Source: Tolypothrix brevis GSE-NOS-MK-07-07A (GTDB lineage: Bacteria; Cyanobacteriota; Cyanobacteriia; Cyanobacteriales; Nostocaceae). Taken from it: a DNA stretch of 64,000 nucleotides. The position numbers and the translations under genes are program-made. Positions 1 to 64,000 of this stretch are shown piece by piece. The notes beneath the pieces were generated by a model. It saw only the letters and a list, made by a program, of their open reading frames with translations. It did not search any database and was not told the origin of the DNA. Location of the stretch: the NCBI GenBank assembly GCA_019358985.1, contig JAHHIJ010000016.1, forward strand, positions 1 to 64,000, written 5' to 3'. How positions within the stretch are numbered: position 1 is the first letter of the stretch; each line of letters starts with the position of its first letter.

Positions 1-344
1 GGGTTCTGGATAACGCATATTTAATTTCTACGCCTATGTCTATGCCATGTCAGGTTTATTACTTACAATTGTAAAGACGTTCCGGCGGAACGTCTCTACC
101 AAGGGTTCTGGATAACTCATATTTAATTTCTACGCCTATGTCTATGCCATGTCAGGTTTATTACTTACAATTGTAAAGACGTTCCGGCGGAACGTCTCTA
201 CCAGGGGTTCTGGATAACTCATATTTAATTTCTACGCCTATGTCTATGCCATGTCAGGTTTATTACTTACAATTGTAAAGACGTTCCGGCGGAACGTCTC
301 TACCAAGGGTTCTGGATAACGCATATTTAATTTCTACGCCTATA
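1..344. repeat. 102-bp tandem repeat, 3.4 copies
   Basis: Three complete copies start at 1, 103 and 205, and a fourth partial copy runs from 307 to about 344. Copies differ by only one or two bases (for example AACGCAT versus AACTCAT). Each unit contains the palindrome GACGTTCCGGCGGAACGTC, which recurs alone elsewhere in the window. The array may continue upstream of the window. No reading frame is supported in it. Confidence 0.97.
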
Positions 345-450
345 TCTAAATTAACACGATCTGGGACTAATCTAAACAAAGCAGCTAAAGCCGAATGGCG
401 ATCAGTGGCTGTGTGTCACCAACCTCATTTTCAACCGTGCGTAAAATCAC

Positions 451-1161
451 ATGGCTCAACTGCAAAGAATCGCGATCGCACTTTCCCAATTTCAACAAAA
501 TCAAATTCTGCTCACACCACAACAGCAACATTACTTAAGTCGTGTGTTGCGGTTGCAAAAAGGCGATCGCTTTATTGCAATGGATGGTATCAATAAATGG
601 TGGTTAGCGCAATTAGAAGGTGAAGAAGCGCAAATTTTAGAATTACTCTCAGTAGAAACTGAACTACCCGTATCTATTACACTGATGGTAGCTTTGCCAA
701 AAGGTAATGGATTTGATGAAGTCGTGCGCTGTTGTACGGAATTGGGTGTAGCTTATATAGCTCCAGTCATGAGCGATCGCACATTACTTAACCCCAGTCC
801 CCAAAAACTCGAACGCTGGCAACGCATAGCGTCTGAAGCAGCCGAACAATCAGAGCGTTCTTTTGTCCCAACAATCTTAGAACCTATTTCCTTTAACGCT
901 GCTTTATCATTATTTGTCACAAATCACAAATATATTTGCGAGGGACGCCGCAACTACCCCCATTTAAAAAATTACCTGCACAACCAAGGAGAAATGTCAA
1001 TAGTTATTGCTACAGGTCCAGAAGGGGGATGGACAGAAAAAGAACTTGACAACGCTATTCAAGCCGGATTTCAACCAGTTTCCCTTGGTCGTCGCATCCT
1101 CAGAGCCGTCACAGCCCCGATTGTGGCATTGTCCTTAGTTTCCGCAGCTTCTGAAATATAG
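451..1161 (+). CDS. rsmE: 16S rRNA m3U1498 methyltransferase RsmE
   Basis: This 236-residue protein has the layout of the RsmE family: an N-terminal PUA-like RNA-binding domain (roughly residues 1-75) and a C-terminal SPOUT methyltransferase domain with a trefoil knot. The knot motifs are visible: ATGPEGGWTEKE near residue 188 binds S-adenosylmethionine, and LGRRILRAVTAP near residue 212 closes the knot. Members methylate N3 of U1498 in 16S rRNA of the small subunit. The ATG at 451 gives the usual family length. An overlapping frame from 405 is a shadow. The gene stands alone on the plus strand between the 102-bp repeat array and a minus-strand gene. Confidence 0.95.
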   Translation: MAQLQRIAIALSQFQQNQILLTPQQQHYLSRVLRLQKGDRFIAMDGINKWWLAQLEGEEAQILELLSVETELPVSITLMVALPKGNGFDEVVRCCTELGVAYIAPVMSDRTLLNPSPQKLERWQRIASEAAEQSERSFVPTILEPISFNAALSLFVTNHKYICEGRRNYPHLKNYLHNQGEMSIVIATGPEGGWTEKELDNAIQAGFQPVSLGRRILRAVTAPIVALSLVSAASEI

Positions 1162-1276
1162 TATAAGATGAAGTTGCGTTGGCGCTTCGCCTACCGTAGG
1201 TAATCGCCTTTGACTGTAAAGAATATCACACAGTCAGATTTTACACCTTTTGGAGAAACAATATTAGATCAAACAG

Positions 1277-1347
1277 AAATGCTGGGTCAAATTCAGTCTC
1301 ACATTCACCTATTTTGTAGGGAAAAGACTAATTAAGACCCAGCATTT
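1277..1347. repeat. 12-bp inverted repeat
   Basis: AAATGCTGGGTC (1277-1288) pairs perfectly with GACCCAGCATTT (1336-1347) across a 47-base spacer. It lies between the ends of rsmE and the convergent minus-strand gene. The loop is too long for a simple terminator. It could be a small remnant of a palindromic element. Confidence 0.5.
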
Positions 1348-1380
1348 TATTTATGTAGCCGACTCATATTTGAACCAGAG

Positions 1381-1869
1381 TTAACCAGGAGTTTTCACAT
1401 TCCGCGCCATTTCCAAGAAAGAAGTCATGTTTGCACCAGGACGACGACGACCGTTAGAGCTTGTAGCTGAAGGAGCAAGATATTTGGGAGCAAAAGTCGT
1501 TTCAGTTGGTATCTTTGCAACTTTGCTAGCTGCGGGTGTTAGCTCTGGTTTAGGTTCAGCCTTAGGAACCTTGCCATTTTTAGAAGCTTTGACTGACTTG
1601 GAGTCGGCAATTGAAGCAGCAGGTTTTGTTCCATTGGATGACGCTGGGGCTTTAGATGGAACTGTTTCCACTTCTTTTTTAGAATCAGATATAACTGTTT
1701 CGACAGCTTTCTGAGTGTTTGATGCTGCCTTTTTCACAGTCTCTAACGGCTTGATACTTTTTGCCTCGTCTAACTCTAAAAAGTAGCCCTTGCCTTGTTT
1801 CTTACCTGGTAATAGCCCAGTGACAAAACCGAGAATTCCCGCGATTAAGTTTTTGATAAATCCGAACAT
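1381..1869 (-). CDS. Cyanobacterial small protein, function unknown
   Basis: This 162-residue protein begins with a short hydrophobic, glycine-rich helix (residues 1-22, FIKNLIAGILGFVTGLLPG) followed by a basic stretch and then a long Ala/Lys/Pro/Ser-rich, probably disordered middle. The C-terminus ends in a compact RRRPGANMTSFLEMAR block that looks like a conserved motif. An AGGAG ribosome site lies 8 bases before the ATG, which supports the start. The architecture suggests a membrane-surface anchored protein with a flexible linker and a short recognition tail. I do not recognise a characterised family. It converges on rsmE. Confidence 0.8.
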   Translation of the reverse strand: MFGFIKNLIAGILGFVTGLLPGKKQGKGYFLELDEAKSIKPLETVKKAASNTQKAVETVISDSKKEVETVPSKAPASSNGTKPAASIADSKSVKASKNGKVPKAEPKPELTPAASKVAKIPTETTFAPKYLAPSATSSNGRRRPGANMTSFLEMARNVKTPG

Positions 1870-2307
1870 TACAATTACTCCTGCTCTTTAATATTTGGAA
1901 AACTAACCCAGTTGTTAAAAATTACGTCAAAATGTTACATTTTAGGAAATTTTTATTTACTGACCGATTTACTGACACCACCCTACGTATGTGACATTCC
2001 TCATTCGTCTGTGCCGATCCACATTCTAGCTAATAAGAGTATAGGACAAACGTTTTCAACTCTTTTTCGCAAGTAAGCACCAACTCTGTGTGTGGATAAT
2101 TAATTATTGAATTTTACTGTAACTTAGAGCAAGTTTCTGAAAGTTGACTTAACAAAAATTAATATTCTGCACGAAAACTTAAGTGTCTGACTGGAGAAAT
2201 TGGTCGTCTATAAACCAGTAGAGCGAGTGTCATAGTCTGTTAGCGCGATCGCGATCGCACTCTGTTAAATTTTCTACATAATTAGATTGAGATTAGACAT
2301 AATTTGT
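1870..2307. other. Divergent intergenic region
   Basis: This stretch of about 440 bases separates two divergently transcribed genes and so must hold both promoters. It is AT-rich and carries an overlapping HIP1 cluster (GCGATCGCGATCGC) near 2246-2260. I could not assign -35/-10 boxes with confidence and see no RNA gene. Confidence 0.4.
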
Positions 2308-2913
2308 ATGAATACTGAGACACCGCAACGCAATTCCGTGGTATTAGTACATGGTATTAACGATACGGGGCAAGTTTTCCAGACAATGGCGACCTACCTG
2401 AGAAAGCGGGGATGGTCTGTGTATACATTGGATTTAATCCCGAATAACGGTGATTTCGGTCTGGAGAAATTGGCACAGCAAGTAGCTGATTATATTGCCG
2501 ACAAGTTTGCCTCAGAACAACCACTAGATTTAGTTGGTTTTAGTATGGGGGGAATTATCAGCCGTTACTATGTGCAGCGACTGGGGGGAATTAATCGCGT
2601 GCAGCGGTTTATGACAATATCTTCGCCCCATAATGGAACTGCGATCGCTTATGCTTCTCCACGTCCTGGCTGTGTGCAGATGCGTCCTAACAGCGCTTTT
2701 CTCCAAGATTTAAATCGTGACGTAGCGATGTTGAAGCAATTGAATTTTACCTCAATCTGGACACCGTATGATTTAATGATTGTGCCGGCACATAGTTCGC
2801 GTCTTCCACTAGGTACAGAGGTGATAGTACCATCAAAGCTGCACCCTTGGATGTTAACCGACTCACGGTGTTTAGCGGCAGTAGCATCCGCTTTAACATC
2901 AGACCCTAATTAA
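2308..2913 (+). CDS. Triacylglycerol lipase-like alpha/beta hydrolase
   Basis: The protein (201 residues from the ATG at 2308) has the alpha/beta-hydrolase plan. LVHGIND near the N-terminus forms the oxyanion-hole loop, and LVGFSMGG holds the nucleophile serine in a GxSxG elbow. SSPHNGT is the loop typical of EstA/LipA-type lipases, where the acid and histidine follow later; HPWM near residue 182 probably supplies the histidine. A TTG 21 bases upstream would add MRLDIIC, but the ATG is preferred. Substrate is likely an acyl ester, which is inferred from the family. It overlaps the convergent VOC gene by 4 bases at the stop codons. Confidence 0.85.
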   Translation: MNTETPQRNSVVLVHGINDTGQVFQTMATYLRKRGWSVYTLDLIPNNGDFGLEKLAQQVADYIADKFASEQPLDLVGFSMGGIISRYYVQRLGGINRVQRFMTISSPHNGTAIAYASPRPGCVQMRPNSAFLQDLNRDVAMLKQLNFTSIWTPYDLMIVPAHSSRLPLGTEVIVPSKLHPWMLTDSRCLAAVASALTSDPN

Positions 2914-3338
2914 CGGTCGCCAATTTGAGCATACTCAGAAGTTCCAAAAATCGCTTCTGGGTAACGATAATACTTAAACTCCATTAAGTTATAAAAAGGA
3001 TCTTCTAAAAAGAAAGTGCGGTGTTCTAGGGGAGAACCGACAAAGCGGTGTTTCGCTTCTTCAAAAAAAAGTAGCTCTCGTTGTTGCGATCGCTTTAATA
3101 AATCCTCCCAATCACCTTCAGCACCAAAAATTAGCCCAAAGTGTCTGGGATAGATACCGCGTTGGGGTATTAAAGGTTCTTTAGTCATGTGCGCTACCAA
3201 CTGATGACCGTAGAGATTGAGAATCAGCGCGTGCTTGTTTTCGCGACCAGCAACGCAACCCAACCCATCGACATAATACGCTTTAGTTTGGGCAATGTCA
3301 GTAACCGGGAAAGCGAGATGAAATAATATTTGGTTCAT
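2910..3338 (-). CDS. VOC-superfamily (glyoxalase/dioxygenase-fold) protein
   Basis: This 142-residue protein shows the paired beta-alpha-beta-beta-beta modules of the vicinal oxygen chelate fold. LFHLAFPVTDIAQTKAYY opens module one (candidate metal ligand His8) and RHFGLIF opens module two. NLMEFKYYRYP near the C-terminus carries the usual final glutamate ligand. The length fits a single-subunit VOC protein that dimerises. The specific reaction cannot be told: the family includes glyoxalase I, ring-cleaving dioxygenases and antibiotic-binding proteins. An AAGGT ribosome site precedes the ATG. The gene is convergent with the lipase and overlaps it by 4 bases. Confidence 0.85.
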   Translation of the reverse strand: MNQILFHLAFPVTDIAQTKAYYVDGLGCVAGRENKHALILNLYGHQLVAHMTKEPLIPQRGIYPRHFGLIFGAEGDWEDLLKRSQQRELLFFEEAKHRFVGSPLEHRTFFLEDPFYNLMEFKYYRYPEAIFGTSEYAQIGDR

Positions 3339-3437
3339 AGATAAGACCTTAAAGACTCAGTATTTACAATTTACAAGGATGGATGGTTGAAAACCCAGTT
3401 TGCCCAATAATTGGACTTTGGACAAAAAAATTCGAGC

Positions 3438-3789
3438 TTAGAGGTTGTTTGAAAAGTAGTTAGCTGTGTTTTTAGGCACTTATTAGACATCTCCAGAAAT
3501 TAATTATGCGTTGCCCCAAACCCTTGTAGAGACGTAGCACTGCTACGTCTTTACCTCTTTTCCAACAGATGTCTATTGATCCGAACAAACCCACGCCAGT
3601 CGCTCCACTTGGGGAGACCCCAAGACCGCGCTGGCTGCCCTTAAAAAGGGTGCAACCGGAATCAAAGTCCCCCTTTTTAAGGGCAGCCACTGCGTTGGGC
3701 GGGTTTCCCGACTTGAAGCACGTGGCGTGGATTTAGAGGGATCTAGAACGTTTTGCTACCAAGAAGAGGACTTTTCAAACATCCTCTTA
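3438..3789. mobile_element. MITE-like element with 20-bp terminal inverted repeats
   Basis: TTAGAGGTTGTTTGAAAAGT at 3438-3457 is matched in inverted orientation at 3770-3789 with two mismatches. The 350-bp interior codes for nothing convincing. It holds a smaller palindromic element (3484-3575) and a further inverted repeat built on GGCTGCCCTTAAAAAGGG (about 3633-3650 against 3671-3688). It is read as a non-autonomous transposon remnant with nested insertions. Confidence 0.7.
3484..3575. mobile_element. Small nested MITE (TAGACATCT ends)
   Basis: TAGACATCT (3484-3492) and AGATGTCTA (3567-3575) are perfect terminal inverted repeats around the palindrome GACGTAGCACTGCTACGTC. A second copy with the same ends and the same type of core lies at 62824-62897, which supports a mobile family. 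Confidence 0.6.
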
Positions 3790-3931
3790 GAGGGTGTTTA
3801 TAAATAAAATCTGTCATTCTGAGGAACGAAGAATCTATGGTTTGAAGCTCCGTTCAGCATCTCTGAACGGAGCTATAGCGCAGTGAAGCATGACAAATTA
3901 GGTTTTTTGCCGAATTTATAAACACCCTCTA
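3788..3931. mobile_element. 144-bp MITE with perfect 18-bp terminal repeats
   Basis: TAGAGGGTGTTTATAAAT (3788-3805) and its exact reverse complement (3914-3931) bound a 144-bp non-coding segment. The interior includes an inverted pair built on CTCCGTTCAG/CTGAACGGAG. Its left end abuts and slightly overlaps the right end of the 3438-3789 element, so one has landed at the edge of the other. Confidence 0.8.
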
Positions 3932-4140
3932 AGGATCAAGCTTAGTGCGATCGCTTTTTTGTAGGCAGAAGTGCGATCGCTTTTGTGTGGGGAGATAAGC
4001 GATCGCTTTTGATTTGGAGGAGTGCATAGGTGTAGCTCATTGTGGTGCGATCGCTGACAAAATATGCGCTACACCAGTGATAGAAAAATTTCCACACAGT
4101 GTGATCGCCCAAACGCTGGCTTTAGTGCGATCGCTCAGTT
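3932..4140. repeat. HIP1-spaced degenerate repeats, left flank of DUF4160/DUF2442 pair
   Basis: GTGCGATCGCTTTT is repeated at irregular 20-40 base spacing, with G/T-rich linkers such as TGTAGGCAGAA and TGTGGGGAGA. The same mosaic resumes at 4690 on the other side of the gene pair. No reading frame is convincing. Confidence 0.75.
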
Positions 4141-4193
4141 ACACTAATTTTAGTATTGAGACAATAGGTTAAAATATAGTGCAATGAAAGCAA

Positions 4194-4451
4194 ATGCCAA
4201 CAATTCTATATATAAGGGGATGGCGATTTTTCTTTTATTCAGACGAAGGAAATGAGCCGATTCATATTCATGTGCAGAAAGCAGACAGTGAATGTAAATA
4301 TTGGCTAGACATCGATCTATACGAAATTCGTCAGGCTTATTCCTATGGAATGTCATCACGAGATACGCGAGAAGTCAAGAAGATCATCTTGCAAAACTTT
4401 GATGAAATAGTAGATGAATGGCAAACATTTAGGAATCAACAAAATGGATAA
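4194..4451 (+). CDS. DUF4160 protein, putative toxin-antitoxin partner
   Basis: This 85-residue protein matches the DUF4160 pattern: an N-terminal MPTI, then GWRFFFYSDEGNEPIHIHV (histidines in an HIHV motif, near residue 27), then a short acidic helix with a C-terminal LQNFDEIVDEW. DUF4160 genes are usually followed by a DUF2442 gene, and that is so here, with the two reading frames overlapping by 8 bases. The pair is widely suspected to be a type II toxin-antitoxin or stress module; biochemical function is not established. It sits in a sea of HIP1-spaced repeats. Confidence 0.85.
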   Translation: MPTILYIRGWRFFFYSDEGNEPIHIHVQKADSECKYWLDIDLYEIRQAYSYGMSSRDTREVKKIILQNFDEIVDEWQTFRNQQNG

Positions 4452-4689
4452 GCAATGCAGTGTATCAAACATTGACTTTAATGGAGAGTTGATGATTCTA
4501 TCAGTAGATGGGAAAACTTATCAAATCCCAATTGTCCAAGCATCTAAGCGACTTGCTCAAGCCACAGATATGGAGCGGAAAATGTATCGGATTTCTCCAT
4601 CTGGTTATGGTATTCATTGGTACGCCATTGACGAAGATTTGACAACTCAAGGACTAATCAAACTAGCAGAGATCGCCAAGACAGCCTAA
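4444..4689 (+). CDS. DUF2442 protein
   Basis: The ATG at 4444 overlaps the stop of the DUF4160 gene (ATGGATAA), giving 81 residues. The sequence fits DUF2442: a beta-strand pair around LMILSVDGKTYQIP, a central helix (ASKRLAQAT), then YRISPSGYGIHWYAIDEDL, the family's characteristic WxxxDEDL segment. DUF2442 proteins are small DNA-binding-like folds usually paired with DUF4160. Translational coupling to the upstream gene suggests one complex. Which partner would be toxin and which antitoxin cannot be decided from sequence. Confidence 0.85.
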   Translation: MDKQCSVSNIDFNGELMILSVDGKTYQIPIVQASKRLAQATDMERKMYRISPSGYGIHWYAIDEDLTTQGLIKLAEIAKTA

Positions 4690-5339
4690 AGTGCGATAGC
4701 AAAGCGCTGCTGCAAGCAGATCGCTTTTTGGGATAAGGATGGGCGATCGCTTTTGTGTAGGGAGTGCGATCCTGAGGGGAAATTTGGAAGTGCGATCCTG
4801 AAGGGGATGTTGGAAGGGCGATCGCTTTTGTGTCGGGAGAAGGGCGATCGCTTTTGTGTAGGTAGAAGTGCTATCGCCTTTTTTACAGGAGTGCGATCGC
4901 TTTTTTGTGGGGAGAAGTACGATCGCCTGATCTTGTAGGGTGCGTTAATGATAGCGTAACGCACCCTGTAAACTATAATTATAGATGAAGGGCGATCGCT
5001 TTACATACGCAAAAGCAACAGGACATAGAAATAAAGAAAATAAGAATTATAAATAAAGGTGGTGGTCGGAAAGTTTTGCAATTGGCGATCGCGAGGGTGA
5101 AAGCAAGTCATAGAAAGACATTAATTATTACTAATGCTCCAAGGGTGTTAGCACTGAAACAATTTCACCCACGCCCAAATCACCAATCAAGACTTTATAG
5201 TAAAAAAAGCGATCGCCCGACGATAACAACCCAGCATAATAAAGCATAATTAACATCTATAGCTTTTAGCTTCACTCTTTCAGCCACAAGCTCAGATGTT
5301 GACTGCTCAAGGCTTTCGATTCAACTTAACAAATTGACG
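4690..5339. repeat. HIP1-spaced repeat mosaic, right flank, and intergenic region
   Basis: From 4690 to about 4930 the unit GCGATCGCTTTTGTGTAGGG, or decayed forms of it such as GTGCGATCCTGAGGGG, recurs roughly eight times. A hairpin GGTGCGTTA...TAACGCACC follows at about 4939-4966. The remaining stretch to the next gene at 5340 is AT-rich and holds no convincing gene. Confidence 0.7.
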
Positions 5340-6362
5340 ATGAATCCAGAACAAGTCAAATATTCTCTAAATATCTCACCAGCGATGCGCGTCGGAGTAT
5401 TGGGTTTCGGTGGACTAGGACAAGCTGCCGCTAAAGTACTCGCTGGGAAACGGGAAATGATTTTAGTCGCAGCAGCCGACAAAGAAGGCTACGCATACAC
5501 CGAGTCGGGTTTAAATGCTCAAAATTGTATTACAGCTTATAACTCTCAAGGTTCAGTGGGTTATTTAGAACCAACTGGTACTTTAACAAATCGCAGTATT
5601 CAAGAATTAATCGAAAGCGCTCATTCTGTAGATGGGTATTTTCTCGCTTTACCAAACCTACCCAATAATTTTATCGCTTCTGTAGCGCAGGAGTTTATTA
5701 AATCAGGTTGGCGTGGGGTGCTAGTGGATGGGATTAAGCGTACCAGCGCGGTAGAACAACTGCTAGCGATGAAAGAGGAATTGCAAGCTGCGGGAATTAC
5801 TTACATGACTGGGTGTGGTGCAACACCAGGATTGTTAACCGCTGCCGCTGCATTAGCTGCCCAAAGCTACGCAGAAATACATAAAGTTGAAATTACCTTT
5901 GGCGTAGGAATTGCTAATTGGGAAGCTTACCGTGCCACGATCCGCGAAGATATTGCTCATATGCCAGGTTACAGTGTAGAAACTGCCAGAGCTATGAGTG
6001 ATGCAGAAGTAGAAACCTTGTTGGATAAAACCAATGGTGTGCTGACGTTAGAGAATATGGAACATGCCGATGATGTGATGTTGGAATTAGCGGGGATTTG
6101 TTCACGCGATCGCGTTATAGTTGGTGGCATAGTTGATACCCGCAACGCTAAAAAGCCCCTCAGCACCAACGTGAAAATCACCGGTCGCACCTTTGAAGGG
6201 AAAATTTCCACCCATACCTTCATCTTAGGCGACGAAACCAGCATGGCAGCAAATGTCTGTGGACCAGCCTTTGGCTATCTCAAAGCTGGTATGCAATTGC
6301 ACAAACGCGGCATTTATGGAATATTCACCGCTGCGGAAATTATGCCCCACTTCGTCAAGTAA
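5340..6362 (+). CDS. Saccharopine-dehydrogenase-like NAD(P)-binding oxidoreductase
   Basis: The 340-residue protein opens with a Rossmann nucleotide-binding motif, [19 protein letters not shown] (residues 18-36), and continues as a homoserine/saccharopine-dehydrogenase-type two-domain enzyme. [18 protein letters not shown] near residue 160 is typical of this group, and the C-terminal half is conserved in style with [17 protein letters not shown]. The substrate is unknown; related cyanobacterial proteins are annotated only as saccharopine dehydrogenase-like. A TTG at 5334 is an alternative start, but ATG at 5340 is more likely. The gene is monocistronic, with a palindromic repeat just after its stop. 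Confidence 0.8.
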
Positions 6363-6369
6363 TAGTTAG

Positions 6370-6398
6370 GTAGAGACGTTCCAACGGAACGTCTCTAC
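6370..6398. repeat. Dispersed palindrome, GACGTTCC family
   Basis: A 29-base near-perfect palindrome, with core GACGTTCCAACGGAACGTC and arms GTAGA/TCTAC. It lies 7 bases after a stop codon and could act as a hairpin at the mRNA 3' end. The same family is at 71, 173, 275, 20961, 30711, 31479 and 60342. Confidence 0.9.
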
Positions 6399-6461
6399 AT
6401 ACAATTTTTTATCACCAATTACTTAACACTAACTGGATTAACTTTTAACTCCTAACTTGTT

Positions 6462-7019
6462 CTAAGTTAATGGACTTTCTGGAGAGAAAACTTCTAATAT
6501 ATTTTCCTCCGGCAGTGATTCTGGTATTTGAATTATAAATGGCAAAGATGCCCCGACAAGACCGCGCTTTATGTGTTCTGGTGTCTCGGCAAATACTACA
6601 AATAAGGGATATATACTATTTATTCCATCATTTAAAATATGATTGTAGCGGGGAGGCATGAGCCACTGATATTCTTTATCTAGGCAAACTTGAGTTTGTC
6701 GCCAACGTCCCAATAACTGAGAAAAATCTTCGTGAGGACGATGAATAAAAATTAAAATTTCCACACCAGTTTTGATTTTCCACTCAGGATCACACATTAA
6801 AATTGCCACATCACAAGGTAGACAAATAGTCGTTTTTTCTGCTGAGGTATTGTAAAGACGGATAATTGGCAGAGGAATAGTGATAACGCTTTCATCTGGA
6901 CGGCGTAAACTGGGAATCATTTCCAAATATGGTCGATATTCCTTGAGAAGTGCGATCGCCGACAAGGAATTGCTATATTCAGCCAAGCTAGTTTCGTAAT
7001 AAAATTTTTGCACAATCAT
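6462..7019 (-). CDS. Hypothetical protein, function unknown
   Basis: This 185-residue soluble protein has no signal peptide or membrane helix. It shows alternating short beta strands and turns (IITIPLPIIRLYNTS, ILIFIHRPHEDF, LFVVFAETPEHIKRG, FIIQIPESLPEENI). It has no motif I recognise. The even codon use and HIP1 site inside argue for a native gene. It sits downstream of the convergent saccharopine-like gene, and the pilB-pilT-pilC run reads towards its 5' end from the other side of a MITE; no functional link is visible. Confidence 0.7.
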   Translation of the reverse strand: MIVQKFYYETSLAEYSNSLSAIALLKEYRPYLEMIPSLRRPDESVITIPLPIIRLYNTSAEKTTICLPCDVAILMCDPEWKIKTGVEILIFIHRPHEDFSQLLGRWRQTQVCLDKEYQWLMPPRYNHILNDGINSIYPLFVVFAETPEHIKRGLVGASLPFIIQIPESLPEENILEVFSPESPLT

Positions 7020-7063
7020 AATTTAATAAATTAGTTAAGTAGAGACCTTACAAAAGGTTTTTA

Positions 7064-7180
7064 ATACCATTTCTATATGAAGATTCGTCTAATTTAGCCC
7101 ACGCAGGTAAGCTCTTGTTCCTTTAGCCCCAGGCTTCTAGCCTGTGGGCAATGAAGCGCAACCTCACATAGAATTGGTAT
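7064..7180. mobile_element. 117-bp MITE-like element
   Basis: ATACCATTTCTATATGAAG at the left (from 7064) matches the inverted right end (to 7180) at about 16 of 19 positions. The interior holds an imperfect hairpin built from TAGCCCACGCAGG and CCTGTGGGC. The element lies only 14 bases beyond the pilC stop codon, so it may form the 3' end of the pil transcript. Confidence 0.65.
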
Positions 7181-7193
7181 AACTTTTAATCGT

Positions 7194-8414
7194 CTATCCC
7201 AGCTTTTCAAATATCTTAAACAGAGGCAAGTACATCGCCAGCAAAATCGTACCAACCATTCCCCCCAAAACCACAATCATAATTGGTTCCAAAATGCTGG
7301 TTAGTGCTTTTACTGACTGCTCAACTTCATCCTCATAAAAATCGGCAACTTTCATTAACATCCCATCTATTTCACCAGTTTCTTCGCCGATACTAATCAT
7401 TTGAATTGCCATAGCCGGAAAAACTTTTTCTTTTTGCAAGGCAATGCTGATCATACCTCCTTGTTGAATTTCGACACGCGCTGCATCAATAGCATTAGCA
7501 ATTACTTGATTTCCTGACGTGTCGCGGACAATTTCTAAAGAAGTAAGAATTGGTACACCTGAACGAGTCAAAGCACCAAAAGTCCGGCTAAAACGGGCAA
7601 CTGCGGATTTTTGGATCAAATCACCAAATAACGGCATTTTCAGAGAAAGGCGATCGATAGTTACGCGACCGACAGCAGTTTTGTAGTACTGTTTATAGGC
7701 AATTGACATACCGATAACAGTGCCAAATATAAGAACAATTCGCCAACTTCTCAAAATTTCACTACAATCCATCAAGAATTGCGTTAGAGGAGGCAATTCA
7801 GTGCCTATATCTTTAAAAATACCCGCAAAAATTGGGATCAGAAAAATCGTCATCCCTAGAAAAATTGAAGTTGCCAAAAAACCTACAACCATTGGATAAG
7901 ACAATGCTGATTTAATTTGGTTTTGTAATCGGGCAACATCTTCCAATAACTTCGCCAAACGATTCATTACTTCATCTAAAACACCGCCAACTTCACCCGC
8001 TTGAACCATGCTGACATACAAACCATCAAAACACTGAGGATGCTTCCGCATCGAGTCAGAAAGATTCATTCCATTTTGGACATCAGCGCTAATTTCTATC
8101 AGCGATTGTTTTAATTTAGGATTGCTACATTGCTCAGACAGCACCCCCAAACTTCTAACAATTGCTACTCCCGCATTGGTTAGAGCCGCAAATTGACGAG
8201 AAAAGACAGCTTTATCCTTAACAGAAACCTCAGTCATTGCTGTCTGTAATTTATTCAAGTCAAAGCTGCCAAAACCTTGAGCTTGCTTAAGTTCTTGAAT
8301 TACAAAACCCTGCTGTTTCAGAGTAGTACGTGCTTGCCCTACAGATTCTGCAACAACTTTTTCTGTTCGAGATTTTCCTTCAGAATCTCGAACACGAGCA
8401 ACAAATTTTGGCAT
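7194..8414 (-). CDS. pilC: Type IV pilus inner-membrane platform protein PilC
   Basis: The 406-residue protein contains the duplicated T2SS-F domain. Repeat one (about residues 70-195) includes FSRQFAALTNAGV and ends in the membrane segment VVGFLATSIFLGMTIFLIPIF. Repeat two (about 270-400) includes FSRTFGALTRSGVPIL and ends with a membrane helix IMIVVLGGMVGTILLAMYLPLF. PilC anchors the PilB and PilT motors at the inner membrane and couples them to pilin assembly. It is last in a minus-strand run pilB-pilT-pilC. The length is typical. Confidence 0.95.
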   Translation of the reverse strand: MPKFVARVRDSEGKSRTEKVVAESVGQARTTLKQQGFVIQELKQAQGFGSFDLNKLQTAMTEVSVKDKAVFSRQFAALTNAGVAIVRSLGVLSEQCSNPKLKQSLIEISADVQNGMNLSDSMRKHPQCFDGLYVSMVQAGEVGGVLDEVMNRLAKLLEDVARLQNQIKSALSYPMVVGFLATSIFLGMTIFLIPIFAGIFKDIGTELPPLTQFLMDCSEILRSWRIVLIFGTVIGMSIAYKQYYKTAVGRVTIDRLSLKMPLFGDLIQKSAVARFSRTFGALTRSGVPILTSLEIVRDTSGNQVIANAIDAARVEIQQGGMISIALQKEKVFPAMAIQMISIGEETGEIDGMLMKVADFYEDEVEQSVKALTSILEPIMIVVLGGMVGTILLAMYLPLFKIFEKLG

Positions 8415-8590
8415 AGATTATATATATTTTAGATTGGTAATTGGGCGATTTGAGGAGGGGAAAAGGGTCAGAGTAAAAGGTATGGAAATAAAGCGCCTTC
8501 CTCAGCGGGATCGGTTTCCGTCCCGTTGACGTTTGTAAGAAGAGTTATTTGAATGCGTGTATTATGTTTTTCTTTCCCTTTCCCTTCTTC

Positions 8591-9700
8591 TTAATGCGCT
8601 TTGACTGCTCCTGCTGCTTGTGGTGGGGCACCACCAATGAGACGCTGAATTTCGTCCGGTTTGGAAGTCTTAGATATAGCTGCTTCAAAAGAGATAGTTC
8701 CGGCTTTGTACATATCAGCTAAAACCTTTTCTAGAGTTTGCATACCCAACTTACCGCCGGTTTGTATAGCCGAGTAAATTTGTGCCGTTTTGCCTTCGCG
8801 AATCAAGTTGGAAATAGCAGGAGTAACAATCATAATTTCTTGAGCCATCACTCGACCATACTCGCCTGGTTTAGGATTTTTTTTGGGAACCAAAGTTTGG
8901 CTAAATACTGCGACTAGCGAGTTAGATAATTGCACCCGTACCTGAGTTTGTCTTTCATGTGGAAAAACATCAACAACCCGGTCAACGGTTTGTGCTGCTG
9001 AACTGGTGTGCAAAGTGCCAAATACCAAGTGTCCTGTTTCTGCCGCACTAATAGCCAAAGAAATTGTTTCTAAATCCCGCATTTCCCCTACCAGAACAAT
9101 ATCTGGATCTTCGCGCAATGCTGCTTTCAAGGCATTAGCAAAACTCTTAGTATCTTCACCAAGTTGCCGCTGGTGAATTAAACTTTTAACTGGTTCGTAA
9201 ACAAATTCTATTGGGTCTTCTACAGTTAAAATATGTTCAGCTTTGGTGCGATTAATCAAGTCAATCATTGCGGCTAAGGTAGTGGTTTTACCTGAACCAG
9301 TAGGACCTGTTACTAAAATTAATCCTCTGGGTTTATTTGTCATTTCCCGCACTATATCTGGCAGACCTAATTTATCAAAGTTAGGAATTTTAGAACTTAA
9401 CGCCCGCAAACAAGCAGCGTAGGAACCACGCTCTTTATAAACGTTGACACGAAAGCGAGCTAAACCTTTAACTCCGTATGAACAATCGAGCTCCCATGTC
9501 TGTTCTAAAGTTTTCCGCTGAGTATTATTTAGCATACTAAAAATCAGCCTTTGACATTGGTCGCCTGTTAATGGCTCATCACCAATGGGTGTGAGTTTGC
9601 CGCTGACGCGAAAGTAGGGAGGTATACCTGCGGATAAATGTAAATCCGAGCCACCCATTTCAATCAACTGCTCCATCAAGTCTTCAATCATCATTTCCAT
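8591..9700 (-). CDS. pilT: Type IV pilus retraction ATPase PilT
   Basis: This 369-residue GspE/PulE-family ATPase carries Walker A GPTGSGKTTT (near residue 132), an Asp box region DPIEFV, Walker B DPDIVLVGEMRD, a His box (GHLVFGTLHTSSAAQTVDRV) and the PilT-typical AIREGK-like LIREGKTAQIYS near the C-terminus. PilT powers pilus disassembly and twitching motility or phototaxis in cyanobacteria. The first methionine and the second (MEMMIED) are both possible starts. It lies between pilB and pilC with spacings of about 160-180 bases, one of which holds a palindromic repeat. Confidence 0.95.
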   Translation of the reverse strand: MEMMIEDLMEQLIEMGGSDLHLSAGIPPYFRVSGKLTPIGDEPLTGDQCQRLIFSMLNNTQRKTLEQTWELDCSYGVKGLARFRVNVYKERGSYAACLRALSSKIPNFDKLGLPDIVREMTNKPRGLILVTGPTGSGKTTTLAAMIDLINRTKAEHILTVEDPIEFVYEPVKSLIHQRQLGEDTKSFANALKAALREDPDIVLVGEMRDLETISLAISAAETGHLVFGTLHTSSAAQTVDRVVDVFPHERQTQVRVQLSNSLVAVFSQTLVPKKNPKPGEYGRVMAQEIMIVTPAISNLIREGKTAQIYSAIQTGGKLGMQTLEKVLADMYKAGTISFEAAISKTSKPDEIQRLIGGAPPQAAGAVKAH

Positions 9701-9770
9701 AATTCTGTTTCCTTTTTTTATTTGCTGGTTAACTACTAACTAAGTAAGTGGGCGAAATTAAATGTAAATT

Positions 9771-9832
9771 CGTAGTGAGCGGTTTACCGCTCGTCGAGTC
9801 GTGATTTTATAACGGCTAATCAGGTTACTACG
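9771..9832. repeat. Dispersed double-hairpin repeat (CGTAGTGAGCGG family)
   Basis: CGTAGTGAGCGGTTTACCGC opens the element and TTACTACG closes it, with a decayed inner AACGGCTAAT arm. It lies in the pilB-pilT spacer. Sister copies are at 36134-36191 and, in altered form, at 53781-53838. Confidence 0.75.
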
Positions 9833-9861
9833 TTAAGGAGCCTTTATTTATCCCCATCTAC

Positions 9862-11874
9862 TTAGTCGGCAAAACGAGGTGTCATACAATAAGGACAATC
9901 TAGCCATTCCGGTTTTAATTCGGCGCTACAAGTTCGGCAAGTAAGACCACTTTTGCGTTTGGCTTTTAACTCTGCTTCTAAACCTGTATCAGTGAAAGTT
10001 ACGCGTTCCACTTCTTCCAAAGTGGTTTGTCCTTGACGCACTAAATCCAAGCTGTAAGTTAGCAAAGTTTTCATCCCCTCTTCTACTGCAACTTCCTTAA
10101 TGCGTTCTGTAGGTGCTTCTTCATTAATTAAGGTTTGCAGCTTTTCGGTGATTCGCATAACTTCATAAACACCGCAACGTCCCCTGTAGCCAGCACCATT
10201 ACAAGTTGGGCAAATATGACCTTTAGAACTAGCTTGTTGAATTTCTTCTAATGTTAAGGAGTTTGCTTTGTAAAAAGTTATACCGACATCTTGAGAAGCA
10301 GATAGACCATAGCGGGCTAATTCTTCGGGGGTGGGAGTATAAGCAATGCGACAATCACCACAGACACGCCGTACTAAACGCTGTGCTAAAACGCCAATGA
10401 GGGAACTAGAAATCATAAAAGGCTCAATGCCCATTTCTCCCAAACGGGCGATCGCGCCAGGGGCATCATTAGTATGTAAGGTAGTTAATACTAAGTGACC
10501 TGTCAAGGCAGCTTCAATCGCTGTTTTTGCCGTTTCCTTGTCTCGCGTTTCACCCACCAACAGCACATCCGGATCTTGCCGCAAAAATGCCCGCAAAGCG
10601 GTGGCAAAATCTAGCCCTTTTTCCCGAATCACCTGCACCTGAGTAATCCCCGCCAAGCTATACTCAATCGGGTCTTCTACAGTACTGATATTAATTCCCG
10701 GTGTGTTGCGTTCTGCCAGCGCTGAATACAGTGTTGTTGTTTTACCAGAACCAGTTGGTCCTGTTACCAAAATCAGACCAAAGGGACGGCTAACCATTTC
10801 GCGGACAATGTGCAAAGCTTCAGGATCGGCAATTAACTTATCCAATCCCAGTTGTGTGGAGGAGTTATCCAAAATCCGCAACACTACCTTTTCCCCGTAG
10901 CGACTAGGTAAGGTACTAACCCGGAAGTCAACTTTGCGCCCTTCAAACATCCGTCGAATGCGTCCATCCTGAGGTAAACGCCGTTCGGCAATATCTAAGT
11001 TGGCAATAATTTTAAACCGAGCCGTTACCGCAGGAATGATTTTTTTCGGCAGGGCATCAAAAGCCTCACCCAACACGCCATCCTTACGAAAGCGAATGCG
11101 TAAGTTTTCTTCTTGCGGTTCGATGTGAATGTCAGAAACTTTCTCATGCAAAGCTTTGGCAAGAATTCTATTGACCAAGTTGATGACTGGTGCATCTTCT
11201 GCACCCTTCATCGCTGCCCCCAAATCAGCTTCCATATCATCGGGAGCATCTTCTAGGTCGAGATTTCCCAGATTTTCTAAGTCTTGATTAATGTCTGTAG
11301 ACTTTTCTTTTTCCAGGTGCTTTTGCTTAACAGCCAGTTCATCCAAATATTGATTGATTAGCTGTTGGTAGTCCTCCTGGGTAATCACCATGCGCTGCAA
11401 TGCCAAACCTTGCGGACGCAAAATGCGATTCAAATCATCCGAAGCCTCTAGATTATCTGGATCGACCATCGCCACTAAAACCGAGGGTGGATCTTGGTCT
11501 TCATGTTTTGACAGTGGCACTAAGCGATGGCGACGACAGACATCCGCTGGAATCAGGGTATCAATCAGCTTTCCCACCGTGGTGCTGCCTACTTGGCTAA
11601 CTTCCGGATCGATAAACTCAACACCGTATAGTATTTTAAGTTCAAATAACTGCTGTTTTTTATACTGTCTGAGCAACTCAGGTGATAGTTGTTGCCCAGA
11701 GACTGACTCAAGTACTTCTGTTAAGGGTATGCCAGACTTGCGGCTTTCAATTAGCGCTTGTCTCATCTGTTCGCTATTGATATAGCCAGATTGCACAAGT
11801 TTATTGCCGAAAGGCGAAAATTCAGTTCTTGTAGTAAGAGCGGTACTGCGCCGTTGTTGTGACGAGTAAGTCAT
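9862..11874 (-). CDS. pilB: Type IV pilus assembly ATPase PilB
   Basis: The 670-residue protein has an N-terminal MshEN-type domain (about residues 20-185), then the GspE ATPase core: Walker A GPTGSGKTTT near residue 373, Walker B DPDVLLVGETRD, and GHLVLTTLHTNDAPGAI. A zinc-binding insert follows, with CGDC and CPTCNGAGYRGRCG. The extreme C-terminus adds a second small zinc ribbon, CRTCSAELKP...CPYC, as is seen in cyanobacterial PilB. It drives pilus extension. It is the first gene of the pilB-pilT-pilC run and divergent from grpE. Confidence 0.95.
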   Translation of the reverse strand: MTYSSQQRRSTALTTRTEFSPFGNKLVQSGYINSEQMRQALIESRKSGIPLTEVLESVSGQQLSPELLRQYKKQQLFELKILYGVEFIDPEVSQVGSTTVGKLIDTLIPADVCRRHRLVPLSKHEDQDPPSVLVAMVDPDNLEASDDLNRILRPQGLALQRMVITQEDYQQLINQYLDELAVKQKHLEKEKSTDINQDLENLGNLDLEDAPDDMEADLGAAMKGAEDAPVINLVNRILAKALHEKVSDIHIEPQEENLRIRFRKDGVLGEAFDALPKKIIPAVTARFKIIANLDIAERRLPQDGRIRRMFEGRKVDFRVSTLPSRYGEKVVLRILDNSSTQLGLDKLIADPEALHIVREMVSRPFGLILVTGPTGSGKTTTLYSALAERNTPGINISTVEDPIEYSLAGITQVQVIREKGLDFATALRAFLRQDPDVLLVGETRDKETAKTAIEAALTGHLVLTTLHTNDAPGAIARLGEMGIEPFMISSSLIGVLAQRLVRRVCGDCRIAYTPTPEELARYGLSASQDVGITFYKANSLTLEEIQQASSKGHICPTCNGAGYRGRCGVYEVMRITEKLQTLINEEAPTERIKEVAVEEGMKTLLTYSLDLVRQGQTTLEEVERVTFTDTGLEAELKAKRKSGLTCRTCSAELKPEWLDCPYCMTPRFAD

Positions 11875-12356
11875 AAGTGAGCAATGAGTAGCGGAAACCT
11901 CTGGTTAAAGTATTCCCAATCTGGCAAACAGAATTCTCATGCTTACTTGCTAAATTTTTGCTAATTAAGGAATGATGGGGAATTGGGAACCCAAATTTTA
12001 TACTTGGGACATATACCGCTTGGGAGAGCGCTTATGGCATTGGTGGTCAAGATGTTTTTATTTTATCAGAAGTTATGTCTACAAAAAAAGAAGAATATTT
12101 TGCTCGTCTCGTCGTCGTAGTCTTAGAAAGTTTTCGCTATGCTCATGCTCAAATATGGTCAGAACCTCACTTCTCTATTCATCTCAACACTGACGAGGCA
12201 CGTTTTGGGGGGAAGCTTCCCCCCAAAACGAATCGCACAGTACAGCTTCAGTGTGATCCTTCTTGCTGTTTCAGGTAAATACCATTTTGAATGATTACAT
12301 AATAATGGAAGAGGATAAACAAATAAACAATATAAGCCTCTTCTAGGGTGAACAGA
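11875..12356. other. Intergenic region between pilB and grpE
   Basis: This is the shared upstream region of two divergent operons. A frame from 12075 (67 residues, beginning MSTKKEEYFARLVVVVLESF) is open further upstream without a start and has no recognised relative; it may be a gene fragment. The 3' end of that frame runs into a perfect palindrome at 12202-12231. I see no clear promoter boxes. Confidence 0.4.
12202..12231. repeat. 30-bp perfect palindrome
   Basis: The sequence from 12202 to 12231 equals its own reverse complement; the centre is GGGGGGAAGCTTCCCCCC and the arms are CGTTTT/AAAACG. It could form a very stable hairpin or cruciform. It may be a terminator-like structure or the remnant of a palindromic element. 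Confidence 0.9.
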
Positions 12357-12455
12357 AAGTTGACATCCTCACCGGGAATCAACGCCTCGGTGATTTACTT
12401 ATGAGCAATCATGAAAAAGCCGTCCTAGAAGGATGGGGCTTTAAACCCAATTTTT
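12357..12455. mobile_element. IS200/IS605-type ends without transposase (PATE-like)
   Basis: TTGACATCCTCACCGGG with the hairpin TCACCG/CGGTGA resembles, in inverted orientation, the right end seen after the TnpB remnant at 24618-24660 (ends ...GGGGAGGATGTCAA). About 50 bases later comes GTCCTAGAAGGATGGGGCTT, a typical left-end hairpin of IS200/IS605 or IS607-like elements. The two ends are joined by a few dozen bases only, so it is probably a non-autonomous derivative or solo remnant. It lies directly before grpE. Confidence 0.5.
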
Positions 12456-12469
12456 CGGTAAAGTAAGCA

Positions 12470-13138
12470 ATGATGAGCGAGTCCCCAGTCCAAATGAACT
12501 ATAACGAATCTGATAGCGAAGTTACTGAGCAAGTGACAGTCCAAACCAATACATCACCAGAGACACAGATACAAGACAATAGTACTGCTGGAACTCCGCA
12601 GACTGAAACTGATACAGCCGCATTAGCAGAAATGACTCAACAAATAGAGTCACTTAAAGCGCAATTAGAAGAACGCAACACCCAATATATGCGGATTGGG
12701 GCAGATTTTGAGAATTATCGCAAACGCACCAGCAAGGAAAAAGAAGAGCTTGACTTGCTGGTGAAGCGGAATACGATTATGGAATTATTGCCAGTAGTTG
12801 ATAATTTTGAGCGGGCAAGAGCGCATCTTAAACCGCAAAGCGATGGCGAATTAACAATTCACAAAAGCTATCAAGGTGTTTACAAGCAACTAGTAGATTG
12901 CTTGAAACGCTTGGGTGTGTCACCAATGCGACCCGAAGGTCAAGAATTCGATCCTAACTTGCACGAAGCAGTTATGCGCGAACCTACGGATGAACATCCA
13001 GAAGGAACAGTGTTAGAAGAGTTAGTGCGCGGATATTATTTGGGCGATCGCGTGCTTCGTCATGCAATGGTCAAAGTTGCTGCTCCGAAAGAAGACATGC
13101 CTCCTATGGAGGAAAATCAGTCTAATTCACCAATGTAG
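12470..13138 (+). CDS. grpE: Nucleotide exchange factor GrpE
   Basis: The 222-residue protein has an acidic, disordered N-terminus (to about residue 60), a long coiled-coil helix ([19 protein letters not shown]) that dimerises, and the C-terminal beta-wing domain with the GrpE signature region: [38 protein letters not shown] and [24 protein letters not shown]. GrpE releases ADP from DnaK. It begins the chaperone run grpE-dnaK-dnaJ. Two adjacent ATGs (12470, 12473) are possible starts. A hairpin terminator candidate follows. Confidence 0.95.
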
Positions 13139-13170
13139 TTAAAAGAACACTTTTTTCATTCGTCAAAATT

Positions 13171-13205
13171 CAAAAGGAACCAAACTATAGCACTGGTTCC
13201 TTTTG
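13171..13205 (+). terminator. Hairpin terminator after grpE
   Basis: CAAAAGGAACCA (13171-13182) pairs perfectly with TGGTTCCTTTTG (13194-13205) around an 11-base loop, about 33 bases after the grpE stop. The right arm has a short T run. It may stop or attenuate transcription between grpE and dnaK, which are separated by 325 bases. Confidence 0.55.
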
Positions 13206-13463
13206 ACTACTGACTAACTGCTGACTAATGGTAGCTAAAAGTCATTGACTTATTGCGTTTATCGAGCATCGCGTACCCAAACTAGGACATGGCTATTTAA
13301 GGTTTTCGCTTAGTAATCGCTTTTCTTCCATCGGGAGGAGAAGAATGCTTTTTTTGCAAAAACTGTAAATAACTTGTCCGTAGTTAAAAATTTACTCCGC
13401 GAAAAATCACTCTTCTAATTTTGTTGGGCAGAAAACGGACACACCTGAAAAGGAGAAAGTTTT

Positions 13464-15470
13464 ATGCCTAGATTTTCGCATTTAAGCACAAGCGTAAAAA
13501 TACCGTTAGTTATGGCAAAAGTTATTGGAATCGACTTAGGCACTACCAATAGTTGCGTCGCAGTATTGGAAGGTGGTCAACCGATTGTCATTGCCAATTC
13601 CGAAGGTGGACGAACCACTCCAAGTATTGTAGGATTTGGCAAAGGCGGTGAGCGCTTAGTCGGTCAATTGGCAAAGCGACAAGCAGTTACAAATGCCGAG
13701 AACACAATTTACAGTATCAAGCGATTTATTGGGCGTCGTTGGGATGACACCGAAGTAGAACGCGATCGCGTCCCCTATACTTGTGTCAAAGGTCGAGATG
13801 ATACCGTTGATGTGCAAATTCGCGGACGTAACTACACACCGCAAGAAATCTCCGCAATGGTTTTGCAAAAACTCAAACTAGATGCGGAAAATTTCTTAGG
13901 TGAAACTGTCACCCAGGCAGTAATTACTGTACCGGCGTATTTCACAGATGCCCAAAGACAAGCAACTAAAGATGCTGGCACCATTGCTGGATTAGAAGTA
14001 CTACGAATCATCAATGAACCAACTGCTGCGGCTTTAGCTTTTGGCTTAGACAAGCAAGATATTGAACAGCTAATTTTAGTCTTTGACTTGGGAGGCGGCA
14101 CCTTCGACGTATCCATTCTCCAACTTGGGGATGGAGTATTTGAAGTTAAGGCGACTTGTGGTAATAACCATCTTGGTGGAGACGACTTTGATAATGCGAT
14201 GGTTCGCTGGATGATTCAACACTTCTACCAACAAGAAAAAGTTGACCTTTCCCAAGACAAAATGGCGCTGCAACGCTTGCGAGAAGCAGCGGAAAAGGCG
14301 AAGATTGAACTTTCCAGCATGGCAAATACTTCAATTAACTTGCCATTTATCACCGCCAATGAAACCGGACCAAAGCATCTAGAAATGGAATTTAGCCGTT
14401 CCAAATTTGAAGAACTGACAAGCCAATTAATTGAAGCTACCATCGAACCGATGGTTCAAGCGCTCAAAGATGCAGAGTTGAAACCACAAAACATAGATAA
14501 AATTATCTTGGTGGGTGGTTCTACACGCATTCCCGCAGTTCAAAACGCTCTGATCAGATTTTTCAACGGCAAAGCACCCGATCGCTCGATCAATCCTGAC
14601 GAAGCAGTGGCACTCGGCGCTGCAATTCAAGCTGGGGTGCTGGGTGGCGAAGTCGAGAATCTCTTACTTTTGGATGTTACACCTTTATCGCTGGGATTGG
14701 AAACTTTAGGAGAAGTGTTCACTAAAATTATTGAACGCAATACTACAATTCCTACCAGTAAGTCCCAAGTGTTTTCCACCGCAACCGATGGGCAAACAAG
14801 TGTGGAAATTCATGTCCTTCAAGGTGAACGGGCAATGGCAAGGGATAATAAAAGTCTCGGTAAATTCCTTCTCGCTGGAATTCCCGCCGCATCCCGTGGT
14901 GTGCCGCAAATTGAAGTATCATTTGAAATCGATGTCAACGGCATCTTGAAGGTTTCGGCTCAAGATAAAGGCACCGGTAGAGAACAAAGTATTCGGATTA
15001 CCAACACAGGTGGTTTGAGTACCCACGAAGTAGAAAAGATGCGGCAAGAAGCGGAAATGTTTGCCGAACTTGACAGAAAACGTATGCAACTGATTGAATT
15101 AAAAAACCAAGCGGATACTCTGTTGTCAAGTTACGAATCGACTTTAAAGCATAATGGCAACTTGATTGACGATTCGACGAAAGCTTTGGCAAATGAAAAA
15201 GTCACGAAACTCAAAGCAGCGATCGCTGAAGACGGTATTTCACCAGAAGAATTTAAACAGCGCTTGGATGACTTTCAACAAACATTGTTTGCTATTGGTG
15301 CCGATGTTTACAACCGACCTACTGGGTTGTCAAGTGATGAAGCTGCCCAAAATTCAGATATTCCCTTGACTCCTGGTGTTGAATCAGTGAATGGAGCGAT
15401 CGCACCTCAATTCAATTTTGATTTTGAAGATGAGGGTACCTTACAAGCGGATTATGAGGCGATCGATTAA
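13464..15470 (+). CDS. dnaK: Chaperone DnaK (Hsp70)
   Basis: The ATPase domain shows [50 protein letters not shown] and [13 protein letters not shown]. The substrate-binding domain follows, with [15 protein letters not shown] and [20 protein letters not shown], then the helical lid. An AAAGGAG ribosome site 9 bases before the ATG at 13464 supports a 668-residue protein with a 16-residue extension before the canonical MAKVIGID, whose ATG at 13512 has no clear ribosome site. The C-terminus is acidic ([10 protein letters not shown]) and lacks the usual EEVD-like bacterial tail spelling. With GrpE and DnaJ it refolds proteins. Confidence 0.95.
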
Positions 15471-15987
15471 AAGGTCTTGGTTGTTGGGTGTTAGTTGTTA
15501 GTTGTTGGTTGACGGTTAACAGTTGTCCACTATCCACCATCCACTATCCTTAAACGTGGTATTGTACCGCAATGGTTTGTTAGATTGTAGAAGCGAATTG
15601 CCGTGGACTATACAAAGTGCTAGTACAGATGCGATTAAACGTATATGGGGGTTTTCCACACCTATAGGTGCGGCTAGCTCCTCTGTTGATCGGCGGGGTT
15701 TTGCCGTGTTGCGTAGCACAATTGTAAAAGAAACAGCCAATCGACAGTGAGAAGTTTGAGCAAAAAACTTGCCCAAAGCTAGCCTTTTTTAAGCCTAATC
15801 CAGGGCAAGTTGCTTTTAATTGTCTAGATGATTATCCTATTTTAGGAGCAAAGCATCTCATGCTCAAAAGATAAAAAGTGATTTTTGTCAAAGGTAAAAG
15901 GTAAAATCAAGTATTAACAAAAATTAACCTTTGCCTTTTTGAAGTTCTCCCTTCCCCTTTCTACCTTCTAACTTTTACCTTTGCTAT
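15471..15987. other. dnaK-dnaJ spacer with short tandem repeats and hairpin
   Basis: Near 15480-15545 there are degenerate heptamer-like repeats (GTTAGTT, CCACTATCCACCATCC). At about 15764-15820 AAAACTTGCCC pairs with GGGCAAGTTGCTTTT around a 30-base loop, a possible terminator. A frame from 15523 to 15750 ends in ...STIVKETANRQ but has no recognised relative, so it is not called. The spacing suggests that dnaJ may have its own promoter. Confidence 0.45.
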
Positions 15988-17127
15988 ATGGCTCGCGATT
16001 ATTATGAAATGTTAGGTGTCTCTCGTGACGCCGACAAAGAAGAAATTAAAGGCGCATACCGCCGCCTAGCCCGGAAGTATCACCCAGATGTGAACAAAGA
16101 ACCGGGAGCGGAGGATCGCTTTAAGGAAATTAACCGCGCTTATGAAGTGCTTTCTGAGCCGGAAATCAGAGAGCGTTACAACCGTTTTGGTGAAGCTGGT
16201 GTATCCGGTGCTGCTGCTGCTGGCGCTGGAGGCTTCCAAGATATGAGCGATATGGGTGGCTTTGCCGATATCTTTGAAAGTATTTTCAGTGGCTTCGCAG
16301 GGGGGATGGGTGGTCCTTCTACGCAAAGACGACGCGGCGGTCCGGTGCGAGGTGATGACCTGCGGCTAGACTTGAAATTAGATTTTCGAGAAGCAGTATT
16401 TGGCGGTGAAAAAGAAATTCGCATCTCTCATCTAGAAACTTGTGATGTCTGTACCGGAACTGGTGCTAAACCAGGAACTCGACCCCGCACTTGTTCGACT
16501 TGTAGCGGTTCGGGTCAAGTACGTCGCGTCACCAGAACGCCTTTTGGCAGCTTTACTCAAGTTTCGACTTGTCCCACCTGTAATGGTACGGGGATGGTAA
16601 TTGAAGATAAGTGTGATGCTTGCGACGGCAAAGGCGCAAATCAAGTAACGAAGAAACTCAAAATTACAATTCCCGCTGGGGTGGATAATGGGACGCGCTT
16701 GCGAATTTCTAATGAAGGAGATGCAGGTCAGCGCAGTGGTCCTCCGGGAGATTTGTATGTGTACTTGTTCGTCAATGAGGATGAGGAATTCCACCGAGAT
16801 GGAATTAGCATTATCTCAGAAATCAAAGTTAGCTACCTCCAGGCAATTTTAGGCTGTCGTTTAGAGGTAAATACGGTAGATGGTCCAGTGGAACTGATAA
16901 TTCCGGCGGGAACTCAACCGAATACGGTGATGAAGTTGGAAAGTCGCGGTGTACCACGCTTAGGAAATCCTGTAAGTCGAGGGGACCACATGCTGACGGT
17001 GTTAATTGATATTCCCACTAAGGTGATGCCAGATGAGCGAGAATTACTAGAAAAGCTAGCTAAAATTAAGGGAGACCGCACTGGTAAAGGTGGTCTAGAA
17101 GGTTTTTTGGGAAATTTGTTTAAGTAA
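15988..17127 (+). CDS. dnaJ: Chaperone DnaJ (Hsp40)
   Basis: The 379-residue protein has a full type I DnaJ architecture. The J domain (residues 1-70) contains HPD in [12 protein letters not shown] Gly/Phe-rich linker follows to about residue 120. The zinc-finger region (about 148-215) has four CxxCxGxG-type repeats: [24 protein letters not shown] and CDACDGKG. The C-terminal beta-sandwich domains follow. DnaJ stimulates DnaK's ATPase and delivers substrates. Its stop overlaps the start of the tusA-like gene (TAATG), implying one mRNA. Confidence 0.96.
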
Positions 17128-17381
17128 TGAGCGTATCTTCCGTCTCAACTCCCGATGCTCAACTCGATTTGCGGGGCACTCCTTGCCCCATTAATTTTGT
17201 GCGGACGAAATTACGTTTAGAACAAATGCCACAGGGAGGTTTGCTAGACGTCTGGTTAGACCCTGGAGAACCGATTGAGCAAGTTCCTGATAGTCTGACA
17301 ATGGCGGGCTATCAGGTGGAACAAATTACAGATTGTGCTGGCTATTTTTCTTTGTTAGTTCGCCGTCCGGTTGCTGCCTGA
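17127..17381 (+). CDS. TusA/SirA-family sulfur carrier-like protein
   Basis: This 84-residue protein carries the family signature LDLRGTPCPINFVRTKL near residue 14, with the conserved CP motif whose cysteine carries persulfide sulfur in TusA. The rest follows the two-layer alpha/beta fold (LLDVWLDPGEPIEQVPDSL). Known members pass sulfur to tRNA thiolation or molybdenum cofactor enzymes; the partner here is not known. Start and stop overlap dnaJ and rsgA by one to a few bases (TAATG, TGATG), so the three genes are probably translationally coupled. Confidence 0.9.
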   Translation: MSVSSVSTPDAQLDLRGTPCPINFVRTKLRLEQMPQGGLLDVWLDPGEPIEQVPDSLTMAGYQVEQITDCAGYFSLLVRRPVAA

Positions 17382-18523
17382 TGAAAGGGGAAGCTTTTTC
17401 TACCACTGGACAGTTGCTGGGTACTGTGTTAGCTGTACAAGCGAATTTTTATCGAGTGCAGCTGGATTTAGGAGACGAGGAGACAAGGGGACAAGGGGAT
17501 GAGGGGGACAAGGGGGACAAGGAGAATTCTTCCCGCACTCCCCCCCTCTCCCACTCTCCCTATCCTCCCCTCCTCCTCTGCACTCGGAGAATGCGGTTAA
17601 AAAAAATTGGGCAACAGGTGATGGTGGGCGATCGCGTTCTGGTTGAAGAACCTGATTGGTCTGGTGGACGAGGGGCGATCGCTTTTGTTTTACCCCGCAA
17701 TAGTGAATTAGACCGTCCGGCGATCGCTAATGTTAACCAAATTCTCCTTGTGTTTGCTGTCGCCGATCCACCTCTAGAACCTTATCAACTCAGTCGCTTT
17801 CTAATCAAGGCGGAATCTACTAGTGTGGATGTAGTTTTATGCCTAAATAAAGGCGATTTAGTTTCAACTCAGGTGCAGTCGGAAATAAGCTCACGTCTGC
17901 TTGGTTGGGGCTATCAGACGCTATTTATGAGCGTTAATAATAATATCAATATCGACAAATTACTTTACGGATTACAAGACAAAATCACCGTTTTGGCAGG
18001 ACCTTCAGGAGTTGGTAAATCCAGTTTGATTAATGCGTTGATTCCCGATGCTCACTTGCGCGTGGGTGAGGTTTCTGGTAAGCTATCTCGCGGACGTCAC
18101 ACCACCCGCCATGTAGAATTATTTGAATTACCATTAGGTGGCTTTCTGGCAGATACTCCCGGCTTTAATCAGCCGGATATTGATTGTAGCCCGGAAGAAT
18201 TAATCCGTTATTTCCCCGAAGCAAGACAGAGGTTAGCAGTTGATAGCTGTCGGTTTAGTGATTGTCTGCATCGAGACGAACCTGGTTGTGTAGTTCGGGG
18301 TAATTGGGAGCGTTATGAGCATTATCTGGAATTTTTAGAGCAAGCGATCGCTCGTCAAACTCAGATTAACCAACAAGCCGATCCAGAATCTACCCAAAAG
18401 TTAAAAACTAAAGGCAAAGGACAAACTCAGTACGAACCGAAGTTAGAAAGTAAAAAATATCGTCGTGTTTCCCGCAAAACTCAATTGCAAGAGTTGCAGG
18501 ACTTGTATAAAGATGAAGAATAA
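17381..18523 (+). CDS. rsgA: Ribosome maturation GTPase RsgA (YjeQ)
   Basis: From the ATG at 17381 (overlapping the previous stop) the protein has 380 residues: an N-terminal OB fold, then a circularly permuted GTPase whose motifs run G4 (LNKGDL), G1 (GPSGVGKSSLIN), G3 (DTPGF), then a C-terminal zinc domain with CRFSDCLHRDEPGC. RsgA assists late 30S subunit maturation. Within the OB fold, residues of about 31-65 are a low-complexity insert coded by a purine-rich then pyrimidine-rich stretch (about 17472-17575), which is not part of the family. An upstream ATG at 17333 is not favoured. The basic C-terminal tail is common in cyanobacteria. Confidence 0.93.
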   Translation: MKGEAFSTTGQLLGTVLAVQANFYRVQLDLGDEETRGQGDEGDKGDKENSSRTPPLSHSPYPPLLLCTRRMRLKKIGQQVMVGDRVLVEEPDWSGGRGAIAFVLPRNSELDRPAIANVNQILLVFAVADPPLEPYQLSRFLIKAESTSVDVVLCLNKGDLVSTQVQSEISSRLLGWGYQTLFMSVNNNINIDKLLYGLQDKITVLAGPSGVGKSSLINALIPDAHLRVGEVSGKLSRGRHTTRHVELFELPLGGFLADTPGFNQPDIDCSPEELIRYFPEARQRLAVDSCRFSDCLHRDEPGCVVRGNWERYEHYLEFLEQAIARQTQINQQADPESTQKLKTKGKGQTQYEPKLESKKYRRVSRKTQLQELQDLYKDEE

Positions 18524-18600
18524 AATCTAAGCAAATGTCAAGGCTAGTTACAATAGCATAAAGACAAAAAAGTGCGTAGTTTACCGCCGCAGGCATCGCT

Positions 18601-19326
18601 ATGTCTCAATCTCTTGCCGCTGCTTCTCAAATCGATGTCATTGATAGTATAATTTTCCCACCAGGCGACATCTACAGTGACGAACCACCCTTGGAATCTG
18701 ATTTACACCGCGAACAAATAGAATTACTCATCCGGCTGATCAAGTGGTGGTGGCGCGATCGCGAAAATTTCTATGCTACAGGCAACTTAACTATTTACTT
18801 CAGTCCTAACCAGAAAAAGTCAGAAGAATTTCGAGGACCTGATTTTTTTGTAGTTTTAGATACAGAAAAAAAAGACCGTAAAAGCTGGGTTGTTTGGCAA
18901 GAAGATGGCAAATACCCCAATGTGATTATAGAGATGTTATCTGATTCCACTGCCTCAGTTGATAAAGGTGTGAAAAAGCAGATATATCAAAATACATTCC
19001 GCACACCAGATTATTTCTGGTTTGACCCGGTAAGCTTGGAATTGCGAGGCTTTCATTTAGTTGATGGTCAGTATCAAGACCTTGCACCCACTCAGTCAGG
19101 TTGGTTGTGGAGTCAGCAGTTAGGGCTTTATTTGGCTGTATATTTGGGCAAATTACGCTTTTTTACACCAGATGGGCAGCTGATAATGTTGCCAGAAGAC
19201 GAAGCCAACCAGCAGTTACAGCAAGTCAATCAACAACTAGAACAAGCCAATCAACAGTTAGAGCAAGAACGTCAACGCGTTGCAATGTTGGTAGAACGCT
19301 TGCGAGCCGCAGGTATTGAAGAGTGA
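18601..19326 (+). CDS. Uma2-family (DUF820) putative endonuclease with coiled-coil tail
   Basis: The 241-residue protein has the Uma2/DUF820 restriction-endonuclease-like fold. FRGPDFFVVL near residue 79 holds the catalytic Asp, and PNVIIEMLSDST near residue 103 supplies the Glu of the PD-(D/E)xK-type centre. VKKQIYQNTFRTPDYFWFDP follows. The C-terminus (about residues 200-238) is a Gln/Glu-rich heptad-like coiled coil (QQLEQANQQLEQERQ), common in cyanobacterial members. Their biological role is unknown; many copies occur per genome. A second family member lies 160 bases downstream beyond a MITE. Confidence 0.88.
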   Translation: MSQSLAAASQIDVIDSIIFPPGDIYSDEPPLESDLHREQIELLIRLIKWWWRDRENFYATGNLTIYFSPNQKKSEEFRGPDFFVVLDTEKKDRKSWVVWQEDGKYPNVIIEMLSDSTASVDKGVKKQIYQNTFRTPDYFWFDPVSLELRGFHLVDGQYQDLAPTQSGWLWSQQLGLYLAVYLGKLRFFTPDGQLIMLPEDEANQQLQQVNQQLEQANQQLEQERQRVAMLVERLRAAGIEE

Positions 19327-19330
19327 GTAA

Positions 19331-19439
19331 ATATAGCGGTTCTCGGTTGAGTGAGGTACATGTTCAAAAAATAAATGTAGAGACGTAGCACTGCTACGTC
19401 TCTACACCGCGTATTGCACCCAACTGAAAACCGCTATAT
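19331..19439. mobile_element. 109-bp MITE carrying a GACGTAGC palindrome
   Basis: ATATAGCGGTTCTCGGTTG (from 19331) matches the inverted right end at 19417-19439 with three mismatches over 23 bases. The core includes the dispersed palindrome GACGTAGCACTGCTACGTC (19377-19405). The same left-end sequence occurs again at about 24010-24030, just before the 21-bp repeat array. Confidence 0.7.
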
Positions 19440-19487
19440 TCACAAAAAGAGAATTTTATCTTTAACCAGGCATGGAAAAATATTGTT

Positions 19488-20057
19488 ATGAACCAAATAA
19501 TCTCTAATCAAGTCCGTTGGACAACCTCCGACTTAGAATTACTTACAACTGACGAATGGAAGCGCTATGAAATTGTTGATGGAGAGCTATTCGTGACTAG
19601 AGCACCTCACTGGAAACATCAAGGAACAGCAGGTAACGTCAACTTTGAGTTACAAATTTGGTCTCGTTCCAGTGGACTAGGAGAAACCCGTCAAACTCCT
19701 GGAATCATTTTTACAGATGCCGATAATGTCATACCCGATGTAGTTTGGATCAGTCATGAGCGGTTAGCAAAATTGCTAGATGACGAAGGACATTTGAGAG
19801 GAGCGCCAGAACTTGTTGTAGAAGTACTTTCTCCTGGAGCAACTAACGAACGTCGAGACCGAGAAGCTAAACTGAAGCTATACTCAGCAACAGGAGTTCA
19901 AGAATATTGGATTGCCAATTGGCAGTTACAGCAATTAGAAGTTTATCGCAGAGAATCTGCTCAATTGAAATTAGTAGCAACCTTGCTGGCTGATGACGAA
20001 ATCACATCACCTATTTTACCAGGCTTTCGCGTTCGAGTTCAGAGCTTTTTTGTGTAG
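19488..20057 (+). CDS. Uma2-family (DUF820) putative endonuclease
   Basis: This 189-residue protein is a compact Uma2 protein. WTTSDLELLTTDEWKRYEIVDGELFV opens the fold. DVVWISHERL and GAPELVVEVLSPGAT carry the catalytic acidic pair (Asp near 84, Glu near 110), and RRDREAKLKLYSATGVQEYWI is the standard C-terminal helix-strand region with the lysine. No coiled-coil tail is present, unlike the neighbour at 18601. The start at 19488 is the first ATG of the frame. Function of the family is unestablished. Confidence 0.9.
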   Translation: MNQIISNQVRWTTSDLELLTTDEWKRYEIVDGELFVTRAPHWKHQGTAGNVNFELQIWSRSSGLGETRQTPGIIFTDADNVIPDVVWISHERLAKLLDDEGHLRGAPELVVEVLSPGATNERRDREAKLKLYSATGVQEYWIANWQLQQLEVYRRESAQLKLVATLLADDEITSPILPGFRVRVQSFFV

Positions 20058-20101
20058 TATTAGCGATCGCACCTCAAACTCAATTTCAACTACAATTAGA
20101 C

Positions 20102-23100
20102 CTATCGCCACTCACCCTGTAAAGTGAAAGCAGACCAATAATAAGGATTTTGCCAATTGGAGTCTTGCCATAATTTCAATTGTGCAGCACGCAAAGCAGC
20201 TGTAGGTGATTTCCCCTGCTTCAACATTTGGGTGTAAAATTCTTTCATCAATTCTGGCGCCCCCATATCATCAACTTGCCAAAGAGACACGGCAACACGT
20301 TCTGCTCCAGCATACATTAATCCTCTTGTCAAGCCTACTAATCCTTCACCGTTGACATCTTTGCCGTCACCAGTATCACAAGCACTTAGTACTACCAAAT
20401 CGGCTGCAAAGTTAAGATTGAAAATGTCACCTAATCGCAAATAACCTTTATCAGCAGGTTTAGCTTGTTTGTCTAGAAACAGAGAAAGAACGATTCCTGA
20501 TAATTCTGGGTTCTTTAGGTCAGCAATGCCATGAGTAGCAAAATGTAAAAAGCGATATTGAGAAAGTTGCGGATTTGTTACCCAGTTGTAGTTAGCAGCA
20601 AACCCAAAAGCGTGGAGATTATCAGAGGGTACGAGTTTTAAAATTTCCTCTGCTTCTTTACCTGTACCTTTAAGTCTTCCCCAGCCATTGCGGTTAAGAT
20701 TTCTCCCCGCTTGCTTAAGTTGAGACTGTTCTACTTCACTACCAACATCATCAAGATCATTACTTGTTGATTTGCCAGTGATGCGTATATCGTTAGCTTC
20801 AAATACTGGATCGGCAAGGATTGCGAGAGTTTTCGGTGCAGTTTTGCGTCCTTTGAGTTCTTGTCTTTGGGTAGCGATCGCTGTAACCGAAGGCAAATTA
20901 ACTATTTCATGATTGACTATCAAAGGTTGATAAACCTCTGTGTTGGAAATAACGCCTTTTGTAGAGACGTTCCGGTGGAACGTCTTTACGTCATTTAATG
21001 CCGCAAAAGGAATCTTCTGCAAAGCACCATCAGCGACAATCACCAAACGCTTTTTCCCCAACTTGTCAGCTACAGGTGCAAGGATGATTTGACTCAGTTT
21101 AGTTGCAGAAAAAGCCGTATTTTTCAAAGCTTGAGCTTTTTTCTCTGGTGATAAATCCTGACAGCTTGGAGATACTTCTTTTTGACATTTAATTAAAAGT
21201 CCTCTAAATTTTGTAGCTGCTTCTTCTATTTCCTTGCGTCCGGGTAGTTCGTAGGTGTCGATGGAGTTGGGAGTTACAGCCCAAAGATAGCTGCGATCAT
21301 TGCCTAAAGAATACTCTAACAGCAACGTGTCTTTATCCAATTGTTGCTGAATTTGCGGTAAAGTCAGGGGTTGGGGATACTTTAGGTTGGCGTATTTCGG
21401 ACTACTTTGGCGTATTTTCGTTTCCAGTTGCTTTTGTTGGCTAAGTAGTTCATCGATTTCTGTTTGGAATTTATCAGCCCTAGCTTTATAAATGGGGTTA
21501 TTGATTTTTTCAATATTACTAACTATCTCTTGCCGTAGTTTTTCCTTAGTATTAATTAAATCTTTTAAGCGGCTTTCTTCTGCTAAGAGTTCCGGGTTTG
21601 CACCTTTGCGAATATTTGCGCGTGCTTCAGTTAAAAGTTCTACAAGTCCTCTAGCGCGGGAACGTTCGCTGATGTGGAGCGCTACAGCTTTACATTTATC
21701 TTTTATTGTGATGTCTTTGTTTGTATTTTGGTCTTTGGTTGCAAATTCACATATTTTTGATGGGTCTTTTTTGTGCAGTTCCATCAACAAGTCGATGTAG
21801 AATTTATAGTAGCCTTGGACTGTGGCGAAGTAGGATGTACGTAAATCTTGGCTTTGGACGTTACCGCGTATATTTTCTACGATTTTAATTGCTTCTTCGA
21901 TGTTAGGAAGTGCCGCTTCAAGTTTGCCTAGTTTGCGTTGATTATTAGCGATGAAATAAAGTGTATCTGCTTCTCCTTCAATGTCTTTTAAAGTTCGTCT
22001 AATTTTTAGCGCTTCGTTCAGTGTATCTATTGCCTGTTGATGTTGTTTTTGTAAACTGTGGGTGAAACTAATGTTATTTAAACTCTGAGCTTCTAATTTG
22101 GGGACAAAAATTTGTCTATACAGGGATAGAGCCTTTTGCTGGTAATTTAATGCTTCTTTATAGTTACCTTTTGTTTGATTGATAATTCCAATTAAGTTTA
22201 AAGCGCTAGCTTCTGAATACTTATCTTCAAACTTTTGAGACAACGCTAATGAAGTTTCAGCATTTTTTAAGGCATTGGGAAAATCCTTCTGTAACTCGTA
22301 ACTTCTTGCTAAACCCCCAAGTCCAAGTCTTTCAAATTGATTATTCTCTTGTTTCCGTGACAATGAGACACTTTGATTATAAGAATTAATAGCTTCTGGG
22401 TAATCTCCCTTCGTCAGATACAATTCACTCATCGCAAAAACAATTATAAGTTCATAGGACTTATCTTGTGCTTGTTGATATATCTGTCGTGCTTTTTTGT
22501 AAGTTCGGAGACTTAAATCGTAGTTACCCAAAAGTTTATAAGTAGATGCAATATTAGTCAATGTACGAGCTTCTAGATTGCGATTCTTTATGGAAATGGC
22601 AATTTCTAATGCTTGGCTGTAAATTTCTAAGGCTTTCTGTAAATCTCCTTGGGATGCATAAATATCAGCTTTTTCGTTAAGAGCATTAGCATGTGTTAGT
22701 TCATATCCAATATTTTTGGATAGTTGTATCGCTTCATTAACAAATTCTAATGCTTTGTGATTATCACCAAGAAAATTTTTGTATATATTGGCAGTCGATA
22801 TCATGCTAATAGCTTCAAAGGCTGTATTACCACTTTTTTTGAAAATAACTCTTGCCTGTTGACGAATTTCTATTGATTTTTGATAATCTCCTCGTGATTT
22901 ATAGACCTCAGCAATGCTAATAAGAGTTGAACCTTCAGCAATTAATAAACCTTGTTTTTCTTGAATTTCTCTGGCTTTATTTAAGTATTCAAGAGCTTTA
23001 TTGTATTCGCCTGATTTATTGTAGAGAGTACCAATATCTGTTAATGTTTCTGCTTGGTCAGTTAATAAATCTTGTCTTGTTTGCTGAATTTCTAGAGCTT

Positions 23101-23827
23101 GCTGATAATATTTTAAGGCGATTTTAGGTTGAGCCATACTTGAATAGCTATCGCCTATTGTATTCAAAACTTTAGCTTGTTGTGGTAAATCTTTTAATAT
23201 ATCACGGTAAATTTGCAATGCTTGATTGAGTGGTTCGATAGTCTTTGGTATCTCACTTAATTCAATGTATGTATTAGCAATACCTTTTAAGACTATAGCT
23301 ACAATATCAAATCTTTTTTCTGTTCGAGAAATTGACTCAGCTTGCTTTAAAAGAGTGAGAGCTTCTCGTCCTTTACCTATAAAATTGTAAGATCCAGCAA
23401 TACCAATTAATGCTAATACTTCAAGCAAAGGTTGTTTCACTTCACGCGAGATATTGAGAGATTTATTGAAATACTCTATTGCTTCTAGATTTTCTGAACG
23501 AATGGCATATGCTGTGCCAATACTTTGATATATGAATGCTTCCTCTTTGCGTAATCCCAAGTCTTGAACAATTTTCAACGCTTGTTTATATTTTTCTAAT
23601 GCCTGTTGATATCCTTCCTTAGTTCCTTTTTTATCTAACTCCTGTGCTTCTTGATATAACTTGACTCCCTCTTGATATCGCTGTTGCTTATCTGGACTCA
23701 GGGGAACTGAGGGATTTGTCGCTGGTTGCTGTGCGATTTTCAACCCATAACTCCCGACACTAGCGACTGTTGACTCCGATAGCAAAAGCAGAGAGGAAAA
23801 TAAAGCTACAGCACGATAAGTCCACAT
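20102..23827 (-). CDS. TPR-CHAT protein (caspase-like peptidase domain)
   Basis: The 1241-residue protein has an N-terminal hydrophobic segment (residues 5-22) that looks like a signal peptide or anchor. It then has at least a dozen tetratricopeptide-like repeats (about 45-640) and a helical linker, followed by a C-terminal CHAT domain (about 930-1241). The catalytic pair is visible: His1099 in HFATHG and Cys1150 in LSACDTG. CHAT domains are caspase/separase-like proteases; cyanobacterial TPR-CHAT proteins are common but mostly uncharacterised. An in-frame palindromic insertion (20961-20989) codes part of DVKTFHRNVSTKGV just inside the CHAT region. No partner gene is adjacent. Confidence 0.92.
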   Translation of the reverse strand: MWTYRAVALFSSLLLLSESTVASVGSYGLKIAQQPATNPSVPLSPDKQQRYQEGVKLYQEAQELDKKGTKEGYQQALEKYKQALKIVQDLGLRKEEAFIYQSIGTAYAIRSENLEAIEYFNKSLNISREVKQPLLEVLALIGIAGSYNFIGKGREALTLLKQAESISRTEKRFDIVAIVLKGIANTYIELSEIPKTIEPLNQALQIYRDILKDLPQQAKVLNTIGDSYSSMAQPKIALKYYQQALEIQQTRQDLLTDQAETLTDIGTLYNKSGEYNKALEYLNKAREIQEKQGLLIAEGSTLISIAEVYKSRGDYQKSIEIRQQARVIFKKSGNTAFEAISMISTANIYKNFLGDNHKALEFVNEAIQLSKNIGYELTHANALNEKADIYASQGDLQKALEIYSQALEIAISIKNRNLEARTLTNIASTYKLLGNYDLSLRTYKKARQIYQQAQDKSYELIIVFAMSELYLTKGDYPEAINSYNQSVSLSRKQENNQFERLGLGGLARSYELQKDFPNALKNAETSLALSQKFEDKYSEASALNLIGIINQTKGNYKEALNYQQKALSLYRQIFVPKLEAQSLNNISFTHSLQKQHQQAIDTLNEALKIRRTLKDIEGEADTLYFIANNQRKLGKLEAALPNIEEAIKIVENIRGNVQSQDLRTSYFATVQGYYKFYIDLLMELHKKDPSKICEFATKDQNTNKDITIKDKCKAVALHISERSRARGLVELLTEARANIRKGANPELLAEESRLKDLINTKEKLRQEIVSNIEKINNPIYKARADKFQTEIDELLSQQKQLETKIRQSSPKYANLKYPQPLTLPQIQQQLDKDTLLLEYSLGNDRSYLWAVTPNSIDTYELPGRKEIEEAATKFRGLLIKCQKEVSPSCQDLSPEKKAQALKNTAFSATKLSQIILAPVADKLGKKRLVIVADGALQKIPFAALNDVKTFHRNVSTKGVISNTEVYQPLIVNHEIVNLPSVTAIATQRQELKGRKTAPKTLAILADPVFEANDIRITGKSTSNDLDDVGSEVEQSQLKQAGRNLNRNGWGRLKGTGKEAEEILKLVPSDNLHAFGFAANYNWVTNPQLSQYRFLHFATHGIADLKNPELSGIVLSLFLDKQAKPADKGYLRLGDIFNLNFAADLVVLSACDTGDGKDVNGEGLVGLTRGLMYAGAERVAVSLWQVDDMGAPELMKEFYTQMLKQGKSPTAALRAAQLKLWQDSNWQNPYYWSAFTLQGEWR

Positions 23828-24034
23828 AGGAAGCCTTTGCCCTACCTGTTAAGGTTTATTTGGATTAATCATACGTGATTATACTGGTTTTTGATATTTA
23901 CAATTTAATATACTTCTAAAGGTTTCCAGGTTATGCAAAAACCTAACCTTTACTTGTAGCGAGAGAAAATTAGCTATCAGAAAACGCCAAATCCCTGATA
24001 TATAGGAATAATATAGGGGTTCTCGGTTGGGTTC

Positions 24035-24349
24035 GGCGCTCGCATTTGTTATTTCGGCGCTCGCATTTGTTATATCGGCGTACCCATTTGTTATTTTGGC
24101 GTACCCATTTGTTATTTTGGCGTACCCATTTGTTATTTTGGCGTACCCATTTGTTATATCGGCGTACCCATTTGTTATTTTGGCGTACCCATTTGTTATT
24201 TTGGCGTACCCATTTGTTATTTTGGCGTACCCATTTGTTATATCGGCGTACCCATTTGTTATTTTGGCGTACCCATTTGTTATATCGGCGTACCCATTTG
24301 TTATTTCGGCGAACTCATTTGTTATTTCGGCGTACCCATTTGTTATTTC
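24035..24349. repeat. 21-bp tandem repeat, 15 units
   Basis: Fifteen units of exactly 21 bases begin with GGCGTACCCATTTGTTAT (first two: GGCGCTCGCATTTGTTAT) and end TTT, ATC or TTC. Since 21 is a multiple of three, no frame is interrupted. The plus strand would read AYPFVIL heptads and the minus strand NGYAKIT heptads. The plus frame continues in register into a TnpB fragment. The end of unit and variant pattern (TTT,TTT,TTT,ATC) suggests higher-order duplication. No start or ribosome site makes either strand a convincing gene. Confidence 0.95.
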
Positions 24350-24660
24350 GGCGTATGGTCGCACCTTTGTCAAAATTGACCGATGGTTTCCTAGCTCTAA
24401 GCGATGTGGACATTGTGGTTACATCGTTGATAAGTTGCCTCTAAATATCAGAGAGTGGGATTGTCCTAAGTGCGGTACCCATCACGACAGAGATGTAAAT
24501 GCTGCTAAAAATATTCTTGCCGCAGGGCTTGCGGTTAATGTCTGTGGAGCGACCATAAGACCCGAACAGAATAAATCTGTTAAGGCTGGTGCTATGAAGC
24601 AGAAACCTAATTCGTGAGTGTTAGGAATCCCCGACCGAATCGGCGCGGGGAGGATGTCAA
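24350..24660 (+). pseudogene. TnpB (IS200/IS605 family) C-terminal remnant with right end
   Basis: About 85 residues remain (stop at 24617). They hold the TnpB zinc ribbon CGHCG...CPKCG and the third RuvC motif [14 protein letters not shown] with its aspartate, preceded by [13 protein letters not shown]. The RuvC-I and -II parts and the N-terminus are absent, replaced by the 21-bp repeat array in the same frame. After the stop, GAATCCCCGACC...CGGGGAGGATGTCAA (24627-24660) is a typical right-end hairpin. TnpB is an RNA-guided nuclease, but this remnant cannot be active. The guide (omega) RNA normally overlaps this right end. Confidence 0.85.
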
Positions 24661-24661
24661 G

Positions 24662-25357
24662 CTATTGAGATACAGTCGGTTCCTTAGTAGCTGGTGAAGC
24701 TTGCAAGACACGTCCATCTAACTTGGTAGCCACATCCTTCAGAGACACCGAAGGTTTATTCCCAGTTAAATATACAACCGCTGTCATAACACCAACGCTA
24801 CTACGGCGAAAGCTGACGACATCAAAATTTACAGGCGTTTCTTGGATTGACGCGTCTAAGGAAAAACCCGTAGAGGACTGTGCCAAATTATTTAAATCTG
24901 GAAGCGACTTGTACTTTAACACCTTCACTTCTTGACTTGATGGTAATTTCTGCGCCAGTTTTCTTATCTGTTGCTCAAACTCTGGTTGCCGCGCTTTTTC
25001 TAGAGCAGCATCGAATTGACCTTGTTGAGCCTGATTTGGTAGCATACCCGTAAAGCCAATGACAACTTCCATCTTTTGCGGTTCTACAAAGGCAAAGAAG
25101 TTATCTGACGGTACATTCTCTTTGAGCAGCAACTGCTTGAAAGGTTCTAATTTAGCAATAATTTCCGCCTTCATACTAGGTGGAAGTTCTTGAAACCCTG
25201 CTGGCAAGTCTTCTAGTGTCAGTGCTGTCGTCTTTTTTGCAGGTTGTTCTAAAACGGGTTGCTTAACTTCAGTAGGCAAAGGAGCTGCTTGCGAAACAGA
25301 GGCTGCCAAAATAGTACTGGTCAAAACAGATAAGACAAAAGCGAGTTGCTGTTTCAC
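24662..25357 (-). CDS. Putative exported protein, function unknown
   Basis: I favour the GTG at 25357 because AAGGAAA lies about 8-10 bases upstream and because it puts a clean signal peptide at the N-terminus (VKQQLAFVLSVLTSTILAA, cleavage after SQA). An ATG at 25432 would add 25 residues before it. The mature part of about 205 residues is mixed alpha/beta with ELPPSMKAEIIAKLEPFKQLL, VEPQKMEVVIGFT and VVSFRRSSVGVMTAVVYLTG. I recognise no family. It is likely periplasmic or thylakoid-luminal. It ends two bases after the TnpB right end, which therefore abuts its stop codon. Confidence 0.75.
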   Translation of the reverse strand: MKQQLAFVLSVLTSTILAASVSQAAPLPTEVKQPVLEQPAKKTTALTLEDLPAGFQELPPSMKAEIIAKLEPFKQLLLKENVPSDNFFAFVEPQKMEVVIGFTGMLPNQAQQGQFDAALEKARQPEFEQQIRKLAQKLPSSQEVKVLKYKSLPDLNNLAQSSTGFSLDASIQETPVNFDVVSFRRSSVGVMTAVVYLTGNKPSVSLKDVATKLDGRVLQASPATKEPTVSQ

Positions 25358-25544
25358 TGGAAGAAATTTCCTTTTTTGTGAGGGAGTGTCTCTAATTAAG
25401 ATAAACGAACATTTTCGCGTCTGGAGTAGCATCGGTTAAAAACAAATACCAAACACTGCTACGCTGCTGATAAAGTCTTAAAATATTCTTAAATTCTGCC
25501 CAATCTCTCTACCTTCAACTTACACGTATTACCCCGGAATTACT

Positions 25545-27134
25545 ATGGCTATCGGCTACGTTGCGCTTGTACTTCATGCACACCTGCCCTTCGTTCGTCA
25601 CCCTGAAAGTGACTATGTGCTGGAGGAAGAATGGCTTTATGAAGCCATTACGGAAACATACATCCCTTTACTGAAAGTATTTGAAGGATTAAAGCGAGAC
25701 GGCATCGACTTTAAAATCACGATGAGCATGACACCCCCTTTGGTGTCGATGCTGCGTGATCCGCTGCTGCAAGAACGCTATGACGCACACTTAACTCAAC
25801 TAGAAAAACTTATAGGACTTGAAGCAGAGCATAATGCCAACAACGGGCATATGCGCTATTTAGCCGAGCATTACGCTACCGAATTCAACGAAGCGCGTCA
25901 GATATGGGAACGCTACAAAGGCGATTTGGTAACAGCTTTTAAGCAGTTTCAAGATTCTAACAACCTAGAAATTATAACATGCGGCGCGACTCACGGCTAT
26001 CTTCCGCTGATGAAAATGTATCCGGAGGCTGTGTGGGCGCAAATTCAGGTAGCTTGCGAACATTACGAGCAAACTTTTGGACGCCGACCCAGAGGTATTT
26101 GGTTGCCGGAATGCGCTTACTATGAAGGTTTGGAGCGAATGCTGGCTGATGCGGGGTTGCGCTATTTCCTCACCGATGGGCATGGGATTCTTTACGCTCG
26201 TCCCCGTCCCCGCTTTGGTAGCTATGCGCCCATTTTTACCGAAACTGGTGTAGCTGTCTTTGGACGAGATCATGAATCTTCGCAGCAGGTATGGTCATCT
26301 GAGGTGGGGTATCCTGGTGCGGCTGAATACCGCGAATTTTACAAAGATTTGGGCTGGGAAGCTGAATATGAGTATATTAAGCCTTACATCATGCCCAATG
26401 GTCAGCGTAAAAACACGGGCATTAAGTATCATAAGATTACCGGACGTGGTTTAGGATTGTCTGATAAGGCGCTTTACGATCCATACTGGGCGAAGGAAAA
26501 AGCAGCAGAACACGCTGCAAATTTTATGTATAATCGCGAACGGCAAGCTGAACATCTTCATAATTTAATGCAGCGATCGCCAATTATCGTATCACCTTAC
26601 GATGCCGAGTTATTTGGTCATTGGTGGTATGAGGGACCTTGGTTCATTGATTATTTTTTCCGCAAGTCATGGCATGACCAAAAAACCTATGCAATGACGC
26701 ATTTGGCAGATTATTTGAAGGCAGAACCGAATCAACAAGTTTGTCGTCCTTCGCAGTCGAGTTGGGGTTACAAAGGATTTCACGAGTATTGGTTAAACGA
26801 GACGAATGCGTGGATTTACCCACATTTGCACAAAGCAACTGAGCGGATGATTGAGTTAGGACGATTGGAACCGGCTGATGAGTTGCAGTGGAAAGCACTG
26901 AACCAAGCAGCACGGGAATTGCTGTTAGCGCAATCTTCGGATTGGGCATTTATTATGCGGACGGGAACAATGGTACCTTATGCAGTGAGAAGGACGCGAT
27001 CGCACTTAATGCGCTTTAATAAGTTGTATGAAGACATCAAAATCGGTAAAGTTGACAGCGGTTGGTTAGAAAAAGTTGAGTTGATGGACAATATCTTCCC
27101 AGAAATTAACTATCGCGTTTATCGTCCGTTGTAG
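25545..27134 (+). CDS. GH57 1,4-alpha-glucan branching enzyme
   Basis: The 529-residue protein fits the GH57 branching-enzyme group. HAHLPFVRHP near residue 11 is the first conserved region. WLPECAYYEG holds the predicted nucleophile Glu189 and SPYDAELFGHWWYEG holds Asp353, near the numbering of characterised thermophile enzymes. The C-terminal half contains the W/H-rich SWGYKGFHEYWLNE. It makes alpha-1,6 branches in glycogen by transglycosylation. It is followed at once by a hairpin terminator, so the gene is probably monocistronic. The glucokinase gene at 29 kb is the only nearby carbohydrate gene. Confidence 0.92.
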   Translation: MAIGYVALVLHAHLPFVRHPESDYVLEEEWLYEAITETYIPLLKVFEGLKRDGIDFKITMSMTPPLVSMLRDPLLQERYDAHLTQLEKLIGLEAEHNANNGHMRYLAEHYATEFNEARQIWERYKGDLVTAFKQFQDSNNLEIITCGATHGYLPLMKMYPEAVWAQIQVACEHYEQTFGRRPRGIWLPECAYYEGLERMLADAGLRYFLTDGHGILYARPRPRFGSYAPIFTETGVAVFGRDHESSQQVWSSEVGYPGAAEYREFYKDLGWEAEYEYIKPYIMPNGQRKNTGIKYHKITGRGLGLSDKALYDPYWAKEKAAEHAANFMYNRERQAEHLHNLMQRSPIIVSPYDAELFGHWWYEGPWFIDYFFRKSWHDQKTYAMTHLADYLKAEPNQQVCRPSQSSWGYKGFHEYWLNETNAWIYPHLHKATERMIELGRLEPADELQWKALNQAARELLLAQSSDWAFIMRTGTMVPYAVRRTRSHLMRFNKLYEDIKIGKVDSGWLEKVELMDNIFPEINYRVYRPL

Positions 27135-27170
27135 TATTGCAGTTATACCCTAAGCTTTTCACTTGAATTG

Positions 27171-27204
27171 AGATCCCCGACTTCGCATAAGTTGTCGGGG
27201 ATTT
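27171..27204 (+). terminator. Hairpin after the GH57 gene (dispersed GATCCCCGAC family)
   Basis: GATCCCCGAC pairs with GTCGGGGATT, followed by TTGTTTCTT. It is 37 bases past the stop codon and looks like a Rho-independent terminator. Closely similar hairpins are at 48580-48612 and 57606-57638, so it is also a dispersed repeat. Confidence 0.65.
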
Positions 27205-27473
27205 TGTTTCTTACTTGCTTTAGAAAATTGGCTAAAAACCAATACAGTTCAGTTAAGAACATAAATCAATTACCACAAACAAAACAGATCGACTTTTTGG
27301 AGGGGGTTTGGGGGACGCAACCGTCCCCCAATTGGGGGTTTGGGGGAGAATCCCCCAAGTCTTGGTTCTCAACAGAATATATAAGTTAAAAACCTTAACT
27401 GAACCGTATTGGGCTAAAAACGCTATAAAGAAAGCAATACTCACGTCCCTAGCTTTGATAAGGAGTAAAAACT
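27205..27473. other. Intergenic stretch with G-rich hairpins
   Basis: Around 27298-27360 the strand has G runs of five in GGAGGGGGTTTGGGGGACG and then GGGGGTTTGGGGGAG, with matching CCCCC runs. It can form GC hairpins or a G-quadruplex. A clear AAGGAG ribosome site at 27460-27465 serves the next gene. Confidence 0.5.
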
Positions 27474-27713
27474 ATGTCTATGTCTTGGCAAGAATTACGC
27501 AAAGAAGCATATGGCTTATCGGTGAGCGACAGATTAGCCTTAGTAGAAGCAATTATTCGATCGCTTCAAAATGAACTCAGACCCCGAACACCATTGCCAG
27601 AAGGATTAGTAAATGAGATGATTGGGCTAGCGAAAATAGATGCCCCATCGCCAACTGATGGTGAAGTTGAGGGTATGTTAGAAGAACGCTTGAAGGAAAA
27701 ATACCTGAAATGA
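27474..27713 (+). CDS. Putative antitoxin partner of the PIN toxin
   Basis: This 79-residue protein has an N-terminal helix-turn-helix-like segment (SWQELRKEAYGLSVSDRLALVEAIIRSLQ) that resembles small cyanobacterial antitoxins, then a Pro/acidic linker, then a helical tail (GMLEERLKEKYLK) likely to wrap the toxin. AAGGAG sits 8 bases before the ATG. The stop overlaps the next ATG (ATGA), the usual arrangement for antitoxin-toxin pairs. DNA binding is inferred from the layout, not from a defined motif. Confidence 0.8.
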   Translation: MSMSWQELRKEAYGLSVSDRLALVEAIIRSLQNELRPRTPLPEGLVNEMIGLAKIDAPSPTDGEVEGMLEERLKEKYLK

Positions 27714-28132
27714 GGGTACTGTTAGACACCAACATTATGCTGGATAGCTTTTTAGAACGAGAGCCATTTGTGAGGGATGCCAAAGCTTTATTAGAAGCTA
27801 TCCAAAGTCAGAGAATTGAGGGGTATGTTACCGCAACAACTCTAACCGACATTTTTTACATTGTCAGAAGGCAGACACGAAGCCTTGAACGTGCTAAACG
27901 AGCAGTTTCGACAACTCTGACATTGATGCAAGTCTGTACAGTTGACCGCAGTATTTTGGAGGCAGCAATTTCATCGAGCTTACCGGATTTTGAAGATGCG
28001 GTACAGTTAGCTTGTGCAATTTCTGAAAATCTTAACGCGATTATTACCCGTGATCCGAAAGGTTTTGCTGGCGCTACTGTAGCGATTTTATCAGCAAGTG
28101 AGTTTCTTTTTCGTTTGTCCTCAGACTCTTAA
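27710..28132 (+). CDS. PIN-domain ribonuclease toxin (VapC-like)
   Basis: The 140-residue protein starts MRVLLDTNIMLDSFL with the first PIN aspartate (Asp6). It continues with TLTDIFYIVRR, DFEDAVQLACA (second and third acidic positions) and IITRDPKGF, the last metal-binding aspartate. The catalytic set is complete, so the protein could be an active Mg-dependent RNase. It overlaps its putative antitoxin by four bases, implying coupled translation. Target RNA is unknown. Confidence 0.9.
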   Translation: MRVLLDTNIMLDSFLEREPFVRDAKALLEAIQSQRIEGYVTATTLTDIFYIVRRQTRSLERAKRAVSTTLTLMQVCTVDRSILEAAISSSLPDFEDAVQLACAISENLNAIITRDPKGFAGATVAILSASEFLFRLSSDS

Positions 28133-28270
28133 AAATTTGGTACTATAAGCGTAAATACTTATAATTCTCACTACACATCCGCCTGACCATGAAAATATAT
28201 TAAATTGGAAGTCCGTACATACGGACTTTATTTATATAGTCGCGAATTTTCATCGCCTCGATATCACCGC

Positions 28271-28918
28271 ATGACTCAAATTGTCTGGATTGCAAGACAC
28301 GCTAACCGTATCGATTTTGTCAACCCTGATTGGTTTCTCACCGCTGAACGACGTTACGATCCACCATTGTCTGATGATGGTATGATGCAGGCACGGCAGC
28401 TAGCTAAACGACTGAAGCAGGAAAAAATTAAACATATTTTCGCTTCTCCCTTTTTGCGAACAGTCCAAACGGCAAACGCAGTTGCAGAAGTTCTTGATTT
28501 GCCAATTAAATTAGAAACGGGTTTGAGTGAGTGGCTAAATCCAGATTGGATGACAGAAGAACCGGTAAAACTGCCAACTCGACTCCTAGCAGAATTATTC
28601 CCCAGAATTGACGTTAGTTATACTCCGCGCATTGCTGCCAAATATCCAGAAACTCGCGAGCAAGTGCGATGGCGTTCGGGACAAACTGCCAGATGTTTAT
28701 CTACAGAATACCTTCCAGAGCATATCTTACTTGTGGCACATGGCGCATCTGTATTGGGTGCGGCGATGGGTTTAGTCGGTGAGATTGCCAAAACAGAGGT
28801 GAAAGCTTCGCTTTGTTCGTTGGTGAAAGTGGTGCGTTCTGAACCTGAATGGTTGCTCGAACTAAAAGGAGATACTTCCCATTTAAGTGAGATAGAAGAG
28901 GTAATCAGGTTTAATTAG
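28271..28918 (+). CDS. Histidine phosphatase superfamily protein
   Basis: From the ATG at 28271 (215 residues) the sequence begins IVWIARHANR, the RHx motif with the phospho-acceptor histidine; the third position is Ala, where the family often has Gly. ASPFLRTVQTA is the second conserved block and LLVAHGAS near residue 157 is the second catalytic histidine. Members include cofactor-dependent mutases and broad phosphatases; the substrate here is unclear. A frame extension to 28205 adds 22 residues that look non-native. It lies upstream of glk and may share its transcript. Confidence 0.87.
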   Translation: MTQIVWIARHANRIDFVNPDWFLTAERRYDPPLSDDGMMQARQLAKRLKQEKIKHIFASPFLRTVQTANAVAEVLDLPIKLETGLSEWLNPDWMTEEPVKLPTRLLAELFPRIDVSYTPRIAAKYPETREQVRWRSGQTARCLSTEYLPEHILLVAHGASVLGAAMGLVGEIAKTEVKASLCSLVKVVRSEPEWLLELKGDTSHLSEIEEVIRFN

Positions 28919-28967
28919 ATTGGGGAATGGGGCTTTTTTAAGAGGGGGAAAGGGGGAAAAGAGAAAC

Positions 28968-28996
28968 CTAATGCCCATTGCCCATTGCCCAATTAC
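28968..28996. repeat. Short tandemly repeated heptamer (STRR)
   Basis: Tandem copies of GCCCATT and a decayed copy occur between the phosphatase and glk (TGCCCATTGCCCATTGCCC). Such heptamer repeats are typical of heterocystous cyanobacterial genomes. Confidence 0.7.
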
Positions 28997-29022
28997 CAAT
29001 CAATCTAAAACCTAAAATCGGT

Positions 29023-30048
29023 ATGACATTATTATTAGCTGGGGACATTGGTGGGACAAAAACGATTTTGCGACTGGTGAAAGCGTCAGATTCATCAGAA
29101 TTGCATACTATTTCTGAGGAACGTTACCGCAGTGGTGATTTTCCTGATTTGGTGCCGATGGTAAAGCAGTTTTTGGCTTCATCGAATACATCGACGCCAG
29201 AAAAGGCTTGTTTTGCGATCGCAGGTCCTGTGGTCAACAATACTGCAAAGTTGACCAATTTAGCTTGGTTCTTGGATATCCAACGTTTAGAACAAGAATT
29301 GGATATCGCTAATATTTCTCTCATCAATGATTTTGCGGCGGTTGGTTATGGCATTCTGGGTTTAAATAAACAAGACTTGCACACTTTGCAAGTTGGTAAA
29401 TTTCAACCAACGGCACCCATTGCGATTATTGGTGCTGGTACCGGTTTAGGGCAAGGTTTTTTAATGAAGCAAGGAGATAAATATCAAGTCTTTCCTTCTG
29501 AAGGTGGACATGCTGATTTTGCTCCTCGTACTGAGTTAGAGTTTCAACTTATGAAACACTTGCTGATTAAACACGATATCCAGCGGGTTTCCGTGGAGAG
29601 GGTAGTTTCTGGTCAAGGGATTGTAGCAATTTATCAATTTTTGCGCGATCGCAAAATAGACCGGGAATCACCAGACATTGCTAAAATTGTCAGAACTTGG
29701 GAGCAAGAAGTAGGACAACAAGAGAAAAGTGTCGATCCTGGGGCAGCGATTGGGAATGCGGCATTACAAGGAAGCGATCGCTTGTCGGAGCAAACTATGC
29801 AAATATTTGTGGAAGCTTACGGCGCAGAAGCTGGTAATCTAGCACTGAAACTCTTGCCATACGGAGGTTTATACGTTGCTGGTGGCATTGCAACCAAAAT
29901 TCTCCCCTTACTTCAACAAGACAGGTTTTTGTTGACCTTCACCCAAAAAGGCAGAATGCGGAGCATCCTCGAAGATATACCGGTGCATATTGTTGTTAAT
30001 CAATATGTGGGTTTAATCGGTGCGGCTTTGCACGCGGCTAGGTTATAA
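29023..30048 (+). CDS. glk: Glucokinase
   Basis: From the ATG at 29023 (341 residues) the protein shows the ROK-like/Glk pattern: phosphate loop AGDIGGTKT, the sugar-binding region FAIAGPV and LINDFAAVGYG, the ATP-site GAGTGLGQGF, and the EGGHADFAPR motif that distinguishes bacterial Glk. It phosphorylates glucose to glucose-6-phosphate in the cytosol. An upstream in-frame ATG at 28978 would add 15 residues that are coded by the heptamer repeat, so it is rejected. Confidence 0.93.
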   Translation: MTLLLAGDIGGTKTILRLVKASDSSELHTISEERYRSGDFPDLVPMVKQFLASSNTSTPEKACFAIAGPVVNNTAKLTNLAWFLDIQRLEQELDIANISLINDFAAVGYGILGLNKQDLHTLQVGKFQPTAPIAIIGAGTGLGQGFLMKQGDKYQVFPSEGGHADFAPRTELEFQLMKHLLIKHDIQRVSVERVVSGQGIVAIYQFLRDRKIDRESPDIAKIVRTWEQEVGQQEKSVDPGAAIGNAALQGSDRLSEQTMQIFVEAYGAEAGNLALKLLPYGGLYVAGGIATKILPLLQQDRFLLTFTQKGRMRSILEDIPVHIVVNQYVGLIGAALHAARL

Positions 30049-30093
30049 CAGCTGGCAGCATAAGTAGTATTAGCATCTCCAAAAGCAACAACT

Positions 30094-30693
30094 ATGACAA
30101 TGAAAGTTTTCTTGCCATTAATCGCTGCCGCAACTTTTGTCAGTAGTACATATACCATAGTTGAAGCGCGTAAACCTCAACTTCCGGTTTCTCAAGGGCA
30201 AACAGCTGATTCTCAGGTATCGCAATGGAAATTATTCACCGCACCAGATGGACGATTTAGCGTTTTGATGCCAGGAATGCCTAAAAGAGTTACCCAAACT
30301 CAAAAAACATTCATGGGAGAAATTAACTTAGAAGTTTTTCTGGGTCAACCTCCAAAACAAGAAGTAGCATATGTAGTTGCTTTTAATGACTTTCCCCATA
30401 GTTATGGTCAAATGACCAATCCTCAAGAAATCCTCAATAATGCCCAAGAAATGGCTTTAAAGACTACGCAAAGTAATTTAATTGGAGCGCGAGATATTCG
30501 TAGTTCTAACGGTCATCCAGGGAAAGAAATTGAGTATATAAATTCTGGTGGCAAAATTACTAGAAATAGAATGTATTTCGCTGAGGGACGCTTGTATCAA
30601 GTGATGGTGATCACAACTAAAAAGCAGCAAAAGTCTTTAGCAAAAAGCATTACGGGGTATTTAAATTCCTTTAATGTAGTATTGCAAAAGTGA
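30094..30693 (+). CDS. Putative exported protein, function unknown
   Basis: This 199-residue protein has a signal peptide (FLPLIAAATFVSSTYTIVEA, cleavage about residue 25) and then a mature domain opening with WKLFTAPDGRFSVLMPGMPKR. That opening, together with the length and the later YFAEGRLYQVMVITTKKQQ, resembles the PsbP-like or related alpha-beta-alpha folds found in cyanobacterial lipoproteins, but there is no lipobox cysteine. The assignment to a fold is inference. It is probably periplasmic or luminal. Confidence 0.75.
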   Translation: MTMKVFLPLIAAATFVSSTYTIVEARKPQLPVSQGQTADSQVSQWKLFTAPDGRFSVLMPGMPKRVTQTQKTFMGEINLEVFLGQPPKQEVAYVVAFNDFPHSYGQMTNPQEILNNAQEMALKTTQSNLIGARDIRSSNGHPGKEIEYINSGGKITRNRMYFAEGRLYQVMVITTKKQQKSLAKSITGYLNSFNVVLQK

Positions 30694-30710
30694 AATAAAT
30701 TGCAACCCTC

Positions 30711-30739
30711 GTAGAGACGTTCCGGCGGAACGTCTCTAC
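30711..30739. repeat. Dispersed palindrome, GACGTTCC family
   Basis: GTAGAGACGTTCC and its inverted half meet at GGCGG. The palindrome lies 18 bases after the preceding stop codon. A second copy at 31479-31507 lies 17 bases after the next gene's stop. Confidence 0.9.
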
Positions 30740-30820
30740 AATATACAATATATGTGGAATCATCCGGACATGATATAACAGGGCAAATTAAAATTAGAAA
30801 TTAATCAGCAGAGGTAAATT

Positions 30821-31462
30821 ATGAGCGAATTACAGACAAAATTACCAACTGATATTTGGGTTACAGCCACTTGGGATGAATATATTCAAGCAATTGAAAA
30901 TCCAGCTTACGAAAAAGCTAAAGGCTACTACCACAATGGACAAATGAGGATTGAAATGGCACCACTCGGTCACGATCATGCTTGCGACAATACAATTATA
31001 ACCTTTGGTGTGAACCTTTTCTGCGGTATCAAAGGCATTCCTGTGAAAGGTTTAACTAACTGTACCTACCGCAAAACAGGCTTAAAAGATGCTCAACCTG
31101 ATGTATCTTACTACATTGGTGAAAGCGCTGATGTCATTCCTTATGGAACTTCAATTATTAGTTTAGATATATATTCAGCGCCGACTTTAGTAATAGAAGT
31201 TGCTAATTCCTCCCTTGCTGATGATAAAGGTGAAAAACGGCTGTTGTATGAGGATTTAGGAGTAGCAGAATACTGGATTCTCGATGTGCAAAATGTCCAA
31301 GTTATTGCTTTTGCTATCGAAAATAATGGTAGTAGACGAATTACTGAATCTCTGGTACTACCTGGATTGGAAATTTCCCTATTAAATGATGCTTTGCGGC
31401 GTACTCGTCAAATGAATCAAAGTCTAGTATGTGCTTGGTTATTAAGTGAATTTCAGAAATAA
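30821..31462 (+). CDS. Uma2-family (DUF820) putative endonuclease
   Basis: This 213-residue protein is a third Uma2-type nuclease. MRIEMAPLGHDHA and AQPDVSYYIG carry the first catalytic aspartate, APTLVIEVANSSLADDKGEKR supplies the acidic residue and lysine, and YEDLGVAEYWILD closes the core. Compared with the other two it has a distinct N-terminus (WVTATWDEYIQAIENP). It is flanked by palindromic repeats on both sides (30711 and 31479), which could have carried it. Function unknown. Confidence 0.88.
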   Translation: MSELQTKLPTDIWVTATWDEYIQAIENPAYEKAKGYYHNGQMRIEMAPLGHDHACDNTIITFGVNLFCGIKGIPVKGLTNCTYRKTGLKDAQPDVSYYIGESADVIPYGTSIISLDIYSAPTLVIEVANSSLADDKGEKRLLYEDLGVAEYWILDVQNVQVIAFAIENNGSRRITESLVLPGLEISLLNDALRRTRQMNQSLVCAWLLSEFQK

Positions 31463-31478
31463 TAAATTCGCAATGGTC

Positions 31479-31507
31479 GTACAGACGTTCCGGCGGAACG
31501 TCTCTAC
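31479..31507. repeat. Dispersed palindrome, GACGTTCC family
   Basis: GTACAGACGTTCC mirrors GGAACGTCTCTAC. It sits between the convergent Uma2 and solute-binding-protein genes and may serve as a bidirectional hairpin terminator. Confidence 0.88.
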
Positions 31508-31539
31508 AGAATGTGTGATTTGCGCTGCGATGATATTAC

Positions 31540-32883
31540 TTACTTGAAAATTAGATCCAAGCGTTGCTGTGATGCTTTCAATGCTTCTTGGGGTGAACTT
31601 TTACCCAGCATGACAGATTCTATCCCTCGACCTAAAGATTCGGAAACTCGATTATAACCGGAAAAAATGGGACGCGATCGCCCATATTGAGCCTGATCCA
31701 AAAATACTTTCATTGCTGGCTGTTTTTTGACAAATTCCTGATATTTTGCACTTTGACGCGATTTCAAATTCATCGGTAAATAACCTGTTCCCATTGCCCA
31801 CTCTGTCTGAAACTCTTCACTCAAAACATACTCGATAAATTTAAACGCGGCTTTCTCTTGCTCTGGCGTGGTCTTAAAAACGAACAGATTCTCACCGCCA
31901 ATGTTCGTAGCAGGGCGTTGCGCGACGGGAATGGGAAAAACGCCAAAATCAATATTAGATGCCTTAAATTGCCCTAAAGTCCAGCTTCCAGTCAATTGCA
32001 TCGCCACTTTACCAGCAACTAAGCCGTCTGTCTCATAACCGCGTTCTGCACCAGATAATATGGCTGAACCGTCAGTAATTAAATCACGCCAAAATTGCAA
32101 ACCTGCGATCGCCCCTTTATTCTCCGTCAAATCAATTGCTGCCGCATTTTGAGAATCACCACCAACCAATTCACCCCCAGCACTCCACATAAACGGCAAC
32201 CAAACAAACACCGTAAATTCACCTTTTCCCAAAGGTAATAACATACCATATTGATCTATCTTGCCATCACCGTTTTTATCAATAGTTAATTTCTTCGCAA
32301 CTTGCCGGAACTCTTCCCAAGTCTTGGGTAACTCCGTAATCCCCGCTGCTTTGAACAAACTCGGACGGTAAAAAACGCCAACACTATTAGTACCAAAAGG
32401 CACAGACCAAATCTTGCCGTTGAGTTCCATCGTGGCAAACAAAGCCGGGTCAATTTCGTTTTTTACCGCTGAAGTTTCCAGCATTTCATCCAAAGGTAAA
32501 AGCGCATCCAGTTCAACTAATTGACCGGCAATTGTCGGATTAAACCACAACAAATCGGGTGTGGCATTTCCCACCACAGCAGCCAAAATCTTCGGCATTT
32601 GTTGATCTGATTGTCCGGCATAAAGCGAATGGACTTGAATATCAGGATGACGTTGATTAAACTTATCTACTAGCTTTTGCAACACATCTCGATTTTGCGC
32701 TGGATTCGCTCCTTGCCATAATGTGACATGGACGACTTTCTGCTGAGTCAGGTTTCGAGAATTAATTTGACATCCCGTTAAACTGAGAACCGCTAGGAGT
32801 AAAATTAGTAAACGGACGGTTCTCTTGAAAATAAAGGCTGGGAAAGACACAATTTTATGGTTTTTGATGTGACGCGATCGCAT
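31540..32883 (-). CDS. ABC transporter extracellular solute-binding lipoprotein (family 1, sugar type)
   Basis: The 447-residue protein has a lipoprotein signal with the lipobox LTGC (Cys38) and a family-1 solute-binding fold: VTLWQGANPAQNRDVLQKLVDKFN, TPDLLWFNPTIAGQLVELDALLPLD, a hinge with GVFYRPSLFKAAGI and PKTWEEF, and AMQLTGSWTLGQF. Such proteins deliver oligosaccharides or glycerol-phosphate-type solutes to permeases. No permease or ATPase gene lies next to it, so the partner transporter is elsewhere; that is common in cyanobacteria. Anchoring in the outer leaflet of the plasma membrane is predicted. Confidence 0.92.
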   Translation of the reverse strand: MRSRHIKNHKIVSFPAFIFKRTVRLLILLLAVLSLTGCQINSRNLTQQKVVHVTLWQGANPAQNRDVLQKLVDKFNQRHPDIQVHSLYAGQSDQQMPKILAAVVGNATPDLLWFNPTIAGQLVELDALLPLDEMLETSAVKNEIDPALFATMELNGKIWSVPFGTNSVGVFYRPSLFKAAGITELPKTWEEFRQVAKKLTIDKNGDGKIDQYGMLLPLGKGEFTVFVWLPFMWSAGGELVGGDSQNAAAIDLTENKGAIAGLQFWRDLITDGSAILSGAERGYETDGLVAGKVAMQLTGSWTLGQFKASNIDFGVFPIPVAQRPATNIGGENLFVFKTTPEQEKAAFKFIEYVLSEEFQTEWAMGTGYLPMNLKSRQSAKYQEFVKKQPAMKVFLDQAQYGRSRPIFSGYNRVSESLGRGIESVMLGKSSPQEALKASQQRLDLIFK

Positions 32884-32990
32884 GGCAAACTTATTATAAT
32901 AAAACTTCTCTTTTTAATCTTCTTTGCGCCTCTGCTAAGAGTGCGTGAGACAAAATAATAAAGTCTAGCGTATTAACACAAGTTTAGATT

Positions 32991-33749
32991 ATGGCAGGAC
33001 ATAGTAAATGGGCAAATATTAAACGCCAGAAAGCAGTAGTAGACGCAAAAAGGGGTAAAACCTTTACTCAGGTGTCACGAGCGATTATAGTAGCTGCGAG
33101 GAGCGGTGTACCAGATCCGGCTCTGAATTTTCAACTCCGCACAGCGATTGACAAAGCGAAAGCTGCGGGTATACCTAATGAAAACATAGAACGAGCGATC
33201 GCGAAAGGTGGAGGTAATTTCGGCGGAGATAACACCAGTTTAGAAGAAATTCGTTACGAAGGTTATGGTTCTGGAGGTGTCGCAATCTTAATTGAAGCTC
33301 TCACAGATAATCGTAACCGTACAGCCGCAGACTTACGCGTAGCTTTTAGTAAAAATGGCGGAAATTTGGGTGAAACAGGTTGCGTTAGCTGGATGTTTGA
33401 GCAAAAAGGCGTGTGTGTGGTACAAAATGTAGTTGATGAAGAACAGCTTTTAGAAGCATCTCTCGAAGCCGATGCTGAGTCTTATGAGATGACTGAAGAT
33501 GAAGTGGTGGAGGTGTTTACCCAGGTAGCAAATTTAGAGAATCTCAGTCAAACCTTGAAAGCAAAAGGTTTTCAAGTAACGGATGTAGAATTGCGCTGGA
33601 TTCCCAGTAATATTGTAGATGTTACCGAGCCAGATCAAGCGCGATCGCTTCTCAAATTAATTGATACTTTAGAAGGCTTGGATGATGTTCAAAATGTCAC
33701 TGCTAACTTTGATATGGCAGAGCAACTTATGGCTGCCAGCATGACTTAG
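32991..33749 (+). CDS. YebC/PmpR-family protein
   Basis: The 252-residue protein begins MAGHSKWANIKRQKAVVDAK and continues with the conserved ARSGVPDPALNFQLRTAIDKAK, IPNENIERAIAKG, YEGYGSGGVAILIEALTDNRNRTAAD and GCVSWMFEQKG blocks of the family. Members act either as transcription regulators or, as found more recently, as translation factors at polyproline stalls. The length is typical. It precedes a toxin-antitoxin pair but shares no visible function with it. Confidence 0.93.
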   Translation: MAGHSKWANIKRQKAVVDAKRGKTFTQVSRAIIVAARSGVPDPALNFQLRTAIDKAKAAGIPNENIERAIAKGGGNFGGDNTSLEEIRYEGYGSGGVAILIEALTDNRNRTAADLRVAFSKNGGNLGETGCVSWMFEQKGVCVVQNVVDEEQLLEASLEADAESYEMTEDEVVEVFTQVANLENLSQTLKAKGFQVTDVELRWIPSNIVDVTEPDQARSLLKLIDTLEGLDDVQNVTANFDMAEQLMAASMT

Positions 33750-33868
33750 TGTATTGTTTACAGGTGCATCTATGGCAGACATTAGGCGTCAATAACACCT
33801 ATTTTCTACAAGATAAAATATATATCTGTTGTCATCAAGTCCTCCATCATATAACATCCAAAACTTTT

Positions 33869-34180
33869 ATGAAAGCCATCCAAGCTACAGGAAAAATCGA
33901 TGCTGAAGGTCAATTATTTTTAGATCACCCCATTGAAGGAACTGCACCTAGTTCGGTGCGAGTGATTATTTTATTTGCAGAATCAGAAGCTGATGCCACT
34001 GAATTTTGGCAAAATATTAGTGAATATGAACAGCGTCATCTGATGTCACCAAAACAATTAGAACAACAATTAAAACAGGCATTGACTGAGGCTGGCTATG
34101 ATTCTAGAGAGAAAATTATTGACCTTGTGCAAGAGGTTAAAAGAGAAATAGTAGCAGAACGCCAACAGCAACAAGATTAG
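33869..34180 (+). CDS. Putative antitoxin, AbrB-like N-terminus
   Basis: The ATG at 33869 gives 103 residues; the frame opens earlier (33749) but the added residues look non-native. KAIQATGKIDAEGQLFLDHP at the start resembles the SpoVT/AbrB-like strand-turn segment of cyanobacterial antitoxins, followed by SSVRVIILFAESE and a long acidic/basic helix (about 55-100). It precedes a PIN protein by 15 bases, so an antitoxin role is inferred from position and style. Confidence 0.75.
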   Translation: MKAIQATGKIDAEGQLFLDHPIEGTAPSSVRVIILFAESEADATEFWQNISEYEQRHLMSPKQLEQQLKQALTEAGYDSREKIIDLVQEVKREIVAERQQQQD

Positions 34181-34195
34181 ATTAGATTAGATGAA

Positions 34196-34651
34196 ATGAC
34201 AACAATTCCTAATTTGATTTTTTTAGATACTAATGTTTATCTGATTGGTGTAGTTGAGCAAGAATGCGCTGAATGTCAGATTTTAAAATGGTTAGGCTGG
34301 GAAACTCAAGCCAATGAGGGAGTTGAAGTGGTGATTTCCGAGGAGTTAATTGACCAAATTTCTAGAGTTGCGAAAAGGTTAAAGAATAAGGATTGGGCAG
34401 GTGAAATCATTGGACGGATTTGGCAGAAGTTGCAAGCTCGTTATGTTCAAATTGATGATTCTGCCTTGGCTATAATTGAATCACAAGGAGTTATTCCGCG
34501 TGAAGATTTGGGGGTTTATTTAACGGCAAAAGAAGGTCAAGCTCAATGTTTTGTCTCGGCTAATCATAAGCTAATTCGGATTTTAGCTCAAGAAACAGGA
34601 GAGTTTGAATGTTTGACTCCATCTGAATTTGTGAGTAAGTATTTAACATGA
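34196..34651 (+). CDS. PIN-domain protein with altered last motif
   Basis: This 151-residue protein begins LIFLDTNVYLIGV with the first PIN aspartate. The later acidic positions are LIDQISRV (weak) and ISRVAKRLKNKDWAGE. Where most PIN proteins read SxDxxL near the C-terminus, this one reads FVSANHKLIRIL, with Asn in place of the aspartate. It may have reduced activity or use other ligands. It follows a putative antitoxin (33869) in a pair. Confidence 0.78.
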   Translation: MTTIPNLIFLDTNVYLIGVVEQECAECQILKWLGWETQANEGVEVVISEELIDQISRVAKRLKNKDWAGEIIGRIWQKLQARYVQIDDSALAIIESQGVIPREDLGVYLTAKEGQAQCFVSANHKLIRILAQETGEFECLTPSEFVSKYLT

Positions 34652-34752
34652 ATAGTATTCCTAAGGGCGATCGCTACTTGCGAAGCGCTAGCTGTTTTTG
34701 TCAAAATGAAGAAAGATGAATAATCTTATTGTTTCTTTAAATTTTCTTAACA

Positions 34753-36003
34753 ATGGCGCTGACTCAAACCCTTCCCCCAACCCAAATACCCACAGAAAAC
34801 CAGGGATATGAATATGATTTAGTGATTGTCGGTGGCGGTATAATTGGCTTAACCCTAGCCGCTGCGTTGAAAGATTCCGCCTTGAGTGTGCTGCTAATTG
34901 AAGCGAGAGTGGAATCAGCAGCAGTTGCCAAAGGACAAGCTTACGCGGTTCACATGCTTTCAGCCCTAATTTACCAAGGAATTGGTATTTGGGAGAAAAT
35001 ATTGCCTCAAATTGCCACTTATCGCCGTGTTCGCCTTTCTGATGCCGATTACCCAAATGTGGTAGAATTTGCCACAACCGATATCGGGACTTCAGATTTA
35101 GGTTATGTGGCAGAACATCAAGCATTGTTGCAGCCATTGCAAGAGTTTGTCAAAGAATGCCCAAACGTAACTTACCTATGTCCGGCAGAAGTGGTAAACA
35201 CTCAATATCAGCAAAATGTAGTCGCGATTGACATCAAAATTGCTGGAGAATTGCGGACAATACGTAGTAAATTATTAGTTGCAGCTGATGGAGCGCGATC
35301 GCGTATTCGAGAAGCCGCAAAAATCAAAACTCATGGCTGGAAATATTGGCAATCATGTATTGTCGCATTTGTCAAGCCAGAAAAACCGCATAATGACACC
35401 GCTTACGAAAGATTTTGGTCAAGTGGTCCCTTTGCGATTTTACCTTTAACGGGGAACCGCTGTAGAATTGTTTGGACTGCACCCCACGAAGAAGCAAAAG
35501 CTTTGTGTGCCTTAGATGACGAGCAATTTTTAAAAGAACTAACTCAGCGTTATGGCAATGAAATGGGTAAGTTAGAATTATTAGGTTCACGCTTTGTTTT
35601 TCAAGTGCAACTGATGCAAAGTTCGCGCTATGTTCTGCCTAGATTAGCATTAATTGGTGATGCGGCGCATAATTGTCATCCCGTCGGTGGACAAGGTTTA
35701 AATCTCGGCATTCGTGATGCAGCAGCGTTAGCGCAAATATTAGAAGAAGCGAAAGCAACAAATCAAGATATCGGCGACATTCGTATTTTGAAACGCTATC
35801 AAAGTTGGCGTCAGCGAGAAAACCTGACAATTTTAGGTTTCACTGATTTGTTAGATCGAGTGTTTTCTAACAACTTCTTACCAATAGTTTTAGTTCGTCG
35901 CTTCGGTTTATTGACTATGCAGAAAGTACCTTTGCTAAAAATATTCGCTCTCAAGTTAATGATTGGCATGAAAGGACGTACACCTAAATTAGCCCAACGC
36001 TAA
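34753..36003 (+). CDS. UbiH/UbiF-family FAD-dependent hydroxylase
   Basis: The 416-residue flavoprotein opens with a dinucleotide-binding motif DLVIVGGGIIGLTLAAAL (near residue 26). It has the DG region VAADGARSRIREAA and the flavin ribityl motif LIGDAAHNCHPVGGQGLNLG, which identifies the aromatic-ring hydroxylase superfamily. The UbiH/Coq6 group hydroxylates quinone precursors. Cyanobacteria make plastoquinone and phylloquinone rather than ubiquinone, so the substrate is uncertain. The gene is monocistronic, with a MITE just after the stop. Confidence 0.88.
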   Translation: MALTQTLPPTQIPTENQGYEYDLVIVGGGIIGLTLAAALKDSALSVLLIEARVESAAVAKGQAYAVHMLSALIYQGIGIWEKILPQIATYRRVRLSDADYPNVVEFATTDIGTSDLGYVAEHQALLQPLQEFVKECPNVTYLCPAEVVNTQYQQNVVAIDIKIAGELRTIRSKLLVAADGARSRIREAAKIKTHGWKYWQSCIVAFVKPEKPHNDTAYERFWSSGPFAILPLTGNRCRIVWTAPHEEAKALCALDDEQFLKELTQRYGNEMGKLELLGSRFVFQVQLMQSSRYVLPRLALIGDAAHNCHPVGGQGLNLGIRDAAALAQILEEAKATNQDIGDIRILKRYQSWRQRENLTILGFTDLLDRVFSNNFLPIVLVRRFGLLTMQKVPLLKIFALKLMIGMKGRTPKLAQR

Positions 36004-36005
36004 AA

Positions 36006-36106
36006 CTAGTAGTCTGTCAAGAACTAATTGACGGATAGTTTCGCTATAGAGACGGCGATTCCCTTGCGTCTCTCTAACCGTCAAAATAAATTTGACAGAC
36101 CACTAG
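36006..36106. mobile_element. 101-bp MITE-like element
   Basis: CTAGTAGTCTGTCAA (36006-36020) is matched inverted at 36092-36106 with one mismatch. An inner pair, TTGACGG/CCGTCAA, nests within. The left end begins two bases after the hydroxylase stop codon. Confidence 0.75.
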
Positions 36107-36133
36107 ATTTAAACCTAAAACACTCTCTTGGTT

Positions 36134-36191
36134 CGTAGTGAGCGGTTTACCGCTCAAATCAAGCATTTTAACGGCTTAAGCCGTTACTACG
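36134..36191. repeat. Dispersed double-hairpin repeat (CGTAGTGAGCGG family)
   Basis: CGTAGTGAGCGGTTTACCGC forms hairpin one, ACGGCTTAAGCCGT is a perfect palindrome for hairpin two, and TTACTACG closes the unit. It is the best-preserved of the three copies in the window. The rest of the 36107-36375 spacer is AT-rich with no gene seen. Confidence 0.8.
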
Positions 36192-36375
36192 TTAACGAGT
36201 GTTGCGTACACCAAGTATTTTTGCCCTTTTCCCTTCTTCATGAACCTGTATCACTGATAGCTGAGTAAGTTACTCAGACAAAATAAAAAGTCTAAAAAAA
36301 TTAAGAATTGGTGATTGTGTCCACTAGTAGTGTTAAAGTTTCAAGAAATTCATCTGAAATTTTCAGCCGGTATCA

Positions 36376-38592
36376 ATGCTGAAGAACTTACAGAAAAGAC
36401 AAATTTATCTAATTGCCGGTGCAGGACTGTGTGCCTTTTTGGCTGGTGCGATGGTTAGCGCTCCGGAGATCGGAAAATCTGTGGGACAATGGATAAAACT
36501 GTCCAAAAGTCCACCGGAACAGATATCTGAAGCAAGCAAAGCCAAATCAGTAGTCCTACCGTTGGTGTCACAATCGGCACAACAACGAGCAGGAAAACTA
36601 GAAGCGATCGCCAAAGACTCAAAATCCCTAGATAGAAATCGCGCTCGTTACCTATTGGCAAGTGATTTGATTGAAAGCAAAGACGCAAAAAAAGCGCTAT
36701 CGTTACTGGAAGGACTGGAAAATGATTATCCACTACTAGCACCCTATGTTTTGCTCAAACAAGCACAGGCACAGGATTTATTAGGTAAAGACGGTAATGC
36801 CTCAGATATTAGGCGAAAAGTGTTGAAGCAGTATCCCACATCTGCTGCGACAGCTAAAGCGATGTATCTGATTGCCCAACCGGAAACTCAACAAGCTGCC
36901 ATCGCTCAATTTCCTTCCCATCCCCTAACTTGGGAAATCATTCGCAAGCGGTTAGTAGAAAATCCCAATCAACCCAAATTGCAATTAATTCTGGCAAAAT
37001 ATACTTTTGACCAACCAGGAATAATTAGCGTGTTGGATCGGTTAGTTAGTAACTCCACAGATCCGACACAGGTGGAAGCTGAAACTTCCCTCAAACCAGA
37101 AGACTGGGAAATAATTGGTACAGCTTACTGGGAAAACAACGAATTTACCAAAGCAGCAGCAGCTTATGCCAAAGCAAGCAAAACACCCCGCAACCTCTAC
37201 CGCACTGCACGGGGATTGCAGGTAAGTGGACAAAAAGAGCAAGCGCAAGCTATTTATCAGCAACTGGTACAGCAATTTCCCGAAGCGACAGAAACCGGTA
37301 CTGCTTTGATGCGTCAAGCCGAAATGGTAAAATCATCAAAAGATGCTTTACCATATCTTGACCAGGTAATTGCTAAATTTCCAGATAAAGCTGGTGCCGC
37401 ACTCATAGAAAAAGCGAAAATTCTTGACAAAAATGATAGCAAAGCAGCAGAAAAGGCACGGCAATTACTGATAACCAAATATGCCAATTCTGAACAAGCG
37501 GCAGAATATCGCTGGAAAATAGCCCTAGATAAAGCTGCATCAAAAGATTACAAAGCTGCATGGCAATGGGCAGAACCAATTACTACCAACAACCCAGATA
37601 GTATTTTGGCACCAAGAGCCGGCTTTTGGGTAGGTAAATGGGCTACTAAATTAGGCAAACAGCAAGAAGCCAAAGCCGCGTATGAGTATGCGATCGCGAA
37701 ATATCCATACTCTTATTATGCATGGCGATCGGCAGCACTTCTAGGGCTAAATGTCGGCAACTTTAATAATGTCCGTCAGCTAAATCCGGAAGTAGTTTTA
37801 TTAGGGCGCCCAGTACCTCCCGCAGGTTCCCAAACCTTCAAAGAATTATACCTGTTAGGTGAAGACCGTGACGCCTGGTTGCAATGGCAAACAGAATTTG
37901 TGAACAAAATGCAACCAACCGTAGCAGAACAATTTACAGAAGGTTTGATGCGGTTAGCACAAGGAGATAATCTAATAGGAATTGATAAAATTTCTAAATT
38001 AGAAGACCGAGAAAAACCAGATGAACTTGCTCAATATCAAGCTCTCAAACAACAGATTACCTACTGGCAAGCTCGTTATCCTTTTCCCTATCTCAACGAG
38101 ATTGAAAAGTGGTCGCAACAGCAGAAAATTAATCCTTTGTTGGTGACTGCTGTGATGCGTCAAGAGTCTCGGTTTCAGCCAAAAGTTAAATCTACCGCTG
38201 GTGCTACTGGTTTGATGCAAGTTTTACCAAGTACAGCCAAATGGATTGCACCACAAATCAAGATGGATGCTCAAAAAATTGACTTGGAAAATCCGAGTGA
38301 AAACATCATGTATGGTACTTGGTATTTGGATCATACCCATGAGCAATATCAGAATAACTCACTGTTAGCGATCGCTTCTTATAATGCAGGTCCTGGTAAC
38401 GTCAGCAAATGGTTACAAACTTTATCAAAAGACGATCCAGATGAATTTGTCGAAGCAATTCCCTTTGACGAAACTAAAAATTACGTGCGTCAAGTATTTG
38501 GTAACTACTGGAATTATCTGAGACTTTACAACCCTGAAGTTTCTGCCATAGTGACAAAATACTCAGCCGCACATCCGGAATTACCGAAGTAA
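36376..38592 (+). CDS. Slt70-like soluble lytic transglycosylase with TPR superhelix
   Basis: The 738-residue protein starts with a membrane anchor or signal (IYLIAGAGLCAFLAGAMVSA). A long alpha-superhelical region of TPR-like repeats follows (about 60-570) and then an SLT domain near residues 580-700. The catalytic glutamate is Glu597 in AVMRQESRF, followed by GATGLMQVLPSTA and ASYNAGPGNV. The enzyme cleaves MurNAc-GlcNAc bonds of peptidoglycan, forming anhydro ends. It is likely periplasmic, membrane-tethered, and may act in cell division or cell-wall turnover. Confidence 0.9.
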   Translation: MLKNLQKRQIYLIAGAGLCAFLAGAMVSAPEIGKSVGQWIKLSKSPPEQISEASKAKSVVLPLVSQSAQQRAGKLEAIAKDSKSLDRNRARYLLASDLIESKDAKKALSLLEGLENDYPLLAPYVLLKQAQAQDLLGKDGNASDIRRKVLKQYPTSAATAKAMYLIAQPETQQAAIAQFPSHPLTWEIIRKRLVENPNQPKLQLILAKYTFDQPGIISVLDRLVSNSTDPTQVEAETSLKPEDWEIIGTAYWENNEFTKAAAAYAKASKTPRNLYRTARGLQVSGQKEQAQAIYQQLVQQFPEATETGTALMRQAEMVKSSKDALPYLDQVIAKFPDKAGAALIEKAKILDKNDSKAAEKARQLLITKYANSEQAAEYRWKIALDKAASKDYKAAWQWAEPITTNNPDSILAPRAGFWVGKWATKLGKQQEAKAAYEYAIAKYPYSYYAWRSAALLGLNVGNFNNVRQLNPEVVLLGRPVPPAGSQTFKELYLLGEDRDAWLQWQTEFVNKMQPTVAEQFTEGLMRLAQGDNLIGIDKISKLEDREKPDELAQYQALKQQITYWQARYPFPYLNEIEKWSQQQKINPLLVTAVMRQESRFQPKVKSTAGATGLMQVLPSTAKWIAPQIKMDAQKIDLENPSENIMYGTWYLDHTHEQYQNNSLLAIASYNAGPGNVSKWLQTLSKDDPDEFVEAIPFDETKNYVRQVFGNYWNYLRLYNPEVSAIVTKYSAAHPELPK

Positions 38593-38666
38593 GGGATGGG
38601 GGGGGAGTGGGGGACAAGGAGGAAATTTCTCTTTCTTGTCTTGCCGTTTCCCCTTCCTACCCTGCT

Positions 38667-38738
38667 AGGACTTACGCATTTCGGACTTTCTGCTGCATCC
38701 TCTGCGGTTATTTTTTTTCATACTTTGGCGTAAGTCCT
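38667..38738. mobile_element. 72-bp MITE-like element
   Basis: AGGACTTACGC (38667-38677) and GCGTAAGTCCT (38728-38738) are perfect inverted ends. Upstream, near 38600-38650, lies a purine-rich stretch (GGGACAAGGAGG) similar to the insert in rsgA. The rest of the 38593-39107 spacer is AT-rich and I see no gene in it. Confidence 0.7.
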
Positions 38739-39107
38739 GATTACTTAGTACAGTCCACCATAAATAAGATACGGAATTCACTTTTGGAATGAGCAGCGTC
38801 TAGTGCGATCACAATTTTTATTTCCGACCCCTTTTTGAGGTGACGTGTACTTAGCCTGGATTTCTCACTTCTGAGAAAAAATAATCTAAACTGCTGGAAT
38901 ACTTGTGAATATACATTTTGGCAGTTTTTGACCCCTCTTTACTCACAAAGGATGAGAAAAGAGGGTTTAATATACGCCTAGGAACTGCTTAATTGCATCT
39001 TTTGATAGATGCCTAAATATGAAAAATTTTTAACTATAGTAAAAGTTAGTAAAAAGCTAACTAAAGAAAATTGCAATACATAACTTGAATTACAACATTG
39101 ATGGAGT

Positions 39108-40364
39108 ATGATGCGCTTAAATAAACTTATCCTCGGATGTGCTTCAACAGGAGCAAAATTCACTCCACTCAACCATCGTTCTACTGGTGATTCGTATTTT
39201 GATAACATTTGTTGGGGTGCAGATATTCCAATCAATAAAGACGATATAGAATCAGAACTCAATATTATATACGCTCTAGGCTGTCGATATTATCACTATC
39301 ATGCTCGTAATGCGGAAACAAGTGAACAAACTACAGATAATGTAGTCTACCAAGAGATAAGCCAGCTTATTCAGTCAAAATTTCCAGATATGATCATCAG
39401 CTTTGGGGGAAGCCGAAATGGGAAAGAAGTCATGGACAATATTGATGAATTCGGCGAATGGGAAAGAGTAAGTTAATGTGCACTTCCTTTACATTTAGGT
39501 GGTGCACATTTTGTTACGATACAAGCAGCAATCGAGCTTCAAATTATCTGCGAAATTGAGCGAAACACAAAGCCTTTGTGTCAAGAAGACATTGAAAGTA
39601 CTGGGTTCCTTAGAACAATAAAAACTTATAGTCCGTCAGACACAGACCAAAAAGTCACTTTAGAGACAAACTCCACATCGAAAGGTGCAAACTACGGCTC
39701 TTCGTCTCCTAAAGTTCAGTTTGATACTTATAGTGAGACGATCCATTGGAGAAATAAACTGAGTCTGTTGCATGAGGTTGAGTGGACTCAGTTCAATCGT
39801 AGTTATGCAATGACAAGGCTTGCTATCGAACATCCCCAACTTGGGTTAAGTAGTTCTGGGCAAATTAATATCACATTGTTATTTGGATTTTCGCCACGTC
39901 TTCCCTTTCCAACTACGTATGATGAGTTTAAAAAAGTTGTGAATGCCGCTAAACGGCTTGAATATGACGTTAATGGAAAAGAATTGAAGAGGCAGATCAG
40001 TATTACAGTTGGAGCTGCTGTAATGCCAAATCAAGCTAGTGAGAACTTTACTGAGTTAGACATTGGATCATTTCGTGGAGAAAAGATGTGTGCACTTCGG
40101 CGGCTTGCAGCTTATGCGGCCCAACCTGATAGCAATGTAGATGTTCTCAGAACTGGAATGGAGGATACCCCATACGAAGTGACTGCGGATGGATGTATCG
40201 TTCGGACAAATAACGTTAGGTTGGTACAAATTGTGAGTTCAGAACTAAAAAGACATGGAGTTGAAATTGAAACAGATCTGGGTGGAGTTCGTGATCGATT
40301 GGGACTTACAATTGTTAATGAAGCATACTTAGAATTGCTGAAAAGTAGATTCGGCGTTGCATAA
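39108..40364 (+). pseudogene. DUF849 (BKACE, beta-keto acid cleavage enzyme) gene with one in-frame stop
   Basis: One frame is open from 39108 to 40364 except for a single TAA at 39474-39476; reading through gives about 418 residues. The first part (122 residues) has LILGCASTGAKFTP and YYHYHARNAETSEQTTDN, matching the metal-binding HxHxR strand of DUF849. The second part continues without a shift through LPLHLGGAHFVTIQAAIE to RTGMEDTPYEV, the family's C-terminal substrate-binding motif. It resembles a recent nonsense mutation, a sequencing error, or less likely a recoding site. Two split annotations (39108-39476, 39576-40364) would be misleading. Members cleave beta-keto acids with acetyl-CoA. 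Confidence 0.7.
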
Positions 40365-40527
40365 TAGAGGGATGGTTTGAGGTGTTCTTTTGATTATTAC
40401 TTCATTATTTTAAGTATAGCGAAATACTTATATTTGAGTGATTCATCCCGCCTTTATCCAACACCAATTTTTGATTGACTGACGGTATAAAGCTGAATGT
40501 GCGAGTATTGAAATACCGAACCCTAAG

Positions 40528-41742
40528 ATGAAATTAGTAAAATCACATAATCCCAATTTTCGTTGGGTTGTGCTTACCGTTGCGACTGTTGCACAAGCGA
40601 CCGCGTGCTTTCTGGTTCAAGGACTTGGTGCTTTTGCAGGCTATATGCAAGAAGCACTTAGATTGAACGCTTTTGAGATTGGGTTACTCGTTTCAGCCGC
40701 ACAACTTTTCCCAGTTATAGGATTGCTAGTTGCTGGCGAACTGCTTGACCGCTTTAACGAACGACTGATCGTTGGGGTTGGGTCATTGATCGTTGCTGCT
40801 GCTCTTTTTGGTTCATCCTATGCTACGAATTACAGAGAGCTTCTTGGCTGGCTTGTGATCGTAGGCATAGGCTATAGCACTGCACAACCGGGTGGAAGCA
40901 AGTCGGTATCGGAATGGTTCTCGAAGTCGCAACGTGGATTTGCGATGGGTATTCGTCAAGCTGGTCTACCTCTGGGTGGTGCGATCGCAGCGGCAAGTCT
41001 ACCACTAGTAGCGGCAAATTATGGGTGGCGTGCGGCTTTCCTTGTTGGTTCTGGTGTTGCGTTCATTGGTGGTATCTTATTTATCATTGTTTACAGGGCA
41101 CCAATTGTTAATACACATAACCGAAGGGCAGTATCAATTAAAGCTGCATTGCATAATCGACTATCTCTGTTAAGCCATCCTAGTATGCGAAACATACTGT
41201 GGTCTGGGATAACTTTGATAACGGCGCAATATGGTATAGTCATTTTTCTAGTGCTTTATATGCATGACAGGTTCAATGTATCGTTCGAGAACAGTGCCAA
41301 TATACTTTTTGTTGCTCAATGTGCAGGTGTGGTTGGACGTATTGCTCTGGCAGCGTGGAGCGACCGGAGTAAACATGGACGATATTTTCCAATCCTGACT
41401 AGCATGGGTGCACTTATTTTGGGTCTTATTATGCTTTTAATATTGGCGACAAAATCATTAGTAATATTATTTATTCTTGCAGCTTGGCTTGGTTTTTTTG
41501 GGTTTGGTTGGTATGGTCCGTGGGTAGCCTATGTTAGCGAATTAGCACCTCCTGAAAGAACAGGATTTGCACTCGGTCTAGCAATGGCAATTAATCAAGT
41601 AGCAGTAATACTAAGTCCACCGTTGCTTGGGTGGTTGCGGGATATAACGGGCAGCTATGCCACCACTTGGTCTCTACTGATTGCGATACTGGTTAGTTCT
41701 ATTATTATGACTAGACCTCGAAAAAAATTGAGAATCGAATAG
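40528..41742 (+). CDS. MFS transporter
   Basis: The 404-residue protein has about twelve hydrophobic segments and the major-facilitator loop 2-3 region GELLDRFNERLIVG, plus QRGFAMGIRQAGLPLGG in helix 5. The middle loop (residues about 195-215) is basic, as expected between helix bundles. It follows the DUF849 gene by 160 bases in the same direction, so it may import a keto-acid-related or carboxylate substrate; that is inferred only from context. It converges on the WD40 gene of the next cassette. Confidence 0.88.
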   Translation: MKLVKSHNPNFRWVVLTVATVAQATACFLVQGLGAFAGYMQEALRLNAFEIGLLVSAAQLFPVIGLLVAGELLDRFNERLIVGVGSLIVAAALFGSSYATNYRELLGWLVIVGIGYSTAQPGGSKSVSEWFSKSQRGFAMGIRQAGLPLGGAIAAASLPLVAANYGWRAAFLVGSGVAFIGGILFIIVYRAPIVNTHNRRAVSIKAALHNRLSLLSHPSMRNILWSGITLITAQYGIVIFLVLYMHDRFNVSFENSANILFVAQCAGVVGRIALAAWSDRSKHGRYFPILTSMGALILGLIMLLILATKSLVILFILAAWLGFFGFGWYGPWVAYVSELAPPERTGFALGLAMAINQVAVILSPPLLGWLRDITGSYATTWSLLIAILVSSIIMTRPRKKLRIE

Positions 41743-41827
41743 AGCGTCTCACCTCTGTTTTCTCATCCTTATTCTTTGGCAAAATTCCGATTGTATTAAG
41801 TCGTCGCTGACCCACTTTTCCACTTTC

Positions 41828-44800
41828 TCACCAACGAGGACACAAAGCGCGATCGCTTTTTGTCACTTTCGGGTTGGTATTTAAATAATCACGCAGCAAA
41901 TAACAACTTCTTGACAGTAAATTCTCTAGTTTTGTTGAAGTCAAGTTCTGGAGAATCAAGTTACCTTTGTTACTACCACTAGCTAGCAGTCTGCCGGTCG
42001 GACTGAAACTAACACTGGTAAACTTATCTTTACGCGCTTTCAAAACGATCGCTAAACTACCGTTTCGATTCCAAAGTTTGATATTATCATCGCTAGCTGC
42101 TGCCAAAGTCTTGCTGTCAGGGCTAAAACTAACGCTTTTAAAAGAATCCCCAGAACCCTCAATAATTTTGATTAGTGTACCATCTAGCCGCCAGAGCCTG
42201 ACTGTGTTATCATCACTAGCTGATGCTAAAAGTTGACCATCGGGGCTAAAAGTCACCCAATTTACGACGTTTTCATGTCCAATTAAGGTGTTAACTAAAA
42301 CACCATCTCGGTTCCATAGCAAGACTTTTTTCTCATCACTAGCTGATGCTAGTAATTGACCATTGGGGCTAAAACTTACCCAGTTGACCGCGTTGTTGTG
42401 TCCTTTTAAGGTTTTTAAGAGTTGACCATCCACACCCCAAAGTTTGACGGTTCTATCCTTACTAGCTGAAGCGATAATTTTACCATCCGGCGACCAACCT
42501 ACGCCTAATACCGCATCGTCATGTCCTTTAAAGGTGTTAATAAGTTTACCGTCTACACTCCATATTTTCACGGTTTTATCTTTGCTAGCTGAAGCGATAA
42601 GCCCTCCGGGCATGGCTTCTCTACGAGACGCTTTGCGAACGCTTACCGCTTGACCATTTGGGCTAAAACTTACACCCCAAACTTGCCCCTGATGTCCGGC
42701 AAAGCGGCGAATTAGTTTACCATCTCGCTGCCACAGTTTAACTGTTTTGTCGCCACTCCCGCCGGCGATGAGACTTCCGTCAGAGCTAAAACTGATACTG
42801 GTAATCCAGTCATTATCTGCGTTGGGGTTTCCTTGTCGCAAATCGTCCCAATTCCACAGCTTGATAGTTTTGTCTCGACTAGCAGAAGCAATAATGCGAT
42901 CGTCTGGGCTAAAACTAACGCTATTCACCCAATTGCTATGTCCCCTCAAGGTTCCTAATTGCATCCCATCAGAAGTCCAGAGTTTGATTGTTTCGTCGCT
43001 ACTGGCTGAAGCAATAAATTTACCATTGTGGCTAAAACTGATACCAGTAATTCCCCCACTGTGTCCCGGCAAAGTTTGCAGTGGTGTACCTTCACGACTC
43101 CAAAGTTTGATGGTTCTGTCTTTGTCCAAACTACCGGAGGCGATTATTTTACCATCCGGCGACCAAGCGAGGCTCTTGACAGCATCGCTGTGTCCTGATA
43201 ATATTCTTATGAGTTTACCGTCTAAATTCCAGAGTCTGATAGTTTTGTCAGCACTTGCAGAAGCGATTATTTTACCATCTGGCGACCAAGCTACATCTAA
43301 AACTGGTTTTTCATGCCCTAATAAAGTTTTCAGCAGTTTACCGTCTCGATTCCACAGCTTTACGGTCTTATCGTTACTTGCAGAAGCGATTATTTTACCA
43401 TCGGGGCTAAATGTAGCGCTATTTACCCCACCCTGATGTCCTGATAAAGTGATTGGTTGTGATCGGTTTAGATTCCACAATTTCACTGTTTTATCTTGAC
43501 TAGATGAAGCGATCGCTTCACCGTCGGGGCTAAAATTAACGCTATTAACTACGTCTTCATGTCCAGACAAACTTTTGAATATTCTACCATCTGGATACCA
43601 AAGAATAATAGTTTTGTCAGCGCTGGCAGAAGCGATTATTTGACCATCAGGGCTAAATGTGACGCTATTTGCCCCTGAGCGGTGTTTTTCTAAGCGATTG
43701 CGCTCTCCTACCTCAGTAACTGCCTGATAGAGCGCTGTTTTTACCTGCTGTCTGGTGTCGGAATCTACCCAAATCGCTTTTTGCAGTTTTCTACCTGCAT
43801 TTAAAGCTTCTTTTAATGCATCAATACCCTTATCGGAGGCAAACAGCGCTTCACTTGATGCACTGATGGTTTTAATTTCGCTATTTCTTGCACTCAAAAT
43901 TGAGGATGTTAAAACTGCTATTGCTGTGATTGCAACTGCAAGTGCGAATTGCAGAGAAAAATTAACTCTAACTTCACTTTGTCTTTGTTTTTCTTTACTT
44001 TCTGCTAATTGAGTTTTTAATTGTTTTTCCTTTAATTCTGCTTGCAATTGTTCAATTTCGACTCGACTCATTTCTTCGCGTTTGCGTAACTCTTTCAACT
44101 CGCTGAGTAAATCTAATCCTTGTTGTAAATTGCTACCTACCAATTTTGCTTGCTGCTTGTTTTGTCTGAGTTCGCTATTTAGTCGGTCAATTTCAACTTG
44201 ACTTTGTTCTACTTTATTGCGTAGTTGGTTTAATTTTAGTTGCAAACTTGATTCTTCTTGTTGCAAGTGTCGAATCAAATCTACCAAATAATCATGAATT
44301 AGTTGATAGCGTTCGGGAACATCAGGAAATAAAACGACTAACCCAGAACGCACTAATATTTCTAATATCAAATCTAATTTTTCTGGATCTTCTAATTCTT
44401 CTAGCTCTATTGCTAATTGAGCGTGAGTTTTAAAAGGTCTTTGATTGTTTTCGTCTGTTAATAAATATAAAACCAGTAGTGCCGCACGTTCATTTTCTTT
44501 GCCGCAATCTTGGATAAGTTCTTTAATATATCGTTCAATTAAGCGATTTGGTTGATATGGCTGATATCTTTCTAAGCTGGTAATTCTTTCATCTTGAAGT
44601 TGCGCTCCTGCTACTTGCAACTCAATGGGACGAACTTCTCCTAATTCTGCCGATAAATCTTCTATCAATGCATCAATCAAAGCAGGTTCTAAATAAATGT
44701 GCGATCGCTCCGTTAAACGCTGCACCACAATTTTGGCATCTGCGGGAGAAAAGTTATTTAAGGGATAGCGAATATTCTTATCAAGAATGTTCTTATTAAT

Positions 44801-46963
44801 CGCTTCTAATTCCGACAAATGCTTAAATTCTAATAAACGATGTAGATAATCTTCTCGCAAAGAAAGAATAACTTTGACAAAAGGGATATTTAAAGCTTGA
44901 CTAATAAAAATATCAAACTCTTGCTTTTTATTTCTATCTGTATGTCCAAAGAAGAATTCTTCAAATTGATCGAAAATTAAAACTGTGATTAAATGGTTGT
45001 TAGCATTTTCTTCTAATTGTTCTTTAATTTCGGCAATTGTGATTGGTGTCACAGCAAAAGGTAAAACTTCTGCTTCTTTTCTAATTCGCGATTGTGCTTC
45101 TGATAAAGATTTTCCTAATTCTCGCACCCAATCATCATAAAGTTGTAATACCACAGGTACAGCAATTTGATCGCCGATCGCTCGATTTTGTAATGCAGGC
45201 ACTAAACCCGCAGTCACGGTAGAACTCTTACCCACACCAGATGGACCATGAATCACCGTCAGCTTTTGGTCAGCGCGGCTAATTCTGCCAATCAAGTTAT
45301 TTATATCACCTTCGCGACCAGAAGCGGCGATTTCTAACGCGACGCTGCTACCTCCAGAAGGTGAGAGTAAAGCTGGATTTGTCGCTTGTCTTTGGGGTTG
45401 CAAACGTCCTGCACCAATAAAAGCGCGAAAACCATATTGCTGTTCAACAGAACGGCGTTTTTGACGAATAGTAAAAGCTTCTAAATAACGACCTTCTTCA
45501 AAATAAAGCGATCGCAAAGACCGTAAAAGGCGAATATAACGATGAGGATCGTAACGATGGTCGCTAGTTTCTAACGCTTCGTCAAGATTCTCACTTGCCA
45601 TTTTTAACTGTTCTAAAGCGATTTTTTCCTCACCCAAATTACGCTGTGCTTTCGCTAAAAGCAAGCGATAACTTTGCGCTAACAGTAAAGGAAATATGCT
45701 TTGATTAGAATCGCTGTTATCTTTTGATTCGTATACTTTCCACAAACTAACTCGTGCATATTGACTCGCTTGTGACCAGCGAAATTCTTGCACAGCAACT
45801 TGTGCTAAAAAACCATAATCACAAGCTGATTGTATTTGTGTCCCATAAGTTTGATGCAATTCCAAAGACTTTTTAGCAACCATTTGCAATTCTTGCCACT
45901 CTTTCAGATGTTGCAAAACTTCCGCCAAATCACCAATAAATTGCGCTGCTACATCCGGACGTCCACTTAAAAGCAAAACATTCAAGCATTCTTGAAAATA
46001 CAATTTAGCTGAATGCCAATAACGGCAATTTTCGGCATAATTTCGTTCAGCTAAACGGCAACAACACAAACCAATATAAAATAATAATACCCCTTGTCGC
46101 AGTAGGGGTGAAGCGTGGCTGTTAACGATATCTAACTGCGAACAGAATAAATCGGGAATTCTAAATTTATCGCTTAGTTCACTCTGTTTTCCCGATAATT
46201 CCTGCCAACATCTCAAGCTTTCTTGGAAATGGTCTAAAGCGGAATTTATGCGATCGCTTACATAATCATCTAAACCAAAAACAAATTCTAAACTAGCATC
46301 TAATTCTGGTTCTAAAGAAATACCATGATTTTGCAACTCTTTAATTGCATACTTAAGTTCATAGCTATGCTCCCAAACTTGCTCTACAGTACAATGCCAA
46401 TCTGCTTCAGGTTTTTGACGTTGTGTAGCACGAGTATTTAAGACTGTAGCGAACAGAGAATCAGTTTCTTTTTGCAAGAATTGTAGCAACTGAATTGAAG
46501 TCATTTCAAACCGAATTGGTGTCGCTGCCCAACTTGCGAAATCTGGTGCTAAACGTAATAACTTTTGCTGTACTTCATCATTGACCCAAAGCACCATTGT
46601 AAATGAATGTCTTTTGCGAAACTCATCTCGGATATGATTGATCGCACGCAATAAATCATCGAGTCCTTCCACTGACTCTAAACCCAAAATCATCAATGCT
46701 GAAGGCTGCTTTCTTGTTAATTGTGTATGAAGAGTTGTGTAGAGACTTCTCGCATTGTGAGGCAAAACTAGCTTTTGAATATCATGTGCTTGGGGAAATA
46801 ATTCTTCAAGTCGTTGTAAAATTTGCTGTTGCAAAACTTTATAATTGCAGCAAACTACAACCACAGAAAATTGATTGGCAGAGAGAGCGATCGCCCTCCC
46901 CAAACTTCTAAATGAACGCTCGTTATCTGTTATGATGCTTGTTTGCGGTTTTCGTTCAACCAT
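41828..46963 (-). CDS. Membrane-anchored STAND NTPase with 14 WD40 repeats
   Basis: From the ATG at 46963, which overlaps the upstream gene by 34 bases, the protein has 1711 residues. An N-terminal alpha/beta domain (about 30-190) resembles a P-loop fold without a Walker A motif. A TPR-like helical region follows (about 210-510). The STAND NTPase has HGPSGVGKSS near residue 575 and LIFDQFEEFFFG near 662. A coiled coil (about 920-990) precedes a transmembrane helix (LQFALAVAITAIAVLTSSIL near 1005). The C-terminus carries fourteen WD40 repeats (about 1090-1690), enough for two propellers. One blade holds a 16-residue repeat-coded insert (42602-42649). It is likely a signalling or conflict sensor-switch. 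Confidence 0.9.
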   Translation of the reverse strand: MVERKPQTSIITDNERSFRSLGRAIALSANQFSVVVVCCNYKVLQQQILQRLEELFPQAHDIQKLVLPHNARSLYTTLHTQLTRKQPSALMILGLESVEGLDDLLRAINHIRDEFRKRHSFTMVLWVNDEVQQKLLRLAPDFASWAATPIRFEMTSIQLLQFLQKETDSLFATVLNTRATQRQKPEADWHCTVEQVWEHSYELKYAIKELQNHGISLEPELDASLEFVFGLDDYVSDRINSALDHFQESLRCWQELSGKQSELSDKFRIPDLFCSQLDIVNSHASPLLRQGVLLFYIGLCCCRLAERNYAENCRYWHSAKLYFQECLNVLLLSGRPDVAAQFIGDLAEVLQHLKEWQELQMVAKKSLELHQTYGTQIQSACDYGFLAQVAVQEFRWSQASQYARVSLWKVYESKDNSDSNQSIFPLLLAQSYRLLLAKAQRNLGEEKIALEQLKMASENLDEALETSDHRYDPHRYIRLLRSLRSLYFEEGRYLEAFTIRQKRRSVEQQYGFRAFIGAGRLQPQRQATNPALLSPSGGSSVALEIAASGREGDINNLIGRISRADQKLTVIHGPSGVGKSSTVTAGLVPALQNRAIGDQIAVPVVLQLYDDWVRELGKSLSEAQSRIRKEAEVLPFAVTPITIAEIKEQLEENANNHLITVLIFDQFEEFFFGHTDRNKKQEFDIFISQALNIPFVKVILSLREDYLHRLLEFKHLSELEAINKNILDKNIRYPLNNFSPADAKIVVQRLTERSHIYLEPALIDALIEDLSAELGEVRPIELQVAGAQLQDERITSLERYQPYQPNRLIERYIKELIQDCGKENERAALLVLYLLTDENNQRPFKTHAQLAIELEELEDPEKLDLILEILVRSGLVVLFPDVPERYQLIHDYLVDLIRHLQQEESSLQLKLNQLRNKVEQSQVEIDRLNSELRQNKQQAKLVGSNLQQGLDLLSELKELRKREEMSRVEIEQLQAELKEKQLKTQLAESKEKQRQSEVRVNFSLQFALAVAITAIAVLTSSILSARNSEIKTISASSEALFASDKGIDALKEALNAGRKLQKAIWVDSDTRQQVKTALYQAVTEVGERNRLEKHRSGANSVTFSPDGQIIASASADKTIILWYPDGRIFKSLSGHEDVVNSVNFSPDGEAIASSSQDKTVKLWNLNRSQPITLSGHQGGVNSATFSPDGKIIASASNDKTVKLWNRDGKLLKTLLGHEKPVLDVAWSPDGKIIASASADKTIRLWNLDGKLIRILSGHSDAVKSLAWSPDGKIIASGSLDKDRTIKLWSREGTPLQTLPGHSGGITGISFSHNGKFIASASSDETIKLWTSDGMQLGTLRGHSNWVNSVSFSPDDRIIASASRDKTIKLWNWDDLRQGNPNADNDWITSISFSSDGSLIAGGSGDKTVKLWQRDGKLIRRFAGHQGQVWGVSFSPNGQAVSVRKASRREAMPGGLIASASKDKTVKIWSVDGKLINTFKGHDDAVLGVGWSPDGKIIASASKDRTVKLWGVDGQLLKTLKGHNNAVNWVSFSPNGQLLASASDEKKVLLWNRDGVLVNTLIGHENVVNWVTFSPDGQLLASASDDNTVRLWRLDGTLIKIIEGSGDSFKSVSFSPDSKTLAAASDDNIKLWNRNGSLAIVLKARKDKFTSVSFSPTGRLLASGSNKGNLILQNLTSTKLENLLSRSCYLLRDYLNTNPKVTKSDRALCPRW

Positions 46964-48270
46964 GATTGAAATTTTTGCGTTTCTGCTAAAACTGGGTTGA
47001 CCGCAAACCAAACTCCTTGATGATCGCGGTATTCAAAGACAAACAAACTTCTTAACAAAGTGTGATATTCGATATCACCTCGAACCCGCTGCTGTTGCAC
47101 CACTTGAAAAATTAATTCCCACTCGTGCGGATCGATTGGGTTAGCACGGTAGTCACGCTGTCTTTGAATCACAAGTTCCACACAATCGCGATCAAAAGGT
47201 GGATCTTGTTCTCGCAGACAGTCATACAACAATCCTAACAAATCGCGCACATGACCACCGCTGATCATACACAACCGATCTAAAGTTTCCGCACTGTCAA
47301 ACACCTCTGTAATTAAGTTTAACCTTTCTTGTGGTTGAATATCAGGAAAAGCTCTAGCTAACACCATTTGACGCATCAAAGCTAGTCCGGGAGTGTAAAC
47401 CTCCCCTGAGCGCGATCGCACGGGTATCATCGGCAAGACTTTAGGCGCCACACCACCACCTAAACGTTGCTGTAGTTCAGCGCTATCGTTAGAGAAAGTT
47501 AAAGCTAAAGGAATAGTATAAACTACATGACAGTTAAGTTTACGTAACTGCTCACCCCGCTGGATAAATAAATATTCTGGCAGCGATCGCCCAGATGGTA
47601 AAGGTCTAATTGCCACTCTATCCAAATTATCGACAATTACCACCAATCCTTTTCTACCTCTAGCTTTGAGTTCAGAGTTCGCACGCTCTAGAAGTTCTGT
47701 ATTAATTGACTGTAAAATATTTCCCGTGCGGGGTTCGAGATAATCGCGTAAACGTCGTCTTAATTGCGGACTTTCTTTAGTTTTTGCCGTAATTTTCCCA
47801 ATCCCAACAGACAATTCAGCTTCATAGTCTAGGTCAATTGGTGTTTGCATGAAATCTATAACTTCCGTAAACAACTTAGTAAAATAACTAGGTTTGATCC
47901 GGATTTTGATTGCTTCTAGACTTTCACTCACCTGACCAGCGATCGCTAGTAAAATATCAGTTACATCTACATCTGCCATTTCTAGGACATGAGTAGACTC
48001 AAAATAAACCACATGAAATTTTTGCTCTTCTAACTCAGCTTGAAGTCGCAACAACTCGGTTGACTTTCCACAACCAAGATGACCTGTAAATAGCTGACAG
48101 GTTGCGATATCCGGTGATATTCGCGTAATGGTACGCTGCAAAGCTTCGATAATTTTACCACCCCGCACTGAGGCAAAATCAATATAATATCGGCGATCGG
48201 CAGGATTTCCCATCATTAGAGGTCTGCTCGGATTGCACGCTTGATAAAATCTTTCTAAATCTAGGAGCAT
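46930..48270 (-). CDS. AAA-family ATPase paired with the STAND-WD40 gene
   Basis: The 446-residue protein is a P-loop NTPase with Walker A GHLGCGKST (residues 63-71) and Walker B GLVVIVDNLDRV (near 209-219). A sensor-like TIPLAL follows at about 253-258. The C-terminal half is helical, with a winged-helix-like segment (HTLLRSLFVFEYRD). It resembles orc1/cdc6-like and STAND-type ATPases of bacterial signalling and defence systems. It is upstream of, and overlaps by 34 bases, the large WD40 gene, so the two are translationally coupled and probably act together. No third gene of the cassette is evident. Confidence 0.85.
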   Translation of the reverse strand: MLLDLERFYQACNPSRPLMMGNPADRRYYIDFASVRGGKIIEALQRTITRISPDIATCQLFTGHLGCGKSTELLRLQAELEEQKFHVVYFESTHVLEMADVDVTDILLAIAGQVSESLEAIKIRIKPSYFTKLFTEVIDFMQTPIDLDYEAELSVGIGKITAKTKESPQLRRRLRDYLEPRTGNILQSINTELLERANSELKARGRKGLVVIVDNLDRVAIRPLPSGRSLPEYLFIQRGEQLRKLNCHVVYTIPLALTFSNDSAELQQRLGGGVAPKVLPMIPVRSRSGEVYTPGLALMRQMVLARAFPDIQPQERLNLITEVFDSAETLDRLCMISGGHVRDLLGLLYDCLREQDPPFDRDCVELVIQRQRDYRANPIDPHEWELIFQVVQQQRVRGDIEYHTLLRSLFVFEYRDHQGVWFAVNPVLAETQKFQSWLNENRKQAS

Positions 48271-48914
48271 AACTAATCCATTTCACTTAGGGAAAGACGG
48301 GGATTGCAAAAACGTCTGAATAACTAACTATATTTATATCTGCTGAATAGTAATTCTTGCCTAGTCTGCGAATATCCCTATCAAAATACAAACTATATTG
48401 ACATTCTTCCGGATGATTTTTCTGATATTTTGTCAAATTACAACACTTTTATGGGATAATTAGTAAGTAATAATTCTAATTTAAAATAATTTACTCGGAG
48501 AAAAATCTTCTCTTAGAAATTCTAAAAATATCCACTAGATAAAAAGGTTATATTGATTACAATTTACAAGTATTCCTTGAGATCCCCGACTTCTTTAAGA
48601 AGTCGGGGATCTTGTACTATTTTTTAATAACGTTTTTCACAGAAAATCAAGGCAGATAAAATAATTTTCGTTATCGTATCTTATTTAACAGTTTTGTCAG
48701 TCAATATATGTTTTCTTAGAAAACAAGGCTTTTTTCTAAATGACAAAATAATCTATAGAACCCATTTGATTGCGTGAAAAAATCTAAGTATATGTAGGGT
48801 GTGTTACGGAAGCCGTAACACACCAATTTTACGGAAGTAAGTTTACGCAGATAAACATAACTAGCGAAAAAATTCCATACTGTATTTCCTACTAACAATT
48901 AACACCCTTACTTA
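48271..48914. repeat. Intergenic region with dispersed hairpins
   Basis: A perfect hairpin of the GATCCCCGAC family (48580-48612, AGATCCCCGACTTC against its inverse) and another pair, GGTGTGTTACGG/CCGTAACACACC, at about 48797-48824, are the only structures. The rest is AT-rich; the promoter of the AAA gene must lie just above 48270. Confidence 0.6.
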
Positions 48915-49151
48915 TCAATATTTACAGTCTCCTACCCGAAGACAATCTTCAGTTTGGTCATCTCTAGCTGATAGTTGAAACGGCACTAGATGTATTAACT
49001 GAGCTTTTATGCTGCTAGGAATCAAACCAGTCTTGAGCAACAAGTTATTCGGTAATATCGGCACATCACCATTAGCAGCCAAACTAGAATTTACATTACC
49101 TAAAAAAACAGGTAATGATACCATCAAGGCAATAAAAATTGTCCTACTCAT
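48915..49151 (-). CDS. Small exported cysteine-containing protein, function unknown
   Basis: This 78-residue product begins with a signal peptide (MSRTIFIALMVSLPVFLGNV, cleavage near SSLA). The mature chain of about 53 residues ends DCLRVGDC-KY with two cysteines that could form a disulfide. GAGG lies 5 bases before the ATG, which supports translation. I recognise no family. Confidence 0.6.
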   Translation of the reverse strand: MSRTIFIALMVSLPVFLGNVNSSLAANGDVPILPNNLLLKTGLIPSSIKAQLIHLVPFQLSARDDQTEDCLRVGDCKY

Positions 49152-49457
49152 ACAAACCTCAGTTAAGAATTTCCGATTGCGTTACCGTAGACAGCACCTT
49201 GATAAACCGGAGTTTAAAACTGAGCATTATATTATGTTTATTTTTAATAATTAATGCTTTTATTTGGAGACCTGATATATAATTATTAGTCTAACCCTGA
49301 TTAGGGTAAGGAATGCCCAAGATATAACTTCCTACTCACATATTCATTTTAAGCCTTAATCCAACCGGACGAAAAGAGCGATCGCACTAAAAAAAATATC
49401 GTAGTAGCCGCCACCCCAGATAAAATAGTTAATAAATGATGCCTGCTGTTTCAAATC

Positions 49458-50252
49458 ATGACTCCTTCACAAGACTTAGACACTTCAACTGACCCAGATA
49501 TGGACCTCGAAGGATACGGCAACTCAGAATCAGATCCTCTCGATCAATTGCCTGGTGAGGTCGAAATGTCGCTTTTCGACCACCTAGAGGAGTTACGACA
49601 GCGGATTTTTTATGCCTTGATTGCTCTAGCAGTCGGTGTTATCGGCTGTTTTTTTGCCGTCAAGCCGATTGTCCAACTGTTGGAAATACCAGCACACGGA
49701 GTCAAATTTCTCCAACTTGCTCCTGGAGAATATTTCTTTGTCTCCGTGAAAGTTGCCGGTTATAGTGGGTTGGTGCTTGCCAGTCCTTTTGTACTTTACC
49801 AAATTATCCAGTTCGTACTTCCAGGACTCACCAGACGCGAACGACGCTTGCTGATACCCGTGATGTTGGGTTCGAGTGTCTTATTTGCCGCTGGGTTACT
49901 GTTTGCTTATGTACTGCTAATTCCTGCCGCTTTGAACTTCTTCATCAGTTACGGTGCAGATGTAGTCGAGCAATTGTGGTCGATTGACAAATATTTTGAA
50001 TTTGTGCTGTTGTTGTTATTTAGCGTCGGGTTAGCATTTCAAATTCCCGTCATTCAACTGTTGCTAGGTGCTTTAGGAATTATTTCTTCTCAAAAAATGC
50101 TTTCTGGTTGGCGTTATGTAATTATTGGATCGGTGGTTTTGGGAGCTATTCTCACACCTTCTACAGATCCTTTTACCCAAAGTCTTTTAGCCGGTGCTGT
50201 CTTGGGACTTTATTTCGGTGGTATCGGTATGGTTAAACTTGTTGGTAAATAA
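49458..50252 (+). CDS. tatC: Twin-arginine translocase subunit TatC
   Basis: The 264-residue protein has an acidic N-terminal extension (to residue 35) and then the TatC signature [17 protein letters not shown]. Six membrane helices follow, with conserved GLTRRERR and [19 protein letters not shown]. TatC binds the twin-arginine signal of folded precursors. The nearby petC product (51.9 kb) has a twin-arginine motif and is a known Tat substrate type. No tatA or tatB gene is seen here. Confidence 0.96.
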
Positions 50253-50413
50253 TATCATAACAGACTGATCGCAAACACTGTAGAGACTTCGTATTTAGCG
50301 TCTCTACATGTCAAAAATCAGTACAAAAAATCCTTAGTATGCCAATTTCCAGCATCGGTGATAGGTTAAAATATCGAATATAACTTTATGTCGCAAAAGA
50401 GTGGAAAATACTT

Positions 50414-50615
50414 AAATATAGGAATCCGGTTTGATTTTTGAAAGGATACGTAGGGGAGACAAAAAGGGGTGTGGATGTTCCTCCCCCTTTCTTGTCGTTG
50501 TGTTAGCAACGAGAGTACGGCACCAAACCCTTGATTTGGTGCGTTACGGATTTCATCCTAACACACCCTACAAATACTTAGATTTTTTCATAAATCAAAT
50601 ATGATTCCTATATTT
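50414..50615. mobile_element. 202-bp MITE-like element
   Basis: AAATATAGGAATCCGGTTTG at 50414 onward matches the inverted sequence ending at 50615 at roughly 24 of 28 positions, with an inner TGATTT/AAATCA. The inside holds a G-rich stretch and the GTGCGTTACGG...CTAACACACC hairpin. It sits directly before the MNT/HEPN pair. Confidence 0.7.
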
Positions 50616-50649
50616 TAGATATAATCACAGAAATAATAAAAAGTCAAAA

Positions 50650-50955
50650 ATGAAACTAAAAGAACTACTTCAAGAAAAAAAAGAAGAAATCATCCAAATC
50701 GCAGCTAAACACGGAGCTTACAATCTCCGAATATTTGGTAGTGTAGCCAGAGGGGAAGAAACAGAAACCAGTGACATTGATTTTTTGATTGATTATGACT
50801 TGAATAAAATTACAGCTTGGTTTCCCGGTGGACTAATTCAAGATTTAGAAACTTTGTTAAATCGTAAGGTTGATATAGTAACGGCAAATTCTTTACATTA
50901 TTTTATGAAAGAAAAAGTATTTAAAGAAGCTATCAATTTAGGAAAGAGAGTTTAG
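50650..50955 (+). CDS. MNT-type nucleotidyltransferase (HEPN partner)
   Basis: The 101-residue protein has the minimal nucleotidyltransferase signature GSVARGEETETSDIDFLID (near residue 32), with the GS loop and the two catalytic aspartates, followed by KVDIVTAN with the third. Such MNT antitoxins modify (for example polyadenylate) and silence the partner HEPN RNase. It directly precedes the HEPN frame. Confidence 0.9.
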   Translation: MKLKELLQEKKEEIIQIAAKHGAYNLRIFGSVARGEETETSDIDFLIDYDLNKITAWFPGGLIQDLETLLNRKVDIVTANSLHYFMKEKVFKEAINLGKRV

Positions 50956-50960
50956 TTTAT

Positions 50961-51281
50961 CTGATTCATATTCGAGATTGTATTAATAGAATTAAACAAT
51001 ATACACAGGAAGGAAAAGAAGTATTTTTTAACGATATTAAAACTCAAGATGCAGTTTTACGAAATGTTCAGGTGATGTGTGAGTCTGTACAGAAATTACC
51101 AAGGGATTGGAAAAATGCATACCCCGAAACAGAATGGACTAATATTGCTGGTTTTCGTAATCGATTAACTCATGAATATCTAAGTGTAGACCTCGATATA
51201 GTTTGGAATGTAATTGAGAACTATTTGCCAGATTTAGAAAAAACCATTGAAGCAATGGCAGCAGAATTTTGGAATATTTAG
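50961..51281 (+). CDS. HEPN-domain (DUF86) RNase-like toxin, start uncertain
   Basis: The frame is open from 50925 to 51281 and codes IHIRDCINRIKQY... with the HEPN motif RNRLTHEY (R-x4-H) near the C-terminus and FRN-like active region. This is DUF86-type. There is no ATG, GTG or TTG before 51069; only CTG (50961) or ATT could give the family's N-terminal helix. GGAAAGAG at 50941 is a suitable ribosome site for CTG. Starting at GTG 51069 or ATG 51072 would remove helix 1. It may use a rare start, or be a mutated copy. Confidence 0.72.
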   Translation: MIHIRDCINRIKQYTQEGKEVFFNDIKTQDAVLRNVQVMCESVQKLPRDWKNAYPETEWTNIAGFRNRLTHEYLSVDLDIVWNVIENYLPDLEKTIEAMAAEFWNI

Positions 51282-51353
51282 GTAGTTAGCCTAAAAATCT
51301 CTGTATGAAAATTTATTGAATTTTAAATTTTGAATTGTTATTTAAATGATAAA

Positions 51354-51665
51354 CTAATCGATTAACCATTCAGAAGCACGTTCACCCAACTCTAAAGGGA
51401 TGCTAACTGCTTTACCAAGTCGCGGGCGATCGCGAGTTTGAGTAATAAAAGTTTGCACTTGAATTGTACCACCAAAGGCATCAAGGTAAGTGGCGACAGT
51501 ATTGAGATGCTCTTGGTAGTCTGCTTCACTTAAGGGAAAAGATACTTGCTCAAGATATTTCCACATTATTTGCAGAAATATCTTACCCTGAGTCCGTCGC
51601 AACTGCACATCGTATGAGCGTCCCCACTTATCAAGCAACAGTTGACGTAATTCTTGTCCGGTCAT
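51354..51665 (-). CDS. DUF3067-family protein
   Basis: This 103-residue protein, MTGQELRQLLLDKWGRSYDVQLRR..., matches my recollection of DUF3067, a family found in cyanobacteria and plastids. It is a small soluble alpha/beta protein (FLQIMWKYLEQ and IQVQTFITQTRDRPRLGKAVSIPL). Function is not known. It diverges from petC, with the shared upstream region of about 230 bases holding both promoters. Confidence 0.8.
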   Translation of the reverse strand: MTGQELRQLLLDKWGRSYDVQLRRTQGKIFLQIMWKYLEQVSFPLSEADYQEHLNTVATYLDAFGGTIQVQTFITQTRDRPRLGKAVSIPLELGERASEWLID

Positions 51666-51898
51666 AGCTTTATTTCAATTATATTTTACATTTAGTTATG
51701 ATGTTAAGTTCGGTAACTCCAGTATGATAAGACTATAAAGAAATGTAATGTCTACCAAAAGATGCTAGAAATATCTTTGAAGAGAAAAGTATGGCATCGT
51801 CGGGAACGCAATTCATTTCGATGCTGACAACAGCTACTAACATTATGGTAACTTTTGTCAATATTCTTAACAAAATAGAGAATCATAGCGCGGAGATT

Positions 51899-52438
51899 AT
51901 GGCTCAATTTTCAGAATCAGCAGACGTCCCCGATATGGGGCGTCGTCAATTCATGAATCTGCTCACTTTCGGGACTGTTACCGGAGTGGCTCTGGGAGCA
52001 TTGTATCCCGTAGTCAAGTTTTTTATTCCCGTTTCTGCTGGTGGTGCTGGTGGTGGGACAATAGGAAAAGACGAGTTAGGTAACAACGTCAGCGTAGCTA
52101 AATTTTTAGACAGCCATAATGTCGGCGATCGCACTTTAGTTCAAGGACTCAAAGGAGATCCGACCTATATTGTGGTAGAAAGCAAAGAGGCGATCGCTGA
52201 TTACGGCATTAACGCCATCTGCACTCACTTAGGTTGTGTCGTTCCCTGGAACATCGCTGAGAACAAATTTAAGTGTCCTTGTCACGGTTCCCAGTATGAT
52301 GCTACTGGTAAAGTTGTCCGAGGTCCAGCACCACTGTCTTTGGCTTTAGCTCATACCAAAGTAAATGACGACACAATTGTGTTGACTCCCTGGACTGAAA
52401 CCGACTTCCGCACAGGTGAAAAAGCTTGGTGGGCTTAA
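51899..52438 (+). CDS. petC: Cytochrome b6f Rieske iron-sulfur subunit
   Basis: From the ATG at 51899 the protein has 179 residues. GRRQFMN near residue 14 is a twin-arginine-like motif before the single membrane helix, matching Tat export to the thylakoid lumen. The [2Fe-2S] ligands are CTHLGC (Cys108, His110, Cys113) and CPCHGS (Cys126, Cys128, His129). It transfers electrons from plastoquinol to cytochrome f. An upstream frame extension to 51791 is rejected. It is followed by petA in an operon. Confidence 0.96.
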
Positions 52439-52443
52439 TTATT

Positions 52444-52530
52444 TCGTCAATAGTCCAAAAGTCCAAAGTCCAAAGTAAAAGATGCTTAGACTATTGACCA
52501 TTGACTATTGACCATTGACTATTGACCTTC
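52444..52530. repeat. Short tandem repeats in the petC-petA spacer
   Basis: GTCCAAA heptamer copies (GTCCAAAAGTCCAAAGTCC) are followed by ATTGACC/ATTGACT repeats (GACTATTGACCATTGAC) with a period of about 17. They are heptamer-type repeats typical of heterocystous cyanobacteria and do not disrupt the operon. Confidence 0.75.
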
Positions 52531-52557
52531 GTTTCTAGAATTGTTGTCCTTATTGAG

Positions 52558-53559
52558 ATGAGAAAAGCCTTTACACCGGCGAGGTTGACTCGCAGTGCTA
52601 AAGCGATGGTAAAAACATTGCTTATAGCGATCGCTACTGTGACATTATTCTTCACCAGCGATCTAATTCTTCCCCAATCAGCTGCTGCTTACCCATTTTG
52701 GGCACAGCAAACCTACCCCGAAACCCCCCGCGAAGCAACAGGACGCATTGTTTGCGCTAACTGTCACCTAGCGGCAAAAGTGACGGAAGTAGAAATTCCC
52801 CAATCGATATTACCCGATACCGTATTTAAAGCGGTCGTAAAAATTCCTTACGACACCAGCGTGGAACAAGTGGGTGCTGATGGTTCTAAAACTGGCTTAA
52901 ATGTTGGTGCTGTACTGATGTTACCAGAAGGCTTCAAGATTGCTCCTGAGGATCGCATCCCTGAGGACATGAAAGAAGAAATTGAAGATTTATTCTATCA
53001 ACCCTACTCAGAAGACAAAGAAAACATTGTCATCATCGGACCACTACCCGGTGAACAATATCAAGAAATCGTTTTCCCAGTTCTTTCTCCTAACCCCGCA
53101 ACTGACAAGAATATCAGATTTGGTAAATATCAAGTTCACGCAGGTGGTAATCGTGGACGCGGACAAGTTTACCCCACTGGTGAAAAGAGCAACAACACCG
53201 TTTATAACGCTTCCGCTAGTGGCACAATTACCGAAATTGCCAAAGAGGAAGATGAAGACGGTAACGTCAAATATCTGATCAACATCCAATCTCAGACTGG
53301 TGAAACAGTTATAGATAAGGTTCCCGTCGGACCAGAACTGCTTGTTTCACAAGGACAAGTGGTGAAGTCTGGTGACGGTTTGACCAGTAACCCCAACGTC
53401 GGTGGATTTGGTCAAGATGATGCCGAAATTGTTCTGCAAGATGCTGGCAGAATTAAAGGCTTAATCGCATTCATCGCTTTGGTGATGTTAGCTCAAGTTT
53501 TGTTAGTGCTGAAGAAAAAGCAGGTTGAGAAAGTTCAAGCTGCTGAGATGAATTTCTAA
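52558..53559 (+). CDS. petA: Cytochrome f
   Basis: From the ATG at 52558 the protein has 333 residues. A signal peptide (about 1-45, ending SAAA) leaves mature [18 protein letters not shown] with the axial Tyr1. Heme is attached at CANCH. The C-terminal anchor [20 protein letters not shown] fixes it to the thylakoid membrane. It accepts electrons from the Rieske protein and passes them to plastocyanin or cytochrome c6. A frame extension to 52522 is rejected. Confidence 0.97.
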
Positions 53560-53587
53560 ATTCTCTACTAATTCATCACTTAATTAG

Positions 53588-53614
53588 GACAGGTAAAAAT
53601 ACCTGTCTTTTTTT
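53588..53614 (+). terminator. Rho-independent terminator of petCA
   Basis: GACAGGTA (53588-53595) and TACCTGTC (53600-53607) pair perfectly around AAAA and are followed by a T tract. It is 29 bases after petA's stop. Confidence 0.92.
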
Positions 53615-53676
53615 CTCTTTTTTATTTTACAGCAGATTTCCGGTTTAGGAAGTACATATATAAAACCCAAAACTTT

Positions 53677-53705
53677 GTAGAGACGTAGCAGTGCTACGTC
53701 TCTAC
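53677..53705. repeat. Dispersed palindrome, GACGTAGC family
   Basis: A perfect palindrome with core GACGTAGCAGTGCTACGTC or near, flanked GTAGA/TCTAC. Related copies lie at 3526, 19377, 62847 and 63877. Confidence 0.9.
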
Positions 53706-53780
53706 GTGTATTCGATTAAGGCGATAGGGTGCTGTATAATATTTTTGACAAGGAGATAGGCATAAATAAACCCTCTTAAA

Positions 53781-53838
53781 TGTAGTAAGGGCTTTAGCCC
53801 TTCAAACCGAAGCTATGAGCGGTAAACCGCTCACTACA
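53781..53838. repeat. Double-hairpin repeat (TGTAGTAAGGGC variant)
   Basis: TGTAGT...ACTACA ends bound two hairpins, GGGCTTTAGCCC and GAGCGGTAAACCGCTC. It belongs with the 9771 and 36134 copies. Confidence 0.75.
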
Positions 53839-53863
53839 AATGAAGTATAAAATTGAAAGTATT

Positions 53864-53989
53864 ATGATGAGCCTTTTTCTTGACTTTTTGATGAAGGATG
53901 CTATTCAAAATCCTTCTAAGCTTGTTCCTTATACGAAGGAAATGAGCGATGAAATGGATGATTTACTAGCAGACGTAATTCTCGATTAA
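53864..53989 (+). CDS. Candidate 41-residue small protein
   Basis: A short frame codes MMSLFLDFLMKDAIQNPSKL followed by an acidic tail (MSDEMDDLLADVILD). The composition and the helix-plus-acidic-tail pattern look like those of short cyanobacterial antitoxin-like proteins, but there is no ribosome site I can name and no toxin gene next to it. It is reported as possible only. It converges on the methyltransferase gene. Confidence 0.4.
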   Translation: MMSLFLDFLMKDAIQNPSKLVPYTKEMSDEMDDLLADVILD

Positions 53990-53998
53990 TGGCTTTAT

Positions 53999-55174
53999 TC
54001 AGTTGTAGTGAGTAAACAGTGACAATTGTTCAACCATTTCTTTACCCTGTGGTTTATTTCCCTGAATCAGATTGTAAATATAATCACCTATTGCTTTCGC
54101 AAGTAAAACTGGTACTGCATTACCGATTTGTTTATATTTAGAACTTACTGAACCATAGAAAACCCACTCGTCAGGAAAAGTTTGAATAACAGCAGATTCG
54201 CGTATAGTTAGAGGACGCAATTCTATAGGATGACACATATCTGTAGCTTTTTGATGTGGACTTGTCGTTACAGTAGGAGAGGGTTTATCCCAAGACAAAC
54301 GTCTGTAAAAACCAACTTTACCTCCTCCTGAGTTGTAGGCTCCTCCCATAGCTTCAGGCTTTAATTCTTCAGGTAAATATTTCCAGTTTTGCCCTTCTTT
54401 TAAAAGTCTAAGATACTTCAAACGGTTTTCAGAGTAAGGAATAAATTGTGGCTGCAAGTCAACTAACTCAAATATGGCATCTCTAAGAGTACGCCATTTC
54501 GGTAAATTGATACCATCTTCGCTATGAGTAGCTACAGGAAATGTGAAAGCTTCATTATCTCTAGAACCAATAAATATGACGCGCTGTCTATTTTGTGGAA
54601 CACCATAATCTGCTGCTTCTAAAAGGTTGTAAACCACGTTGTATCCAAGCGCTTTCATTTCAGCCAACACAACAGAAAGAGCAGCACCACGCATTTCATC
54701 TAATTCCAATGGTTGTCCTTTACGCATGTCTATCGGTCTATGTCGGATAGGAGCAGATAGCAGTCCTCTCACGTTTTCCATAACAAAGAAACGTGGCTGA
54801 ATTTCTCTAACTATGCGGATAAAGTCCATAAACAAACTGCCGCGAGGGTCCATCACTGAACCACGTAACCCTGCTGTACTAAAAGGTTGACAAGGTGGAC
54901 CACCAATTATTAAATCTACTTCCCCAGGTTGTAAAGTCCTGCCAATATTTAAAATACGTCCTCCCTCGCACAGTAAGTCTTGAGCGTCTACTTTCGTTAT
55001 ATCTCTTGGTACAGCAATTTCTTTGAGATGTGGTCGATTAAGAGCTATTGTTTTTGTGGCATCAGAATCATTTTCTACCACACTTACAGTATGAAATCCT
55101 GCCTGTTCTATGCCAAGGTCTAAACCAAAAGCTCCTGTAAAAAGTGAAATAGAGATTAGTTTACCTTTTATCAA
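53999..55174 (-). CDS. DNA (cytosine-5) methyltransferase
   Basis: The likely start is TTG at 55174, since AGGAG lies 8 bases before it; GTG at 55195 is possible. All main C5-MTase motifs are present: I (SISLFTGAFGLDLG), IV (GGPPCQPFSTAG, catalytic Cys95 with this start), VI (ENV in VMENVRGL), VIII (PQNRQRVIFIG), IX and X (KQIGNAVPV). The target-recognition region is near residues 220-320. It follows the putative endonuclease gene on the same strand (spacing 155 bases), so the two form a type II restriction-modification system. Its recognition sequence cannot be told. Confidence 0.93.
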   Translation of the reverse strand: MIKGKLISISLFTGAFGLDLGIEQAGFHTVSVVENDSDATKTIALNRPHLKEIAVPRDITKVDAQDLLCEGGRILNIGRTLQPGEVDLIIGGPPCQPFSTAGLRGSVMDPRGSLFMDFIRIVREIQPRFFVMENVRGLLSAPIRHRPIDMRKGQPLELDEMRGAALSVVLAEMKALGYNVVYNLLEAADYGVPQNRQRVIFIGSRDNEAFTFPVATHSEDGINLPKWRTLRDAIFELVDLQPQFIPYSENRLKYLRLLKEGQNWKYLPEELKPEAMGGAYNSGGGKVGFYRRLSWDKPSPTVTTSPHQKATDMCHPIELRPLTIRESAVIQTFPDEWVFYGSVSSKYKQIGNAVPVLLAKAIGDYIYNLIQGNKPQGKEMVEQLSLFTHYN

Positions 55175-55328
55175 TTTTGTCACTCCTAAATACACTACAG
55201 TGGTAAAATAAAAGGTCTATGAGAACATAGCCAAAAAATATAATATCAATTGCTTCAGCCAGTTATTGCAATTTTAATCTTTTTATTTGGCTATTTACAA
55301 ATTAAGATAATAAGTAGTTTAAACCGCA

Positions 55329-56138
55329 CTACTGTTGTGCCTCGCTAGCTGCCAATTCTGCGAAACTTTTATCTATTAGAAGCAACATATTTTTTACATG
55401 GCTCTCAACAAGGTCATAGTCAACCTGAATCTTATCCCAAAACTCTCTACCAGCAATACGAGGAATTTTAGAGTATTGCGGGAATGTCCATTGCCCCAAA
55501 TTAAAAGCTACCACAAACAAAGGATTTTCATGAATACTTAATTCTTTTTTAGCTCTAGGGATTTGAGAGCCAGTTAATGTACCTTTTAAAGTTTTTAATT
55601 GAGCAAAATATGATATGTCATTATTGAAAATAATAATGTCAATTCCAGTAATTTTAATTCCAAATTCTATTTCCGGAACAATAACATAAGGACTAATATT
55701 AGATATTTGTTCCCAAAGATTGCCCATTCTTGTACTAAGACTTCTTGTGACAGAGTTGCTAGTGACCAATAATTTGGCTCCACATAGTTCAAAAAGATTA
55801 CGAGGATTGGGATAATTCTCTAAATTTGCTTTTTTTTGCTCAAATTCTTTTGTTAACCAGACAATAAAATCTGTAGAAAAATGTTCCGTTTTTTGATGAA
55901 TTAGCTCTGACTGAATATCTAATTGTAAAACTGAGCTATTCTGTTTATCTTGTTCAATTTGATATTGAAAATAAGAAGATATTATTGGATAAATAACTTT
56001 TGTCAATTTGTATGCTTTATGCAAATCTTCATCAGTTATGTTATTAATATCAATTGTTGATGCTTGCTGAGAAATGAGTGCTTTCCGCTCTGGCACAGAA
56101 AGTGCTATCAAAGTCTCAGCAGTTAGTTTTGTAGGCAT
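55329..56138 (-). CDS. Putative type II restriction endonuclease
   Basis: This 269-residue protein precedes a C5-methyltransferase gene and has a PD-(D/E)xK-like segment: KITGIDIIIFNNDISYFAQLKTLKGTLTG, in which Asp176 and the QLK pair could supply the metal and catalytic residues. The N-terminal half is helical (LSVPERKALISQQAS, IQSELIHQKTEHF). The gene is AT-rich compared with its neighbours and has no HIP1 site, as expected for a transferred R-M gene. The nuclease role is inferred from position and this motif; I do not recognise a named family. Confidence 0.6.
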   Translation of the reverse strand: MPTKLTAETLIALSVPERKALISQQASTIDINNITDEDLHKAYKLTKVIYPIISSYFQYQIEQDKQNSSVLQLDIQSELIHQKTEHFSTDFIVWLTKEFEQKKANLENYPNPRNLFELCGAKLLVTSNSVTRSLSTRMGNLWEQISNISPYVIVPEIEFGIKITGIDIIIFNNDISYFAQLKTLKGTLTGSQIPRAKKELSIHENPLFVVAFNLGQWTFPQYSKIPRIAGREFWDKIQVDYDLVESHVKNMLLLIDKSFAELAASEAQQ

Positions 56139-56274
56139 AAATACTTGAAAACATCAATGGCTTTCTTATTGTTCCCAATATTGAAGTAGTATCAACAAAC
56201 CTACAAATAGGAAACCCAAAGTAGTAAAAAACGCAGCCAATGATTAGCAACGTGAAAATAAAATGGGGAGTTCC

Positions 56275-57471
56275 CTAGTCCCCTAGTCCCTCGCTAAAGC
56301 GTTGCATAAATCGGCGATCAATTGAGTCTTTGAGATGCCACAATAATTTATGCGGTGGCAAAGTCAAAAAACCTCGTGTAGCGATCGCACGTTTATCCCC
56401 AGTACCAATTAAACTTAAATATTGTTTCTGTGGTTTGTAAGGTTTGAGCGATTTTCCTAATAAAATTCGCTGCAAGTTCTCAAATAAAGGTTTACCTTGC
56501 CTAACAGCAAATACACCAGCTTTCGGACGCGGATGATTTACCATTGTGGCAATATCACCAGTAGCAAATACGTGGGGATGTGTTAGCGATCGCAATGTAT
56601 CATCAACTAAAATAAAGCCTAGCTCATCGGTTGCCAATTCTGTTGTTTTTAACCACTGTGGTGCTGATGCTTGAGTTACCCAAAACAAGCGATCGCATTT
56701 CACTTTCAACCCAGATTCACATATAACATTTAATTCACTTTTCTCTATAGAAGTAAAGTTATTAGGTGCAACTTGACAGACACTATCCCCCAAATGGAGT
56801 TGCATCCCCCGCTTCATCAAAAGTTGTGTAACTAACCGCCTCACTGATGGATGATAATGAGGCATCAGTTCCGCGTCACGCTGAAATAAATGAATTTTCA
56901 ACTGAGAAAAATTATTCTCCCGCTTTTTAATAGCCAGTAAATTAGCTTGCATCGATAGTGCTAATTCTACACCGCCAGCGCCACCACCTACTACTCCAAT
57001 CCTAATTAATTTTTCTGGATTTTCAGCGACATCTTCAAGTAACTGATACCAATGTTTCAGTAGTTGTGTCACAGGTTTAGCGGGAATTGCATATTCTGCA
57101 CACTCTACAGATAGAGTAGCGGGAGTGCTACCAATATCAATTGACAGCACGTCAAAAGTTACAGATGGACGGTTAGCACAAAAAACTTTATTATTTTTTA
57201 AGTCAAGACCGACTGCTTTATCGATGTATAATTGTGCTTGAGCAAATTGAGCTAAACGTCGCAAATCGATGTGACATTCATCACGAGTGTAAAATCCGGC
57301 AATGTGTCCGGGTAGCATTCCAGAGTAGGGTGTATCTGAAGCTTCAGTAATCAAGGTTAACCGTAGTCCTGGTAAAGGTTTCATCCCAAACATCAAAAGT
57401 GCGATCGCATGACTATGACCGCCACCAATCAGCACTAAATCTTTTACAATTGGTTGTGTATTTTGTTGCAT
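56275..57471 (-). CDS. FAD/NAD(P)-dependent oxidoreductase (SelD-associated type) without the kinase half
   Basis: The 398-residue flavoprotein has an FAD motif LVLIGGGHSHAIALL, an NAD(P) motif IGVVGGGAGGVELALSM and the C-terminal FATGDIA block. It resembles the N-terminal oxidoreductase half of the fused selenide,water-dikinase proteins of cyanobacteria, whose kinase half begins just after a HLKDxIDRRFM-like linker. Here the protein ends RRFMQRFSEGLGD and nothing resembling SelD follows in the downstream 140 bases before the REase. It may be a stand-alone relative or have lost the kinase part. NADH:quinone reductase activity of the type II kind is an alternative reading. Confidence 0.75.
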   Translation of the reverse strand: MQQNTQPIVKDLVLIGGGHSHAIALLMFGMKPLPGLRLTLITEASDTPYSGMLPGHIAGFYTRDECHIDLRRLAQFAQAQLYIDKAVGLDLKNNKVFCANRPSVTFDVLSIDIGSTPATLSVECAEYAIPAKPVTQLLKHWYQLLEDVAENPEKLIRIGVVGGGAGGVELALSMQANLLAIKKRENNFSQLKIHLFQRDAELMPHYHPSVRRLVTQLLMKRGMQLHLGDSVCQVAPNNFTSIEKSELNVICESGLKVKCDRLFWVTQASAPQWLKTTELATDELGFILVDDTLRSLTHPHVFATGDIATMVNHPRPKAGVFAVRQGKPLFENLQRILLGKSLKPYKPQKQYLSLIGTGDKRAIATRGFLTLPPHKLLWHLKDSIDRRFMQRFSEGLGD

Positions 57472-57605
57472 CTGGTAAATCCATGTGAGGGAATTGAAAA
57501 TTACAGATAAATGTTCTAAAAATCTCTTTTTATAAACTGTAATTATTATTTCTGTATATAAATTAAAAAAGTATTAATTTTTCCTAAAAAAGTATATCAG
57601 TTCTT

Positions 57606-57638
57606 AGATTCCCCACTTCTTTAAGAAGTCGGGAATCT
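57606..57638. repeat. Dispersed hairpin (GATCCCCGAC family)
   Basis: AGATTCCCCACTTC and its inverse around CTTTAAG form a strong hairpin. Related copies are at 27171 and 48580. The rest of the 57472-57894 spacer is AT-rich and shows no gene. Confidence 0.8.
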
Positions 57639-57894
57639 GGACAGGAAATCTGAACAACGCAAATTTTTACAACTCCTCCACGGATTGCTATAGTATATAT
57701 AAATTATTAAAAACTGCTATAAAAAACTTGAGTGTATTTACAGTAAAAAATAACACGTATTAAACAACACAAAGTTAAAGCTCTGCGAAGAACAGCCTAA
57801 TAGTGGAATTCCTCCTTTAGAAGCTTTTCAAGCAAAACAGAATCGCCCAAAATCAAGATAAGTTGCTCAATTTAAGGATGAGGAATGGCAATCA

Positions 57895-58479
57895 ATGAAA
57901 CAACTGGGAAGTAAAAACATCAAAACCAGTTTGGATGTAATTTATGATTTAGAGCAAATCGCCAAGAATGATCCACAACAACACTGGGAAATCATGGAAA
58001 TGCTCACGATTTTTGTGCGAAATAATGCTCCTTACACATGCCAAGAGAAATCAAAAAGCGACTTAAAAACGAAAATTCGTACAGATATTCAAGCAGCTCT
58101 AACAGTGATTGCGAGGAGAGATGTAAAAAAAGATCCGGAAAATCAGCTACTTGATTTGAGCTATACGGATCTGCGGGGAGTAAACTTTAATTGCGCGAAC
58201 TTAGCGGGAGCGAATCTATATCAGGTTAACCTGGCAGGGGCAAATCTCAAAAGTGCTAACTTAAGTGGTACAATCCTAAGTGCATCTAACTTGGCTGGAG
58301 CAAACCTCAGTGGTGCTAACTTAGCAGGGGCAATTCTCAATGCGGCAAACCTTAGTGGGGCAAATTTGCATCAAGCCAACTTGCATCGAGCTAATTTGTT
58401 TCTAGCTAATTTGCATTACACAAATCTCAGTGGTGCGAAACTGGATGAGGCAAACCTCCGGGATGCTAACCTGTATTAA
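57895..58479 (+). CDS. Pentapeptide-repeat protein (short form)
   Basis: The 194-residue protein starts with a helical module DVIYDLEQIAKNDPQQHWEI...FVRNNAP (residues 14-50). It then carries about 18 A(N/D)L-type pentapeptides (residues 85-194, ANLAG, ANLSG, ANLHQ), forming a right-handed quadrilateral beta-helix. The same module occurs in the larger gene at 58721, so the two are paralogs; this copy lacks the membrane part. Roles of these proteins in cyanobacteria are unknown. Confidence 0.85.
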   Translation: MKQLGSKNIKTSLDVIYDLEQIAKNDPQQHWEIMEMLTIFVRNNAPYTCQEKSKSDLKTKIRTDIQAALTVIARRDVKKDPENQLLDLSYTDLRGVNFNCANLAGANLYQVNLAGANLKSANLSGTILSASNLAGANLSGANLAGAILNAANLSGANLHQANLHRANLFLANLHYTNLSGAKLDEANLRDANLY

Positions 58480-58720
58480 ACAGACATCCAAGAAGCCAAA
58501 CATCTAGATTTTCAGCAGATTAAATCAACTGATTTTTCGTGATTTTTCTACGTCTGTAAGGCATCTACGCTCATAGTATTGAAACACATATTGCATTCAA
58601 TACACTTGTGTAATGGTAAAAGGAAGATTAATTGAGCCTTGGGGCGCATATTGCAATTTTGAGATAAATGCTATACTCTTTTGCCAATAATCATTCTAAA
58701 ATGTGAGGAATACTTCTACT

Positions 58721-60190
58721 ATGTCTGCTAATAAGACAGACACACTTTTGAATTGGTTGATAGCCACATCGGTTATATTTACTCTCTCATTGACTCTAAA
58801 TTTATTGGCATTTTCTCATCATGAGAAAGTGTCAACGCAGCAAAAAATAGAGAATAGAAATCAAACATTAACAACTTCTGCAATAGTTTTTTTAGGGCTA
58901 GCAGGAATGATTAATGCTTATTACGCAGCAAAGCGTACAAAAGCTTTAGAAAAAAGTGCGATCGCAAATGAAAAAAACATTGAACTCGGCATTGAAAATA
59001 ACAAACTCAATCAAGACAGATTAATTGCTGAACGCTTTATGGCAGCGATTGAACAGCTTGGACATGACAAAGTGTCAACCCGGACAGGCGCAATTTACGC
59101 TTTAGAACGAGTTGCTCAAGATTTTCCTAAAGAACACTGGACAATCATGGAAATTCTGTCAGCTTTTGTGCGCGAGAATGCTCCGATCCAGGTCTCACAA
59201 CCACAACAAACGGAAGAAGATTCTGAACCTCGTTTTGGCAGACACACCCACGTCACACGTCACGAACATCCCGACGACCTAAACTGGATGGAAGAATCAC
59301 CGCGCATTCCTACAGATATTCAAGTGGCTTTAACAGTCATCGGTAGACGCGATTCACAAAAAGACCCAGTAAATCAGAAAATTGATTTACGCAATACTCA
59401 CATCAGACGCGCAGATCTGCGTGGAGTAGATTTTGCGGGAGCAGACTTGAGTGGATCTGACCTTTGCGGTGCAGACTTGCGAGCAGCCGATTTGTGTGGT
59501 GCAGACCTGGATAAAGCTCAACTATGTGGTTCAATTTTGTATGAAGCCAACTTGCAATCATGCAACCTGAGTGCGGCAAACATGAACGGAGCTAATCTCA
59601 ATAAAGTTAAGCTTTGTGGAGCAAACTTGCGTGGATCTAACCTTTGTGGAGCAAGTTTGCGTGCGGCAAATCTCACCGACGCTAACCTTTATAAAGCCAA
59701 CTTGCAACAAGCAACTTTAAAACTTGCCAACCTCTCTGGTGCAAAGTTGTTTTTAGCCAACTTGCAACAAGCAAAGTTTGGTAAAGCTAACTTGCAGGGT
59801 GCTGGTTTGATTGGAGCGAACTTGCAGCAAGCAAACTTGAATGGAGCCAATCTTAGTAACGCAAATTTGAATGCAGCCAAACTGCAACAAACAGAGATAT
59901 TGTTTGCTAATTTATCTGGAGCAAGTTTGATAGAAGTTGATTTATATAGAGCAAATTTGATGGGAGCCAATTTGCAAAGAGCAATTCTTCATGAAGCTAA
60001 CCTTTGTGAGGCAAACTTGATGGGAGCCAACCTTTATGGGGCAAATCTTTGCGATGTCAAATTAGAAGGAGCAATTTTGACAGGAGCGAAAAATTTAGAT
60101 CCACAGCAGATTAGAGAAGCATTAGGCGATCGCACAACTCGTCTACCTGATAATGTTGAAATACCAATGCATTGGCGGCAAACTGTCTAA
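58721..60190 (+). CDS. Membrane-anchored pentapeptide-repeat protein
   Basis: From the ATG at 58721 (489 residues; GTG at 58703 is possible) there are two hydrophobic helices (residues 8-32 and 52-70), then a coiled helical region. The module GAIYALERVAQDFPKEHW...SAFVRENAP follows (about 125-165), and then about 40 pentapeptide repeats (about 225-470; ADLRG, ANLCG, ANLQQ). The helical module is shared with the protein at 57895. The repeats would form a long beta-helix in the cytoplasm with the anchor in a membrane. It is upstream of the CHAT-PCD gene by about 220 bases, same strand. Confidence 0.88.
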   Translation: MSANKTDTLLNWLIATSVIFTLSLTLNLLAFSHHEKVSTQQKIENRNQTLTTSAIVFLGLAGMINAYYAAKRTKALEKSAIANEKNIELGIENNKLNQDRLIAERFMAAIEQLGHDKVSTRTGAIYALERVAQDFPKEHWTIMEILSAFVRENAPIQVSQPQQTEEDSEPRFGRHTHVTRHEHPDDLNWMEESPRIPTDIQVALTVIGRRDSQKDPVNQKIDLRNTHIRRADLRGVDFAGADLSGSDLCGADLRAADLCGADLDKAQLCGSILYEANLQSCNLSAANMNGANLNKVKLCGANLRGSNLCGASLRAANLTDANLYKANLQQATLKLANLSGAKLFLANLQQAKFGKANLQGAGLIGANLQQANLNGANLSNANLNAAKLQQTEILFANLSGASLIEVDLYRANLMGANLQRAILHEANLCEANLMGANLYGANLCDVKLEGAILTGAKNLDPQQIREALGDRTTRLPDNVEIPMHWRQTV

Positions 60191-60341
60191 ATAACAATCG
60201 CATTAATTGATTACTTGGGTGCATCTTATTTTTATTAAACATTACTAAAAATTAATTTAATATTATTTTACGAGAAAATATTTATATTTCCGAAATATCT
60301 GTGATCATTAATGTTTAAGTTAGAGTACAATCCAAAACCCT

Positions 60342-60370
60342 GTAAAGACGTTCCGCCGGAACGTCTTTAC
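60342..60370. repeat. Dispersed palindrome in the CHAT-PCD leader
   Basis: GTAAAGACGTTCC and its inverse meet at GCCGG. It lies 40 bases before the chosen ATG (60410) and codes CKDVPPERLYV if the earlier ATG at 60311 were used, which is part of why 60410 is preferred. Confidence 0.9.
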
Positions 60371-60409
60371 GTATATTTAATCACAACGCAATTTACATAT
60401 ATATTTGCT

Positions 60410-61405
60410 ATGAATACCGATACTAATCTCAAATCAATCTTGCTACTGTCTGCGAACCCTAAGCGCACAAAAAGCCTACGCTTACAGGAGGAGGAAGAGG
60501 AAATTAAGATGCGATTACGTCTTGCAGGATATGGTAAGGTTCCCATCAACTCCCGTGGTGCAACCAAACCAAGAGATATTCAGCAGGCAATGTTGGACTT
60601 CAAGCCCCAGATTGTACACTTTAGTGGTCATGGAGCTGGGGAGGATGGCTTAGTCTTTGAGGATGCAGCGGGACAAGAAAAATTAGTTAGTTCTGAAGCA
60701 TTAGCCAACCTATTTGAACTTTTCTTTCAGCGAGGAGTAGAGTGTGTAGTTCTGAATGCTTGTTATGCAGAGTTCCAAGCTCGTGCGATCGCTCAACATA
60801 TTCCCTACGTAATAGGTATGAATCAAGCTATTGGGGATCGTGCTGCCATTGAATTTGCTGTGGGTTTCTACGCAGCTGTAGGTGCTGGGGAAACAATTGA
60901 ATTTGCTTATAAACTAGGCTGTAACACGATTCAACTCGAAGGTATTCCCGGACATTTCATTCCTGTTCTTTTTACAAAAAATCAAAACGGCTCTAACAAC
61001 AACTCCTCAGTCCAAAATAGTTTCTTAAGCGTTTATCCAACTCCTCCACCAGAAAAACCACAGCCAATTAGTGAGGAGTATATTCAAATTGCACTTAGCC
61101 ATAGCTTATGTAAATGGAAAAAAGTTGTTAGCCAACTACCTGAAGATCCAACCAAAGAGCGCATTGAACTTTTTCGTCAGTACAACTTCAAAACATTCCT
61201 GGGAGCAATTGAATTCATGCATCAAGTTGCACCTGGGTGCGATATTCAACTCCATCACCCTCGCTGGGAGAACATTTGGTGTACACTTAGAGTTTATCTA
61301 ACTACCTGGGACATCGATCATCAAATTTCTGATCGAGATATTCAATTAGCGAAATATTTAGACCAAGCTTTCTCCAATTTTTCAGGTGCGGAGCTAAAGG
61401 AATAA
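60410..61405 (+). CDS. CHAT protease fused to a pterin-carbinolamine-dehydratase-like domain
   Basis: From the ATG at 60410 the protein has 331 residues. Residues 8-190 are a CHAT domain: KSILLLSANPK at the start, His74 in VHFSGHGAGEDG and Cys118 in VVLNACYAE give the caspase-like dyad. A Ser/Asn/Pro linker (190-222) leads to a C-terminal domain (223-323) matching the PCD/DcoH signature: CKWKKV, a helix FKTFLGAIEFMHQVA, HHP at 282-284, then W290, W300 and D308/D310, spaced as in the family pattern. Known PCDs dehydrate 4a-hydroxytetrahydrobiopterin or dimerise with HNF1; which applies here is unknown. The fusion is unusual and suggests a sensor or assembly domain. Confidence 0.85.
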   Translation: MNTDTNLKSILLLSANPKRTKSLRLQEEEEEIKMRLRLAGYGKVPINSRGATKPRDIQQAMLDFKPQIVHFSGHGAGEDGLVFEDAAGQEKLVSSEALANLFELFFQRGVECVVLNACYAEFQARAIAQHIPYVIGMNQAIGDRAAIEFAVGFYAAVGAGETIEFAYKLGCNTIQLEGIPGHFIPVLFTKNQNGSNNNSSVQNSFLSVYPTPPPEKPQPISEEYIQIALSHSLCKWKKVVSQLPEDPTKERIELFRQYNFKTFLGAIEFMHQVAPGCDIQLHHPRWENIWCTLRVYLTTWDIDHQISDRDIQLAKYLDQAFSNFSGAELKE

Positions 61406-61466
61406 GTCTGTATTACATCTGAAATATTTATGAAGCAAGGCTTCTAAAAAAACTTTTGTTTACTTA

Positions 61467-61742
61467 TTAAAACATAGGATTGTGTTCATAATCCCAACAT
61501 TTGTTATCACGCCAAGTTCTACGGGTATGCTCACATTGAGATTGTTCGGTTAGCCAAGGAATCGATGCCGGGTAGCTGAAGGTGGCTTTAGATGTGGAAT
61601 TTATGTCAGAAAGTGAGAGTATTAGCGAAGCTGTACAAAAGCCAGAAGTCGGCAATACAGCGACAAACACAGTAAACAACATAATTTTTGCTCTTGTGGA
61701 AAGTTGAAATTTGCCTGGTTTAATACTCTGGCGATCGCGCAT
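61467..61742 (-). CDS. Small putative membrane or exported protein
   Basis: The ATG at 61742 has AGGGA about 7 bases upstream, giving a 91-residue product. An internal hydrophobic helix (IMLFTVFVAVLPTSGFCTASLILSL) follows a basic N-terminus; the C-terminal part is polar, with cysteines in QSQCEHTRRTWRDNKCWDYE. It might be a small anchored or secreted protein. The HIP1 site sits at the start. I recognise no family. Confidence 0.55.
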   Translation of the reverse strand: MRDRQSIKPGKFQLSTRAKIMLFTVFVAVLPTSGFCTASLILSLSDINSTSKATFSYPASIPWLTEQSQCEHTRRTWRDNKCWDYEHNPMF

Positions 61743-61814
61743 ATATTTTCCCTGAATATAAGTAGAAACAATTAAACGTAAAATACCAACTTGATAGAAA
61801 GCATATATAAGCAA

Positions 61815-62197
61815 AGTTTTGCTTTCTGCCTTCTATTTAGCAGTTGATATAAATAACGAAATGCTAAAGTGATGCAAATATTTGCACTAAAAAATTGTGT
61901 TAACAAAACTTGATTTGTTTGCTACTTTTATAGGCGTTTATATTCTGTGGCTGTATGTAATCTGTCTATGAGTTGATTTTTGCACACCCTTATCTAAAAG
62001 CACAGATGTTAATCGTGATTTTTACTAAGAAAAAATACTTAAGTGCTGTTTTTAAAGATTACGTGTGTTTTTTCTTCGAGCAAATAATTTAACTATTTAG
62101 TATACATAAAGACACAAGTTGCTTTTTGTACTTACGAGGGTATTTCTTGAAAGTTTAAAATTTGAAACTTCAATTTTGAGCTAAACTAGCCTCGAAG
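61815..62197. other. AT-rich intergenic region
   Basis: No gene, repeat or RNA was recognised in these about 380 bases between divergent genes. Confidence 0.5.
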
Positions 62198-62827
62198 ATG
62201 GCAAATACCACTCTTAATAAGCTTATGATTGACCTTTACACCTTCACCACACCCAACGGACGTAAAGCTTCGGTTATGTTGGAGGAAGTTGGACTTCCCT
62301 ACAACACTCACAAAATCGACATTACCAAAAACGAGCAGTTTACACCAGAGTATATTGCAATCAATCCCAATAGCAAGATTCCCGCCATTATCGACCAAGA
62401 TACTGAGATTAAAGTTTTTGAATCTGGCGCAATTTTGATTTATTTGGCAGAAAAAACTGGTAAATTCCTACCTCTTGATCAAAAAGGTCGCTTTCAAGTA
62501 CTTGAGTGGCTGATGTGGCAAATGGCAGGTTTAGGACCAATGTCTGGGCAATTTAATCATTTTAAACGGTATGCGCCAGAAAAGATTCCCTATGCGATCG
62601 CACGCTATGAAAAAGAAACTCTCCGACTTTACAGCGTGTTAGATAAACAATTAGCAGACAAAGAATTTATCTGCGGTGACTATTCGATTGCAGACATAGC
62701 CACCTATCCTTGGATATCCATTTATGAAAGTCAAGGTTTAACGCTAGATAATCACTTGAATCTCAAACGTTGGGTAGAAACAGTACAGCAACGTCCAGCA
62801 GTACAGCGGGGGATGAAAGTGCCGTAG
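62198..62827 (+). CDS. Glutathione S-transferase, Nu-class-like
   Basis: The 209-residue protein (or 200 from the ATG at 62225) begins MIDLYTFTTPNGRKASVMLEE, the TPNGxK signature of YfcG/YghU (Nu-class) glutathione transferases that act as disulfide oxidoreductases or peroxidases. NPNSKIPAI has the cis-Pro and FESGAILIYLAEKTG binds the gamma-Glu of glutathione. The C-terminal helical domain follows, with DYSIADIATYPW. The stop codon lies in the end of a MITE (62824-62897), so the C-terminus ends GMKVP. Confidence 0.93.
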   Translation: MANTTLNKLMIDLYTFTTPNGRKASVMLEEVGLPYNTHKIDITKNEQFTPEYIAINPNSKIPAIIDQDTEIKVFESGAILIYLAEKTGKFLPLDQKGRFQVLEWLMWQMAGLGPMSGQFNHFKRYAPEKIPYAIARYEKETLRLYSVLDKQLADKEFICGDYSIADIATYPWISIYESQGLTLDNHLNLKRWVETVQQRPAVQRGMKVP

Positions 62828-62897
62828 ACATCTGGTAGCCTTAGACGTAGAGACGTAGCAATGCTACGTCTCTACATTGTTTTCTGGAGATGTCTAC
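62824..62897. mobile_element. Small MITE overlapping the GST stop codon
   Basis: GTAGACATCT (62824-62833) and AGATGTCTAC (62888-62897) are perfect inverted ends around the palindrome GACGTAGCAATGCTACGTC (62847-62875). The TAG within the left end is the stop codon of the GST gene. A second copy is nested at 3484-3575. Confidence 0.75.
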
Positions 62898-62929
62898 TAG
62901 AGAGGGGGAGAAATTCCCTTTGTCCCAAA

Positions 62930-63730
62930 TCACATCGAACCCATAACAACTCCCCAGAAATAATCCTCAAAAGGTCTTTCATCAAGGTCGATGTGAAATT
63001 TTTTCGCCCAAGAATAAATATCCAGGCTGACACGTCCGCTTTCTTCATCAAACCACGAACCACCTTTAAATGAGATATTTCCTAATAACGTAATCCAGTG
63101 ATTTGGGTAAGGTAAAAAAGGCTTTTTGCCGCCAAGCAAACCTGCGGCAGTAATCAAACCAAACGCTACACCCCCAGAATCGATAATAGCTGATGCTTCA
63201 GTCAAAGCTTCGTATTCTCCAAATATATATGTATGGATATACTTAACTTTACGATAACCTAATACTTCCCGCGTCCAGCCTTTCATCTCCCAAGATTTTG
63301 TCATCCCAGACAAATTACGGATAATATCTGGTGCTTCTACTTCAATGTTGAAAATGAAGTTTTCTGCTTCTCTTAGTGTTGCTAAAACCATCCAATCGGC
63401 TTGACTTAATCGCAGTCTACCTCGACTTTTAACAAGTGTTTGAGATGCTTTAATGCGTGTAGTTTGTCCTTGAAAACCGCCAGTTTCAAATATACTGCGG
63501 CAAATTTGCACATAACGCAATGGTTGTTTGCGAATAAGTTCAAACAAAATTGAAGCAGGTCCGCAAAATGGTTGTCCACCTTGGTTGACTTGAAATGGAT
63601 CGCTAACACGCGATCGCATGTCCGCAAGTACTTGGTTTTTATCTAAAGTTGCCCAAACACCAGGTACATTGGATTTTTCAAAGTCTGCGATCGCGCTAGA
63701 AACTGCTGGATCTAACTGCTGGGAATTCAT
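62930..63730 (-). CDS. Hypothetical protein with a papain-like Cys/His pattern
   Basis: This 266-residue protein has GGQPFCGPASILFELI near residue 51, with Cys56 set as in papain-like peptidases, and a later strand PNHWITLLG with His211 as the candidate base. Asp in DEESGRVSLDIYSW could complete a triad. There is no signal peptide. Peptidase, transglutaminase-like or toxin roles are all possible; this is inferred from spacing and local motifs, not from a family I know. It has no toxin or immunity partner gene next to it. Confidence 0.7.
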   Translation of the reverse strand: MNSQQLDPAVSSAIADFEKSNVPGVWATLDKNQVLADMRSRVSDPFQVNQGGQPFCGPASILFELIRKQPLRYVQICRSIFETGGFQGQTTRIKASQTLVKSRGRLRLSQADWMVLATLREAENFIFNIEVEAPDIIRNLSGMTKSWEMKGWTREVLGYRKVKYIHTYIFGEYEALTEASAIIDSGGVAFGLITAAGLLGGKKPFLPYPNHWITLLGNISFKGGSWFDEESGRVSLDIYSWAKKFHIDLDERPFEDYFWGVVMGSM

Positions 63731-63849
63731 ATATTTACGTTTATTACTGAAAGTGCCCGATTGTTAATTTCCTTGACTACACTACCGATTAGCAGTAATT
63801 CGCAAATAATCTTAACAAATAGAACTATTTATACTGTTTCATCGACCGA

Positions 63850-63903
63850 ATTTAAATATACGTTATTCAGAACCCTGGAGACGTAGCAATGCTACGTCTC
63901 TAC
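63850..63903. repeat. Inverted copy of the window-start repeat unit
   Basis: AATTTAAATATACGTTATTC followed by AGAACCCTGG and then a GACGTAGC palindrome is, in reverse complement, the junction seen at 1-344 (palindrome, then GGGTTCTGGATAACGCATAT). It shows that the unit is a dispersed repeat and not only a local array. Confidence 0.75.
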
Positions 63904-63965
63904 ATTTTTTTTCACTTGTGCTTGTAACTGCGATAAAATTCTCAAGCACAACGCACTCCACAGCT

Positions 63966-64000
63966 ATGCAAATCAACTGGGAAACTGCCAAAACCTACGA
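63966..64000 (+). CDS. Start of a CDS, possibly MenB (cut by window end)
   Basis: The last 35 bases open with ATG and read MQINWETAKTY. From memory this resembles the N-terminus of cyanobacterial 1,4-dihydroxy-2-naphthoyl-CoA synthase (MenB), a phylloquinone-pathway enzyme. With only 11 codons visible the call is tentative; it could be another protein. Confidence 0.4.
   Translation, partial: MQINWETAKTY

Follow-up and report, generated by a model that had tools for sequence, protein, structure and literature searches.

Within the window, by which we mean the whole 64,000-nucleotide stretch of DNA analysed here, a single gene encodes a protein that joins a CHAT domain to a domain of the pterin carbinolamine dehydratase (PCD) fold. 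The sequence-only reading had placed both in one chain, and Pfam profiles match both halves of the 331-residue product; the fusion is genuine and far exceeds what chance would give. Judged from its sequence, the N-terminal CHAT domain is a predicted caspase-like protease. The PCD domain belongs to a group that otherwise sits behind TIR domains, and its presence behind both TIR and CHAT points to a shared control module of bacterial death or immunity proteins. The features of the gene, which we refer to as CHAT-PCD, are shown in Table 1.

Table 1. Features of the CHAT-PCD gene, with coordinates as positions in the window.
Feature	Coordinates	Strand	Remarks
CHAT-PCD gene	60410..61405	+	ORF, 331 aa
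CHAT (caspase-like) domain	60443..60898	+	residues 12-163, PF12770; nearest solved structure SAVED-CHAT filament 8tl0
His74 codon, CHAT dyad (SGHG)	60629..60631	+	[SCT]GHG in 26/26 CHAT rows
Cys118 codon, CHAT dyad (NAC)	60761..60763	+	N[AG]C in 26/26 CHAT rows
Linker	60983..61051	+	residues 192-214, model confidence <50
Exchanged module: linker end (YPTPPPEKP) and PCD	61025..61396	+	blastn vs TIR-PCD loci
PCD (Pterin_4a) domain	61064..61366	+	residues 219-319, PF01329
HHP core of PCD active site (H282, H283, P284)	61253..61261	+	10/10 EA-PCDs, 77/77 sampled ordinary PCDs
W300, replaces third active-site His	61307..61309	+	W in 10/10 EA-PCDs; ordinary PCDs H 72/77, Y 5/77
H304, invariant in EA-PCD clade	61319..61321	+	5% of sampled ordinary PCDs

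Position 60410 is likely to be the start codon, since a reading frame begun at the upstream in-frame ATG (60311) would cross a palindromic repeat that is interspersed in the window, and since, of the 15 loci which the genome-collection scan found by the CHAT half, 11 have an alignment that begins with the first residue read from 60410. The palindrome (GTAAAGACGTTCC...) lies at 60342-60370 and at seven more sites in the window, where its half-site has 16 matches against 0.05 expected.

The CHAT half matches PF12770 with an E-value of 1.6e-11 (44.6 bits against a cut-off of 24), and the His74/Cys118 dyad proposed for it is confirmed, lying within the motifs HFSGHG and LNACY. By sequence, the nearest solved chain to residues 50-177 is 8tl0 (E 6.2e-10), the activated SAVED-CHAT filament, and the full-length model (moderate confidence, with a mean pLDDT of 75.7; below 50 across the linker) matches the same structure (Foldseek 1.9e-11; Z 19.6 over 184 residues at 3.0 Å), with caspases at a Z of about 11. 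The dyad is thus intact on a caspase-like fold.

The C-terminal half matches PF01329 above its cut-off (E 4.5e-17, 62.4 bits against 26), and the nearest solved chain to residues 248-325 is the Toxoplasma PCD 2v6u (E 6.4e-9). The short pattern from which this half was initially called a PCD, HHP followed by W after 5 residues, W after 9 and D within 8-15, is present in full, with W286 and D310 retained. The VIA list for the whole-protein model consisted almost entirely of CHAT and caspase rows, and the PCD part was therefore modelled separately. Modelled alone it has the PCD fold, agreeing with 2ebb at a Z of 14.2 over 96 residues (1.7 Å), whereas no row from another family reaches Z 7. The pLDDT of 76.1 denotes moderate confidence, two of the five models being under 40. 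No NCBIfam dehydratase equivalog scores above its cut-off for the PCD half, the best reaching 58.3 against 108.

When the full-length protein was searched against the genome collection, 18 loci matched, 15 through the CHAT half and three through the PCD half. The latter encode TIR-PCD proteins and come from Pelatocladus, Lentzea and a Saprospiraceae metagenome-assembled genome. In them Pfam identifies both TIR_2 (E 7.6e-16, 1.8e-16 and 9.7e-9, respectively) and Pterin_4a (1.5e-20, 1.9e-19 and 4e-19); the Saprospiraceae gene is incomplete, its contig ending inside the gene. A profile (A1) built from four of the PCDs found further TIR-PCDs in five genomes (G417, G336, G1573, G1635 and G1642), among which the G1635 and G336 proteins are 90.5% and 87.2% identical to that of G1642. 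A plasmid search added a TIR-PCD on pRHL1 of Rhodococcus jostii RHA1 (L096:3430-4381), with a frame broken inside the TIR part. We use the label EA-PCD for the PCDs fused to effectors, and the TIR-PCD family is defined here; the total is ten EA-PCD proteins in three phyla, nine with TIR and one with CHAT. The TIR assignments come from Pfam in three cases, from NCBIfam or PADLOC in three more (L141, L147 and L150), and from similarity with no profile match in G1635, G336 and RHA1. All nine TIR-PCDs contain W-[VI]-R-x-E-[LI]-E, a motif that we take to hold the TIR NADase Glu. CHAT-PCD has CHAT in place of the N-terminal TIR that defines the family.

In a tree with 77 ordinary PCDs the ten EA-PCDs form one group (support 100/97; 200 of 200 bootstrap trees), and an earlier tree with six EA-PCDs, built from 86 domains reduced to 83 by removal of identical rows, gave the same grouping. 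Four residues are present in every EA-PCD and rare or absent in the ordinary sample: H304 (5%), R285 (4%), E287 (9%) and E253 (0%). The 77 were chosen as the best-scoring loci, and the His, Tyr and Trp counts at the third active-site position hold for that sample only. A proline-rich linker is a further mark of the clade, and CHAT-PCD has both this linker and the W300/H304 pair. PF01329 matches two places in the genome that carries CHAT-PCD, the fusion itself and an ordinary stand-alone PCD of 106 residues, which is one of the five with Tyr at the third-His site.

We take the active-site histidines of DCoH to be H61, H62 and H79, with the W300 site presumably corresponding to H79. Two of the three are thus retained in the EA-PCDs and the third is Trp in all ten, so that these are PCD-fold homologues whose status as dehydratases is only putative. 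The Trp on its own does not set them outside the known PCDs, since the pattern first used to recognise the domain permits W or H there. PCD normally recycles the product of aromatic amino acid hydroxylase, and ordinary tetrahydrobiopterin recycling is unlikely here because no such hydroxylase (PF00351) was found in eight of the nine genomes, the Saprospiraceae genome alone having one. That the PCD half is a working dehydratase of pterin metabolism, fused by chance and with CHAT or TIR as an accessory, is therefore very unlikely. The retained HHP would also fit retained catalysis, as would W286, D310 and a pattern satisfied with the W included, but against this stand the altered third histidine, the missing hydroxylase, and a further match to PF01329 or A1, lying outside the clade, in at least six of the nine genomes (G000, G336, G417, G590, G591, where it is weak, and G592; G1573, G1635 and G1642 were searched at 1e-20).

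A phylum-wide survey with PF01329 (206 of 386 genomes matched) lists best matches only, and fusions were therefore counted with profile A1. In overlapping samples, EA-PCDs were found in 2 of 291 genomes of the order and 6 of 192 of the family, in 1 of 394 of the Lentzea class and 1 of 220 of the Lentzea family, and in 1 of 296 of the Saprospiraceae phylum and 1 of 149 of the Saprospiraceae order; the Lentzea and Saprospiraceae samples hold none beyond the genome at their centre. Each of nine genomes has a single copy. As to how often CHAT and PCD occur fused in cyanobacteria, a point raised by the sequence-only reading, CHAT-PCD is present in one genome, and the four other genomes of the genus (one 54% complete) have neither CHAT-PCD nor any EA-PCD. 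Pterin_4a was found in none of the ten CHAT-half loci scanned with Pfam. Carriage of the module by phages was considered and set aside, there being no phage record and, among viral contigs, 20 pattern matches with no confirmed relative; plasmid carriage came to two records, pRHL1 of RHA1 and, in Nostoc HK-01, one ordinary dcoH.

Comparison of window positions 58001-62500 with the TIR-PCD loci by blastn shows similarity solely in the linker end and the PCD, at 74% to the G417 locus (L141; 61025-61396) and 72.5% to Pelatocladus (L046; 61034-61357). Because the DNA similarity to these two genes is limited to that segment, the effector domains must have been exchanged. A single event in which CHAT took the place of TIR would explain this most simply. 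This direction is read from the nine TIR proteins against one CHAT, because the inner EA branches are weakly supported and the Saprospiraceae row is long, and the opposite direction may be compatible with those branches. The PCD was first seen as a novel fusion partner, and novel it is, but not as a one-off, since the subfamily otherwise sits behind TIR; the novelty thus lies in an exchangeable module rather than in a single fusion.

The CHAT half is a member of a group of cyanobacterial CHAT domains whose C-terminal partners are numerous. In a CHAT tree of 26 rows (omitting L041, L049, L133, L134 and L137-L140) 18 partner labels need 19 changes, the labels TM, coil, WD40 and unk being readings of the sequences and not profile matches. 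The subclade around CHAT-PCD (10 rows, support 89/81) has eight labels, among them Shedu SduA, AAA_35 and nothing. In the position that the PCD occupies here, CHAT paralogs in the same genome carry GUN4 (two), bDLD3, AAA_35 (two), TIR with AAA_35 (one) and DUF900, three that were scanned have no second Pfam domain, and L129 has WD-like repeats by eye. Plasmid relatives of the CHAT half lie under genes annotated as TIR, SAVED, AAA, serine protease, diguanylate cyclase, EAD1 and pentapeptide, the SAVED case being 55% identical and on a Nostoc plasmid (H5). With CHAT partners this varied and a PCD shared with TIR, both halves are units of exchange.

Other CHAT architectures were seen in the same scans. 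In Nostoc sp. T09 (L035:3686-4903) CHAT is fused to the Shedu SduA C-terminal domain (PF14082, 5.2e-14); three Pseudanabaena loci encode LRR-Roc-COR-CHAT proteins (L043 by Pfam, L044 and L045 by eye); and in two cyanobacteria (L037:7992-9215 and L038:947-2131) a similar unannotated domain, recognised by eye, follows CHAT.

A misassembled or accidental, non-functional chimaera is extremely unlikely. It would agree with the occurrence of CHAT-PCD in one genome and with the end branch of its PCD, the longest among the cyanobacterial EA-PCDs (0.25 vs 0.03-0.21). However, the genome has no separate TIR-PCD copy to join and the four genus mates have no EA-PCD, the frame is continuous with its border at the linker, and the differences from the TIR-PCDs are mostly at synonymous sites. 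Seven pairs that include CHAT-PCD were compared for dN/dS (RHA1 and Saprospiraceae excluded); three were saturated (Pelatocladus, G1573 and Lentzea), and the other four gave 0.06-0.14, a rough figure given dS values of 1.2-1.7. The PCD protein sequence is thus conserved, on a pairwise measure that cannot say whether selection preceded or followed the exchange. With CHAT-PCD in one genome and missing from four genus mates, the chimaera is perhaps young or idle.

Two tandem pentapeptide genes that share their N-terminal part lie upstream at 57895-60190 (+), the second with an apparent N-terminal transmembrane stretch by eye. The upstream pentapeptide gene had been named as a candidate partner of CHAT-PCD, a proposal that the locus surveys do not support. 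An ORF with at least five A[DN]Lxx units is found in one of 20 loci (L139, same genus), these being 15 CHAT regions of the same genome, four CHAT regions of the genus and the TIR-PCD region of G417; and the second pentapeptide protein has, for its N-terminal part, the adjacent tandem gene as its sole match in the genome. A contrary point is the CHAT relative on a plasmid of Tolypothrix PCC 7910 (H2), which lies under a gene annotated as a pentapeptide protein.

Nor is there a recurring neighbour of another kind. Between window positions 52001 and 64000 no ORF save CHAT-PCD matches any ORF of the nine TIR-PCD loci, and the six cyanobacterial TIR-PCD loci have no neighbour in common apart from two ORFs that occur in both G1642 and G336. 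The comparison uses the longest ORFs and is weak at high-GC loci, namely Lentzea, where an antisense ORF displaced the TIR-PCD, and Rhodococcus, where it is doubtful. At 53999-56138 (-) a C5 cytosine DNA methylase gene (PF00145, 1.9e-67) lies beside an ORF of 269 residues with no Pfam or PADLOC match, perhaps its restriction partner; this methylase with its unannotated neighbour is nearby, and no defence island was shown around CHAT-PCD. A known defence system was also considered and rejected, PADLOC giving the generic chat model alone for CHAT-PCD (P0001) and weak matches to the TIR part for the four TIR-PCDs scanned.

The neighbourhoods also bear on the idea that the PCD acts as an adaptor, docking like-with-like onto a second PCD, such as the ordinary 106-residue protein, and so connecting its attached effector with a further component. 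Like the effector-associated domains (EADs) and bDLDs, the PCD is small and occurs as a module alongside TIR as well as caspase-like effectors, homotypic recruitment is proposed for EADs in the relevant passages of PMC7159879, and the genome does hold one ordinary PCD. We nevertheless consider an adaptor of this type improbable. EADs are described, in the same passages, as lacking enzymatic features and having a second copy in the operon or genome. The PCD is an enzyme fold with its core kept and with a single EA-PCD in each of the nine genomes, two differences on which we did not count it among the EADs, and no partner gene was found, the six cyanobacterial loci having no conserved neighbour beyond the two ORFs common to two of them.

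Because there is one EA-PCD in each of nine genomes and the neighbours are not conserved, CHAT-PCD has the appearance of a one-gene device. Since the PCD is what TIR-PCD and CHAT-PCD share, it must serve both effectors. We give roughly even chances to CHAT-PCD being a single-chain sensor-effector, in which the PCD module assembles the CHAT domain and gates it by ligand. The module would determine how the protein oligomerises, and the rebuilt pocket, with two His kept, the third replaced by Trp and a new His four residues on, would bind a small molecule, possibly a pterin or else a heterocycle of related type. Binding would switch the attached effector on or off; CHAT, once on, would cut host proteins, and a TIR occupying that position would use up NAD, the output presumably being cell death or dormancy.

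PCD/DCoH proteins are dimers or tetramers, and their double role as enzyme and dimerisation cofactor is long established. It is accordingly possible, albeit doubtful, that the PCD half is a passive oligomerisation scaffold, a dimer or tetramer that gathers effector domains with no ligand. The titles of 1f93 and 1dch name DCoH a dimerisation cofactor, and TIR and CHAT effectors can work as filaments (8tl0; Cat1, PMC12162218). The pocket, however, is not decaying, with HHP invariant, the replaced site always Trp and a new invariant His, and a constitutive oligomer would keep the effector permanently on. We favour an oligomeric ligand-gated switch, which would be comparable to SAVED-CHAT (8tl0) and to the proposed GUN4 sensors, because of the one-gene appearance, the general absence of the hydroxylase and a pocket that is kept but changed. 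As a tentative extension, the EA-PCD clade could be the first sensing module of pterin type (or for a related heterocycle) among bacterial cell-death effectors, exchanged between TIR NADases and CHAT proteases across three phyla, such that a change in a pterin- or folate-like metabolite, for example in phage infection, would trigger suicide.

Here the PCD fold occurs in two unrelated death enzymes as a module that can be exchanged, and the exchange of TIR and CHAT is a natural experiment in which the shared part reveals what the module does. The proteins are of about 300 residues and have no evident partner genes, so that the questions of ligand and assembly are directly testable. The openly searchable literature, which leaves subscription papers and supplements outside its scope, gave no prior description of the fusion: no co-mention of a CHAT or TIR domain with carbinolamine dehydratase, or of CHAT with pterin, was found, 4a-hydroxytetrahydrobiopterin dehydratase does not occur among the matches listed, and the main texts of PMC8195603, PMC7159879, PMC3501461 and PMC8283722 do not use the word "pterin". 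The TIR-PCDs, as judged by sequence comparison, make up a small family with a changed pterin-enzyme pocket for which our searches found no description. Taken as a whole, the sequence-only interpretation stands in its fusion, in a PCD-fold regulatory partner of a new kind, with the fold borne out by the model, and in the lack of a description in the literature searched; its pentapeptide partner is not supported.

SAVED-CHAT belongs to a type III CRISPR setting, and no such setting was seen for CHAT-PCD. The EA-PCDs share the fold, the HHP core, W286 and D310 with ordinary PCD/DcoH proteins (PF01329; 2ebb, 1dch, 2v6t), but differ in forming a separate clade, in the Trp for the third His, the new His and the proline-rich linker, and in being fused to effectors in ten of ten cases. 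A further parallel is with the GUN4 fusions to caspases and TIR, which likewise join a cofactor-binding domain to a death effector, and of which two CHAT-GUN4 examples occur in the same genome; such fusions are proposed as sensors in the passages of PMC7159879 on GUN4, where GUN4 is tetrapyrrole-binding and called cyanobacterial, whereas the PCD module has a different fold and is found in Actinomycetota and Bacteroidota as well. Finally, SAVED-CHAT (8tl0), the nearest solved structure, also has CHAT in one chain with a filament-driving domain, although there CHAT is C-terminal (chain residues 304-505), behind SAVED, and in CHAT-PCD it is the PCD that is C-terminal.
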